Source: Balneolaceae bacterium (lineage in GTDB: Bacteria; Bacteroidota; Rhodothermia; Balneolales; Balneolaceae). From it: DNA of 51,836 nucleotides. A program made the position numbers and the translations under genes. Location: NCBI GenBank assembly GCA_007693395.1, contig REDS01000102.1, positions 1 through 51,836 on the forward strand. The letters are read 5' to 3'. Below, one piece after another: positions 1 to 51,836 of the stretch (the stretch's first letter is position 1; every line of letters begins with the position of its first letter). Under the pieces are notes generated by a model, which did no database searches, was not told the origin of the DNA, and worked only from the letters and a program-made list of their open reading frames with translations.

Positions 1-14
1 TATTCTAAATTTCT

Positions 15-44
15 GCTGGTTCTTAATTTTTGGAACCAGCTTTT
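15..44 (+). terminator. Intrinsic terminator of a gene upstream of the window
   Basis: Eight-base arms GCTGGTTC (15-22) and GAACCAGC (33-40) enclose a 10-nt loop and are followed by TTTT and an AT-rich stretch. This fits a rho-independent terminator ending a plus-strand gene outside the window. It lies only about 20 bp before the first start codon, so the first gene probably relies on a promoter overlapping this hairpin or on read-through. Confidence 0.6.
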
Positions 45-64
45 AATTATTAAAATTTTGAAAA

Positions 65-1174
65 ATGCTTTCAAGTCTTCTTTTTGTCCTTGTTTTTCTA
101 TCATCCTTTCTGAGTTATGATTTTCTTGTAAATGACAAAGACAAAAAGGATGTGGTTATCATACTTAAAAAAGAATTTGTTATTAAAGATAGCGAGGATT
201 TTTTTATACAGAATATTTCTGATGCAGCCATTACACCAATCGGTCATATAATTTTTCTATCCAGCAGACAACATCGGGCATTTGTTTTTGATGAAAATGG
301 AGATTTTCTACAATCATTTGGGAATCAGGGGCGTGGCCCGGCAGAATTTAACAGGCCTTCCATGATAGAAGTGGGGCCGGATGGAACGATTTTTATACAT
401 GACCCAAGAAATTCCAGAATTTCAGTGTGGAATTTAGATTATGAACATGAAGCAGAATTTGAGTTTATGAGAGGGTGGAATACCTATTTCATAAACAATA
501 GTCAGGATATTTTTATTTGGTCTCAACCTCACCAACCGCTACCAAATGGATCTTTTGCCCTGATTTTGTTTAAGATAGAGAAAAGTCCCTGGCGGGCGGA
601 GATTTTTAGAACATTTGAATATGTTGATCATAATGATCAACATGAATTTTTGAGTACCTGGAGTAATATCGAAATAACTGATCAAGGTAATTTGATTGCT
701 ACAGAAGGCACTGATGAAGGTAGTTATTTTCTTTATATAGTTGATGAATATGGTGAGATGATTAACAAATTTGGAAGAAAAGTAGATCAGCCTATGCATA
801 CACCTGAGAGAAGTACTGAACTACAGCAGATGAGAATCCGTGCCGGCATAGCAGAAAATGATCGTGCCACAGGAAGCCGATCATCTACATCAGGTGGCCA
901 AGCACAATCTGAATTGGTACCAAAACCTTATTTCATAAACCTTGAGATCGACAGCAATAACTATCTTTGGGTCCACCGGAACAAGGAGTTTGGTCAGCAG
1001 GAAGAGATCGATATCTATACATTGAAAGGCGAATATAAAACAACAGTCACCATTCCACCGACAGAAAATGAATACCGTCTTCTGGGTATTTATGATGAAA
1101 GAGTTTTATTCCGTGTAACTGAGCCTGACGAGACTCCTTCCCTCCATGTATACCGGATTGAATATGTAGAATAA
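65..1174 (+). CDS. Exported 6-bladed beta-propeller (NHL-like) protein
   Basis: A 369-residue protein with a hydrophobic N-terminal segment at residues 3-20 that looks like a signal peptide or anchor without a lipobox cysteine. The body contains propeller-type strands such as residues 72-95 (FVFDENGDFLQSFGNQGRG) and a second GPDGTIFIHDP unit, the pattern of Bacteroidota 6-bladed beta-propeller proteins related to NHL repeats. Such proteins usually sit in the periplasm or at the cell surface and are often found near TonB-dependent uptake genes; their ligands are mostly unknown. The gene stands alone after a terminator. Its 3' end overlaps, tail to tail, the read-through frame of the broken antitoxin gene on the other strand. 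The family call is good; the specific role is unknown. Confidence 0.75.
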   Translation: MLSSLLFVLVFLSSFLSYDFLVNDKDKKDVVIILKKEFVIKDSEDFFIQNISDAAITPIGHIIFLSSRQHRAFVFDENGDFLQSFGNQGRGPAEFNRPSMIEVGPDGTIFIHDPRNSRISVWNLDYEHEAEFEFMRGWNTYFINNSQDIFIWSQPHQPLPNGSFALILFKIEKSPWRAEIFRTFEYVDHNDQHEFLSTWSNIEITDQGNLIATEGTDEGSYFLYIVDEYGEMINKFGRKVDQPMHTPERSTELQQMRIRAGIAENDRATGSRSSTSGGQAQSELVPKPYFINLEIDSNNYLWVHRNKEFGQQEEIDIYTLKGEYKTTVTIPPTENEYRLLGIYDERVLFRVTEPDETPSLHVYRIEYVE

Positions 1175-1440
1175 GTTTTGCTTCCGGTTTCAATTCTCCC
1201 TTGCTATACTTTTGAATGATACTTGAAATCAGTGTCTGATAGGGCATACCCTCTTCCATGGCTTTTACCTGGATGTCGTGGTAATCTTGTTCAGTAAGCC
1301 GAATATTAATTCGTTTTTTTTAAAAGGCTCTGTTTCGCAGCTTCAAGGATTTCTTCTTTTTTTTGTTCGCCCACAGGCACCCATTCATCCGAGTTGTAAG
1401 ACTCGATGATTTCTTTTTCGTCTTTATCTATATAATTCAT
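1047..1440 (-). pseudogene. CopG-type antitoxin, frame-broken at an A8 run
   Basis: Reading the minus strand from the ATG at 1440 gives 44 residues starting MNYIDKDEKEIIESYNSDEW and ending at a TAA at 1306-1308. One frame over, from 1313 downward, the translation continues as RINIRLTEQDYHDIQVKAM and EGMPYQTLISSIIQKYSKG. Together these match the known layout of CopG/ribbon-helix-helix antitoxins: an acidic N-terminus with GEW, then KRxNIRL, then EGxPYQTLIxSI. The break lies at a run of eight A (1314-1321); removing one A restores a single frame. The restored frame does not stop where the family usually ends but runs to 1047, inside the convergent propeller gene. No toxin frame is visible upstream (1441-1690). 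It is either a decayed orphan antitoxin, a sequencing error, or a slippage-dependent gene. Confidence 0.7.
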
Positions 1441-1484
1441 ATTCACTCTTTGTTTAAATACTGTTTGGGTGTTTTTCTATCTAT

Positions 1485-1562
1485 CTCGCAGAAGTACGCA
1501 GACGGTTTTTGAGAATGAATCATCAGCGCTCGTCTGCGAGTTCGTCTGTGCCCGTCTGCGAG
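1485..1562. repeat. Imperfect inverted repeat with reiterated CGTCTGCGAG
   Basis: The 20-bp arm at 1485-1504 pairs with 1543-1562 at 16 of 20 positions. The right-hand side also carries CGTCTGCGAG twice as a direct repeat (1531-1540 and 1553-1562). It can fold into a GC-rich hairpin, unlike the AT-rich surroundings. It lies between the broken antitoxin and the next inverted-repeat element, in non-coding DNA. It resembles a REP-like intergenic repeat, but only one copy was found in this window. Confidence 0.5.
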
Positions 1563-1603
1563 AATCTTGTGAGGGGTAATATATTGGTTCAGGTAAGAAA
1601 GAT

Positions 1604-1681
1604 AGTCATCGGATGAGTTTATTCATTGTGATCGATCAAATTGCAAACGTGTTGCTATTCTTAAAGACTCATCCGATGACT
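1604..1681. repeat. Dispersed 78-bp inverted-repeat element, copy 1
   Basis: Perfect 15-bp arms AGTCATCGGATGAGT (1604-1618) and ACTCATCCGATGACT (1667-1681) flank a 48-bp AT-rich interior. The same arms occur as the second copy at 51719-51797 around a different interior. In both copies the left arm continues as GAGTTT while the right arm is preceded by AAGACTC, so the element has a direction. The right arm runs into TTTTT, so the hairpin could also act as a plus-strand terminator. It lies only 8 bp beyond the stop codon of the amidohydrolase gene. Confidence 0.75.
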
Positions 1682-1689
1682 TTTTGTGT

Positions 1690-4600
1690 TTAATGCCCGT
1701 GGCCATGCCCGCTGCCGCCGGTAATGGCGTGCCAATCGAACTGTTCACTTTGGCCGTGCCGCTCCCACCAGAAGGGCAGGCGCTCGCGCGGGTGGTTGCC
1801 GATCTCGTTCATGGTTAATGCGTCGAACAGGCGTCCGTTCAGCATGGTATACACCACATTTTCGGTGTCGAAGATATTCTCCAGCGGATTGCCGTCTATT
1901 ACAATCAGGTCGGCCAGCTTGCCAGCCTCGAGCGATCCGATATGATCACCCATCCCGATGTAGGTTGCCGGATTAATGGTGGCCGTGCGAAGCGCGTCGT
2001 GATTGCTCATACCACCCTGCGTAAACATCCAGGTTTCCCAGTGGGCAGCCAGGCCCTGCACCTGTCCGTGCCCGCCGATGTTCACGGTTACACCGCGGTC
2101 ATGAAGCACTTTGGCGGCTGCTGCGCTCTGCATATGGCCGGCTTCATACTCCTCATAGGGAATCATGGTGCGGTGGCGTGAACGTGAATCCACCAGTCCG
2201 CGCGGCATAAAGGTGAGCAGGCGCTCATTCTCCCAAACGTTGGTGTGCTGATACCAGTAAAACTCGCCGCTTACACTTCCGTAATTCACCACCAGCGTTG
2301 GAGTGTAGCCCACATCGGAGGCTTCCCAGAGGGTCAGCACATCGTTGTAGAGCGGGTAGATCGGTACGTTGTGCTCAATGCCGGTGTGCCCGTCCAGGAT
2401 CATGCTCATATTGTGGGTAAAGGTGGATCCTCCTTCGGGAACCACATTCACGCCGATCTCACGGGCTGCCTGCAGCACCTGCTGCCGCTGGTCGCGACGC
2501 GGCTGGTTATAGCTTTTCACCGCCGTAGCGCCAAACGCTTTGGTTCTTCTGAGAGCCGACCGTGCATCCTCAAGACTGTTGATGACGGTTTTTTGCACAT
2601 TTTCCGCACCATAAAGAATTCGCCCGGTTGAGAAAACCCTCGGGCCAATCATATTGCCGGCTCTCACCATCTCCGATTGAGAGAAGATCATCTCTGTATT
2701 GGAGGAGGGATCAAACACGGTGGTTACACCAAATGCCAGATTGGCAAAATACTCCCACTGCTGATTTGGGCTGAGCCCATACCGGAAATTACCAATGTGT
2801 GCGTGTGCATCCACAATGCCTGGCATGATGGTTTTGCCTTCCGCATCCACCATATAGGCGCCCTGCGGAATAGATATCTCGCCGGCAGCACCAACGGCTT
2901 CAATACGGTTTTCGCGTACCAGAAGGGTTCCGTTCTCAATCACCTGGTCACCATTCATGGTGATGATGCGGGCGTTGGTGAAGGCAACCAAGCCGGTGGG
3001 TTTATCCGAGGGGAGTTCCAGGCCGAGCCGGATGCCGTCATTTTCACCCAGTGGCAGCTCTTCGGTTGTGTCACCGTTCAAAAAGTCAAACGCTTTTGAA
3101 AGCTCTACCGTAAAATATTCTTCACCGAGGGTCCAATGCAGTTTCTGCCCGTCGCGCGACCAGTGCAGGCTATAGCCGGCATCCTGCGCTACATGCGTAA
3201 CCGGTATGGCCCGTGTATTTGCATGCAGGTCAATGTCGGAACCCACCTGCGGCATCGGGGCCACATACACCTTATAGAGCTCATGAAATGCAACCCATTT
3301 ATTATCAGGGCTTGGGGTGTACTCAAGGCCGTATTGCGAGCGGAAATGGTGACGCTCATCATGCCCATGCAGGTCAACGCTTCTGAAATTGGTGCCTTGC
3401 TGGAAGAAAATACGATTACCCGCTGCATTAAACATTGGTCTGTTGCCTCCTGCACGGATAAATGTCATGTCGCCACCGGAAACAGGCATGGTGTAGATAC
3501 CGGGGTTCTGTGTATAGGCGTGCCCCTGGTGGTTATTGCCGCCATCACGCCTGAAAACGAGAGTTTGTCCGTCGGGAGAAAACGAAGGTGTCCGGTAAAT
3601 ACCTCTCGCTGTCGTGATGGTTTGTGGAGTAGCTCTGCGCTGATTGAGTTGCAGGGTTTTTATTGTACCCAGATTGTTATCGCTCCAGGTTACCCACGCC
3701 AGGGTATTACCATCGGGCGAGAAAGCCGGTTCGAACTCAAGATTAGAGTCTTCGGTTAATCTTTCAGGGGTTCCGCCTGGCAGTGATTTTTTCCAGAGAT
3801 AACCGGCTGCATTAAATACTACGCTATTACCATCGGGTGAGGTTATGGTATGGCGAACGGCTCTTGCTGTGAATGTATCTGGTGCGGGATCAAACTCAAA
3901 GAAAACTGCATCGGCAATCTTATGTTTTACCTGAACTGTGAACGGGATCTCTTCCACTTCGTAGGTGTTCACATTCAGTTTATGGATGCCGCCCATGGCC
4001 CAAAAAATGAGATAGTTGCCATCGGGTGTCCAGTTGAAATTTGTGTATGGGCCGAAGATCGCCCAAGCTTCCTGCTGGTCGCGGCTCAGCCCGTCGAAAA
4101 CAGGGCGTTCAATACCGGTGTTCAGATCGCGGAGGTAGAGAACCGATTTTGTCCGTACCCGCTTTATAAAAGCCATGGTATTTCCATCTGGAGAGATGGT
4201 GGGGGAGATGGCGCCGCCCGGTCCGCCGGTAATGCGTTCTACACGTCCTTCCTCAAGGTCGTACCGGTTTATCACGTAGATCTGGCTGTTGGGATCCTTG
4301 TTGTACTGAAAGAATCCGCCGGGGTACACATCCTGTGAGTAATAGACATAGCGGCCGTCGGGCGAGATAAAAGGCTGCCCTTTATCCTGCTGGTCGTTGG
4401 GCCGTTCGGTGAGCTGGATACCTGAACCACCTGTTTTATGATACATCCAGATCTCTCCCGCTCCGAGCGAACGGGCAGATGTGAAATGTTTGCGTGCAAC
4501 CAGGTAATTGCCGTCTGGAGTCCAGAAGGCATTGTTGAGGAGCCGGAAGCTCTCGTTGGTGATCTGCCGCGCATCGGAACCGTCGCGGTTCATCACCCAG

Positions 4601-4935
4601 ATATTGTCGCCGTTTCCGGCGTCGCTTGTGAAGGAAATTCTGGAGCCGTCGGGGCTGAATCGGGGCTGTATTTCATAGGCAAGGCTTTCCCTGATTACAC
4701 GGGCTTCACCACCTTCAATCGGCATGATGTAGATGTTGCCGAGCAGGTCGAACACGATCTCACGCCCGTCGGGACTCACGTCGAGATTCATCCAGGTGCC
4801 TTCGCTGGTTTCAAAACTGATTTCAGTATAATCGGCATGATGCTGGGTTACGTCCCAGCTGTCGTTACCTGACTCCTGAGCAGTTACGTAGATTGGAAAA
4901 AAAGAGATGATTGTAAACAGTAAAAGTTGCTTCAT
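1690..4935 (-). CDS. Exported TolB-like propeller / amidohydrolase fusion
   Basis: A 1081-residue secreted enzyme. Residues 1-19 form a signal peptide ending TAQ. Residues about 45-620 hold many PD40/WD40-like units (SPDGREIVFD, SPDGSRISFT, SPDGRYVYYS, SPDGNTMAFI), as in TolB and the tricorn protease N-domain. From about residue 645 an amidohydrolase domain begins (ARIITMNG, then MPGIVDAHAHIG with metal ligands H711 and H713) and ends with IGSLEAGKLADLIVIDGNP, the classical C-terminal signature of imidazolonepropionase-like hydrolases. The C-terminus is a short His/Gly tail (GSGHGHGH). The family is thought to be metal-dependent and to act on cyclic amides or peptides; the substrate cannot be read from sequence. 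The gene is single, on the minus strand, and visibly richer in G+C than its neighbours (a hand-counted 60-base line gave about 57%, against 42% in the blh gene). Confidence 0.9.
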   Translation of the reverse strand: MKQLLLFTIISFFPIYVTAQESGNDSWDVTQHHADYTEISFETSEGTWMNLDVSPDGREIVFDLLGNIYIMPIEGGEARVIRESLAYEIQPRFSPDGSRISFTSDAGNGDNIWVMNRDGSDARQITNESFRLLNNAFWTPDGNYLVARKHFTSARSLGAGEIWMYHKTGGSGIQLTERPNDQQDKGQPFISPDGRYVYYSQDVYPGGFFQYNKDPNSQIYVINRYDLEEGRVERITGGPGGAISPTISPDGNTMAFIKRVRTKSVLYLRDLNTGIERPVFDGLSRDQQEAWAIFGPYTNFNWTPDGNYLIFWAMGGIHKLNVNTYEVEEIPFTVQVKHKIADAVFFEFDPAPDTFTARAVRHTITSPDGNSVVFNAAGYLWKKSLPGGTPERLTEDSNLEFEPAFSPDGNTLAWVTWSDNNLGTIKTLQLNQRRATPQTITTARGIYRTPSFSPDGQTLVFRRDGGNNHQGHAYTQNPGIYTMPVSGGDMTFIRAGGNRPMFNAAGNRIFFQQGTNFRSVDLHGHDERHHFRSQYGLEYTPSPDNKWVAFHELYKVYVAPMPQVGSDIDLHANTRAIPVTHVAQDAGYSLHWSRDGQKLHWTLGEEYFTVELSKAFDFLNGDTTEELPLGENDGIRLGLELPSDKPTGLVAFTNARIITMNGDQVIENGTLLVRENRIEAVGAAGEISIPQGAYMVDAEGKTIMPGIVDAHAHIGNFRYGLSPNQQWEYFANLAFGVTTVFDPSSNTEMIFSQSEMVRAGNMIGPRVFSTGRILYGAENVQKTVINSLEDARSALRRTKAFGATAVKSYNQPRRDQRQQVLQAAREIGVNVVPEGGSTFTHNMSMILDGHTGIEHNVPIYPLYNDVLTLWEASDVGYTPTLVVNYGSVSGEFYWYQHTNVWENERLLTFMPRGLVDSRSRHRTMIPYEEYEAGHMQSAAAAKVLHDRGVTVNIGGHGQVQGLAAHWETWMFTQGGMSNHDALRTATINPATYIGMGDHIGSLEAGKLADLIVIDGNPLENIFDTENVVYTMLNGRLFDALTMNEIGNHPRERLPFWWERHGQSEQFDWHAITGGSGHGHGH

Positions 4936-5267
4936 TTTGGCAGAATTAATTTAGGTGTACATCGCACAGATGTTACTAAAAGTTGTGGAGAATTATGGAT
5001 TTTCTTTTGTAAGAAAATTTAAATGGGAAGCAGAGATTCATACATGATGAAATCTCCTTCAGCTTATCTGTAAATTGCTAAAAATAAATAATTAGAACGA
5101 TATCTATCTATGATAAATCAACTAAATAATACCTCTTATTATCATTTTAAAATATGAAAAAAATATAGGTTTAACTTGATGTTTAGCCATGTAATTGAGA
5201 TGTTAAGATATTGAAATAACTACAATTAATGATTAATCAGAATAAACTGAAGCCAATTACTTTGATA
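4936..5267. other. Divergent promoter region, no gene
   Basis: About 330 bp of AT-rich DNA between the divergent amidohydrolase and TPR genes. It should hold both promoters, but no convincing TTG/TAnnTTTG pair, palindrome or small coding frame stands out. Confidence 0.5.
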
Positions 5268-6590
5268 ATGAAATTTATAACAGCCCTGCTTTTTCTACTT
5301 TTTTCCGTAACAGAAACTACTAACGCACAACCTGAACCTCCTTTTGGAATGGGAGAGCTCGAAGCATATTCCGTTTTTCTTGATGGATACCGAACCGGAG
5401 ATTATGAGCTCGCGATAAATTTTGGGGAATGGATGCTTGAAGCCAAACCACGGCAAATAGAAGGTTATGATGATTTCTCATTGGTTCGCACGTTCGATCG
5501 TATGATTGATACATATTTGATGGCAGCAGAAAACGGGAGTGACCCTTCCCAAATTACTGCATATCTGGAAAAAGCTGATGATGTATTCACGGTACTGCAC
5601 GATACGTTTGATGAAACAGAAATTGAATTGTATGACTGGTACCTGAAGCAAGGTCGATTTTATCATGAAAACAATGAACAGATGAGCGCTACAATGGAAA
5701 ATGCTTATGCTATGTATCAAAAATTATATGACTTAGATTATCAGCGGTTTGCTGAAGAAGGGAATGGATTTTTTGCAATGGTACTTTTGAATGAAACGGC
5801 GAATTCGGGAGAAAGAGATCAGGCAATGGAAATGATTGTCCGGCTTGAAGAGTATGCGTCAGCAGAGTTGCTTGATGCGATTGTTGATATCAGAGAATCA
5901 CTCTTCGAAAATCCAGAAGAAAGAATTGAGTTCATTGAATCGAGAATGGCAGCAGCAGGTGATGCCGAACGGGAAGAAATGCTAAGTGACCTGGTTCAGC
6001 TATACAACGAGATAAATAATTCTGAAAAAGCAGCATCAGCGGCAGAAGATTTGTATGAGTTAAATCCCAACTATCAAAACACACGATATGTAGCAGATAT
6101 GCTTCTTTCAGATGGAAATTACAGCGATGCGATTGGTTTCCTTAAAGAGGCAAAAGATCTTGCAGAAAATGATACAGCCAGGAAAGAACTTGCTCTTGAA
6201 ATTGCAGAATCGTACCTGCAGACCGACAGGTTCGAAGATTCAAGAGAATATGTGCAAACAGCACTTCAGATAGATGAACACTACGGAGAAGCGTATATGC
6301 AGATGGCTTCTATCTATGCCAGAACCATTTCTGACTGCACGGGTGGAGACACGCTCGATCGTGAAGACCGAACCGTTTACTGGCTGGTAGTGGATTATCT
6401 TGAAAGAGCAGCAGAACTTGATGCATCACTTGCATCGAATGCCAATAATCGTATTGAGGCGTATACAGAAGCAATGCCAAGTGCCGAAGATAAATTTTTT
6501 AGTGATTGGGAAGATGGTAATTCATTTACAATAGATGGTGAATTAAGCCCATGTTATGCATGGATAAATGAAGAAACCACGGTCAGGTAG
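5268..6590 (+). CDS. Exported tetratricopeptide-repeat protein
   Basis: From the ATG at 5268 the product starts MKFITALLFLLFSVTETTNAQ, a typical signal peptide. An in-frame ATG at 5229 would add 13 polar residues in front, so the shorter start is preferred (about 440 residues). The body is acidic and almost wholly helical, with TPR-like units, for example a YDLDYQRFAEEGNGFFAMVL segment and repeats around LYELNPNYQNTRYVADMLLSDGNYSDAIGFLKEA and ALQIDEHYGEAYMQMASIYA. TPR proteins serve as scaffolds; nothing points to a particular partner. A cysteine (SDCTGGD) lies in the C-terminal third. The gene is monocistronic, followed by a hairpin at 6623-6653. Confidence 0.8.
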   Translation: MKFITALLFLLFSVTETTNAQPEPPFGMGELEAYSVFLDGYRTGDYELAINFGEWMLEAKPRQIEGYDDFSLVRTFDRMIDTYLMAAENGSDPSQITAYLEKADDVFTVLHDTFDETEIELYDWYLKQGRFYHENNEQMSATMENAYAMYQKLYDLDYQRFAEEGNGFFAMVLLNETANSGERDQAMEMIVRLEEYASAELLDAIVDIRESLFENPEERIEFIESRMAAAGDAEREEMLSDLVQLYNEINNSEKAASAAEDLYELNPNYQNTRYVADMLLSDGNYSDAIGFLKEAKDLAENDTARKELALEIAESYLQTDRFEDSREYVQTALQIDEHYGEAYMQMASIYARTISDCTGGDTLDREDRTVYWLVVDYLERAAELDASLASNANNRIEAYTEAMPSAEDKFFSDWEDGNSFTIDGELSPCYAWINEETTVR

Positions 6591-6622
6591 CACACTTGTC
6601 ATAAATTTATCATTACAGCTTA

Positions 6623-6653
6623 AGAGCATCACAAAGCTTAAATGTGATGCTCT
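6623..6653. terminator. Hairpin between convergent genes
   Basis: Perfect 10-bp arms AGAGCATCAC (6623-6632) and GTGATGCTCT (6644-6653) enclose an 11-nt loop and are followed by TTTC. It lies 33 bp after the TPR gene stop. The T-tract is weak, so it may act as a terminator in either direction or as an RNA stabiliser. Confidence 0.55.
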
Positions 6654-6746
6654 TTCGATGTATGAAACGTTATGTATGCTTTGTTCAAATCACATGTGCA
6701 GCCACACATCGATATAGGTTGGTAGCATAGCCAAACATAGATTGAA

Positions 6747-7295
6747 TTAGTTTAGCTTAAAAATCTCAATCTCTTTTCCGATGATTGCCTCCAGCTCGCG
6801 GATAGTCTCCGCCTGTTTTACTTTTTGGGTGCTGAAGTTATTCAAAAAATCAGCGGGTATATGAACAGCCCGAATTAGTAATTGCCTGTACTCATCAGCA
6901 GCACCAAGATTATAACTGGCATCGATGAAGATTCTCATGTCCACAAAGGTGAAATCGAAATCGAGAATTCGGGTACCGCGTAAATTAAAATCTATAACAG
7001 GCATTTTTCTCCATACTTCGAGGTCATCTTCCGGGATGTACTCTTCAAGTACATAGACAAGCATTACATCCGTTTCTATGATATCTATCTGTGGAGGAAT
7101 ATCCTGGAAGTGTTCAAAGCCGTTCGACCGCAGAAGGTCTGCATTAAATTCGAACGAAACTGGCAGAATAGACGGCCCGGCAGGGCCTTGTGGCCCCTGA
7201 GGCCCAACAGGCCCAACCGGTCCGCGATCAGCGCAAGATGTTAAAAAAAATGAGAGAGAAAGTACAACGAATAAGAATTTGATCAGCTTTTTCAT
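6747..7295 (-). CDS. Lipoprotein with a short collagen-like stalk
   Basis: A 182-residue protein. Residues 1-21 form a lipoprotein signal peptide with lipobox LTSC, so the mature protein starts at Cys21. Residues about 25-41 are uninterrupted Gly-X-Y triplets (GPVGPVGPQGPQGPAGP), followed by a beta-rich acidic domain of about 140 residues with no family I recognise. The same design, a lipid-anchored cysteine, a short Gly-Pro stalk and a small globular head, is common in Bacteroidota surface or periplasmic lipoproteins of unknown function. The stalk is too short for a long triple helix but could trimerise the heads. The gene is single and faces the TPR gene tail to tail. Confidence 0.8.
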   Translation of the reverse strand: MKKLIKFLFVVLSLSFFLTSCADRGPVGPVGPQGPQGPAGPSILPVSFEFNADLLRSNGFEHFQDIPPQIDIIETDVMLVYVLEEYIPEDDLEVWRKMPVIDFNLRGTRILDFDFTFVDMRIFIDASYNLGAADEYRQLLIRAVHIPADFLNNFSTQKVKQAETIRELEAIIGKEIEIFKLN

Positions 7296-7793
7296 AATGG
7301 TTGCCTGCCGGGTTTAGTTAGTAGTTTCCTTATTTGGTATAACGGATGAGTTGCCTGATGGTTTCTACGTGAAAAAACACCGTTTAGTGATTGATAATAT
7401 GAGGGATAACTTTGATTGTGTGTGATCACATATTCATGTTAGAACGGTGATGTTCTGAGAATGGAATGAATGTTTTTATGAATGATGGTAAATGTAAAAA
7501 CGGCAGACGGCTTATTTGGAACTCCTGCAACGTCTCCAACATGGTATGTTTTCAGTGGCATTAGTGTGGATAAGTCTCGTGACTTAGCATAGACAGTAAT
7601 TGTTAAACTAACCCAAAAAAAGCTGTGATTTCTTCCCGGCTCGTATATGAATTGTAACGGAAGCACGGATGTTCAAAGAGCGTTGCGAGATTCATTCATT
7701 CAGTTCAGCCGTAAAATATTGCAAAGCTTTTGCGTGTCATCTCAGAACTCCCTATCTAACCGGTCGATTTTCTAAACCAAACCCTTTCAGAAT
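7296..7793. other. Intergenic region between divergent genes
   Basis: About 500 bp between the collagen-like lipoprotein (minus) and the metalloprotease (plus). It must hold both promoters. A perfect palindrome TGTGATCACA is present at 7421-7430. A 35-codon plus-strand frame within about 7485-7590 (MVNVKTADGLFGTPATSP...) looks somewhat protein-like but has no recognised homologue and may be a remnant. Nothing else is supported. Confidence 0.4.
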
Positions 7794-10247
7794 ATGTCTT
7801 CAATAACTGTTTCAAGAACCATTCTGCTTGCCGTAATGGTACTTTTTTCCACAACCATTGCCTGTACGGCAACAGAAGCAGTATCAACTGATGATCAAAA
7901 CCAGACAAGCTCTCAAGCAGTACCTGCAAACGCCATTGTTGATGAAGGGCTGTTTACCGTCTATCAATCCGGAGATCAAATATTTTTTGAAATACCCCGT
8001 GAAATGCTTGGCCGTGACATGGCCATACTGAGCCGGATTGCAAAAACAGCGGAAGGCCTTGGTTGGGGAGGCGACCGTCTTGCTCCGCAGCAGGTGGTTC
8101 AATGGGAAAAGCGCGGGGACAACATTCTGCTTCGAGGAGTATCGTACAGTAATACCGCCGATAAAAACCTGCCGATCTACCAGGCTGTTCAAAACTCTAA
8201 TTTTCCAGCCATTATTGAAGCTTTTGAAATTAAAGAGGTGCGTGATGAATCATACGTGATTGATGTAAGTGATCTCTATTTGAAGGATTCCCGCATTTTT
8301 GGCCTGCAAAATCGCCACCGTCAGCAGTACACTGTTCGCAGCCTCGACCGAAGCCGTTCATTCATGGAGTTTGTGAAGAGTTTTCCTGAAAACATCGAAG
8401 TTCGAACAGTACGAACCTATGTGGCGGATAATCCGCCATCACAACAACGAACCGGTTCAATATCAATTGAAGTGAACCACAGTATGATATTGCTCCCGGA
8501 AAAACCAATGAGGCCTCGGCTGTTTGATGAACGTGTAGCCATGATTAGTATATCTCAGACAGATTATGGCGATGAAGCTCAATATAGTAAAACGAAGAGA
8601 TACGTAACCCGATTCCGACTGGAGCCGGTTGATGAAGAGGCCTATCTGCGTGGGGAACTTGTAGAACCGAAGAACCCCATAGTGTTTTATATCGATCCGG
8701 CTACACCGGAGGAGTGGAGGCCTTATTTCAAGGCGGGAATCAATGAATGGACAGTAGCCTTTGAGGAGGCCGGTTTCAAAAATGCAATTCGTGCCGAGAT
8801 GGCCCCAGAGGATGATCCCGATTTTAGCCTGCTGGATGCCCGGTACTCAGTGATCCGTTATGTTGCGAATCCCATACATTCAGCCAATGCCGGGCCTGAT
8901 GTAATCGATCCGAGATCGGGAGAAACTATTCGTGCCCACATCAACATGTACCATAATGTTATGAAACGATTACACTGGTGGTCGCTAAGCCAGACCGGCC
9001 CGAGAAATCCTGAGGTTCAGCGTCCGCATCTCTCCACCGAAGAAATGGGGCAGTATCTTCAGTACGTTGTATCTCACGAGCTGGCTCATGCATTAGGCTA
9101 TCCGCATAACCAGCGTGGAAACACGGCTTATTCAATCGAAGACCTGCGAAACCCGGATTTTACCAACCAATTTGGAAATTCATCATCTGTAGTTGGCCGA
9201 ACAAGGTTTAACTATGTAGCTCAGCCTGAGGATGGAGATAACAAAGTACACCGAAATGTAGGTGAGTATGATATCTGGTCGGTGAAGTGGGCCTATTCCT
9301 GGCTGCCTCAATTTGATTCACCTGAAGAGGAGAGAAGCCTGTTGAATGAATGGATACTTGAACGGGCCGATAATCCTGCAATGCAGTTTGGCTACGGTCG
9401 TGGTGACTTTGACCCCACTCAAACCACAGAATCTATTGGAAATGACTGGGTACGTGCCAGCGAACTGGGTATGAAAAATCTGCATCGTGTTGTACCCAAC
9501 CTCAAAGAGTGGATGGGAGTTGAAGGAGAAAACTATGATGAAATAAGAATGCGCTACATGCAGCTTTATGTGCATTGGGGCAGGCTCACTGAGCGGGTGA
9601 TTACCGCAATTGGGGGTTCACGTGAAGAGCATAAGGCATTTGGCCAGTCTGGCCCGGTTTATACAGCGTTGTCTAAAGAGGATCAGCAACGGTCGATGGC
9701 GTTTCTGGATGAGCACCTCTTTACTACACCCGAATGGCTTTTGGATAAGAGCCTTCTCAGAACGTTTGAGCATGTTGGTACCGTGGAGCGGGTTCGATGG
9801 TACCAGACCACCGGGCTGAATGCGCTGCTCTCTCCACATCGCCTGGAACGCCTGGTTGAACAACATGCTATGCTGGGGAATGATGCTTATGACCCTGCGC
9901 TATTCATGGACGAATTGCGAAGCAGTATCTGGAAAGAGTTGAATGCTTCAAACAGTATTGATCCCTACAGAAGAAACCTGCAACGCGCTTATCTCGACAG
10001 AATGATCTATCTGCTGAACGATGCATCTGCAGAGGCACCGAATCCACCCGGAGATTACCGCCCTGATATTGGTATGGAAAACCTGAGAACAGATTTTCAT
10101 ATTCAGCACTCGGATATTCGGCCACTAATACTGGAACAGTTCCGCGAACTTCAAACCGAGGCTGAAAGAGCACTTCGCGGCGCAACTGACCGATATACAC
10201 GAACCCATCTTGAGTACGTTTTGAAAAGGGTGGGAGAGTTAATTTAA
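7794..10247 (+). CDS. Zinc-dependent metalloprotease lipoprotein (DUF5117/DUF5118 type)
   Basis: An 817-residue protein with a lipoprotein signal peptide (lipobox TIAC, Cys24), so it is probably membrane-anchored in the cell envelope. The N-terminal third matches the DUF5118/DUF5117 layout (GLFTVYQSGDQIFFEIP, IAKTAEGLGWGGDR). The catalytic segment is HELAHALGYPHN, giving the extended zinc site HExxHxxGxxH with H428, E429, H432 and H438. A Met-turn-like region and a long helical C-terminus follow (AERALRGATDRYTRTHLEYVLKR). Members are common in Bacteroidota as large exported zinc peptidases of unknown substrate. The zinc site is intact, so the protein should be active. It is monocistronic. Confidence 0.92.
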   Translation: MSSITVSRTILLAVMVLFSTTIACTATEAVSTDDQNQTSSQAVPANAIVDEGLFTVYQSGDQIFFEIPREMLGRDMAILSRIAKTAEGLGWGGDRLAPQQVVQWEKRGDNILLRGVSYSNTADKNLPIYQAVQNSNFPAIIEAFEIKEVRDESYVIDVSDLYLKDSRIFGLQNRHRQQYTVRSLDRSRSFMEFVKSFPENIEVRTVRTYVADNPPSQQRTGSISIEVNHSMILLPEKPMRPRLFDERVAMISISQTDYGDEAQYSKTKRYVTRFRLEPVDEEAYLRGELVEPKNPIVFYIDPATPEEWRPYFKAGINEWTVAFEEAGFKNAIRAEMAPEDDPDFSLLDARYSVIRYVANPIHSANAGPDVIDPRSGETIRAHINMYHNVMKRLHWWSLSQTGPRNPEVQRPHLSTEEMGQYLQYVVSHELAHALGYPHNQRGNTAYSIEDLRNPDFTNQFGNSSSVVGRTRFNYVAQPEDGDNKVHRNVGEYDIWSVKWAYSWLPQFDSPEEERSLLNEWILERADNPAMQFGYGRGDFDPTQTTESIGNDWVRASELGMKNLHRVVPNLKEWMGVEGENYDEIRMRYMQLYVHWGRLTERVITAIGGSREEHKAFGQSGPVYTALSKEDQQRSMAFLDEHLFTTPEWLLDKSLLRTFEHVGTVERVRWYQTTGLNALLSPHRLERLVEQHAMLGNDAYDPALFMDELRSSIWKELNASNSIDPYRRNLQRAYLDRMIYLLNDASAEAPNPPGDYRPDIGMENLRTDFHIQHSDIRPLILEQFRELQTEAERALRGATDRYTRTHLEYVLKRVGELI

Positions 10248-10335
10248 GAGTGTTTTTCGGGGAACGTGTATCGGCAGACGATGCACGTTATTACCTCGTA
10301 ACGGGCCATCTTCTGGGTGCGGTTCATGCCAAAAT

Positions 10336-10396
10336 TTGCCACACAAACAGAAATTATCGCAGAGTTATATCGTGCTTTTCTGTGTTTCTGTGGCAA
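10336..10396. repeat. Imperfect inverted repeat between convergent genes
   Basis: TTGCCACACAAACAGAAA (10336-10353) and TTTCTGTGTTTCTGTGGCAA (10377-10396) are imperfect inverted copies around a 23-nt loop. They sit between the 3' ends of the metalloprotease and the acyl-CoA dehydrogenase. The position suits a bidirectional terminator or a REP-like repeat; only one copy was seen here. Confidence 0.45.
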
Positions 10397-10405
10397 TAAT
10401 TAAAC

Positions 10406-11596
10406 CTATCCGTTATACCCCAGCTCTTTTTTAATCTCTCTCGAGATAATTAATCGCTGAATTTCTGATGTTCCTTCACCAATGGTCATCAATTTCATAT
10501 CTCGCATAAAACGCTCCACGTGGTACTCTTTGGTGTAGCCGTAACCTCCATGAATCTGAACGGCATCAAGTGTGGCACGCTCGGCCGCCTCTGATGCATA
10601 GAGTTTTGCAATAGATGCTTCCTTGGTGTATGGTTTGCCCTGATCTTTCAGCCAGGCGGCACGGTGAACAAGGAGCCGTGCTGCGTCGATCTCAACAGCC
10701 ATATTCACCATTTTATGTTCAATTGCCTGAAAATCACCAATAGAACTGCCAAATTGCTTTCGCTCTTTGGCGTACTTCATGGATTCCTCAAGCGCACCAC
10801 GGGCAATTCCAACGGATAGTGCGCCAATGCCAATGCGACCGCCATCAAGAACTTTCATTGTATCGATAAAACCCTGTCCAAGTTCACCAAGTAAATTCTC
10901 TGCAGGCACCTTCACATTATCAAATACAACTTCAGATGTATCAGAGGTATTCATTCCCAGTTTGTGCATGGGTGTTCCCGGCTTTACGCCTTCCCAATCT
11001 CGCTCAACAATAAATGCACTGATACCTTTGGTACCAAGAGTAGGATCTGTTTTAGCAAGCACTACATACACATGGCCAACAGAGCCTTGTGTTATAAATG
11101 TTTTTGTTCCGTTGATTATCCAGTTGTCGCCATCTTTCGATGCCGTAGTTTTCATTCCGGACGCATCACTGCCTGATCCAGGTTCGGTTAAACACCATGC
11201 GCCCAGTTTATTCCCTGATGTGAGCTCAGGCATGTATTTCATTTTCTGTTCATGATTGCCGGCAAGGTCAATATGTCCCGTCCCGAGGGATGTGTGCGAT
11301 GCAACCGTAAGAGCGAGCGATGCATCCCAGCGGGCAATTTCTTCGAGAGCGAGGCAAAAACTAATAGTGTCGAAACCCGCACCGCCATATTTTTCGCTGT
11401 GATAAATACCCAGCAGTCCCTGATCAGCAAGCATTTTTACAATTTCATGGGGAAACTCTTTTGAGGTATCTCTTTCTATAACTGTTGGTGCCACATGGCG
11501 TTCTACAAAATCGCGAACACTGTCGCGGATCATGTGATGATCTTCTGTGAGTTCAAAGGATATACTGTTGGTTCGTTCAAGCAAATTCAGGTTCAT
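10406..11596 (-). CDS. Acyl-CoA dehydrogenase
   Basis: A 396-residue flavoprotein of normal family length. It oxidises an acyl-CoA to the trans-2-enoyl-CoA and passes electrons to an electron-transfer flavoprotein. Visible signatures: N-terminal helical domain (RDFVERHVAPTVIERD), the CLTEPGSGSDASGMKTTA and NGTKTFITQG segments that line FAD, and the C-terminal helical domain with QIHGGYGYTKEYHVERFMRD. The likely catalytic base is Glu374 in IGEGTSEIQ, as in short-chain and butyryl-CoA dehydrogenases. It lies downstream of the etfBA-fixCX set on the same strand, its natural electron acceptor system, but a terminator-like hairpin (11641-11664) separates it from fixX. Chain-length preference cannot be read with certainty; short or branched chain is most likely. 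Confidence 0.95.
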   Translation of the reverse strand: MNLNLLERTNSISFELTEDHHMIRDSVRDFVERHVAPTVIERDTSKEFPHEIVKMLADQGLLGIYHSEKYGGAGFDTISFCLALEEIARWDASLALTVASHTSLGTGHIDLAGNHEQKMKYMPELTSGNKLGAWCLTEPGSGSDASGMKTTASKDGDNWIINGTKTFITQGSVGHVYVVLAKTDPTLGTKGISAFIVERDWEGVKPGTPMHKLGMNTSDTSEVVFDNVKVPAENLLGELGQGFIDTMKVLDGGRIGIGALSVGIARGALEESMKYAKERKQFGSSIGDFQAIEHKMVNMAVEIDAARLLVHRAAWLKDQGKPYTKEASIAKLYASEAAERATLDAVQIHGGYGYTKEYHVERFMRDMKLMTIGEGTSEIQRLIISREIKKELGYNG

Positions 11597-11640
11597 TTAA
11601 TGAATGTGTTTAAAATTAAAAGCGCTTCCAAAAGATAACG

Positions 11641-11664
11641 AAAAAAAGGGGAACAGCTGTTCCC
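11641..11664 (-). terminator. Intrinsic terminator after fixX
   Basis: A perfect 16-bp palindrome GGGAACAGCTGTTCCC (11649-11664) is followed, reading the minus strand, by C and then TTTTTTT (down to 11641). This is a small but canonical rho-independent terminator. It would end the etfB-etfA-fixC-fixX transcript before the acyl-CoA dehydrogenase, or reduce expression of the last gene. Confidence 0.7.
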
Positions 11665-11707
11665 AAATAGAATAAATCTTTGGAAGAATTTAGGTAAGTA
11701 ATAACAT

Positions 11708-12010
11708 TTATCCGTAGTTCCAGGTTACTCCGCGTCCAATTTCGGGATCCGGGAACTCCCAGCTAACTGCCCCCTGATCACAAGCATACATACAGGTGCC
11801 GCACTCAATACAATCTTCAACCTGGAAATGAACCTTACCGTTTTCATCTTTGGTATAGCAATTTGCTGGACAAACATAGGTAGTACACTTATGCGGGCAG
11901 GTAGAGTTACAAATATCTGTATCTACTACAATATGCGGTTTAATCTCAGATTTCGCCTGATTACGATAACTCACAAGCCCAAGCTGTTCTGAAAGAGAGA
12001 GAAGTTTCAT
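11708..12010 (-). CDS. fixX: FixX-type ferredoxin-like protein
   Basis: A 100-residue iron-sulfur protein. Nine cysteines are visible (34, 38, 42, 47, 51, 67, 70, 73, 77); the CIECGTCMYAC segment and the TCPHKCTTYVCP segment are the typical FixX arrangement, which is thought to carry one or two [4Fe-4S] clusters. The C-terminal VSWEFPDPEIGRGVTWNYG matches the FixX ending. It partners the FixC-type quinone reductase encoded just upstream in the operon and would relay electrons from the electron-transfer flavoprotein to the membrane quinone. The spacing to fixC is 159 bp, loose for an operon, with no recognised promoter or terminator between them. Confidence 0.93.
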   Translation of the reverse strand: MKLLSLSEQLGLVSYRNQAKSEIKPHIVVDTDICNSTCPHKCTTYVCPANCYTKDENGKVHFQVEDCIECGTCMYACDQGAVSWEFPDPEIGRGVTWNYG

Positions 12011-12169
12011 GTGGAAGGTGTTTTCTGATTTATGGAAAAATTCTTTAATAATAATTTATGATATATAGCGAAATAGAGAGTTACAGTTTTCGATTGAAAA
12101 TCTGCAATCAGTATAACGTCAATATTTAAATGTAAATTCAGTTCTGAGAATGTAAACTATCAACGGATC

Positions 12170-13492
12170 TTACAACGCTTTCCCGCCCTTTATTCCCAGT
12201 TTCAATAGTTCCCAGTAAGATGCATGTCGTTTTATTGCTCCACGCAACATGGTTCGTGATTTGGGTGTTGGTTCGTTTTTTATACTGAAAAAATTTCGGC
12301 CAAAATCGCAGATCAGGTTTGGTACTTTTTGAGTCATAACAGGATCGTGCAACAGATGAACTGCATCCTGGAAATTGTTGATATCTTTCATGATATAACT
12401 GTCTTCGAGTGCTGTTTGGTATGCTTTCATTGCCTCTTCCCCAAAATCGTTATTTTCCTTCGCATTGGTAATCGCTTCAGCTGCTAAAATTCCTGATCGC
12501 ATAGCGTAATCCATTCCCTGAATGGCTTTACCGGCATTCATCAGCAGGTTAGCGGCTTCTCCACAGATAACCAGTCCGGCTTTGTAAAGCTTTTCGGGCA
12601 TAACGCGTTTATCACCGGAAGAGACAATGTGTGCCGAATACTCAACGACTTCTCCGCCACGAATCATATCTGCAATTACCGGGTGTTTTTTAAAGTGATT
12701 CAACACATTATACGGGGCCTGCTCTTTCTCGCGGAGGTCCTTTAAACCGAGTACAAGGCCAAGGGAAATTGTGTCTTTATTTGTGTATAGAAAGCCGCCG
12801 CCTTCAATGCCGTTTGTGGCAAAACCTACAAATTCGTTACTCATTCCGCTTTTTCCATTCAGCTGGAAGCGATCTTCAAGAATGGACTGATCAAACCGGA
12901 TAATCTCCTTCACACCTGTGAGCATGTGGTCTGCTGGCACGTATTTATCCTGTAACCCAACTTGCCTGGTAAGAAGATTGTTTACTCCCTCAGCAATGAT
13001 GATGGAATCAGTAAAAAATTTCTCGTCGCCGGTTCGAATACCCACGGCTTTTCCGTTCTCCATGAGTACCTCTTCCACCAGGATGTTTGGTGCAATGAAA
13101 GAGTCCATCGCGAAGTCGCTCTCTGCGATAGCCTCTTCAACTTTTTCGGCCAGCCATCGGTCGAATTTTGACCTTAGCACAACAACGCCTGTGTATGGTG
13201 GCTCGTTAAAGTGGCTGGACTTGAAATCTATTGAGAATGATGATTCTTCATCTAAAAATGTAAGCCTTCTGTGATTGATGAATCTGTCCCATCCGGTATC
13301 TTCTTCCCAATAATTTGGAACCAGTTTCGCAAGGTCGTTCCCCCATAAAACTCCGCCGGATACATTCTTTGATCCGGGAAATTCACCCTTCTCAATTAAC
13401 AGAAATTTCATGTTAGCCCGGGCAAGCGTCATCGCGGCAGATAGCCCTGCAACTCCGGCTCCTACAATAATACAATCAAATTTTTCGTCCAT
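12170..13492 (-). CDS. fixC: FixC-type electron-transfer flavoprotein:quinone oxidoreductase
   Basis: A 440-residue FAD enzyme. The N-terminus has the dinucleotide-binding fold DCIIVGAGVAGLSAAMTLARA with acceptor IEK, then GSKNVSGGVLWG, GFATNGIEGGGFLYTN and the second FAD motif GLVICGEAANLLMNAGKAIQGMDYAMRSG, all typical of FixC and ETF-QO. It is the short form without the C-terminal iron-sulfur domain; that domain is supplied by the separate FixX protein downstream. The product takes electrons from the EtfAB dimer encoded upstream and reduces the membrane quinone pool. The gene lies between etfA and fixX on the same strand. Confidence 0.94.
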   Translation of the reverse strand: MDEKFDCIIVGAGVAGLSAAMTLARANMKFLLIEKGEFPGSKNVSGGVLWGNDLAKLVPNYWEEDTGWDRFINHRRLTFLDEESSFSIDFKSSHFNEPPYTGVVVLRSKFDRWLAEKVEEAIAESDFAMDSFIAPNILVEEVLMENGKAVGIRTGDEKFFTDSIIIAEGVNNLLTRQVGLQDKYVPADHMLTGVKEIIRFDQSILEDRFQLNGKSGMSNEFVGFATNGIEGGGFLYTNKDTISLGLVLGLKDLREKEQAPYNVLNHFKKHPVIADMIRGGEVVEYSAHIVSSGDKRVMPEKLYKAGLVICGEAANLLMNAGKAIQGMDYAMRSGILAAEAITNAKENNDFGEEAMKAYQTALEDSYIMKDINNFQDAVHLLHDPVMTQKVPNLICDFGRNFFSIKNEPTPKSRTMLRGAIKRHASYWELLKLGIKGGKAL

Positions 13493-13499
13493 AGTTTTT

Positions 13500-13624
13500 A
13501 GTAGTGAGTATCAAGTATCAAGATTCATCGCAACAATTAAAACCTGAGTGAAATTTTCATAAAATTAACTCACAATAAAAAAGCCGACTCAAATTCAAAA
13601 TACTTGATACTTGCTACTAACTAC
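13500..13624. repeat. Palindromic intergenic element inside the fix/etf operon
   Basis: The left arm GTAGTGAGTATCAAGTATCAAG (13501-13522) and right arm CTTGATACTTGCTACTAACTAC (13603-13624) are inverted copies with two or so mismatches, about 80 bp apart. Nested inside is a second hairpin, GAGTGAAATTTT to AAAATTAACTC. The 140-bp gap between etfA and fixC is almost wholly this element. It resembles a small palindromic mobile repeat; in RNA it would form a long hairpin between two operon genes. Confidence 0.6.
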
Positions 13625-13632
13625 TCCTTTAT

Positions 13633-14610
13633 TTAATTACTTTTCACTTTTTTCAATTCTTCGATAAACGGGGGGAGAATTTTGTAGAGGTCTCCAACAA
13701 TTCCGTAATCAGCAATTTCAAAAATGGGAGCATCGGGGTCTTTGTTGATGGCTACAATCACCTTACTGTTTGCCATACCGGCAACATGTTGAATGGCTCC
13801 TGAAATACCAATACCGATATAAAGCTGCGGAGAGACTACTTTTCCTGTTTGCCCTATCTGGAGGCTTGGATCGTATACACCCGCTTCTGTAAGAGCACGG
13901 GAAGCACCAATGGCGGCGTTAAGCACAGATGCCAGTTCATCCACTAGTTTACGACCCTCTTCATCTTTAACGCCCCTCCCGGCAGCAATCACGGTTTCTG
14001 CTTCAGAGAGATCAATTTTATCGCCTGCTGCTCCAATAATCTCTTTTAAGGTAGTCTTGAGCTGATCGTCACTAAATTCAAACGGAATTACTTCAACCGT
14101 AGCGGCAGATTCTTTTTCAACCACGTCATACGAGCCGGACCGCACGGTAAGAACAACAGGTGAGCCTTCTGCTTGTACTGCTGAGATAATTTTTGAAGCC
14201 ATTACAGGCCGTTTGGCTTTTACACCTGTTTCTGTGAGTTCAAATTCAGAAACATCAGCCAGTGAAGCAGCTTCCAGGTTGGCAGCAAGTGCGCCAAGAA
14301 TATCTTTTGAGCCTTCCGTTGATGCAAATGCTACCACACTGGGTTTGATTTGCTGAACAACCGTGGAAAGTGCCCGAAGGAGAGGGGCATTCAGATGATT
14401 CTTAAAAATAGGATTCTGGATGGTATAGATTTCATCCGCGCCATATTGTTTTAACTGTTCGGCGACAGGAGATGGATCTGCATCAATCACAAGAGCAATG
14501 GATTTGAAGCCGTTCTGTACTGCAAGTTCATTACATCGTGAAAGTACTTCGAGTGATGACCGTTTAATTTTTCCTTCGTTTACGGAGATATAAGTTAAGA
14601 GTGTACTCAT
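13633..14610 (-). CDS. etfA: Electron-transfer flavoprotein, alpha subunit
   Basis: A 325-residue protein of the usual EtfA/FixB length. The N-terminal domain is the ETF fold shared with the beta subunit; the C-terminal FAD domain shows the family signature DPSLQIGQTGKVVSPQLYIGIGISGAIQH, followed by GMANSKVIVAINKDPDAPIFEIADYGIVGDL. With EtfB it forms a soluble heterodimer that accepts electrons from acyl-CoA dehydrogenases. It lies 58 bp after etfB on the same strand, which supports co-transcription. Whether the dimer is a simple ETF or a bifurcating FixAB type cannot be decided by eye. Confidence 0.96.
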   Translation of the reverse strand: MSTLLTYISVNEGKIKRSSLEVLSRCNELAVQNGFKSIALVIDADPSPVAEQLKQYGADEIYTIQNPIFKNHLNAPLLRALSTVVQQIKPSVVAFASTEGSKDILGALAANLEAASLADVSEFELTETGVKAKRPVMASKIISAVQAEGSPVVLTVRSGSYDVVEKESAATVEVIPFEFSDDQLKTTLKEIIGAAGDKIDLSEAETVIAAGRGVKDEEGRKLVDELASVLNAAIGASRALTEAGVYDPSLQIGQTGKVVSPQLYIGIGISGAIQHVAGMANSKVIVAINKDPDAPIFEIADYGIVGDLYKILPPFIEELKKVKSN

Positions 14611-14668
14611 TTCAATAATTTGCTAATAAAGTTAGATAAAATAGTTTTGCGAAACGAAATCGCTGTGA

Positions 14669-15439
14669 TTAGATCACATTTTCTGCGGTGTCGAGTAGTT
14701 GAGCTACTTGTCGTGCAATCTCATCAGGTTCGCCTTCGTATTTCTTACCTGCCTGCCGGGCGGGTTTTTCTTCGTAAGAGAGTACGGCAGTTTTAACGCA
14801 TTCTTTAGTATCATCAGCGCCTAAATCTGCAATTGAAATTGTATCAACCGGTTTTCGTTTAGATTGCATGATGCCCTTTAGATTTGGAATGCGGGGATCG
14901 TTCATGTCATTCGAGCAGGTAACAAGGCCTGGTGAGGGCACTTCAAGCAGTTCCTGCCCGGTATCACCCTGTCGTTTCACGAGCAGATTTTCTCCTGATA
15001 CCTCAAGGCCAACAGCATTTGTAGCATAGGGGAGAGAGAGCAACTCCGCCAGCATAGTTCCCGTTAGGCCTGCATCAGTATCCTGCGACTGTTTTCCACA
15101 CAATATAAATTTGTACTCTTTACCCTTGAAAAAATTGGCGAGTATTTTGGCATAGCTGAAAGAGTCCAGATTTTCATCGCCGGTTGTGAGAAGGTGAGAT
15201 CCGGAGTCGGCACCCATTGCCAGTGCTTTACGGATAGTCTCTTTCGCTTTTTCGGGGCCAATCAAAACTACTTCAATTTCTCCGCCATGTGCTTCTTTCA
15301 TTACAAGAGCTTCTTCTACAGCTGAGGCGTCATAGGCATTCAGAATGTTTCTGTCAGCATCCTGAATTAGCTGGCCGTCTTTTATTTGCAGGGGTGCATT
15401 AACATCGGGTACTTGTTTTATACAAACGTAAAATTTCAT
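14669..15439 (-). CDS. etfB: Electron-transfer flavoprotein, beta subunit
   Basis: A 256-residue protein. It starts MKFYVCIKQVPDVNAPL, followed by DRNILNAYDASAVEEALVMKE, the standard EtfB/FixA N-terminus. The mid-region GKQSQDTDAGLTGTMLAELLSLPYA and the segment LVTCSNDMNDPRIPNLKGIMQSKRKPV match the nucleotide-binding part of the family. It pairs with the EtfA encoded next. It is the first gene of the minus-strand set etfB-etfA-fixC-fixX; the region upstream (15440-15661) should contain the promoter. The tail (EEKPARQAGKKYEG...) is ordinary. Confidence 0.96.
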   Translation of the reverse strand: MKFYVCIKQVPDVNAPLQIKDGQLIQDADRNILNAYDASAVEEALVMKEAHGGEIEVVLIGPEKAKETIRKALAMGADSGSHLLTTGDENLDSFSYAKILANFFKGKEYKFILCGKQSQDTDAGLTGTMLAELLSLPYATNAVGLEVSGENLLVKRQGDTGQELLEVPSPGLVTCSNDMNDPRIPNLKGIMQSKRKPVDTISIADLGADDTKECVKTAVLSYEEKPARQAGKKYEGEPDEIARQVAQLLDTAENVI

Positions 15440-15661
15440 GCTTGATGCTTTCTTTTTCTGTGTTTATGGAAACGCTTTTTTAATGTCCACTGAATATACA
15501 AAAGATGATACTAAAAACTTATTGAAGAGGGCAGAGTTTCGTGGAGGGTGGGCTGGGATTCATGGCCATTATGAACCGTTAGGGTACAATAAGATCGCAT
15601 AGCTGTTGATTAAGATTGATTAGCTGATGATGAAAGGCCAATGAGAAATTTTGAGAATATT

Positions 15662-16696
15662 TCAGGAGTCTGTTCGTATTTCACCGGTTCGATTCTGTCC
15701 GGCAAAATCTTTGGCTCTGTCTGTCATCTGCCGGAATGTTCCCGAAACAGATCTCAGGCGCTCGTCCCACTCCGCATTTACCTCAACACCATCAATGGAT
15801 TGATGATAAGTAACCAGCGTATATGCAGTAGCGAAGGGATCAAAAACTGCTCGTATAATTAATGAAGAGAGCAAAAATACACTGATTATTGTAATCACCT
15901 GAAACCATCCGGTATCGAACATCATCATAAGAATAATTCCGGGAATACCCAGTAAAATGATGAGTACCATAAAGAAAGCTTTACCAAGAAACCATACTTT
16001 TAGGGCTGTCATCAGTACCGGCTTGTACACTTGTGCATAGAGTATAATGCCGTGCCGTGCATTCGTCCATACATTTTTACCATCCTTAGCGATGGCATAA
16101 GAGAGAATTGCCTCATCAATATATGATAGTGACTGATTTACGATGGTTGAGGCCCAACGGGCAATTTTCGTAGCACCGCCTCCAAGCGGAAGCATATCCA
16201 CTATGCGTACAAACCGCCTGGTAAAGCGCCTTACAACACGGTCAGTCATCTTGTTTAGCGCAAAGAGAATACTTACATCTCGAAAGTTTTGCTGTACAAT
16301 TTCTCTTCCGTATGCTATCTGTGATTTTCCCTCAGGTATCTCGCCTTCTGTAATATATTTTGTAAGAACAGCAATGTGAGCGCCTTTTACCAGATAAAGC
16401 AGATAACGTTTACCAAAAGCGAGAACTGCAAATGGACCGGCTACCGCTATGATGAAAAAAATAATCGTCAATAACTCTATACGTGATGAAAAGAAAACGG
16501 CAATGCCGCCAAATATTCCCAGCCAGAGCACTGCAGCCAGGAAAAACCCACCATAGACAATGATATTTAAACCAAGAAAAGGAGTGGTTTTAACAAGTAA
16601 CCCAAACGCTTTTTTGAAAGCACCGTTATCTTTGAGAGAGCTCATACTAATTGGATGATAATTTTTTATTAATTCTTCAGACAATCTGGTCGACAA
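15662..16696 (-). CDS. Multi-pass membrane protein of unknown function
   Basis: A 344-residue protein. Strongly hydrophobic stretches lie at about residues 38-69, 75-94, 235-260 and 264-286, giving roughly five or six membrane spans. The central region (about 120-230) is hydrophilic and basic (NKMTDRVVRRFTRRFVRIVDMLPLGGG) and probably forms a cytoplasmic loop or amphipathic helices. The C-terminus is charged. I do not recognise the family. It lies on the same strand as citrate synthase and the etf genes but is separated from each by more than 100 bp, with a terminator upstream at 16741-16775, so it probably has its own promoter. Confidence 0.75.
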   Translation of the reverse strand: MSTRLSEELIKNYHPISMSSLKDNGAFKKAFGLLVKTTPFLGLNIIVYGGFFLAAVLWLGIFGGIAVFFSSRIELLTIIFFIIAVAGPFAVLAFGKRYLLYLVKGAHIAVLTKYITEGEIPEGKSQIAYGREIVQQNFRDVSILFALNKMTDRVVRRFTRRFVRIVDMLPLGGGATKIARWASTIVNQSLSYIDEAILSYAIAKDGKNVWTNARHGIILYAQVYKPVLMTALKVWFLGKAFFMVLIILLGIPGIILMMMFDTGWFQVITIISVFLLSSLIIRAVFDPFATAYTLVTYHQSIDGVEVNAEWDERLRSVSGTFRQMTDRAKDFAGQNRTGEIRTDS

Positions 16697-16740
16697 TCAG
16701 ATACACGACAAAACAGTAACGAATAGCTCAAATAAAAGGC

Positions 16741-16775
16741 ATAAAAAAACCCGCTGAGAAATGTCAACGGGTTTT
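16741..16775 (-). terminator. Intrinsic terminator of citrate synthase
   Basis: Read on the minus strand, AAAACCCG (from 16775) and CGGGTTTT pair around a 14-nt loop and are followed by a run of T (16743-16749). It lies just after the gltA stop codon and is a good rho-independent terminator for that gene. Confidence 0.75.
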
Positions 16776-16798
16776 GAATTTGGTTATAAAAAGAAAAC

Positions 16799-17953
16799 CT
16801 ATCTCTCCTCGATTGGAGTCCATTCAAGATTTTTCTCACCCACATATAGTGCTCTTGGCCTTATCAGGCGATTATTTGCTTTTTGCTCGAAGAAGTGGGC
16901 TGTCCACCCGGAAATTCGGCTCATGGCAAAAATACAGGTGTACAGATCGGGTTTTATCCCAATAGAGTAGTACACAGTTGCGGAGAAAAAGTCTACATTC
17001 GGATCAATGTTTTTCTCTTCTTTCATGGTTTTCACCATCGCTTCAGACCAATTGTAGAGATACTCATGGCCGGTTTCCTCAGAAAGAGCTTTCGACATTT
17101 TTCTCAGATGAAAAGCACGCGGATCGAATACTTTATATACTCTGTGGCCGAAACCCATCAGTTTTTCTTTTCTTTCGAGCTTCCCCTTTGTAAATGCAAC
17201 AGGGTCAGCATCTTCTCCCTGCTCTTTTAGTGTAAGAAGTGTGTTCATAACAGCTGTGTTTGCACCGCCATGAAGAGGGCCTTTCAAAGCGCCAATGGCT
17301 CCTGTAATTGCAGAAAACATATCAGACTCGGTAGCACACACTGTGCGTGCTGTAAATGTTGATGCATTCATACCATGCTCTGCGTGAAGTACAAGGCAAA
17401 GGTCCATGGTGCGTTCCGCAGCTGCACCCGGTTCTTCGCCGTTAAGCATGTAGAGAAAGTTGAAGGCTGTGCTGCCTTCAGCCAGTGGCTCAACAATATC
17501 TTTATCCTGGCGGGCTCTGTTAAAAGCTGCGATAATAGTAGGCATTTTAGCCGTTAATGCAATCGCATTTTCTGTATCGCTGGCATCACCATTCTGAAAA
17601 TCGGCGAGCATAGAAACAGCAGAACGAAGAACCGCCATAGGCTCGGCGCTTTTGTTGGTATTTTTAATATAATCCAGCACAGGTGCCGGCAGGTTGCGCT
17701 GTTTTCTTAGCGAGCTGTTCAAATCATCAAGTTCCTGTTTAGTGGGAAGCCGGTCATTCCAGAGCAAGAAACAGACCTCTTCGAATGATGCTTTTTCAGC
17801 CAGCGTATCGATATGATAACCGGAGTAGATAAGATCTCCGGATTGCCCGTCAATAAAACTCTTCGTTGTAGAGAAGGCAACTATTCCGTCAAGGCCGCGA
17901 TTAATGTGTGGATATTCGCTTAAGTCGATATTCTGTAGATTTTTCTCTGCCAT
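16799..17953 (-). CDS. gltA: Citrate synthase
   Basis: A 384-residue protein of the citrate/2-methylcitrate synthase family. It condenses acetyl-CoA with oxaloacetate, the first step of the citric acid cycle. Visible motifs: RGLDGIVAFSTTKSFIDG and YSGYHIDTLAEKASFEEV near the N-terminus, the active-site region LHAEHGMNASTFTARTV, GPLHGGANTAVM, and the signature FGHRVYKVFDPRA. The length matches the short, Gram-positive/archaeal-like type, not the 430-residue NADH-sensitive type. Homologues may also accept propionyl-CoA, so 2-methylcitrate synthase activity cannot be excluded. The gene stands alone, ended by the hairpin at 16741-16775. Confidence 0.94.
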   Translation of the reverse strand: MAEKNLQNIDLSEYPHINRGLDGIVAFSTTKSFIDGQSGDLIYSGYHIDTLAEKASFEEVCFLLWNDRLPTKQELDDLNSSLRKQRNLPAPVLDYIKNTNKSAEPMAVLRSAVSMLADFQNGDASDTENAIALTAKMPTIIAAFNRARQDKDIVEPLAEGSTAFNFLYMLNGEEPGAAAERTMDLCLVLHAEHGMNASTFTARTVCATESDMFSAITGAIGALKGPLHGGANTAVMNTLLTLKEQGEDADPVAFTKGKLERKEKLMGFGHRVYKVFDPRAFHLRKMSKALSEETGHEYLYNWSEAMVKTMKEEKNIDPNVDFFSATVYYSIGIKPDLYTCIFAMSRISGWTAHFFEQKANNRLIRPRALYVGEKNLEWTPIEER

Positions 17954-18203
17954 TAAGTTAGTCCAATTTTCTGTTGTTCATTTTATTACGTTGCACTTAA
18001 CATGAATAGAAGATCCATCGTGCCTCTTAATTTGCAGGTTGAGGATATAAATTCCCGCTTGTATGCTGAGCAACGTTTTTAATCAAGCATGAAAAATACA
18101 AAATACCGATTGATTAAAGAAGCGCTTTTACGATACAGAATAGAGTCATTAAATATTGAAACAGCATAATTTCAATTTATAAACATCATTTTACATGAAA
18201 TGG
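17954..18203. other. Promoter region of citrate synthase
   Basis: A 250-bp AT-rich gap between mazG and gltA, both on the minus strand. It contains perfect 9-bp arms TTTAATCAA (18078-18086) and TTGATTAAA (18110-18118), 23 bp apart, which may be chance in AT-rich DNA. No small gene was seen. Confidence 0.35.
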
Positions 18204-18977
18204 TTAAAGATTGGTGTTTAATTTCTTTGCCTCATCCCATAAACTGTCCATCTCTTCAAGATCTGCATCAACAATAGATGTTCCCTTCTCTTCAAGTTTT
18301 CTTTCGATATATCGAAAGCGTTCGTCAAACTTGCGGTTTGCTTGCCTAATGGCATCTTCTGCATCCATGTTCAGCAATCTGCCAACATTAACAAGGCTGA
18401 ACAGCAGATCTCCAAACTCATCTTTTCTCTCTTTTTGGGTTTGATGATGAACCGCTTCACGCCACTCATCAATCTCTTCGTTAAGCTTATCCCAGGCAAG
18501 CTGCCATTCTGCCCAGTCAAAACCAACATTAGCAGCTTTTTCCTGCATGCGATGTGCCCTGATTAATCCCGGTAAATGTTTCGGCACTCCATCAAGTATA
18601 GATTTCTTGCCCTCTTTTAATTTAATACTTTCCCAGTTTGAGGCAACTTCCTGTTCGCCCTTCACCTTGGTTTTTGCAAACACATGCGGATGACGGCGAA
18701 TGAGTTTCTCAGAAATGTTCAGTATCACATCATCAATAGTGAAGTGATTGTTTTCTGATGCCATCTTGCTGTGAAAAACTACATGAAGCAGCAAATCTCC
18801 AAGCTCTTTTGAGAGTTCCTCAAAATCACCATCATCAATGGCCTCGATAGCTTCGTACGCTTCTTCAATCAGGTTATCTTTGATGGAGTGATGGGTTTGT
18901 TTGCGGTCCCATGGGCACTCTTTTCTGAGGATGGATACTAATTCTACAAAGTCTTCAAACTTTTCAGAGGGTTTCAT
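18204..18977 (-). CDS. mazG: Nucleoside triphosphate pyrophosphohydrolase MazG
   Basis: A 257-residue protein with the tandem MazG layout. It hydrolyses nucleoside triphosphates to the monophosphate and pyrophosphate, a house-cleaning role, and in some bacteria lowers ppGpp. The first domain begins LRKECPWDRKQTHHSIKDNLIEEAYEAIEAI and contains the metal-binding EEAYE and KELGDLLLHVVFHS motifs; the second has EEIDEWREAV and DEFGDLLFSLVNVGR, followed by NRKFDERFRYIERKLEEKG. All acidic ligand motifs are intact. The gene stands alone on the minus strand with 147 bp before the next upstream gene. Confidence 0.95.
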   Translation of the reverse strand: MKPSEKFEDFVELVSILRKECPWDRKQTHHSIKDNLIEEAYEAIEAIDDGDFEELSKELGDLLLHVVFHSKMASENNHFTIDDVILNISEKLIRRHPHVFAKTKVKGEQEVASNWESIKLKEGKKSILDGVPKHLPGLIRAHRMQEKAANVGFDWAEWQLAWDKLNEEIDEWREAVHHQTQKERKDEFGDLLFSLVNVGRLLNMDAEDAIRQANRKFDERFRYIERKLEEKGTSIVDADLEEMDSLWDEAKKLNTNL

Positions 18978-19124
18978 TCAATGCGATATTTGATGGATTC
19001 AGATCTAAATTATTCCCGCACAAAGTAAACAGTTATAGATCAAATAACTGATAATTCTGTAGAGGATTTACCACCATATACCGTAAGGCCTCCGAAGATT
19101 CGGCACATTCTTGCAGAATGAAAA

Positions 19125-20393
19125 TTAGGTCTGGCGTTTCTTCTTCTCAGCTGCGGGGAACAGAACGTTGTTGAGTATCAGCCGATATCCGGGGCTATTG
19201 GGGTGCAGGCTCAGATCAGTAGGAGGATCGCCAACACGATGGGTATAATCTTCCGGGTCATGCCCGCCATAGAACGTAAAGGTGCCTTCGCCAACATTGC
19301 CATGAATATACTTTGCTTGATCGCGTCCCGGGGATTCCCCAAGAATAACCACACTGTTTTTGATAGTATTTTTCTGGAAAGCGGTAGCCTGTCCATAAAA
19401 TCCACGAATGCTATTCACATGATTTTGGGTGAGCATGGTAGGAACAGGGTCCCATTTCGCGGAAAATTCAAACAGAGTGAAATAATCGAGGCTTTCACTG
19501 ATGCGGCTCAGGTCAACTTCAATGTCAATGGTAGCGTGCTCGTAGATGTAGGGATCGGTAATTACCTCGAAATTTTCGAACGCGAATGTTTGAGTGAAAT
19601 CGAGTCGTTCATTTACATTGGGATCTATAGGGTCACCATCAAGCTGGGTTGGTACAATATCGAGGCCCTGGGCTGCCAGTGCAATATCAAACGTATCGGT
19701 GGCTGAGCACATCGCAAACATAAATCCGCCCTGTGCCACAAAATCGCGTATCTCAAGTACCACATCGAGTTTTAACTGGCTCACCTTTTCGTAACCAAGG
19801 TCGGCAGCTGTCTGCTCAAGACGTCTCACCTGTGCAATATACCAGGGTGCATTGCGGTACATAGCCCAAAATTTGCCAAATTGCCCGGTAAAATCTTCGT
19901 GGTGAAGGTGAAGCCAGTCATAATTTTCTAAAACTCCGGAAAGAATTTCGGTATCGTAGATTTTGTCGTATGGAATTTCAGCGTAATCGAGAGCAAGGGT
20001 TACCGCATCGTCCCATGGCAGTGATTGAGGTGGTGTATAAACAGCAATTGATGGTGCCGTTTCCAGGTTTATTGCAGCCATGTTTACATTCGGTCGCTCC
20101 ACTTCCTGTATGATACCTGCAGCTTCAGTTTCAGAAATAACTTCAACCCGAACATTACGAACACGGCTCTTGCGAACAATCTCATTTGCGTTTGATGTGA
20201 GAAAGCTACCGCCACGATAGTTCAACAGCCAGATTCCGCTTTCACCATCGGCAATGTGATTGAAGATAATTCCATATGCTTTCAGATGATCAGTTTGGGT
20301 GCCGTCCATTGGTATCAGAACCCGTTCCTGTGCACTTAAAGTGATCGTTCCTAAACTGAAAAAGAGAGTGGTTATCAGCAGTTTCTTTAACAT
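19125..20393 (-). CDS. Exported protein with an amidotransferase-like elbow, function unknown
   Basis: A 422-residue protein with a signal peptide (LITTLFFSLGTITLSAQ). Similar Bacteroidota proteins are, as I recall, often auto-labelled asparagine synthetase B, but no glutaminase N-terminal Cys2 or ATP-pyrophosphatase loop is visible here. What can be seen is an opening IPMDGTQTDHLKAYGI, a segment SIAVYTPPQSLPWDDAVTLALD and DWLHLHHEDFTGQFGKF, a possible nucleophile elbow GGFMFAMCSATDTFD, GESPGRDQ, and a late TFYGGHDPEDY. These suggest a class I glutamine-amidotransferase-like or ThuA-like fold in the periplasm. The gene follows the TPR gene by only 5 bp and is the last of the maf-TPR-this operon. 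The family is real and conserved, but its reaction is not known to me. Confidence 0.75.
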   Translation of the reverse strand: MLKKLLITTLFFSLGTITLSAQERVLIPMDGTQTDHLKAYGIIFNHIADGESGIWLLNYRGGSFLTSNANEIVRKSRVRNVRVEVISETEAAGIIQEVERPNVNMAAINLETAPSIAVYTPPQSLPWDDAVTLALDYAEIPYDKIYDTEILSGVLENYDWLHLHHEDFTGQFGKFWAMYRNAPWYIAQVRRLEQTAADLGYEKVSQLKLDVVLEIRDFVAQGGFMFAMCSATDTFDIALAAQGLDIVPTQLDGDPIDPNVNERLDFTQTFAFENFEVITDPYIYEHATIDIEVDLSRISESLDYFTLFEFSAKWDPVPTMLTQNHVNSIRGFYGQATAFQKNTIKNSVVILGESPGRDQAKYIHGNVGEGTFTFYGGHDPEDYTHRVGDPPTDLSLHPNSPGYRLILNNVLFPAAEKKKRQT

Positions 20394-20398
20394 GGTCT

Positions 20399-22300
20399 TT
20401 AAATTGTAGCGGTTTCTAATTGCCGTAGCTTTACCCGTGTGTATGGGGCATAAAATCCTTCAGGAAATTCCATAAGCAGATCTTCGAATAGTTCAACAAG
20501 CTCTTCGGTTGTTATGCTGTAAGGCATAGTATTGGTAACTATTTCGAGAGTGAAATCAGCCAGTTCAATCCCGTCTTCTGAATTATAAAGGTTTTCGAGC
20601 ATGGTGATTTTATCCCACATCAGGCGTTCCCGCAGTGGAGAAAATGGCTGTGAGGAGAGATACTGTGAAATCATATTGTAAAGTAAACCGGTGTAGGCTT
20701 CTGGAATGGTACTTCCAAGTTCCACAAGCAGGTCATCTGTAAACGGATTTTGAGGATTCACAATAATTGGTTCGAGTGCTGCAAGGGCTTCTTGATAATT
20801 ACCTTTGTGGATCTGATACAAGCTTTCACTGATGGTTTGCAATAAACTTCCGGTTGTATCAGCTCGGTTACCGTTTTTTATCCACATTCTTAGTTTAATG
20901 GCATCATTTGCATAAAATGATGTTGTTCGGCGTTCAAGGCTTCTGAGCTGGATTTCTGCAAAATCAAAATCACCCGCATAAAAATCGGCAAGACTTAGAT
21001 AATACCTTGCTCTTTCAGAAAGGTTGGAACTATCTGTTGCCCTGTCTGCCCGAGTCAAAGCTTGCCTGGCTGTAGAAAAGCGTTTATTAAAGAGCGCAAT
21101 TCTGCCTTCAGCATAATACAGAAATGCATCCTGGGGGTTTTGTAAGTGCTCTTTCATCCGGTTATACCAATACTCTGCTTTTTCTGCATCTTTGTGATAA
21201 TCGAGAGAGAGGTCAATTAAAACTGAATAGACTCTGCCGGCACGCTCATAATTCTGTGCCGTGTTAAGCAGCTCAGATGCAAGATTGTACGCTTTAAGAT
21301 TTAATTCATTGAATTTAACCTCTGAACCGAGATTATTGGACTTAAGGTATCTTTCCCACTGTATATAGATGGTAGTGAGCTCCTCCATTGCCCGGAATTT
21401 CGTAGTTAGATCATCCCGGTTGATATAAAATTGAAGTGCCTCTTCTGCATACTCAAACTGCCGTGCAGATGCCATCTGGTTGGCGAGTGTGAAGAGAGAG
21501 AAGATGGTGTAAGGTGTTTGATATTCATATTGCCGGGCCATCACAAAAGCGCGTCGGTATTCTTCGGTTTCAAGCAGCAGCCAGGTTAAAAGCTGGTAAA
21601 GCGGGGAGTATGCTCTGTGGGATGTATCCAGATCAAACAAGCGATCTTCAAGCTCGAAAGCTGCAATTTGATATAAATTTTCATCCCTCATACGTAAAAA
21701 TCGCTGCTGCACAAGGCTCATCTGATCGGGTGAAGCGATGATTAGATCATAATATTGATTTACTGACTCTTCAAACCGCCCTGCCTGCATGTAGGTATTT
21801 GCAAGTTCATTCAGAAAGAGGGTGTTGTCGCCGGATAGTTCACGGGCAGATTCGTAAAGTGCAATGGCTTCTTCAAACTCCTGCCTGTTGAGCATGGATG
21901 AGCCGATTGCGAAATAAGCCTGGATATTACCCATGTTCTCTGCAGCAATGTGTCGCCATAAATCACGGGCTTCCTCGCGATCCCCACGAAGGTGCAAAAT
22001 TTCAGCAAGCCGTATGGCTGATTGCAGCTCGAATCTCCTGTCGCTAAGCTGGCGTCGTGTTACCTCTTCGGCTTCATCAAACATACGAAGATTCATCAGG
22101 CTTTCTGTGTACCCATCAAAAAATACAAATGAGCGTGGGTTGTCCTCATAAAGAGAACGGAAAATAGGCAGTGCTTCTTCAAAACGTTGCTGTTGTAATA
22201 GATTATTTGCGCGCTGATACTCATTAATCTGGGCATGGCTTATGCCTGGGATAATCAGCAGTAAAGCAATAAGTGCGGATGAAAAACGGATAAAACTCAT
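20399..22300 (-). CDS. Exported TPR protein
   Basis: A 633-residue protein with signal peptide (ALIALLLIIPGISHAQ). It is made of tetratricopeptide-type helical pairs from about residue 27 onward: YQRANNLLQQQRFEEALPIFRSLYEDNPRSF, GSSMLNRQEFEEAIALYESARE, LANTYMQAGRFEESVNQYYDL and GRIALFNKRFSTARQALTRAD. Such proteins are scaffolds in the periplasm or outer-membrane lipoprotein complexes. The first four bases overlap the end of maf (ATGA at 22297-22300) and the stop lies 5 bp before the next gene, so the three are translationally coupled. The partnership with the exported protein downstream is probably functional. Confidence 0.85.
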   Translation of the reverse strand: MSFIRFSSALIALLLIIPGISHAQINEYQRANNLLQQQRFEEALPIFRSLYEDNPRSFVFFDGYTESLMNLRMFDEAEEVTRRQLSDRRFELQSAIRLAEILHLRGDREEARDLWRHIAAENMGNIQAYFAIGSSMLNRQEFEEAIALYESARELSGDNTLFLNELANTYMQAGRFEESVNQYYDLIIASPDQMSLVQQRFLRMRDENLYQIAAFELEDRLFDLDTSHRAYSPLYQLLTWLLLETEEYRRAFVMARQYEYQTPYTIFSLFTLANQMASARQFEYAEEALQFYINRDDLTTKFRAMEELTTIYIQWERYLKSNNLGSEVKFNELNLKAYNLASELLNTAQNYERAGRVYSVLIDLSLDYHKDAEKAEYWYNRMKEHLQNPQDAFLYYAEGRIALFNKRFSTARQALTRADRATDSSNLSERARYYLSLADFYAGDFDFAEIQLRSLERRTTSFYANDAIKLRMWIKNGNRADTTGSLLQTISESLYQIHKGNYQEALAALEPIIVNPQNPFTDDLLVELGSTIPEAYTGLLYNMISQYLSSQPFSPLRERLMWDKITMLENLYNSEDGIELADFTLEIVTNTMPYSITTEELVELFEDLLMEFPEGFYAPYTRVKLRQLETATI

Positions 22301-22908
22301 GTGTTAAAAAAAAGCTTTTTTGATAATTCAGGGAACGAGGTTTTAACCTGCTGATAGAACGCATGCAGCGGAAAACCAACCACATTATAGTAATCACCAT
22401 CGATGCGCTTTACAAAAAGAGAACCGAGATCGTCCTGAATTCCGTATGCACCTGCTTTATCCATGGGGCTTTTTGTTAAGATGTAGTGATTTATTTCTGA
22501 ATCAGTTAACGCACCAAATGTAACATTGGTTCTTTCAGTAAATGAAATTTCACGGGAAATATTGCCTGATTGATCTACAGTACAGAGAAAAACACCTGTA
22601 AATACTTGGTGAGTGTAATTATTGAGCATTTTCAGTGTTTTAAATGCATGTTCCTCATCCTCGGGCTTGCCCAAAATTTCATTATGCAGGCAAACGATTG
22701 TATCTGCCGCAATGATGAAAGAATCTTTGTGCCTGGCAGCAACATCTCTGCCTTTAAGCATTGCTAAATATTCAACAAGAGCAACCGGATCAGATAGATT
22801 GTTGCTGTTCTCATCCACATCGGATGGGTCAACTTCAAATGAGATATTTATCTGTTTGAGTAATTTTGCGCGCCTCGGGCTTGAAGATGCCAATACAACC
22901 TTCATCAA
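22297..22908 (-). CDS. maf: Maf-like nucleotide pyrophosphatase
   Basis: A 203-residue protein of normal Maf length. It starts MMKVVLASSSPRRAKLLKQI, the Maf SxSPRRxxLL motif, and continues with FIIAADTIVCLHNEILGKP and SPMDKAGAYGIQDDLGSLFVKRIDGDYYNVVGFPLH, the two other conserved blocks. Members hydrolyse non-canonical or canonical nucleoside triphosphates (dTTP/UTP or methylated forms) and were first described in septum formation. The first gene of the minus-strand operon with the TPR and exported genes; its start may be either of two adjacent ATG codons. It diverges from the DUF3098 gene across a 102-bp promoter region. Confidence 0.95.
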   Translation of the reverse strand: MMKVVLASSSPRRAKLLKQINISFEVDPSDVDENSNNLSDPVALVEYLAMLKGRDVAARHKDSFIIAADTIVCLHNEILGKPEDEEHAFKTLKMLNNYTHQVFTGVFLCTVDQSGNISREISFTERTNVTFGALTDSEINHYILTKSPMDKAGAYGIQDDLGSLFVKRIDGDYYNVVGFPLHAFYQQVKTSFPELSKKLFFNT

Positions 22909-23010
22909 ATTTTACGAATTCGGGGATGTTAACTTTTCTGTTTTTCGGATAATTGAATAACTTAAGCAATCGCAGAAAAGCAATAAACCCGATATTTAAC
23001 CAATTCCGGA

Positions 23011-23271
23011 ATGCCTCAACAAAAAAAAAGAAGCCGCAAAGCAAAAGAAACGAAACCAATGCTCTTCACCGCTCTCAACTACAAACTGCTTGGGCTTGGT
23101 GTATTGATGGTAATTGTTGGCTTTACAATTATGCGTCTCGAAAACGAAGTTTATGGCTTTATTTCACTCTATATATCGCCGGTGATTATACTTGCAGGAT
23201 ATATTGTGGTTATTGCAGCTATTCTGAAAAAGGATCATAAGACAGAAGATTCAACAGCTCCTTCATCGTAA
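23011..23271 (+). CDS. Small membrane protein, DUF3098-like
   Basis: An 86-residue protein with a basic N-terminus (KKRSRKAKETK), then two membrane helices at about residues 26-41 and 52-71 with NYKLLGLGVLMVIVGFTIM, and a short acidic tail. The layout and the NYKLL opening match DUF3098, a small Bacteroidota family often found near cell-division or undecaprenyl-pyrophosphate phosphatase genes. It starts the plus-strand operon with DUF92 (7 bp downstream) and the symporter. Function is unknown. Confidence 0.8.
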   Translation: MPQQKKRSRKAKETKPMLFTALNYKLLGLGVLMVIVGFTIMRLENEVYGFISLYISPVIILAGYIVVIAAILKKDHKTEDSTAPSS

Positions 23272-23278
23272 CTGACCT

Positions 23279-24121
23279 GTGTACCGGCTGATAAACTATT
23301 TTTTCGGATTTGTTGTGATCTACCTGTTCATTTTAGAAGCCGGGATGAACGATCACGCCATGATTATCATCGGTTTAACTTTATCTGTTCTGATTGCATT
23401 CGTTGCCTTTTTTGGCAACTGGATCACACTCGATGCTACTAAAGCAGTGATAATTCTTGGTACCATAGTGTTAGGTTTTGGAGGCTGGCTGCTTGCTGCA
23501 GCAGTGATTGCATTTTTTACCACCGGTAGTCTCCTCACTCGGAAAAAAAGAGTTCTTGGTATTACAGATCACATTAAAAGAAATATTCCCTTGCATTTGC
23601 AAAAACGCAGGGATGGCTATCAGGTATGGGCAAATGGATTCTGGCTTGCAGTATTTTGTTTTGGGTGGTTTCTTGTTTCATCGGATGCATTTTTGATTGC
23701 CGCTTTTGTAACCCTTGCAGCAGCCACTGCTGATACGTGGGCCACAGAAATAGGCACTGTAAAGCCGGGTAGAACGGTAAATATTCTCAATTTTAAACCT
23801 GTTGATGCGGGCACTGATGGTGGTGTGAGTATAAAAGGTACAATTGCGGCAGCTGCAGGTTCGCTTTTTATCTCTATAGCGGTATTGTTTGCGAATTTTC
23901 CCGGTTTGGTATCAGCATTCCTTCTTGTGTTTGTTCTTGGCTTTTTAGGTTGTTTTATGGACTCTATTCTTGGAGCTATTTTTGATAAGAAGCATGTAAA
24001 CATCAACAAGCCGTATGATTACAGTGGTTCGCAGGAATCTTTTTTGAACAGTTTTGTAAACTGGGCGTCAACAGGCATTAGCGGATTGGCAGCCTTACTA
24101 TTAACTCAAATTATTTTATGA
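23279..24121 (+). CDS. DUF92 membrane protein (TIGR00297 family)
   Basis: A 280-residue polytopic protein with about seven membrane helices. The start is GTG at 23279; an in-frame ATG at 23345 would remove the first helix segment, so the GTG start is preferred. Family signatures: DTWATEIGTVKPGRTVNILNFKPVDAGTDGGVSIKGT and the C-terminal FDKKHVNINKPYDYSGSQESFLNSFVNWAS. DUF92 is related to VTE6/phytyl-phosphate kinase and may act on isoprenoid phosphates; that is known for plant members, and only a guess here. The stop overlaps the symporter start (ATGA at 24118-24121). Confidence 0.9.
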   Translation: MYRLINYFFGFVVIYLFILEAGMNDHAMIIIGLTLSVLIAFVAFFGNWITLDATKAVIILGTIVLGFGGWLLAAAVIAFFTTGSLLTRKKRVLGITDHIKRNIPLHLQKRRDGYQVWANGFWLAVFCFGWFLVSSDAFLIAAFVTLAAATADTWATEIGTVKPGRTVNILNFKPVDAGTDGGVSIKGTIAAAAGSLFISIAVLFANFPGLVSAFLLVFVLGFLGCFMDSILGAIFDKKHVNINKPYDYSGSQESFLNSFVNWASTGISGLAALLLTQIIL

Positions 24122-25425
24122 TGAAGTGGTACAAAAAACTACATTGGCAAATTATTATTGGGATGGTGCTTGGACTTCTTTGGGGGCTATCTGCCAGTGT
24201 ACTTGGTTTTGTTGAATTCACTCAGGGATATATCCGTCCGTTCGGTACCATTTTTATCGATCTTTTGAAACTCATTGCTGTGCCACTTGTACTGGTTTCA
24301 CTTGTGGTTGGTGTTGCCAGCCTGAATGATGTAACCAAACTATCCCGAATGGGAGGTAAGACGGTTGCTATTTATATGGTAACAACCATTTTTGCCATCA
24401 CTATCGGTTTAACGGTTGTAAATATTCTTAATCCCGGCGGTACGCTTCCTGATGAGACCAGAGCAACGCTGATAGAGAGTTATAGTGAAAATGTAGAGGG
24501 GAGGGGCGACGCCGCTGCAGCAGTGCAAGACAGAACCTTCCTCGATTTTTTTGTTGATATCGTCCCCGAAAACTTTTTTGAAGCTGCATCAGATAATACC
24601 AACATGCTGCAAGTGGTATTCATTGCTCTTTTGCTTGGCATAGGATTAATAAATATTCCAGCACAAAAAGGGCAGCCTTTGATTAATGTGTTCGAATCCC
24701 TCAATGACGTGATCATAAAGATAGTAGATTTGATCATGAAAACAGCTCCTTACGGTGTTTTCGCACTGATGGCTGCCGTAATTGTTGATCTCACCGGGGA
24801 TGACCTTGGCCAGGCACTTGTTCTGCTCAGAGCACTTGGCTGGTACTGTATCGCTGTTTTGATTGGCCTTATGCTGCATGTTACTATTGTGTATACAACA
24901 CTCTTCAAAATGTTCAGCAGTATGAAACTCCGGGATTTCTTTAAAGCAATTCAACCTGCAATTCTGCTTGGTTTTAGTACCAGCTCCAGCCTTGCAACCC
25001 TGCCGGTAACCATGGAAAGAGTTGAGAAAAATCTGGGTGTAAAAGAGGAGGTATCCAGCTTTGTACTTCCGGTTGGCGCAACCATTAACATGGATGGCAC
25101 CAGTCTTTATCAGGCCGTAGCTGCTGTATTTATTGCACAGGCACTTGGTATGGATTTAACTATTGCACAACAGTTAACAATTGTTTTAACCGCAACAGCT
25201 GCCTCAATTGGCGCTGCCGGTGTTCCCGGAGCAGGGATCATCATGCTGGTAATTGTACTGCAATCAGTTCAGGTACCCATTGAGGGAATTGCTCTTATTC
25301 TTGGTGTTGACAGAATTCTCGACATGGCACGAACGGCTGTAAATATCACTGGAGATGCAGCCGTCTCCGTTGCAGTTGCACACACCGAAGGCAAGCTTGG
25401 TGAGCTTCATTTTGATGATGAATAA
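24118..25425 (+). CDS. Dicarboxylate/amino acid:cation symporter (DAACS family)
   Basis: A 435-residue transporter of normal length for GltP/DctA relatives. It imports glutamate, aspartate or C4-dicarboxylates with sodium or protons. The signature regions are all present: PFGTIFIDLLKLIAVPLVLVSLV, the re-entrant loop FSTSSSLATLPVTME, the helix VGATINMDGTSLYQAVAAVFIA, the second re-entrant loop AASIGAAGVPGAGIIML, and GVDRILDMARTAVNITGDAAVSVAVA. The conserved NMDGT and the Asp/Asn of the last helix are intact. Specificity between amino acid and dicarboxylate cannot be settled by eye. It is translationally coupled to the DUF92 gene. Confidence 0.95.
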   Translation: MMKWYKKLHWQIIIGMVLGLLWGLSASVLGFVEFTQGYIRPFGTIFIDLLKLIAVPLVLVSLVVGVASLNDVTKLSRMGGKTVAIYMVTTIFAITIGLTVVNILNPGGTLPDETRATLIESYSENVEGRGDAAAAVQDRTFLDFFVDIVPENFFEAASDNTNMLQVVFIALLLGIGLINIPAQKGQPLINVFESLNDVIIKIVDLIMKTAPYGVFALMAAVIVDLTGDDLGQALVLLRALGWYCIAVLIGLMLHVTIVYTTLFKMFSSMKLRDFFKAIQPAILLGFSTSSSLATLPVTMERVEKNLGVKEEVSSFVLPVGATINMDGTSLYQAVAAVFIAQALGMDLTIAQQLTIVLTATAASIGAAGVPGAGIIMLVIVLQSVQVPIEGIALILGVDRILDMARTAVNITGDAAVSVAVAHTEGKLGELHFDDE

Positions 25426-25599
25426 TTGATTAATGCTTCTAACCTGTTGCAAGTCAACTGGTAAGAATGGTAGTGTTCGAAAAAATGGTTTTTATTACAG
25501 CAGAATTTATCCATCTAAAACTTAATAGAAACAATCTTAGCTGAACTGCGTTTATCAGTTTGCACTTAACTCTAATTTTTAGTTCTATTCATCACATAT

Positions 25600-26520
25600 A
25601 TGTATTTGTTGCTTTCACTAATTTTCTACGTATCAATATTTAGTGATCTGCCTGACAGGGGAGAAGCCTATCCTGAATACAATAGAGCATTTGAGATAAA
25701 ACTTAATGACGGTATCGAAGCATTTTACAATACTCACTGGGTAGAAGCACGGAGTATCTTCAGAAGCATGAAAGATCAATGGCCTGATGATCCGCGCCCT
25801 CACTTCTTTGAATCGATGATGCCGTTCTTGGAATACTTTTTTGTGGACCAAAGTAGTGAACTGGCAAACGAATTTCTGGAAAAATCTGAGATTGCAGTTG
25901 AGCTTAGTGAAAAACGATTGAGTGCCTCACCAAGTGATACAACAATGGTTTTAATGCTAAGCGGGCTGCATGGCTACAGAGGCCTTGTTGCTGCCGGGCA
26001 AAGTAATCACAGAGTGGCATTGAGCAGTGGACTTACAGGGTTTAATTACACCCGCAGGCTCCTCTCGATGGACTCCACCCGGCCCGATGCCCGCATAGGC
26101 AGAGGAATGTTTTATTATATGGTAGGCAGTATACCCAGCGGAATGAGATGGGCTTCAAATATGGTAGGTCTTCGTGCAAACGTTGATGACGGTTTTAATG
26201 AACTTAAAATGGCAGCTGAGAGTGACTCCTACATCAGTAATGATGCCTTAATGATGCTGATGTATCTTTATCATAAGGAGCAGAGGTTTGAGGAATCACT
26301 ATTTTACGCGGAAAAATTAACCGGCCGATTACCCGATAACGTAATTTTTCTCTATAAGAAAGCAGAGATTCACAGAGAGATCGGCAATATTAACGAAGCG
26401 ATAAACGTATATAGCTCAATCGAAAGGAAGAACAACCCAAGTTTGGCATCAATCACAAAAAAAAGCCAAGAAAATCGAATTGAGCTCGAAAAAAACCTTA
26501 TTAGAGTAGTAAATGATTAA
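25600..26520 (+). CDS. Exported TPR-like protein
   Basis: A 306-residue protein with a short hydrophobic N-terminus (MYLLLSLIFYVSIFS), a signal peptide or anchor without a clear cleavage site. The rest is helical, with TPR-like pairs such as GIEAFYNTHWVEARSIFRSMKDQWPDDPRPHFFESM and SLFYAEKLTGRLPDNVIFLYKKAEIHREIGNINEAINVYSSIE. A glycine-rich internal piece (GRGMFYYMVGSIPSGMRWASNMVG) interrupts the repeats. It lies 47 bp ahead of the T9SS surface protein on the same strand and may be co-expressed with it. Confidence 0.8.
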   Translation: MYLLLSLIFYVSIFSDLPDRGEAYPEYNRAFEIKLNDGIEAFYNTHWVEARSIFRSMKDQWPDDPRPHFFESMMPFLEYFFVDQSSELANEFLEKSEIAVELSEKRLSASPSDTTMVLMLSGLHGYRGLVAAGQSNHRVALSSGLTGFNYTRRLLSMDSTRPDARIGRGMFYYMVGSIPSGMRWASNMVGLRANVDDGFNELKMAAESDSYISNDALMMLMYLYHKEQRFEESLFYAEKLTGRLPDNVIFLYKKAEIHREIGNINEAINVYSSIERKNNPSLASITKKSQENRIELEKNLIRVVND

Positions 26521-26567
26521 ATAATTTATCACATTACTCATTAAGAAGTTATCGCATCGAAGCGCCT

Positions 26568-29027
26568 ATGAGAACAACGTTACAAGCAAAAATTTTACGG
26601 AGCCTTTCTTTTCTCTTTGCAATATTTCTTGTTTGCTCAATGGCTGTGTTACACGCACAGGTTCTACTTCAAGATGATTCAGCCATTGATATTCGCTTTA
26701 CTACAGGCCCATCAAATTTTACCCCAACAACATTACTGTACACTCTCCAGGATATCAGCCTGATCATTGGTGAAAGTCTAAATTTTCAGAGTACAGATTG
26801 GTCTGATATTGCAATCAGCCAAAGCAGTAAAGCCGGATACTACTTGCAACGAGAGGGGCAACATGTTGCTGCAGGTACACTGAATATTGAAGGCTTAGAG
26901 GCAGAGGGCCAGTCATTCTTTGGTTTATCATTGAAAAATGACAGCGACTACAATTTCACTGAGATTTTTGCTGCATTCGATATGGAATACAATAAGCAAG
27001 ATTTCATTAATCATTATAATCTTGGTTTGAAGTATCGGGTAAATAATTCTGAATGGCAGCTTATTAACAGTGCAGGATTTTCCACAAACAATCTCGATGC
27101 CGGCGAGGATGCCTGGAATTCTCTCTCTATCCAATTAAATATTGATGATTTATTTCTGAGAAATGGTGATGAAATTGATCTTTTGTGGTTTTTTGAAGAT
27201 GCGAATATAGTTGATGAAATTGTACCGCTGTTGATGAGCAGTATAGAGGTGGAGCCTAGAAAAAGCAGCGAGCGTACTATTGAACGGGGGTCCGTAATAA
27301 TTACTGAAATTATGCCTGCTTTTTCTTTCGAGGGCCAGAGATTTGAATACATTGAACTTTACAACCCTGCGAATGAACCGTTAAACCTGCGAGGTATTGA
27401 AATCAGGAGTTCGTCCGGTTCGCATGTGATACAACGGGATGTAATTATTGAACCGTATGAAATCCTTGTTCTTTCGAATGTGGACATTTCTGACCTGCCA
27501 ACTGTTAATAATATCTATATCTACAGAGATTCATTAATACCTTCGGGTGGCAGAATTGAGTTCGTATTTAATTCATCCGTTTTGGCAAGCACAACATACA
27601 ATAATACCGAACCGGGAATAGCGCTATACCTGGACAGTGCTGTTAATGCATTTGACGGATATACAAGTATGCGAAACCTCCAGCCGTCTGATCAAATAAT
27701 TTATGGAGAGATAATGGGCAGCCCGGGCCAGCTTTCCGGCACTATTGGCTTGTACAGAAATACTATTACAGAACCCGGTTGGCACCTGATAAGAGTTCCC
27801 GGATATATCAACTCCAGGCTCAGCAGAAATCAAAACGTTACACTCTTCGAAATGAATGGGGAGCGGATTCAGGCAGAGGATATTGTACCATTTCAACCGG
27901 TATTTTTGCACAAACCTGACAGAAGTGCGGTTACTATTTTTGCCGAAGAGGATGTACGTTACAGACAGGAATCAACTGCACCTTCTGAGAATTTTGTATT
28001 TCCGGAGCTAAATATTATTGCACCCACAAGGTGGGAGAGTATGTTCCTGAACTCTCCTATGAAAACTGTATGGGATGTTCGCAGAGGTGAATTCTTGTCG
28101 CAATTTTCTGATGAAATCGCAGATGATAAATGGATACCATTTTTTGTAAATACTTCAGAGTACCGTTCCTCCTCTAATGTATCAGCAAGAAATCATCTAA
28201 TTTTCGACAGATACATTCCCATAAGCTTGAGTGAGGGAAGCAGAAATCAGAAAAGACAACTCGATACGGCTATACTTGGATTTATAGAACAGCCATCAAC
28301 AGGCGAAGTTATTCGATACGATCTGCCTAAACTTTCTACCACACTGCCTTTGATGGAGCCAGATAATTCTAACAAACTTTTTTTAGGTTCTGAAAAAGCT
28401 GTGCATCGCACCAATTCATTCCTGCACCTGCCATATAATATCAATGAAAGTTACCGCGTAGGAATAGGTACAGATTTGGTGATGCAATCCGCCAATATGT
28501 TTCTGGAGTGGTCTATACCTGAAGCAGTACCTGATGAGTGGATCATTACCCTGGAAGACAGGCAAACGGGCACTCTTACAAATATGCGTGAAGAAAATTC
28601 GTACAGATTCAGAAGTACAGGCAGGGAGCAGCACATATTTGATGGAAGAGAAATAGTTCAAACTGAAGTATCTGTTTATCAGAGTGATGAAGGATATAGA
28701 TTTAATATATTAATTGAGCCTTTTGAAACTATTACAGAAAAAGAAGAGGCACTTGATACACCGGGTAGCATTGAGCTAAGGCCTAACTACCCTAACCCGT
28801 TTAATCCATCTACAAATATTAGTTTTTATCTGCCCGAAGAACGGCCTGTCCGTCTTGGTATTTACAATATTGTAGGGCAGCAAGTAGCACTTCTAATGGA
28901 TGATACCATTCAGCCGGGTGAACATTCTGTAGTGTGGAATGCTGCAAACAACCCGAGCGGTATATACATTGTTCAGCTTGAAACAGGCAACAGAACACTA
29001 ACGAGAAAAATTACTTTAATAAAGTAA
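26568..29027 (+). CDS. Lamin-tail surface protein with T9SS sorting domain
   Basis: An 819-residue exported protein. A signal peptide lies at about residues 8-31 (ending HAQ). A lamin-tail domain (LTD) is at about 245-340 (VIITEIMPAFSFEGQRFEYIELYNPANEPLNLRGIEI), a beta fold often found in secreted bacterial nucleases and adhesins. The last 80 residues form a type A T9SS C-terminal domain: RPNYPNPFNPSTNISFYLPE, GIYNIVGQQVA, NPSGIYIVQLETG and a final KITLIK. The protein should therefore cross the outer membrane through the type IX machinery and be anchored or released. No catalytic domain is seen; an adhesive or structural role is likely. The T9SS genes themselves are not in the window. Confidence 0.9.
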   Translation: MRTTLQAKILRSLSFLFAIFLVCSMAVLHAQVLLQDDSAIDIRFTTGPSNFTPTTLLYTLQDISLIIGESLNFQSTDWSDIAISQSSKAGYYLQREGQHVAAGTLNIEGLEAEGQSFFGLSLKNDSDYNFTEIFAAFDMEYNKQDFINHYNLGLKYRVNNSEWQLINSAGFSTNNLDAGEDAWNSLSIQLNIDDLFLRNGDEIDLLWFFEDANIVDEIVPLLMSSIEVEPRKSSERTIERGSVIITEIMPAFSFEGQRFEYIELYNPANEPLNLRGIEIRSSSGSHVIQRDVIIEPYEILVLSNVDISDLPTVNNIYIYRDSLIPSGGRIEFVFNSSVLASTTYNNTEPGIALYLDSAVNAFDGYTSMRNLQPSDQIIYGEIMGSPGQLSGTIGLYRNTITEPGWHLIRVPGYINSRLSRNQNVTLFEMNGERIQAEDIVPFQPVFLHKPDRSAVTIFAEEDVRYRQESTAPSENFVFPELNIIAPTRWESMFLNSPMKTVWDVRRGEFLSQFSDEIADDKWIPFFVNTSEYRSSSNVSARNHLIFDRYIPISLSEGSRNQKRQLDTAILGFIEQPSTGEVIRYDLPKLSTTLPLMEPDNSNKLFLGSEKAVHRTNSFLHLPYNINESYRVGIGTDLVMQSANMFLEWSIPEAVPDEWIITLEDRQTGTLTNMREENSYRFRSTGREQHIFDGREIVQTEVSVYQSDEGYRFNILIEPFETITEKEEALDTPGSIELRPNYPNPFNPSTNISFYLPEERPVRLGIYNIVGQQVALLMDDTIQPGEHSVVWNAANNPSGIYIVQLETGNRTLTRKITLIK

Positions 29028-29082
29028 CATATCATCTACACGGTCAAATCATAACTTAACCAACTATTCAAATAACCACGTA

Positions 29083-29901
29083 ATGCAGTTTAAGACAGTT
29101 TTGGATACCGATGTGCCGGAAATTGGCCTTGGGACATACAGATTGTACGGCAAAGAGTGTAAACAGATAATTACAAAGGCTTTAGAAATTGGCTATCGCC
29201 ATATTGATACTGCTCAAATTTACAAAAATGAGAAAGAGGTGGGAGATGCTCTTCACGCTTCCGGTATAGAGCGGGAAGAAATATTTCTAACTACAAAAAT
29301 CTGGCATACCAACCTCGATCACGATGATGTTCTGAATTCAGTAGAAGAGAGTCTCAGAGAATTAAGGGTGCCTTACGTTGACTTATTGTTGATTCATTGG
29401 CCAAATGAGCAGTACTCGCTTCTTCAAACGTTTGAGGCGATGCTTACTCTTCGCGATCAGGGAAAGGCACTAAACATAGGGGTAAGTAACTTTCCACTTT
29501 CATTAACTCAAACAGTGGTTGAGGATTTGCGCATACCTATCTTTACAAATCAGGTAGAGTTTCATCCGTTTTTGGAGCAGTTTAATCTTCTAGATTACAG
29601 CTATGAAAATGATTTTTTGGTAACAGCATATAGCCCGCTTGCGCAAGGAAAAGTCAGTGAAAACAAAACGCTCATTCAAATCGCCGCTGAATATGGCAAG
29701 TCTCCCGCGCAAATTGCACTTCGATGGCTGATTGAGCAGGAAAATGTTGTTGCCATTCCAAAAGCATCCTCCGTAGAGCACCTGACTGAAAATCTGGATA
29801 TCTACGATTTTGAACTATCTGATGAGCACTTTGAGCAGATCGACGCTCTGGATAAATCGATGCGGATTGTAAACCCTACCTTTGCCCCGGACTGGGATTA
29901 A
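29083..29901 (+). CDS. Aldo/keto reductase
   Basis: A 272-residue NADPH-dependent oxidoreductase of the AKR family, close to the 2,5-diketo-D-gluconate reductase group. The catalytic tetrad is intact: D42, Y47 (HIDTAQIYKNE), K72 (LTTKIWH) and H105 (LLLIHWPN). The cofactor-binding C-terminus reads YSPLAQGK, IALRWLIEQENVVAIPKASS and NLDIYDFELSDEHFEQIDAL. The physiological carbonyl substrate cannot be predicted. The gene lies 55 bp after the surface protein, on the same strand, but with no clear functional link. Confidence 0.95.
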   Translation: MQFKTVLDTDVPEIGLGTYRLYGKECKQIITKALEIGYRHIDTAQIYKNEKEVGDALHASGIEREEIFLTTKIWHTNLDHDDVLNSVEESLRELRVPYVDLLLIHWPNEQYSLLQTFEAMLTLRDQGKALNIGVSNFPLSLTQTVVEDLRIPIFTNQVEFHPFLEQFNLLDYSYENDFLVTAYSPLAQGKVSENKTLIQIAAEYGKSPAQIALRWLIEQENVVAIPKASSVEHLTENLDIYDFELSDEHFEQIDALDKSMRIVNPTFAPDWD

Positions 29902-29947
29902 ACAGCAGGAACGATCTATTCTGTTTGCGTATTGACTAGCATAGAAG

Positions 29948-29969
29948 GTAAACAAACCATATTGTTTAC
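29948..29969. promoter_or_regulatory. Perfect palindrome, likely operator
   Basis: GTAAACAA (29948-29955) and TTGTTTAC (29962-29969) are perfect inverted arms around a 6-bp centre. A -35-like TTGACT lies just upstream at 29932-29937, and the small membrane protein gene starts 31 bp downstream. This is the geometry of a dimeric repressor or activator site. No regulator is encoded next to it, and no second copy was found in the window. Confidence 0.55.
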
Positions 29970-29999
29970 AGAGCTTATTTAAACAAATAACTTTATTCT

Positions 30000-30176
30000 A
30001 TGTTAAATACATCGGACTACTTTATCCTCTCTGCGGCAATCATCTCCATGATTTTATCAATTGTACTTTGGTTTACAATTGACCAAAATGCCGGGTTATT
30101 CGTGGGAATCTGGGTTCCCTCTATTCTTGGTTTCGGTGCCTATTTTAAAATCCTTAAATACGGTGGCAAACCATGA
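30000..30176 (+). CDS. Tiny membrane protein A (58 residues)
   Basis: The ATG at 30000 opens a 58-residue frame, MLNTSDYFILSAAIISMILSI..., ending KYGGKP and a TGA at 30174-30176. Two hydrophobic segments (about residues 7-26 and 31-49) suggest two membrane spans or a helical hairpin. The stop overlaps the start of the next tiny gene (ATGA), a translational-coupling arrangement that strongly supports both frames. No family is recognised. A palindrome at 29948-29969 lies upstream. It may be a small subunit or a regulator of a membrane complex. Confidence 0.7.
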   Translation: MLNTSDYFILSAAIISMILSIVLWFTIDQNAGLFVGIWVPSILGFGAYFKILKYGGKP

Positions 30177-30325
30177 ATGTCCCATTTATTTTTACATCCG
30201 GCATAATTGTAGTAATCCTTTTTGTAATTGGTTTGATCTTTACATTCAAAGAGTTCAAAACAATGCAAAAAAATCCCGAGAAATACAGAAGAGATCGTTC
30301 AGATGAACCCAAAGTGGTAAAGTAA
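30173..30325 (+). CDS. Tiny membrane protein B (50 residues)
   Basis: The ATG at 30173 overlaps the TGA of the preceding gene. The 50-residue product MNVPFIFTSGIIVVILFVIG... has one strong membrane helix (about residues 5-26) followed by a charged cytoplasmic tail (KEFKTMQKNPEKYRRDRSDEPKVVK). The single-span plus basic tail layout resembles small accessory subunits of membrane complexes. It ends 45 bp before the thioesterase gene, which runs the other way. No family is recognised. Confidence 0.7.
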   Translation: MNVPFIFTSGIIVVILFVIGLIFTFKEFKTMQKNPEKYRRDRSDEPKVVK

Positions 30326-30370
30326 GGAAAGCAGGTATTCTTAGCTTTCGCGAATAAACATTCAACTTAC

Positions 30371-31120
30371 TTACTTCCATAGGGAGCGGGCTATTGCAAG
30401 TACTTTGCCATCCTTACTGTTTGTTATAGAGTGATGTATGATTTGTTCATCGCCACTGATTTCAATCGAGTAATTCAGGTAAATATTGTCGTTTTTGGCA
30501 GCTTCTGCGATGTACTGAATCTGAAAATTGTAACATATTTTATTTGATATACTCTCATCATCGATATATCCGGTAAGCCACTTTATATATGCTACATTAT
30601 TTGGATGATTGTTCATATCTAAATCGTAGCTGCTAACCTTAGTTATAAATACCTGTTTACTATCCGCAGGCGGGTTGAGGTTGCCAACAGGTTTTAAAAC
30701 ATGAGAGTCTACCTGCTGCCCAAAGTCTGAAATACTCTCTGGAAGTTTTACAGCTCTTCGTTTTTTGATGTCCAACACTATCCATTGACTTACTCCGAGT
30801 GCAAGTGTGTTTTTATTTTCATCTACTAATTTATAATCTCTGAAAGCTTTAAAGCCATCACCAACAGAAGGCCAGGTTTGTACAGTAACTTTTTCCCAAC
30901 GTTTGGGATATCCGATTACTTCTACAGTCATTTTGTAGAGTACCCATGTAAGCCCCTTTTTGTGCAACTCTTTAATATCGAATTGCAACTCATGTGCATG
31001 CAAGCCTGCTGCTTCCTGAAAATAATCACACAGTACTGGCATAGTTATAGAGGAATTTTCACCAACCTCATAGGAACGAACTATAAAAGGTTTATAAAAT
31101 TTATAATTGATATTATCCAT
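30371..31120 (-). CDS. Acyl-ACP thioesterase-like (FatA/FatB type)
   Basis: A 249-residue protein with two hotdog domains, the layout of bacterial acyl-ACP thioesterases. It would release free fatty acids from acyl carrier protein, ending or trimming fatty-acid synthesis. The N-terminal hotdog has PVLCDYFQEAAGLHAHEL and LTWVLYKMTVEVIGYPKRWEKVTVQTWP; the second carries DLDMNNHPNNVAYIKWL (166-182), the conserved Asn/His region near the active site. It sits by itself on the minus strand, diverging from ribonucleotide reductase across the DnaA-box region. Acyl-CoA rather than acyl-ACP as substrate cannot be excluded. Confidence 0.9.
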   Translation of the reverse strand: MDNINYKFYKPFIVRSYEVGENSSITMPVLCDYFQEAAGLHAHELQFDIKELHKKGLTWVLYKMTVEVIGYPKRWEKVTVQTWPSVGDGFKAFRDYKLVDENKNTLALGVSQWIVLDIKKRRAVKLPESISDFGQQVDSHVLKPVGNLNPPADSKQVFITKVSSYDLDMNNHPNNVAYIKWLTGYIDDESISNKICYNFQIQYIAEAAKNDNIYLNYSIEISGDEQIIHHSITNSKDGKVLAIARSLWK

Positions 31121-31609
31121 GAAAAAAGGTCTATATATTATTCATAAAAATTCTTAAATAGATTGATAAATCAATTTAATATAAAATGTAAAAAAGGTTT
31201 TTTTAGGAAAAAGAATTTAAAAAATTGGAATTATAAAAAAGTGAATGTTACGTACAATATTTCAAATTGTGGATAACTTTTTAATTATGTGGATAACCTA
31301 AAATGTTGGCCTCTAGTGCTTACATTAAGCTTTTTTATCCACAATGCAGATTTAAGACGAAAGTATTGAGATTAAATACAGGCCTCAAACAGTAAAAGAA
31401 ATTCTCTCCAAAAATACAGGATTAATTTACTGTCAAAATTAAAATTTTAATTGTGGATAACTATGGCGATTTGTGGAAAAGTAATTGAATTTTTTCTTGC
31501 TGTCTCTCTCTTGCTCAAATATATTACGTGGCACGATAAGGGTATTCTATCACTAACATTTAACTCATCAACACACAAATAAAAGTCATCCACAACAGGA
31601 GATTAATTT
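31121..31609. promoter_or_regulatory. DnaA-box cluster in an AT-rich region
   Basis: A 489-bp gene-free, AT-rich region. Four perfect TTATCCACA boxes are present: 31268-31276, 31288-31296 and 31452-31460 (all reading on the minus strand), and 31335-31343 (plus strand). Two near-matches with one mismatch lie at 31472-31480 (minus) and 31586-31594 (plus, TCATCCACA, just before the ribonucleotide reductase start). Boxes 1-2 and boxes 4-5 are each exactly 20 bp apart. The flanks are runs of A and T that could unwind. This is either a chromosomal replication origin or a DnaA-controlled promoter for the divergent genes; the sequence alone does not settle it. Confidence 0.75.
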
Positions 31610-34600
31610 ATGCAATTTAGCCGTCTATATACGCAGAAGAATTGGAAAACGCCGTACGATAACATCACCTTTGAGAAACGCAGGTCTGAGATTAAGAATC
31701 CAGACGGATCAAGAATCTTTGAGATGGAAAATGTAGTTGTTCCATCTACCTGGTCTCAGGTAGCAACAGACATAATAGCACAGAAATATTTCAGAAAAGC
31801 CGGCGTACCTGCTAAGCTCAAAAAAGTTGCAGAGAAAGGCGTTCCTGTTTGGTTGCAACGCTCAGTAGCCGACGAAAAAGAATTGAAAAAGCTTCCGGAG
31901 AACGAAAGATATTCACACGAGATTGACAGCCGCCAGGTATTTCACCGACTTGCCGGCTGCTGGACATATTGGGGCTGGAAACACGACTATTTCAATTCTG
32001 AAGACGATGCGAAAGCTTTTTATTCTGAGCTCTGCAATATGCTTGCCAATCAAATGGCAGCCCCGAATAGCCCGCAGTGGTTTAATACGGGCCTTCACTG
32101 GGCATACGGCATCAATGGGCCAGCACAGGGGCATTATTACGTGGATGCTAAAACCGGCAAGCTTACTAAATCGAAAGATGCTTACACCCATCCGCAGCCT
32201 CACGCATGTTTTATTCAGAGCATAGATGATGATTTAGTTAATGAAGGCGGTATTATGGATTTGTGGGTGCGTGAAGCACGTCTTTTTAAGTACGGTTCCG
32301 GAACCGGTTCCAACTTTTCTGAACTCCGTGGTTCGGGAGAGTCGCTCAGTGGCGGTGGTAGGTCGTCCGGTTTAATGAGTTTCCTTAAAATAGGAGACAG
32401 GGCTGCGGGAGCAATTAAGTCGGGTGGTACAACGAGAAGAGCTGCAAAAATGGTGACACTTGACCTTGATCACCCCGATATCGAGGAGTATATAAACTGG
32501 AAAGTGCGGGAAGAGCAGAAAGTAGCAGCAATTGTTGCGGGATCAAAAATTGCACATAAGCATCTTAAAAAGATCATTCAACTTTGCCAGAAGCCTGTAG
32601 AGATTGATGGAAAATCTTACAATGGCGCTGTGAGCCGCGATCCCATCAAAAACAAAGAGCTCGGAAAAACTATCAGAGAAGCCAAACGCGATCAGGTACC
32701 GCTAAACTACATAGAGCGAGTTATTCAGCTTGCATCACAAGGCTTTACAGATATTGAGTTTGATACATACGATACCGATTGGAATTCAGAAGCATACATG
32801 ACTGTAAGTGGCCAGAACTCCAATAACTCCGTTCGGATACCGAATAGCTTTATGAAAGCTGTGATGGACGATGGTAACTGGAACCTGATAGGCCGAATTG
32901 AGAAAAGAAATGCACGCATCGAAGGCAGAGAACCGAAGCCGATGCAGACACTGAAGGCACGGGATTTATGGGATCAGATTAGTTATGCAGCTTGGTCATG
33001 CGCCGATCCGGGAACGCAATATCATGATACTATTAATGAGTGGCATACATGCCCGGAAGATGGAGAAATCAAAGCCAGTAATCCCTGTTCGGAATATATG
33101 TTCTTGGATAACACTGCCTGTAATCTTGCTTCACTAAACCTGATGAAGTTTTTCAAAGATGAAACTTGCAGTGAATTTGATGTAGCTTCCATTAGGCACG
33201 CCTCCAGAATATGGACAACTGTTCTTGAAATCTCTGTTTTGATGGCGCAATTTCCTTCAAAAGAGATTGCAGAATTATCCTACATCTTCCGTACGCTTGG
33301 CTTGGGTTATGCAAATATTGGTGCCGCTTTAATGGTTCTTGGTGTACCATACGACAGCGATGAAGGGTGTGCCATAGCCGGTGCGTTAACTGCCATTATG
33401 CACATGAAAGCATACTCTACAAGTGCAGAGCTTGCAAATGAACTCGGAACATTTGAAGGGTATGATCGAAATAAAGAGCACATGCTCAAAGTGATGCGAA
33501 ATCACAAAAGAGCAGCATATAGTGTGCCGGAAAATGAATACGAGGGACTTACCATAGCCCCAATGGGAATCAGTGAAGACTTCTGTCCGGAGTATTTGCT
33601 GAAAGCAGCCAGGGAAGACTCTGATGCTGCAGTTACGTTGGGTGAAAAATACGGTTACAGAAACGCTCAGGTTACTGTAATTGCACCAACGGGAACAATT
33701 GGCCTGGTGATGGATTGCGATACCACCGGTATAGAGCCGGACTTTGCACTTGTTAAGTTCAAGAAACTTGCCGGTGGGGGATATTTCAAGATCATCAATC
33801 AAAGCGTGCCCTTAGCGCTCAAGAATCTTGGTTATACTGAAAGCGAAATTAATGCAATCATCCGGTATGCCAAAGGGGCCGCAAGCCTGGATGGCTGTCC
33901 TCATATCAATAAGGAAGTTCTTGCAGAAAAAGGATTTACCAAAGAGAAACTTGATGCGATAGAATCTGCTCTGCCCGGAAGTTTTGATATAAAATTTGCA
34001 TTCAATCACTGGACTCTTGGTGAAGAATTCTGCAAAGATACTCTTGGAATAACTGAACAGCAGCTTTCTGATCATAATTTTGATATGCTTCGGTTTCTTG
34101 GCTTCACGCGTGAGCAGATTCAGGAAGCCAATGATTATGTGTGCGGAACGATGACTGTTGAAGGTGCTCCATTTCTGAAGGAGGAGCATCTGCCCGTGTT
34201 TGATTGTGCCAACAAATGTGGCAGAATTGGTACACGGTACATCTCAGCAGAAGGCCACATCAATATGATGGCAGCAGCACAACCATTTATTTCAGGTGCA
34301 ATATCCAAGACGATTAATCTTCCGAACGAAGCAACTGTAGAAGATTTTAAAGATGCCTACATGCTATCATGGCAAAAGATGCTTAAAGCCAACGCGCTTT
34401 ATAGGGATGGATCCAAATTAAGCCAGCCACTGAACTCCATGAGCGATGTGCTTGAAGAGCTGGAAGATGAGGATGAAGAGATGACGATTGCGCAGGATCG
34501 TATTGTGCAAACTGCCGAGAAGATCATCCACAAATATGTTGCACGCCGCCAGAGGTTGCCATTCAGAAGAAGTGGCTACACGCAGAAGGTAAAAATTGGC

Positions 34601-35194
34601 GGCCAAAGCGTGTACCTGCGAACCGGTGAGTATGACAATGGCCAGCTTGGTGAGATCTTTATCGACATGCACAGGGAAGGGGCAGCTTTCAGAAGTTTGA
34701 TGAACTGTTTTGCCATCTCAATTTCTCTTGGATTACAGCATGGTGTTCCGCTGGAAGAGTTTGTGGACGCGTTTGTATTCACAAAATTTGAGCCCAGTGG
34801 AATGGTAAGTGGCAGTCCGCACGTTAAGATGACCACTTCGGTGATAGATTATATTTTCAGAGAACTTGCTGTTACTTACTTGGGGCGCGATGACTTAGCT
34901 CATGTTGCACCCGAAGAAATTCTCTTGAGAAAATTAAAACCATCTGAAGAACAAGAATTAGCAGATGAGGTTGAAAAACAATCAAAAAAAAAGCAAATTA
35001 TAAGCGTTAAAACAGAAGAGCCTTCAGTACAGGTTCAAGCTGTAGCAGCAAACGATACTGATACTGATTATGGCCGTGCAAAACAGCTTGGATACACCGG
35101 TGATTCGTGTCCTGAATGTGGAAGCATGACAATGATCAGAAACGGAACTTGCCTGAAATGTATGACCTGTGGGTCTACAACAGGTTGCTCTTGA
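31610..35194 (+). CDS. nrdJ: Class II (adenosylcobalamin-dependent) ribonucleotide reductase
   Basis: A 1194-residue enzyme that reduces ribonucleotides to deoxyribonucleotides using adenosylcobalamin as radical source. The thiyl-radical site is N491-P-C493-S-E495 ([10 protein letters not shown]), matching the Asn-Cys-Glu triad of class I enzymes; the redox pair is probably C200 (HACFIQS) and C504 (TACNLASLN). The C-terminus carries a zinc-ribbon-like [28 protein letters not shown], which also provides the swinging cysteines usual in this family. The enzyme does not need oxygen. No cobalamin riboswitch is visible in the leader; instead six DnaA boxes or near-boxes precede it, suggesting coupling of dNTP supply to replication initiation. 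The gene is monocistronic, followed by two hairpins. Confidence 0.97.
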
Positions 35195-35202
35195 CATAAA
35201 GA

Positions 35203-35285
35203 AGCCGGCTTGTACCGGCTGTCTTAGGCTTGATATGTCAAAAACTAAACCAGATAGGCCGACTACCTATCGGGTTTCTTATTTT
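35203..35285 (+). terminator. Two hairpins after ribonucleotide reductase
   Basis: First, AGCCGG (35203-35208) pairs with CCGGCT (35215-35220). Second, CCAGATAGG (about 35250-35259) pairs with CCTATCGGG (about 35265-35273), 8 of 9 bases, followed by a T-rich tract (TTTCTTATTTTATT). The second is a good rho-independent terminator; the first may add stability. Confidence 0.65.
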
Positions 35286-35305
35286 ATTCACCTATCAAAA
35301 AAATC

Positions 35306-36022
35306 ATGAGAATACTTTACATCTTTCCGCATCCTGATGACGAATCTTTTGGCCCGGCTCCGGCAATTGCTGCACAACTAAGACAGGGATTTGAAGTGCA
35401 TCTTTTAACTCTAACCAAAGGTGAAGCAACCAAACAGCGATTTAAATTAGGGCTTAACAAAGAGCAAATGGGAGAGGTTAGGTTCAAAGAGATGAAGTGC
35501 GTGGAAAAAACCCTTGGATTAACCGGCATAAAGGTGACAGATCTGCCCGATGGTGAGCTAAAGAATATCAACCCAATTGATATTGAAAAAGTGGTTGCCA
35601 ACCACATCTATGAAATCAAACCTGCTATACTAATTACCTATGCAGTTCATGGAATTAGTGGATTTCATGATCACCTCGTAACTCATGCAGTGGTTAAACG
35701 AGTGTTTTGTGAATTAAAAGATAGAAAAGACGCGGAGTTTTTAAAGAGACTGGCTCTTTATACAAGATCAGGTGAAGTTGACAACAGTGGGAAGTTCAGG
35801 CTGGAAGCCTCTACCGATGCAGAGATAAAATATACTGAACACTGTAGCGAAGCAGATATGGAAAAATTTCAGCGATCGCTGGATTGTTATGAAACGTACA
35901 AAGAGATTATTGAGAAAAGCAGGGTGCGAGAGATTGTTACGAGTGAAGTACCTTTTGAAATTTTCGGTGAAGACATTGAATCACCTTTAACAAATATTGC
36001 TGATCAGCTTAAAAGTTGGTGA
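35306..36022 (+). CDS. PIG-L family deacetylase
   Basis: A 238-residue zinc hydrolase. The N-terminus carries the hallmark PHPDDESFG (residues 8-16), and the second metal motif is HDHLVTH (121-127), in the context VHGISGFHDHLVTHAVV. PIG-L/LmbE-like enzymes remove acetyl groups from N-acetylglucosamine-containing molecules, for example in mycothiol, bacillithiol or glycolipid synthesis. No thiol-biosynthesis partner is adjacent, so the substrate is open. The C-terminus (KFQRSLDCYETYKEIIEKSRVREIV) is typical. The last 14 bases overlap, tail to tail, the beta-helix gene. Confidence 0.93.
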   Translation: MRILYIFPHPDDESFGPAPAIAAQLRQGFEVHLLTLTKGEATKQRFKLGLNKEQMGEVRFKEMKCVEKTLGLTGIKVTDLPDGELKNINPIDIEKVVANHIYEIKPAILITYAVHGISGFHDHLVTHAVVKRVFCELKDRKDAEFLKRLALYTRSGEVDNSGKFRLEASTDAEIKYTEHCSEADMEKFQRSLDCYETYKEIIEKSRVREIVTSEVPFEIFGEDIESPLTNIADQLKSW

Positions 36023-37115
36023 TACTTTTCGACTCATACCAGATTTGATCTGAGATAGAAAAATCAGGAAAAATATTACCAATCTCTTTTACCTCGCATT
36101 CATTATCACTCCAGAAATTGTTTTGCTGAACACCATTTTCCCAATTAGCACGGTTATTTTGAATCGTGTGATAGCGGCATTCCCTTGCCTCTGTAATATT
36201 TGCAGAATAAAACGCGACGTTACTCACCTCAGAGTTCGAACTGTACATAATATTGTCATTTATTCGGATATTTCTGCCACCGGCAATTCCAATACCTACC
36301 TGGCCGGGCCTTACACCCACATTTCCCTCTGCAATGATGTATCTTCCGCCTCCATCACCTAAAATAATAAACGCTCCTGAATCTGATGTACCATGGCCCC
36401 GGGCTCTGTTATAACTGATTTGCGCAGGGTCAAGCGGTAACCCATAAACCATGTGGACGGAAATCCAGTCTTCAACATCTGAGGCTCCGGCACGAAGATC
36501 ATCTCCATTTCTTTCCATTGAATTGTACCGAACCCGGATGCCCTCTCCCCGTATCTGATCAAGCTGTACAAAATTTCGGCCAATATTAAGAGCTGTATTT
36601 TTTTCAATTACGATTGGCCCCCTCGATTCGGTGGGTAATATTCCTGCAGTTACCCGTTCAAAATGACTGTTTGTAACTGTTAATCCGCGAACGTTCGCTA
36701 CACGTATGGCTCCATTTTGATTTCCATCACCAGACCCTGAATCACGAATATGCACATTATTGATTATGATATTTCTGCCTGAACGAAAGTTGATGACATT
36801 ATTCACATAATTTCTGAATTTGATATTCTCAATGGTTATGTACCTTGCAACTCCTCTAAATGCTTCACTTGTTTCATCATAACCATCCATTATTGCACCA
36901 TCCTGGCCAATCCAGCTGTTTCCTACTTTTGGATCTCTTACTGACTGCAGGTAGTGCCCACCTGAAGCTACAATGAACGTAGTGAATGGAGGATTTTGAT
37001 CGTTAGCTTCTTGAAAATTGTCGCCTACATTTAATACCACGATATTTTCATTTATGGAGTTACTGCACGCAACTATTGCAAATAGGAAAACGATAATTAC
37101 AATTCTGATAGCCAT
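36009..37115 (-). CDS. Right-handed beta-helix lipoprotein
   Basis: A 368-residue protein with a lipoprotein signal peptide (IVFLFAIVAC, Cys17). The body is a right-handed parallel beta-helix, seen as short repeating strands with the Asn ladder: YITIENIKFRNYVNNVINFRSGRNIIINNVHIRDSG, VRGLTVTNSHFERVTAG, EGIRVRYNSMERNGDD and RNIRINDNIMYSSNSE. The family includes pectate and alginate lyases, but no lyase catalytic Lys/Arg set was identified with confidence. Such lipoproteins probably bind or process polysaccharide at the cell surface. The gene shares its 3' end with the PIG-L gene and is followed on the minus strand by 14 bp of overlap. Confidence 0.85.
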   Translation of the reverse strand: MAIRIVIIVFLFAIVACSNSINENIVVLNVGDNFQEANDQNPPFTTFIVASGGHYLQSVRDPKVGNSWIGQDGAIMDGYDETSEAFRGVARYITIENIKFRNYVNNVINFRSGRNIIINNVHIRDSGSGDGNQNGAIRVANVRGLTVTNSHFERVTAGILPTESRGPIVIEKNTALNIGRNFVQLDQIRGEGIRVRYNSMERNGDDLRAGASDVEDWISVHMVYGLPLDPAQISYNRARGHGTSDSGAFIILGDGGGRYIIAEGNVGVRPGQVGIGIAGGRNIRINDNIMYSSNSEVSNVAFYSANITEARECRYHTIQNNRANWENGVQQNNFWSDNECEVKEIGNIFPDFSISDQIWYESKSITNF

Positions 37116-37234
37116 ATACCCAAAAAGCGAAGAAACTCTGTATGTAGACGTTGATCGGAATGAAATAACTAAAAAAAAAGTAATCTTGCAATAAGGGATT
37201 CTACTATAAAGAAATTTTAATAATTATCGTCAGG

Positions 37235-38155
37235 TTAATCGCTATACATTTTGTGTACAATTAACATATGTGGCAAAGTGAGTACACTTATTAAAATAAA
37301 CATGAGCGTAAAAAACATATCCTGAACTCCAAAAGCATTCTGTAGGTAAACAAGAATTAAAAGGCCAAATATAGAAATCAGCGTGAAAGGGAGGGAGAGT
37401 TTATAAAATTTGAATAAGCTGAGCGATTTATTTTTTGCCTTAAAATATTCCCTCATCTCATTGATGTGGCCAGCTGAGTGCCAAATTGCAAAATAGAGTG
37501 CAAAGCCTATTAACGGCCCTGCAAAATAAAAAAGAGCCAAGAGAGTAATTGTATCAGCAATGTAAAGGCGGCTGTTTGAAAACACACCTTTAGTGATCCC
37601 TAAAACTGTAATGGCAAGGTAAATGGATAATCCTGAGTAGATTACCAAAGATGGATCAGAAATCAGAGGTGTTAGCGATCCTACTGAAATATTCATGGCT
37701 TGTTCAAGGATAGGGTAAGTTACAGAGATATCAGAAAAAATGATCAGCAAGATGATATATAAGCCACGAATTAAATGCCAAAACCAAGAAAATGAAGTAT
37801 TTTCTGATAAGTACTCCTCCATATCGGCCTGGCCAAAATGATAGATTGAGATGACGAGAAAAATAAACATTCCCGCAATCGGGTAAAAAATCCATACAGC
37901 ACCAAGAATAAACATTAACAGTAGATAGCTCCCATAAAACAGGAGCTGATCTTTGAACTTCAACTCAATATTGAATATCTCGGCTGCCATAATATGGTCT
38001 ATGGCTCCATGTGGTATACCAATTAGAAAAACACTGACAATAACAACCCAAGGTGCAATTACACTATTTAATTCAGGAGATAATAGAGAGAGCAAAATGA
38101 ATAAAAAACTTACCGGATAAGCCACCGCAAGAAAATGTTTGGATGCTCTAAACAT
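37235..38155 (-). CDS. blh: Beta-carotene 15,15'-dioxygenase, Brp/Blh family
   Basis: A 306-residue polytopic membrane enzyme that splits beta-carotene into two retinal molecules. The conserved histidines of the family are all visible: H49 and H54 (GIPHGAIDHIMA), H106 (YHFGQADME), H226 and H230 (IWHSAGHINEM), H296 and H301 (LPHMLIVHK), which coordinate the iron centre. About seven to nine membrane helices can be drawn. It lies 1 bp after the crtY stop on the same strand, so the two are an operon: CrtY makes beta-carotene and Blh makes retinal. A rhodopsin that would use the retinal is not in the window. Confidence 0.95.
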   Translation of the reverse strand: MFRASKHFLAVAYPVSFLFILLSLLSPELNSVIAPWVVIVSVFLIGIPHGAIDHIMAAEIFNIELKFKDQLLFYGSYLLLMFILGAVWIFYPIAGMFIFLVISIYHFGQADMEEYLSENTSFSWFWHLIRGLYIILLIIFSDISVTYPILEQAMNISVGSLTPLISDPSLVIYSGLSIYLAITVLGITKGVFSNSRLYIADTITLLALFYFAGPLIGFALYFAIWHSAGHINEMREYFKAKNKSLSLFKFYKLSLPFTLISIFGLLILVYLQNAFGVQDMFFTLMFILISVLTLPHMLIVHKMYSD

Positions 38156-38156
38156 A

Positions 38157-39335
38157 TCAGGCTCCGGTAAAGATTCGGTGCTTCATTTTATAAATGGATT
38201 TGAAAAATGGGGTATATGGAAGAGTGGAAAAAATGGATAGCTCCTGGAAAATATTTGTCTTTTCTTCAAGAAAGCGAAGTATAGAGTCGAACCTGTTTTT
38301 TTTGAAAAGATTATGGAAAATTTTTAATGAAATGGCATGATCTGTGTTAAGTATGTTCAGAAGCATCATATCATAAACCCTGAACCTGTACGATGACGAT
38401 TTAGTAACAGATGGCTTTTTATTTTGCTCTAATGCAGATACAATTTCTCTTGACTGATTATGGATTCGAATGAACGTGTAACCGGTTGTTGGTTTGGTTA
38501 AGCCGCCCACCGTGCCAACATTCATTATATTATCGCAATACCATGTATCAAACTTTCGATCTTCCATAGGGATAGCACCTTTCTCTTTTCTTACCACATT
38601 ATAATCACCTTGGTTTAGTTGGTACCTGCTTTTTAAATAATCCTCAATTTCTGCCTCGTACTCATTTTCATTAAGCAGTTCGTCAGAAAAGATAGTGTAC
38701 TCTACCAAAGCTGTATTGTTTGCGGTTGGCAAGACATACATAAATGTAACCCCATTCTTTTGGGGTACATTAAAGTCCATAAAAACTGCTTTATTAGGGT
38801 TAAACACAGCCCCATTTGTTTCAATTTCCCAGCCTATGAAGTGCTGAATAAGAGAAACATCTACTTTAGAATTTTTAAATCCCGGTGATGGCTTTACACT
38901 CTGAAAAACAATTGGCGCTTCGAAGGTGCCAGCCTCAGTTTCAACAACTCCGAAATTATTGCTGCTGTTGAAAGAGTTAATTGAAGTTTCAAGAAAGGTA
39001 ATATTGGGTAACTCTTTTGCTTTTTTAATGATGACTGAAGCATAATCCCCATTTCGAATGCAATTATAATGATATTCAGAGAGTACTTCAGAAAACATAT
39101 TTCCATTAGCACCAACTTCCAGTTCATTCCAGCTGTGATGAATAAAATCGCTCAGATCAAGATTTTCACTCTCCCAGTAACACCATGTTTTATCATTCAG
39201 AGGATTGATGGATTTATCCAATATAAGAATGCGTTTGTTCCTCAATATTGAGGATTGAAGAATGTACCAGATAAGTGTAAGGCCCGCTGCACCCGCTCCA
39301 GCTATAATTATATCGAACCTTGAGTTGCGCTCCAT
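38157..39335 (-). CDS. crtY: Lycopene beta-cyclase
   Basis: A 392-residue flavoprotein of the CrtY family that forms the beta-ionone rings of beta-carotene from lycopene. The N-terminal dinucleotide fold is FDIIIAGAGAAGLTLIWYIL (residues 7-26), followed by ILDKSINPLNDKTWCYWE, the W-rich family signature. Later landmarks are FIGWEIETNGAVFNPNKAVFMDFNVPQ, FMYVLPTANNTALVEYT, KGAIPMED, NVGTVGGLTKPTTGYTFIRIHNQS. Length and motifs are normal. The start is ATG at 39335 with no Shine-Dalgarno. Its leader carries a predicted structured RNA and terminator (39361-39470). Other carotenoid genes (crtB, crtI) are not nearby. Confidence 0.94.
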   Translation of the reverse strand: MERNSRFDIIIAGAGAAGLTLIWYILQSSILRNKRILILDKSINPLNDKTWCYWESENLDLSDFIHHSWNELEVGANGNMFSEVLSEYHYNCIRNGDYASVIIKKAKELPNITFLETSINSFNSSNNFGVVETEAGTFEAPIVFQSVKPSPGFKNSKVDVSLIQHFIGWEIETNGAVFNPNKAVFMDFNVPQKNGVTFMYVLPTANNTALVEYTIFSDELLNENEYEAEIEDYLKSRYQLNQGDYNVVRKEKGAIPMEDRKFDTWYCDNIMNVGTVGGLTKPTTGYTFIRIHNQSREIVSALEQNKKPSVTKSSSYRFRVYDMMLLNILNTDHAISLKIFHNLFKKNRFDSILRFLEEKTNIFQELSIFSTLPYTPFFKSIYKMKHRIFTGA

Positions 39336-39352
39336 TTCGGGGTGATAAAAAA

Positions 39353-39389
39353 TTTAAAAAAAACTCCATCACATTATGTGATGGAGTTT
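39353..39389 (-). terminator. Perfect intrinsic terminator in the crtY leader
   Basis: On the minus strand, AAACTCCATCACA and TGTGATGGAGTTT form a perfect 13-bp stem (plus coordinates 361-373 and 377-389 of this region, i.e. 39361-39389) with a 3-nt loop, followed by eight T. The crtY ATG follows only about 18 nt after the T-run. It is the strongest terminator in the window, oddly placed between a leader and the gene it should serve, which suggests attenuation or the end of a separate small RNA. Confidence 0.85.
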
Positions 39390-39470
39390 GCACCTAAAGA
39401 ACAGTCTCAAAACTAAGAGACGCGTGATTTTGATTATTCACACACAAGAAAACTGTAAATCTTTGGGTGC
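39390..39470 (-). ncRNA. Predicted structured leader RNA of crtY-blh (riboswitch-like)
   Basis: Read on the minus strand, the outer stem P1 pairs 39461-39470 with 39390-39399 (GCACCCAAAG with CTTTAGGTGC, 9 of 10). Inside it, P2 pairs 39438-39443 with 39422-39427 (GTGTGA with TCACGC, loop of 10) and P3 pairs 39417-39421 with 39404-39408 (GTCTC with GAGAC, loop of 8). This is a three-way junction, followed without a gap by the perfect terminator at 39361-39389. The P2 arm can instead pair for seven bases with the first half of the terminator stem, a possible antiterminator. The fold does not match any riboswitch class I know. It was folded by eye only. Confidence 0.5.
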
Positions 39471-39550
39471 CGTTCACTAACAAAATACAATTTTTGTTTT
39501 AACAGCTGTTGTTTTGGTTTTGTTGTTATCGGGGAAAACCTTAAAATACT

Positions 39551-39571
39551 ATTGTTGCATACAGCAACAAT
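39551..39571. promoter_or_regulatory. Perfect palindrome between divergent crtY and esterase genes
   Basis: ATTGTTGC (39551-39558) and GCAACAAT (39564-39571) are perfect inverted arms around a 5-bp centre. It lies about 80 bp upstream of the crtY leader RNA and 90 bp upstream of the esterase start. A second, smaller palindrome AACAGCTGTT is at 39501-39510. Both have operator-like geometry; the 21-bp one is the better candidate. Confidence 0.45.
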
Positions 39572-39642
39572 ACATTTATAGATAATTGACATTAAGTTAA
39601 ATCATTTATTTTCAAATATATACAGAACTATAGTTCAATTGA

Positions 39643-40827
<1,185 letters not shown>

Positions 40828-40853
40828 ACTTATCGTGGCACAGGATGCAGAGT

Positions 40854-41882
40854 TTATAGTTCGGAGTAGGTTCTTTTCCCCTTAAGAAAATATTCCGATA
40901 CTATCAGGCGATTAAAGATCAGTGACTTGTATGAATCTGATGACTTTCCTTTCTCTGCATCCTTCCTTTTTTCAAGGGTACTGCTCACCATTCCATAAAA
41001 AGCGAAATGAGAGCGGATGATAGCAAAGGTTTCTGAAAATTTCCCCTGCAGGAATAAACGTGCCCCCGAAATACCATCAAGACAAAGACGAAAAAAAATT
41101 TTTATCAACACAAATCTATCCAGATTTTTCAAAAGCATGACCAGGCTGTTCCTGTAGTTATAAAAAACCTTTCGGGGCGAATTTGCCGGTAACGATCCGC
41201 CGCCGAGATGAAAAACCTCACTTTTTGGTACAGCAGCTACAATTTTCCCTTTTTTGAGACAGCGCCAGCAGAGATCAATCTCTTCCATGTGGAACTCAAA
41301 ATCTTCATCAAATCCGCCGGCTTCAAGAAATAGTTCTTTTCGGATTGCAAAGGCTGCACCTGAGGCCCAGAAAATGGGGATTTGGTCATCATACTGTCCG
41401 TTATCTTTTTCTAAAGTGTCAAACATACGTCCTCGGCAAAACGGGTAGCCCAGCCAGTCAATGAAACCACCTGAAGCTCCTGCATATTCAAAGTAATTGG
41501 GGGCTTCTTCTGACAAAATTTTTGGTTGTGCTATGGAGAGGTTTTCATCCTGAAAAGCCACATTGAGTTCAGTAAGCCAGTTTGGAGACGTCCGTACATC
41601 ATTATTTAGAAATAGTAGAATATCGCCGGCAGCATATTTCACCGCTCTGTTATTTCCACCGGCATAGCCATGATTCTGATTGAATGTTACAATCTTTATT
41701 TCAGGATAGTTGGCTTTTACCCATGTAGCAGAATCATCGGCAGAAGCATTATCTGCTATGATGATTTCCATGTTGGGATAATCTGTCTCTGCAACAGATG
41801 GTAAAAACCGTTTGAGATGATGAAGGGCATTCCAAGTCACTATAATTACGCTGAATGAAATGTGGTGCATGAATTCGTTCAA
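40854..41882 (-). CDS. Family 2 glycosyltransferase
   Basis: A 342-residue GT-A enzyme. The N-terminus has SVIIVTWNALHHLKRFLPSVAE, IIIADNASADDSATWVKANYPEIKIVTFNQNHGYAGGNNRAV and the metal-binding DILLFLNNDV, followed by the acceptor-side GGFDEDFEFHMEEIDLCWRCLKKGK. These match rhamnosyl- or glycosyl-transferases that build cell-surface polysaccharide. The C-terminal 100 residues contain no strong membrane anchor. An in-frame ATG four codons in (MHHISFSV) is a possible alternative start. It stands alone between the esterase and the phosphoesterase. Confidence 0.93.
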   Translation of the reverse strand: MNEFMHHISFSVIIVTWNALHHLKRFLPSVAETDYPNMEIIIADNASADDSATWVKANYPEIKIVTFNQNHGYAGGNNRAVKYAAGDILLFLNNDVRTSPNWLTELNVAFQDENLSIAQPKILSEEAPNYFEYAGASGGFIDWLGYPFCRGRMFDTLEKDNGQYDDQIPIFWASGAAFAIRKELFLEAGGFDEDFEFHMEEIDLCWRCLKKGKIVAAVPKSEVFHLGGGSLPANSPRKVFYNYRNSLVMLLKNLDRFVLIKIFFRLCLDGISGARLFLQGKFSETFAIIRSHFAFYGMVSSTLEKRKDAEKGKSSDSYKSLIFNRLIVSEYFLKGKRTYSEL

Positions 41883-41950
41883 AGAGTTCTAAAAAGTTTT
41901 GCAAGCTTATTCAGTATTCGTACTATACAAAAAGAATTACGTATTGAGGT

Positions 41951-42460
41951 ATGATCAAAATAGGACTTATATCAGATACTCATAACTATCTGGACCCGCA
42001 AATTAACGAATATTTCGCTGACAGAGACGAAATTTGGCACGCCGGTGATTTTGGAGCCATTAAAATTGCACAAGAACTTGAGAAAATTGCACCTGTAGTT
42101 GGCGTATATGGAAACATAGACGGCCAAGATATACGCAATCAGTACCCGCTGCATCAGCGATTTGAAAAAGAGGGAATTGATGTGTGGATGACTCATATCG
42201 GGGGAATTCCGGGCAGATATTGTATTCCAATCAAAGACATCATTGAAGATGATCCGCCCGATCTTTTTATCTGCGGCCACTCACATATCCTGAAAATTGC
42301 AAGGGATCAATCACTCAATAAAATGCTTTATATAAATCCCGGTGCAGCCGGTAAGCAAGGTTTTCAGGTTTACAGAACTATCGTTCGCTTTGCCATTCAT
42401 GAGAAAACCATCAAAGATGTGGAAGTGATAAACCTTGGAAAACTGGGTAAAGAGATTTGA
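41951..42460 (+). CDS. YfcE-type metallophosphoesterase
   Basis: A 169-residue calcineurin-like phosphodiesterase of the small YfcE/MJ0936 type. All metal-binding motifs are visible: D9-x-H11 (ISDTHNY), HAGDFGAIK, VYGNIDG, MTHIGG and the closing CGHSHILK. The substrate is unknown in this family; in vitro these act on bis-p-nitrophenyl phosphate. Its 3' end overlaps a longer reading of the downstream lipoprotein gene, but the preferred start of that gene lies 61 bp after this stop. It is probably co-transcribed with it. Confidence 0.93.
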   Translation: MIKIGLISDTHNYLDPQINEYFADRDEIWHAGDFGAIKIAQELEKIAPVVGVYGNIDGQDIRNQYPLHQRFEKEGIDVWMTHIGGIPGRYCIPIKDIIEDDPPDLFICGHSHILKIARDQSLNKMLYINPGAAGKQGFQVYRTIVRFAIHEKTIKDVEVINLGKLGKEI

Positions 42461-42521
42461 TCTTCATTCGCTAATTAGTATCATCTGCAAAAATGCAGCA
42501 GATAACTTGTTCAACTCTCCC

Positions 42522-45500
42522 ATGATTGCAGTCGGTCGTTTAAGTCACTTTGCTTTTGGTTTTCTTTTTGTATGTTCGCTTTTCATCTCAAATTGTACAA
42601 GAAAGGCCCCTCTCTTTGAAAGGCTTTCAGCTGAACGAACCGGAATTACGTTTATTAATACTGTTCAAGAGACTGAAACAAACAACGTACTAACCAATGA
42701 ATATATCTACAATGGTGCCGGAGTTGGAGTGGCTGATTTTAACGGTAACGGGCTGCCTGATCTATTTTTTGCAGGGAATGAAGTTGAAAACCGATTATAT
42801 CTGAACAGAGGGGATTTTCGGTTTGAAGACGTTTCTGATTTTTCCGGTATTTCGGGAAGTCTTGAAAAGTGGTATAGCGGTGTAACCATAGTTGATATAA
42901 ATAATAACGGCTTACCGGATATCTATTTAAGTGTAACCGGTAAACAGAACCCAGAACTCAGGCGAAATGAACTCTATATTAACAAAGGGCTGAATGAAGA
43001 TGGAATTCCCGTTTTTGAAGAGATGGCTGCCGAATTTGGACTGGATGATCCATCATATACAACGAATGCGGTTTTTTTTGATTCGAATAATAATGGGCTT
43101 TTGGATGTATACCTTCTTGTAGCATATAGCGGATCAGAAATTTCTTACACCAATATTCTGGCTCAAAGAGAATCCGATCGATTAGCCAACACAGACAAAC
43201 TCTTAAGAGCTGAATGGAGCCGGGAACTTGGCCATCTTGTATATCGGGATGTTAGCCAAGAGGCTGGTATTACAAAAGATGGCCATGGCCTTGGGGTGCA
43301 AATTGTAGATATCAATCAAAACGGATACAAAGATATTTATGTAGCTAATGATTATATCTCTGAAGACCTTTTCTGGATCAATCAGGGAGACGGCACATTC
43401 ATCAACATGGCGAACGATCTGTTTAAGCATACAAGCTATTCGGCAATGGGAACAGATATCGCGGATCTCACAAATAACGGATTGCCTGACATTTTTACCC
43501 TTGATATGCTGCCTGAAACAAACATCAGGCGTAAGATGATGGCCAATCCAAATAATTATCGAAATTATATAAATGATGCTTTTGCAGGTTTTCATCCTCA
43601 ATACACAAGAAATACACTACAGTTAAATCGCGGGAGTGTCGAAAAAAGCGGCTTACCTGTTTTTAGTGAAGTAGCATTGCTGGCTAACGTAGCTGTAACC
43701 GATTGGAGCTGGGCAGCACTCCTTGCTGATTTTGATAACAGCGGTTTTCGAGATATCTATATAACCAATGGAATACCAAGAGATGTAACCGACAAAGACT
43801 TCTGGGATGAATATGGCCGTGTTCGAAATATCATGCCCATGCGGATTGCACTCCCAAAAATTCCGGAAGTGAAAATTCCCAATTACCTTTTCAAAAACAG
43901 TGGAAACATTACCTTTGAAGATGTTACAACAGAGTGGGGTTTTGATACCCCAACGTATTCAACCGGTGCTGTTTATGTTGATCTGAACAACAACGGTGCA
44001 CTTGATCTGGTTGTAAACAATACCAATCAACCCGCTACGATCTATAGAAATCATATCATCGAAAAGGGCGATACTGAAGAAAATAACTGGCTTAAAATTG
44101 AGCTAAGTGGCTCAGATACAAACATAGATGCTCTTGGCGCCATAATAGATCTCTATTTTGGTGATGGATATCATCAGCGGCACGAGAATACGCCATATCG
44201 CGGTTATCTCTCTTCTGTTGATCCTACTCTTCACTTCGGGCTCGGAAGTTACGCAGTTGCTGATTCTGTAATAATCAGCTGGCCCAAAACAGATGAGCAC
44301 AAAAGAACTGTTATCGCAGGTGCAGAAAGTAATAGAACCATCATTGCGGATATCAGGAATGCCCTTCCATATACTCCAAATCGTCAGGAAAATTTCGAAC
44401 TCTTATTCCAAGATGTATCAGAAGAGCGTGGAATTAATTACAGACATGTTCCCAGATATTACAATGACTTTCATGAGCAGCCAACGCTTCCTTTTAAATT
44501 ATCAGAAGTTGGGCCGGCTGTTGCGGTTGGCGACTTGAATGGAAATGGACTGGAAGATATCATCATAACTGCACACTCTGTTAAAAACTGGATCATTTAC
44601 GTTCAGGAGTATGACGGCATGTTTGTGGAACAGCCATTTTTATTTGAGGGAGATCTGCCACATGTTGAGATCACTCCAACGGATGTATTACTGTTCGATG
44701 CCAATGGGAATGGAGTGAATGATGTCTACATTGTAACTGGCGGAGTTGAATATCCCAAAGATGATGAGCGTTACAGGGATCTATTTTTCGAAAATAATAG
44801 AGATGGAAGCTTTACCTACTTACCGGATGCTCTACCCGATATACGAATAAGTGGCTCGGTGGTAATTCATACAGATCTGAATAATAATGGCCTGCCTGAT
44901 CTTTTTGTAGGAGGCAGATTACATCCCGGTAGATATCCAGAGTCAGTATCGAGTACCATTCTGATCAATAACTCCGACGAGAATCGTATCAGGTTTTTTG
45001 ATGCTACCTCTGAAATTGCATCTGATCTTATCGGAATTGGTAACATAAACGATGCACATTTCTACGACGTAACCGGCAATGGAAATAAAGATCTGATTGT
45101 AGCGGGGGATTGGATGCCAATAACCATTCTGCAGAATACCAGTAATAAGCTTCAGCTTTTACGGCCAACAGGAATAGAAAAGCTTACCGGCTGGTGGAGT
45201 ACATTGCATATTGCAGATATATCAGGCAATGGTTTGCCTGACATCATTGCTGGAAATTTAGGGTTGAATTCACTTTACAAGGCTTCTGAGAATGAGCCTG
45301 TATCTGCTTACTTCGGTGATTTAACAAATGATGGCTTTTTTGAGATGATACTAACAGTTTTTAAACCAGATTCTGACGGCAATCGCAAAGAGTTTCCGGC
45401 ACATAGCAGGGAGGACTATGTTAGGATGATGCCTGGTATTATGGCGAATTTCCCAACTCATCAAGAGTTTGGAAGAGCTGCAATTAATGATCTTATTGAT

Positions 45501-45902
45501 GTTCTACCCGCTGAACCCAGCCAAAAGCGCGTTACTCATCTTTCTTCAACTGTTTTTTTCAACATGGGAGATGGTATGTTTAAAGCAGAGGAATTACCGG
45601 TAGAAGTACAATTTTCAAAAATATTTGGAATTCAAGCTCAAGATTTTACCGGTAATGGTCATTATGATATTTTAATTACCGGCAATCTATCCGGTGCGGA
45701 TTTAAAAGTGGGGAGCTATAATGCATTTAATGGGCTGTTGTTACAGGGTAAAAAAGATGGTACCTATTCTGAGCTGCCTATCTCAAAAACCGGTTTCTTT
45801 TTTCCAGAGAATGGTATAGACATTTTACCTTTTCGAGACTCATACTTTATAATTCCACAGTTTGATGGAGATCTGAGATTGATCGAGTTTCTGAGATATT
45901 GA
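42522..45902 (+). CDS. Large FG-GAP/VCBS repeat lipoprotein with ASPIC domain
   Basis: About 1126 residues from the ATG at 42522. That start is chosen because it yields a lipoprotein signal peptide (lipobox ISNC, Cys25); an earlier in-frame ATG at 42435 would add 29 residues and overlap the phosphoesterase. The body is a series of FG-GAP/VCBS beta-propeller units with calcium-type loops: DFNGNGLPDLFFAG, DINNNGLPDIYLS, DSNNNGLLDVYLL, DINQNGYKDIYVAND, DLTNNGLPDIFTLD and many more. An ASPIC/UnbV domain lies around residues 530-620 (NWLKIELSGSDTNIDALGAIIDLYF to LHFGLGSY). Proteins of this type are commonly encoded beside SusC/SusD in Bacteroidota and are thought to be surface binding partners. 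It is placed 481 bp upstream of SusC. Confidence 0.9.
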   Translation: MIAVGRLSHFAFGFLFVCSLFISNCTRKAPLFERLSAERTGITFINTVQETETNNVLTNEYIYNGAGVGVADFNGNGLPDLFFAGNEVENRLYLNRGDFRFEDVSDFSGISGSLEKWYSGVTIVDINNNGLPDIYLSVTGKQNPELRRNELYINKGLNEDGIPVFEEMAAEFGLDDPSYTTNAVFFDSNNNGLLDVYLLVAYSGSEISYTNILAQRESDRLANTDKLLRAEWSRELGHLVYRDVSQEAGITKDGHGLGVQIVDINQNGYKDIYVANDYISEDLFWINQGDGTFINMANDLFKHTSYSAMGTDIADLTNNGLPDIFTLDMLPETNIRRKMMANPNNYRNYINDAFAGFHPQYTRNTLQLNRGSVEKSGLPVFSEVALLANVAVTDWSWAALLADFDNSGFRDIYITNGIPRDVTDKDFWDEYGRVRNIMPMRIALPKIPEVKIPNYLFKNSGNITFEDVTTEWGFDTPTYSTGAVYVDLNNNGALDLVVNNTNQPATIYRNHIIEKGDTEENNWLKIELSGSDTNIDALGAIIDLYFGDGYHQRHENTPYRGYLSSVDPTLHFGLGSYAVADSVIISWPKTDEHKRTVIAGAESNRTIIADIRNALPYTPNRQENFELLFQDVSEERGINYRHVPRYYNDFHEQPTLPFKLSEVGPAVAVGDLNGNGLEDIIITAHSVKNWIIYVQEYDGMFVEQPFLFEGDLPHVEITPTDVLLFDANGNGVNDVYIVTGGVEYPKDDERYRDLFFENNRDGSFTYLPDALPDIRISGSVVIHTDLNNNGLPDLFVGGRLHPGRYPESVSSTILINNSDENRIRFFDATSEIASDLIGIGNINDAHFYDVTGNGNKDLIVAGDWMPITILQNTSNKLQLLRPTGIEKLTGWWSTLHIADISGNGLPDIIAGNLGLNSLYKASENEPVSAYFGDLTNDGFFEMILTVFKPDSDGNRKEFPAHSREDYVRMMPGIMANFPTHQEFGRAAINDLIDVLPAEPSQKRVTHLSSTVFFNMGDGMFKAEELPVEVQFSKIFGIQAQDFTGNGHYDILITGNLSGADLKVGSYNAFNGLLLQGKKDGTYSELPISKTGFFFPENGIDILPFRDSYFIIPQFDGDLRLIEFLRY

Positions 45903-46383
45903 TACCCGAAAATTTCATTTATTACTTCCAGACTTGTAATAATATGTTAACAAAGATTTTAGTTTAGTGTCTGAAATTTTGTATTTGTAATGATTCATTA
46001 AATAGATCCAAAGTGCTTATTTGCGCCCATATTTGCCCTTTTTTACACAGAAAAGGGCAAATTTCAAGAAAAACTACTCTTACTTTACTTTAATCAGACC
46101 GTTTCGTCTGAGTCCAAAAATATTTTCATTTACTTTTTTTATAATTGGAAGGGCTTTTTTATAATTAATCAATCGGTTGTTTTAGAGATTAATAAACAAT
46201 TATCGAATTGTTAACGTACTGTATTGCCCAGCTACAAAATTGACCCGCTCTCATGCTCTGTTTAGAATTTCATCATTTAATCAGTGTACTGATCTTGTCC
46301 TTTTTCTAACTTCTTTTACAGTACACTTTTCTTTGCAACCGAGTCATCTACCTTAACCAAAATCATAACCACAGGGATTCAGT
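45903..46383. other. Leader region of the SusC gene
   Basis: A 481-bp AT-rich gap upstream of the SusC gene. It contains a perfect 12-bp hairpin, ATTTGCCCTTTT (46031-46042) with AAAAGGGCAAAT (46051-46062), and a smaller palindrome AACAATT-ATCG-AATTGTT at 46195-46212. No regulator gene, small coding frame or convincing terminator was found. The SusC promoter should lie here. Confidence 0.5.
46031..46062. promoter_or_regulatory. Perfect 12-bp hairpin upstream of SusC
   Basis: Arms ATTTGCCCTTTT and AAAAGGGCAAAT enclose 8 nt. No T-tract follows on either strand, so it is not a clear intrinsic terminator. It lies 130 bp after the lipoprotein stop and 320 bp before SusC. It could be an operator, an RNA-stabilising hairpin, or part of a terminator whose T-run is the loop side. 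Confidence 0.5.
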
Positions 46384-49300
46384 ATGGAAAACAATAAGAT
46401 ACAGAGGGTGTATCTTTTTGCTACTCCACTCAACTCAGAAGAGTTGTCTGGAAAGTTTGCAAAAATGAGCACCAAGCTATTCCGTATTTGTTTTTCGGCT
46501 ATTCTGTTTTTAGGCCTTACCGTTGGCAGTGCATTTGCACAAAGTCATCAGGTAACCGGAACAGTAACCGATTCAAATACAGGTGAATCACTACCAGGTG
46601 TAAATATCATGGTAGTGGGATCAGACGCAGGTACAACAACAAACTTGGATGGGGAGTATACTCTCAATCTCCCAAGTCCTAACGAATCACTCCGATTCAC
46701 TTACATTGGTTACCAGGCACTGGTAGTACCCGTTAACGGACGTGAAGTTATTGATGTACAATTAGAATCATCAATTATCAGTGGCGAGGAGCTACTTGTA
46801 GTTGGATATAGTGTACAGCAACGAAGAGACATGACCGGATCAATTGCAGTAGTAGATATGGGCGACTTTGAACGACTATCCGTTTCAGGTGACATGGTAT
46901 CCAAGCAGTTACAGGGTGTGGCCTCCGGGGTCTCGGTTGTTTCTTCCGGTCAGCCGGGTGAAAGTCCTGATATCAGAATTCGTGGTATCAACACATTTGG
47001 TAATAATGCTCCGCTCGTTGTTATTGATGGTGTTCCCGGTAACATGAACAACCTCAATCCAAATGACATCGAAAACATCCAGGTGCTGAAAGATGCCTCG
47101 GCTGCTTCTATTTACGGTGCACGTGCTTCAAATGGTGTAATCGTTATTACAACAAAACAAGGAGGTGGCTCAGTAGAAGTTAACTACCGCGGTTCTTATG
47201 GTATAGACTGGCAGGGAAGAGAGAATCCATGGGATATTGCTACTCCTCAAGATCAGGCAAATTTGGTTTGGCGCGCGTTAGCTAATTCAGGTGCCCCTCA
47301 GCAGCATCCGCTTTATGGAAGTGGTGCAACACCTCGTTTACCCGATTTTATTGCCCCGGCAGGTGCAATGGAAGGCGATGTAAACTTTGATGATTACTTC
47401 ATTATTCCCGAATACACTGACGCAGCTTTATTAGGTCAGTTTTTTCGAATTACACGTGCAAATCATGAAGGAACAGACTGGTTTAATGAAATTTTCAGAA
47501 CAGCTAATACAGCACAGCACGATATTTCTGTTAGTGGCGGTAGTGAGATTGGAAATTTCCTATTCTCTGTTAACTATCTGAATCAGGAAGGTACTCTGAT
47601 GAGAACGTTCCGAGAACGAGTTTCACTTCGGGCAAACTCTTCATTTAACTTAGGTGAGAATTTCAGAATCGGTGAAAACTTGCAATACACTGTAAGCGAG
47701 GCCCCACAAGTAGCTTCTCTTACTGAAGGTAGTGCAATTGGTATGTCTTTCCGTGCACAACCAATAGTTCCCGTTTACGATGTTATGGGTAACTTTGGTG
47801 GTCAATCAGGTGCAGGATTAGGTAATGCTGCTAACCCGGTTGCAATTATGGAGCGTACACGAAATAATGAGTCGCAAACAAGAAATCTTTTTGGTAATGT
47901 TTTTGCTGAATGGGATGCACTCGAAAATGTACGTGTGCGAACAAGTTTTGGTGGTGAGCTTTGGAACTGGAGTTCTCAGTCATTCAGTTTCCCAACCTAT
48001 GAAGAGCAGGAAAATAGTCCAAATAACCAGCTTTTTACAAGCCAGGGTAACGGTTACAACTGGACTTGGACCAATACGGTTCAATTCAGAGAAACATTCG
48101 ACAGGCACAATGTTGAAGTTCTCGTAGGTACTGAAGCTTACCAAAATGCCGGTGAGCAAAGAAATGCGAACATTCAGGGTTTCTTTTCTTTTGATCCAAA
48201 TTTCGTGAGTCTTAGCACAGGTTCAGGAACTCCTGTTGTTTCAAGCTGGAAATGGGAAGATACACTCCTGTCATATTTTGGACGACTGGATTACATCTTT
48301 GATGACCGATACATTCTTGGTGTAACACTCCGGCGTGATGGTTCATCCCGATTCCTCAACAACCAGTGGGGATGGTTCCCTGCTGCCAGTGCAGGATGGA
48401 GGATCAGTAATGAGAGCTTTATGGATGACGTAACATGGATTAGTGATCTCCGGATTATCGGTGGTTACGGTGTTATGGGTAATCAGATCAATGTTGATCC
48501 TGCAAACTCGTTTACTTTATTCACAGGTGACCCCAATAATTCCTTCTACTCAATCAATGGCAGCAACTCTGCAATTGCAGAAGGTTTCAGGCTCCAGAGA
48601 ATTGGTAACCCAGATGCTCAGTGGGAGAAAAACGTAACGGCAAATATCGGTTTTGACGGTAGTTTCTTTGATGAGAAATTCCAGCTTTCAGTAGAATACT
48701 ACTGGAAGGATGTTCAGGACCTTCTTTTTAATCCAACCCTGATTGGTGCATCCGGTGTGGCTACAGCTCCATTCGTAAACGTAGCAAACATGAAAAACCG
48801 GGGGTTAGACATGAGTTTTGCTCATTTCGGTCAGTTCTCTACAAACCTGCAGTATAATGTAAATCTTACATTTACATCGTATACTAATGAGATTGTAAGT
48901 ATTGCAGACGGTATTGATTTCTTCGCTCAAGAAGCAAGAAGATGGCCAGGCAACCAGTTTATCAGAAACCAGGTTGGAAGCCCTGTTTCTTCATTCTTTG
49001 GTTACAGAGTAGAAGGGTTTTGGCAAAGCCAGGCAGAGATTGATGCCGCAAATGCGGGTGCTCCAAGCGGTACATATCAAACTGATGCAGGTGTTGGCCG
49101 TTTCCGTTATGCTGATATTACCGGCGATGGCCAGGTAACCCCGGATGACAGAACCATTCTTGGTGATCCAAATCCTGATTTTACATATGGAATCAGCATG
49201 GGCCTGAATTACAAAGCATTTGATGTAAGCATGTTCTGGTATGGCTCGCAAGGAAATGATATTTGGAACCAGGTTAAATATTGGACTGACTTCTATCCAT

Positions 49301-49698
49301 CATTTATCGGTGCGAAAAGCAACACTGCCGTTTTTGATTCATGGACTCCGGATAATCCAAATCCTACAGCTCCAATTCAGGAGAACCAGAGTTCATTCAG
49401 TACAGATGGTGTTCCAAACTCATACTATGTAGAGGACGGCTCTTATCTGAGGCTTAGAAACCTTCAGGTTGGCTACACACTTCAGCCGGATGTTTTACAG
49501 CGAATTGGTATTCGAAATCTGCGTCTCTATGTACAGGGTAATAACCTGGTAACATTTACCGGCTATAGTGGGCCTGATCCAGAAATTGGATTCTTTACAG
49601 GAAGTGGCGCCGGTGGAGGTTCAACTAACTTTGGAATTGATGAAGGGCAGTATCCAACTCCAAAACAATTCATTTTTGGCATTAATCTTTCGATATGA
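46384..49698 (+). CDS. SusC/RagA family TonB-linked outer-membrane transporter
   Basis: A 1104-residue outer-membrane protein. Residues 29-54 (MSTKLFRICFS to AFAQ) are the signal peptide core; the preceding 28 residues may be a long leader or the true start may be the ATG at 46465. A carboxypeptidase-like domain follows (HQVTGTVTDSNTGESLPGVNIMVVGSDAGTTTNLDGEYTL), then the SusC-type EELLVVGYSVQQRRDMTGSIAVV, the plug (GVSVVSSGQPGESPDIRIRGINTFGNNAPLVVIDGVPG, VLKDASAASIYGARASNGVIVITTKQG) and the beta-barrel. It imports an oligomer, likely glycan or peptide, with SusD acting as lid. No STN domain is seen, so no anti-sigma signalling is predicted. It precedes the SusD gene by 49 bp. Confidence 0.97.
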   Translation: MENNKIQRVYLFATPLNSEELSGKFAKMSTKLFRICFSAILFLGLTVGSAFAQSHQVTGTVTDSNTGESLPGVNIMVVGSDAGTTTNLDGEYTLNLPSPNESLRFTYIGYQALVVPVNGREVIDVQLESSIISGEELLVVGYSVQQRRDMTGSIAVVDMGDFERLSVSGDMVSKQLQGVASGVSVVSSGQPGESPDIRIRGINTFGNNAPLVVIDGVPGNMNNLNPNDIENIQVLKDASAASIYGARASNGVIVITTKQGGGSVEVNYRGSYGIDWQGRENPWDIATPQDQANLVWRALANSGAPQQHPLYGSGATPRLPDFIAPAGAMEGDVNFDDYFIIPEYTDAALLGQFFRITRANHEGTDWFNEIFRTANTAQHDISVSGGSEIGNFLFSVNYLNQEGTLMRTFRERVSLRANSSFNLGENFRIGENLQYTVSEAPQVASLTEGSAIGMSFRAQPIVPVYDVMGNFGGQSGAGLGNAANPVAIMERTRNNESQTRNLFGNVFAEWDALENVRVRTSFGGELWNWSSQSFSFPTYEEQENSPNNQLFTSQGNGYNWTWTNTVQFRETFDRHNVEVLVGTEAYQNAGEQRNANIQGFFSFDPNFVSLSTGSGTPVVSSWKWEDTLLSYFGRLDYIFDDRYILGVTLRRDGSSRFLNNQWGWFPAASAGWRISNESFMDDVTWISDLRIIGGYGVMGNQINVDPANSFTLFTGDPNNSFYSINGSNSAIAEGFRLQRIGNPDAQWEKNVTANIGFDGSFFDEKFQLSVEYYWKDVQDLLFNPTLIGASGVATAPFVNVANMKNRGLDMSFAHFGQFSTNLQYNVNLTFTSYTNEIVSIADGIDFFAQEARRWPGNQFIRNQVGSPVSSFFGYRVEGFWQSQAEIDAANAGAPSGTYQTDAGVGRFRYADITGDGQVTPDDRTILGDPNPDFTYGISMGLNYKAFDVSMFWYGSQGNDIWNQVKYWTDFYPSFIGAKSNTAVFDSWTPDNPNPTAPIQENQSSFSTDGVPNSYYVEDGSYLRLRNLQVGYTLQPDVLQRIGIRNLRLYVQGNNLVTFTGYSGPDPEIGFFTGSGAGGGSTNFGIDEGQYPTPKQFIFGINLSI

Positions 49699-49747
49699 TA
49701 GATCTGAAAATGAATTTGCACCAAGAATGTTCTAAAAAAAATACAAT

Positions 49748-51610
49748 ATGAAATCAATAATTAATATCCGAAGCAGTTTAGGAGTTGTATTCGTGGCAGC
49801 AGCAATGCTGGTATTTTACGGATGCGACGGTTTCCTTGATGTTCCCGCAAAGGGATCATTAAGTGAAGAGGTATTAGCAAACGATCAGGGTGTTCAAACA
49901 CTTTTGATTGGAGCTTATGCTGCTCTTGATGGGGCCGGCATTTCCGGAAACGCCTGGGAAGCAGCCGGGCATAACTGGATCTATGGCAGTGTAGTGGGTG
50001 GAGATGCTCATAAAGGCACAGAGCCGGGAGATCAAAGTGCAATCAATGCAATGATGGCTGGATTATTTCTCCCAACAGAGGGTTTCTTTAATAATTTCTG
50101 GAGAGTGAAATATGAAGGTATTTCACGAGCCAACGCAGTTATAAGAGTAGCAGCTAATGCAACTGATATGACTGAACAGGAAATTGCTCGAACGGTAGCT
50201 GAAGCACGATTTTTGCGTGGCCACTACTATTTCGAGCTAACCCGAATGTTCGACAGAGTGCCGTGGATTGATGAAACCATGTTAGATTTTGATCAGCCTA
50301 ATGATCGTGTTCTTTGGCCGGAGATTGAAGCAGACTTCCAGTTTGCTTACAATAATCTGCCGGATGTTCAATCACAACGTGCACGTGTAAACCGATGGGC
50401 GGCAGCATCTTATCTTGCAAAAGTGTATATGTATCAGGATAAATTTGCTGAAGCAAAAGCACTTTACGATAACATTATTCCAAATGGTGTAACCTCTCAG
50501 GGAGTATCTTACGACCTGGCAGCAGGATACTGGGATAACTGGAACCCTGCTCTGGAAGACGGACTTCCTGAAGCCGTATTCTCTATTCAGCAGGTTGCTA
50601 ATGATGGTTCCGGAACAATAAATAATGCCAATCAGGGAATGATGTTGAATTTCCCAAACTCAGCCGAGCACAGATGCTGTGGTTTTTACCAGCCAACTCA
50701 GGATTTGGTAAACTCATACCGCACAGATGGTGGCTTGCCAATCATTGATGGTTTCAACAATGAAATGGTGACCAGTGATCTTGGTGTACCTTCAAGTCAG
50801 CAATTCGAGAAATACGATGGTGAGCTTGATCCGCGCTTAGACTGGACAGTAGGCCGTCGAGGTGTTGCATACCATGACTGGGGACCATTCCCAGGCCAAA
50901 GATGGGTACGCGATCAAAACTATGGAGGTCCATACTACGCTAAGAAAAATGTGTACTGGAGATCTCAGGAGCAATTTGCTGATAACTCTTCATGGGCACC
51001 GGGAACAGCAATTAACATTCCTGTAATTCGCTTTGCAGATGTTCTTTTAATGGCTGCTGAAGCTGAGGTAGAAGTAGGATCACTTGAACAGGCACGCGCT
51101 TACGTAAACCGTGTTAGGGAAAGAGCAGCCCGTGAAGATACATGGGTAAGTAATGATCTGAATCGCGAATATGCAGCTGCTATCGTTAATAGTGAAGCAG
51201 AAATGCTCGCATTAAGTGTAACCACAAATCAGTGGGTAGTTCGTAATGATAATGGTAAAACGTACACTTACTTAGGTGGCGGTGCAGATAACATCAATAA
51301 TTGGAATGAGTATCCTGAGCCAAATTATAATATCTCAGAATATACATCTCCATGGGTTAACGCCAACACTGCAAGAGATGCCGTACGTTTCGAACGAAAA
51401 ATTGAACTTGCAATGGAAGGCCATCGTTTTTACGATCTGGTTCGATGGGGTATTGCACAGGAAGAACTCACAAGGTTCTATAACTACGAAGGGAATCTGT
51501 TTCCAGGCAATGGATTTTCCAATGCCCAGTTCAGAAGTGGAATTTTCCCGATTCCTCAGGCTCAGATAGATATTAGCCAGGGACAATTAACTCAAAATCC
51601 CGGCTTCTAG
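49748..51610 (+). CDS. SusD/RagB family nutrient-binding lipoprotein
   Basis: A 620-residue outer-membrane lipoprotein. Signal peptide with lipobox FYGC (Cys26) and the typical start CDGFLDVPAKGSLSEEVLANDQGVQTLLIGAYAALDG. TPR-like helices follow (EARFLRGHYYFELTRMFDRVPWIDE, RVNRWAAASYLAKVYMYQDKFAEAKALYD), and the C-terminus carries the family hallmark RDAVRFERKIELAMEGHRFYDLVRWG and IFPIPQAQIDIS. It forms the lid of the SusC transporter and binds the substrate outside the cell. Substrate type cannot be read; a CE1 esterase and a glycosyltransferase lie near but not in the same operon. Confidence 0.97.
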   Translation: MKSIINIRSSLGVVFVAAAMLVFYGCDGFLDVPAKGSLSEEVLANDQGVQTLLIGAYAALDGAGISGNAWEAAGHNWIYGSVVGGDAHKGTEPGDQSAINAMMAGLFLPTEGFFNNFWRVKYEGISRANAVIRVAANATDMTEQEIARTVAEARFLRGHYYFELTRMFDRVPWIDETMLDFDQPNDRVLWPEIEADFQFAYNNLPDVQSQRARVNRWAAASYLAKVYMYQDKFAEAKALYDNIIPNGVTSQGVSYDLAAGYWDNWNPALEDGLPEAVFSIQQVANDGSGTINNANQGMMLNFPNSAEHRCCGFYQPTQDLVNSYRTDGGLPIIDGFNNEMVTSDLGVPSSQQFEKYDGELDPRLDWTVGRRGVAYHDWGPFPGQRWVRDQNYGGPYYAKKNVYWRSQEQFADNSSWAPGTAINIPVIRFADVLLMAAEAEVEVGSLEQARAYVNRVRERAAREDTWVSNDLNREYAAAIVNSEAEMLALSVTTNQWVVRNDNGKTYTYLGGGADNINNWNEYPEPNYNISEYTSPWVNANTARDAVRFERKIELAMEGHRFYDLVRWGIAQEELTRFYNYEGNLFPGNGFSNAQFRSGIFPIPQAQIDISQGQLTQNPGF

Positions 51611-51659
51611 GCCGATACCAAGTTTGTTTTAAACCATTAATGGTTGAATAACAATTGTA

Positions 51660-51694
51660 AGGGACACAGCTTCAATGTTGTGTCCCTTTTTTTA
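51660..51694 (+). terminator. Intrinsic terminator after SusD
   Basis: GGGACACA (51661-51668) pairs perfectly with TGTGTCCC (51679-51686) around a 10-nt loop and is followed by TTTTTTT. It is a strong rho-independent terminator for the SusC-SusD transcript, about 50 bp after the stop codon. Confidence 0.85.
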
Positions 51695-51718
51695 TTTATA
51701 TATATCTCTATCGTGAAA

Positions 51719-51797
51719 AGTCATCGGATGAGTTTTATCGGGTGGGCAGCCAGATTAGTCGAATGGATGTTATTTAGTGAAGACTCATCCGATGACT
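51719..51797. repeat. Dispersed 79-bp inverted-repeat element, copy 2
   Basis: Arms AGTCATCGGATGAGT (51719-51733) and ACTCATCCGATGACT (51783-51797) are identical to those of copy 1 at 1604-1681. The interior (49 bp) differs almost completely, but both copies keep TTT after the left arm and AAG before the right arm and have the same length and orientation. This copy follows the SusD terminator; there is no T-tract after it, so it is not itself a terminator. Confidence 0.75.
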
Positions 51798-51836
51798 ACT
51801 GTCCCCCTTAATAAGCTTGCCTTTTTCCCCTTCCAG

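Follow-up and report, generated by a model that had tools for sequence, protein, structure and literature searches.

A predicted terminated leader RNA upstream of crtY-blh in Balneolaceae with complementarity to a trans-encoded small RNA

The window, a 51,836-nucleotide stretch of DNA from a Balneolaceae bacterium, carries on its minus strand a predicted leader RNA of about 85 nt, which would run from an alternative-sigma-type promoter to an intrinsic terminator just before crtY. Besides the terminator, the only conserved piece of this leader is a tract of 13-17 nt (20 genomes), complementary to a small RNA (sRNA) encoded elsewhere in the genome. The leader probably acts as a sponge or partner RNA of this family-wide sRNA, with crtY expressed by read-through or from another promoter; a probability of about 0.6 is assigned to this reading. 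Comparison between genomes supports the two predicted RNA genes together with their promoter-like motifs and terminators.

Leader RNA upstream of crtY

The features considered here are collected in Table 1. The same-genus comparison is based on the regions upstream of crtY from 18 related genomes. Many genomes in the sample are MAGs, kinship means that they do not count as independent cases, and the starts and strands of the RNAs are deduced from promoters and terminators.

Table 1. Features of the crtY-blh region in the window.
Feature	Position	Strand	Remark
-35-like element TGAACG, alternative-sigma-type promoter	39471..39476	-	in 18/18 same-genus leaders
P1 5' arm	39461..39470	-	inside promoter spacer (promoter 39476-39450); conserved only in G000/G013
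-10-like element GTTT	39450..39453	-	fixed spacing to TGAACG
Variable 5' part of the RNA, lineage-specific hairpins (P2; 5' arm of P3)	39409..39443	-	unalignable across the genus
Conserved core GAGACTGTTCTTTAGGT	39392..39408	-	antisense to trans-encoded sRNA; 20 genomes
Intrinsic terminator, 13-bp stem and T-run	39354..39389	-	covarying across 20 leaders
crtY, lycopene cyclase	38157..39335	-	PF05834, E 1.6e-53
blh, beta-carotene 15,15'-dioxygenase	37235..38155	-	PF15461 / TIGR03753

The core, with the consensus GAGRCUGUUCUUUAGGG, lies directly 5' of the terminator and is unpaired in the consensus structure. Core and terminator are found upstream of crtY in 20 genomes of two Balneolaceae genera, the second represented by G039 and G053, while the rest of the leader cannot be aligned. 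The terminator shows changes on both sides in 9 of its 13 consensus pairs (20 leaders). A covariance model consisting of core and terminator, run over 92 genomes of the family, gave 20 strong matches, all of them crtY leaders, and a weaker one in G108. This last match, beside an unrelated gene, is the only extra one above 40 bits that the search for a second sponge elsewhere returned; weaker matches resemble ordinary terminators. Of the genomic occurrences of the core 12-mer, those at crtY and those at the sRNA locus are the only consistent ones. The leader always adjoins crtY in the same orientation. Its core lies about 70 to 330 nt from the ATG, the distance being 190-330 nt in G016, G019, G024, G039, and G053. 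In the last of these, a separate TGAACG-N17-GTT for crtY stands between the leader terminator and the gene.

Several local arrangements may be mentioned separately. The match in G108, a Fodinibius-like genome of another genus, is a terminator RNA just past the stop of a lipoprotein gene (L272 1579-1638; G108:C1:897378-897437, minus strand). Within it, GCTTCTTTAGGGCA is complementary over 14 nt to the variant sRNA of the same genome (TGCCCTAAAGAAGC), and the terminator RNA is possibly an independently evolved 3' UTR sponge. In L102 and L103 (genus g13), the stop codon of a glycosyltransferase-like gene is at most about 100 nt upstream of the leader RNA, which might be the 3' UTR of that gene rather than the 5' UTR of crtY. 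Finally, a stretch of about 140 nt bounded by inverted repeats (CGTGARTTC ... GAACTCACG) and an internal terminator-like hairpin separates the leader terminator from crtY in G016 and G019 (L020 and L024), and appears to be a small mobile or inserted element.

The promoter motif, TGAACG (CGAACG in one case) followed by exactly 17 nt and GTT, precedes the leader in all 18 same-genus genomes and would place the transcription start at about 39441. The distance from promoter to core ranges from 58 to 129 nt across the genus, and the intervening sequence differs in both length and content. The TGAACG motif is retained upstream of crtY even where the leader RNA is missing, as in G015 and G004. In the window genome, TGAACG-N17-GTT has six matches, compared with 20 for the reversed pattern. 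Five of the six precede a same-strand ATG and recur before the same genes in relatives. At genes other than crtY the motif lies 61-75 nt from the ATG, the range within the window genome being 64-75 nt, and at crtY 142 nt, where the leader intervenes. The motif thus behaves as a putative promoter that may mark a small alternative-sigma regulon. The genes behind it other than crtY, as judged by reading the sequence, are TonB-receptor-like, YhhQ-like (transporter), and YceI-like genes and one for a small membrane protein (motifs at G000:C27:95, C43:1513, C154:4737, and C195:3488; L222, L223, L226, and L227).

Trans-encoded small RNA

In most genomes of the genus, the second occurrence of the core is the antisense of an independent gene at another locus, and the complement carried by the predicted sRNA reads CCCUAAAGAACAGYCUC. 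This RNA of about 80 nt would consist of a hairpin (UUUGGUAACCGAAAGGUACCAAA), a single-stranded segment (UGCCCUAAAGAAC), and a terminator with the 5' arm CAGYCUCAGGC. Its CCAAAUGCCCUAAAGA segment is nearly invariant and its hairpin arms covary. In the six genomes examined for context, the locus lies between a gene of about 355-370 aa on one side and a converging gene of about 470 aa with a signal peptide on the other. Nearly all sRNA genes examined are preceded by GNAAC-N~16-CGTA, with G002 departing in the -10 element. This arrangement (-35 AAC, a spacer of about 16 nt, -10 CGTA) is typical of ECF-type promoters, to which it is provisionally assigned.

A covariance model of the sRNA, run over 129 genomes of the order, detects it in 65, all of one family (65 of 92), in single copy apart from one weak second match. 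A scan for CCAAATGCCCTAAAGAAMAR across 84,980 species returned 38 matches, most of them in records named Balneolaceae, Balneola, Gracilimonas, Fodinibius, or Rhodohalobacter. In other genera the sRNA keeps UGCCCUAAAGAA and has a different terminator stem, which indicates that the sRNA is older than the lineage-specific form of it matched by the leader. The sRNA loci belong to no Rfam family, with only chance matches below the gathering score, and the literature searched contained no paper on small RNAs in Balneolaceae and nothing relevant on such RNAs in the group. A search for mRNA targets via CTTTAGGGCA in four genomes revealed no conserved 5' UTR site; besides the sRNA locus, one CTTTAGGGCA site is shared by two genomes and is antisense to two neighbouring genes. 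Hfq (PF17209) was absent from the seven genomes tested, with control genomes positive, so the two RNAs do not appear to form an Hfq-dependent pair, and another chaperone is possible.

Complementarity between leader and sRNA

Seventeen genomes of the genus have both RNAs, and in every one of them the leader can form 16-24 consecutive pairs with the sRNA of its own genome, including strict Watson-Crick runs of 12-20 nt. Each of these 17 duplexes is better than those of all 100 dinucleotide shuffles of the leader, and by chance about 1e-4 matches of 13 nt would be expected between two RNAs of this kind. The pairing registers extend differently between genomes, with G-U pairs. In G002, whose leader reads GAGGCTGTCTTTAGGG and whose sRNA reads CCCTAAAGACAGCCTC, the same base is deleted in both and complementarity remains perfect; the two loci are about 112 kb apart on the same contig. 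At the variable position R, a leader A occurs with an sRNA U in seven of seven cases and a leader G with C or U (Fisher 0.017, related genomes counted as independent). The 97% complete genome G018 has neither leader nor sRNA, and a leader with no detected sRNA is seen in G016 and G053, whose assemblies are 86% and 76% complete. This comparison supports the view that leader-sRNA complementarity is maintained by selection.

The crtY-blh operon and rhodopsin

Pfam and NCBIfam uphold the identities of crtY and blh proposed by the sequence-only reading, and the window genome also carries a rhodopsin. Rhodopsin is present in 16 of 18 leader-bearing genomes of the genus, compared with one of the four leaderless genomes with a readable region upstream of crtY (G015, and not G004, G011, or G018). 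A strict association of the leader with retinal is weakened by G006 and G012, which keep the leader with neither rhodopsin nor an adjacent blh, and by G039, which has the leader and no rhodopsin. The first two cases tie the leader to crtY in the first place.

A palindrome, CTATTGTT-N-AACAATAG followed by TAT, is located at 39550-39572 on the minus strand and also in L004, L005, L006, and L007. It lies about 75-100 nt upstream of TGAACG and is kept in the five closest species. It may represent an operator or a second promoter, serving either the crtY operon or the divergent esterase gene.

Proposed mechanism and alternative explanations

In the proposed mechanism, the core would pair over 16-24 nt with the trans-encoded sRNA, starting at its single-stranded UGCCCUAAA and invading the 5' arm of its terminator stem. 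Most leader molecules would act as a sponge, titrating or destabilising the sRNA. The crtY-blh operon would be expressed from the read-through fraction or from another promoter, which would tie sRNA activity to transcription of the operon. That both RNAs are transcribed, that titration takes place, and in which direction regulation runs are inferred. The leader has what a sponge of the UpsM or ChiZ type shows at the level of sequence, namely a location before a gene, a promoter and a terminator of its own, and maintained complementarity. The separate crtY promoter of G053 and the five genomes with a core-to-ATG distance of 190-330 nt favour an RNA acting in trans, that is, a sponge. The constant adjacency to crtY and the constant orientation exceed what action in trans alone would need, and speak against a pure trans sponge.

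The same pairing evidence is compatible with a leader that is the target rather than the sponge: the trans-encoded sRNA would bind the core while the crtY leader is being transcribed and alter, in cis, terminator read-through or the stability or processing of the crtY-blh transcript. The order promoter-leader-terminator-crtY is kept in most of the genus, so that crtY seems to depend on read-through and a cis effect would be equally natural; for StsR, too, both trans and cis effects on the dcw leader are described (PMC8307010). However, the core lies outside the terminator stem and no antiterminator or alternative pairing is conserved, which leaves sRNA-induced antitermination with no visible structural basis, and crtY of G053 has its own promoter below the terminator. 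Cis control is therefore held to be a real but clearly less probable option, and it is compatible with the sponge or partner role. A combination of both, in which an ECF-driven sRNA sets leader read-through, the terminated leader titrates the sRNA, and this reciprocal Hfq-free loop couples envelope or photo-oxidative stress to carotenoid and retinal synthesis, is rated slightly less probable again. It is also conceivable, though improbable, that the core is kept for another reason, such as protein binding or an inverted duplication of the sRNA locus with gene conversion, and that its complementarity is unused. The core is exactly antisense to a segment of the sRNA gene, which an inverted duplication could have produced, and related genomes are not independent; yet the similarity between the two loci is confined to a tract of 17 nt with unrelated flanks, the varying registers with their G-U pairs do not fit this view, and near-complete G018, which lacks the sRNA, lacks the leader as well. 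Slightly less probable again is an ordinary terminator before crtY whose RNA has no regulatory role. Intergenic terminators are common and the RNA is known from sequence alone, but the core is kept in 20 genomes of two genera far above its flanks and shares a deletion with the sRNA in G002.

The least credible explanation is the one preferred by the sequence-only reading, namely a ligand-binding riboswitch or another sensory attenuator built on a three-way junction. The structures it described are present on the minus strand: an outer stem (P1) with nine of ten pairs (39470-39461 with 39400-39391), two enclosed hairpins (P2 and P3), and a perfect 13-bp terminator stem (39389-39361) followed by a T-run to about 39354, some 18 nt before the crtY ATG (39335). 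The single-sequence fold is strong (-42.9 kcal/mol for the 128-nt stretch against -22.9, sd 3.15, for shuffles; z -6.35), and a terminator does precede the gene. However, the three-way junction is not kept across the genus. P1 pairing beats shuffles of the promoter spacer only in the window genome (G000) and the sister species G013, where fractions of 0.000 and 0.010 of the shuffles pair as well, compared with 0.07-0.98 in the 16 others. The 5' arm of P1 falls within the spacer and thus precedes the inferred start, so that the transcript probably lacks it; a leader folded from about 39441 still forms the inner hairpins and the terminator (-31.7). P3 can be recognised in roughly one leader in three, the sequence of P2 is not conserved, and both are found only among the closest relatives. 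The suggested antiterminator (TGTGTGA/TCACATA) did not hold up either: across 18 leaders neither this nor any other alternative pairing of core and terminator is conserved, and the terminator 5' arm has no consistent alternative partner. The window matches no Rfam family at the gathering score, and the strongest conservation falls on an unstructured core that is antisense to an sRNA. The other half of the sequence-only reading, a small RNA in its own right that ends just before crtY, is better supported, by the putative promoter of its own, the covarying terminator, the variable distance from core to ATG, and the promoter in G053. That reading had overlooked the conserved core (39408-39392) and the complementary sRNA encoded in trans.

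Comparison with known systems

The leader and the sRNA, the latter previously undescribed, represent two RNA families outside Rfam, both in Balneolaceae, and co-deletion at two unlinked loci forms part of the comparative evidence for their pairing. They would provide a concrete case of sRNA-sRNA regulation in a lineage in which no Hfq was found, linking an ECF-type sRNA to the carotenoid/retinal operon of rhodopsin-bearing bacteria.

In antisense-RNA-controlled attenuation, as in plasmids pT181 and pIP501, cis-encoded antisense RNAs act through an antiterminator. The feature in common is the pairing of leader and antisense RNA close to a terminator, whereas the partner of the crtY leader is trans-encoded and no antiterminator is conserved. 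The sigma-E-type sRNAs MicA and RybB are short and possess their own terminator and an ECF-type promoter; the Balneolaceae sRNA shares the promoter type and the terminator and has no homology to them.

The closest parallels are leader-derived RNAs. In Rhodobacter sphaeroides, UpsM is an sRNA that arises when transcription of the dcw operon ends at an intrinsic terminator in its 5' leader (PMC5089854, PMC8307010), and the operon behind it, with mraZ, is expressed via about 1% read-through (PMC5089854). StsR, a trans-encoded sRNA driven by a stress sigma factor, pairs with UpsM and affects dcw in trans and in cis (PMC8307010). A terminated leader RNA, a read-through-dependent operon, and a trans-encoded sRNA partner would thus be common to both systems. 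The operon, phylum, and sequences are different, UpsM and StsR bind Hfq whereas none was found here, and the crtY pair is so far a matter of sequence comparison. In Escherichia coli, premature termination within a 5' UTR yields the short RNAs ChiZ, a sponge of ChiX, and IspZ, a sponge of OxyS; the end of IspZ is likely an intrinsic terminator, and that of ChiZ arises by Rho-dependent termination (PMC7815308). The ChiZ-ChiX and IspZ-OxyS pairs are Hfq-bound and unrelated in sequence and genes to the present one, and share with it the principle of a 5' UTR-derived sponge of a trans-encoded sRNA.
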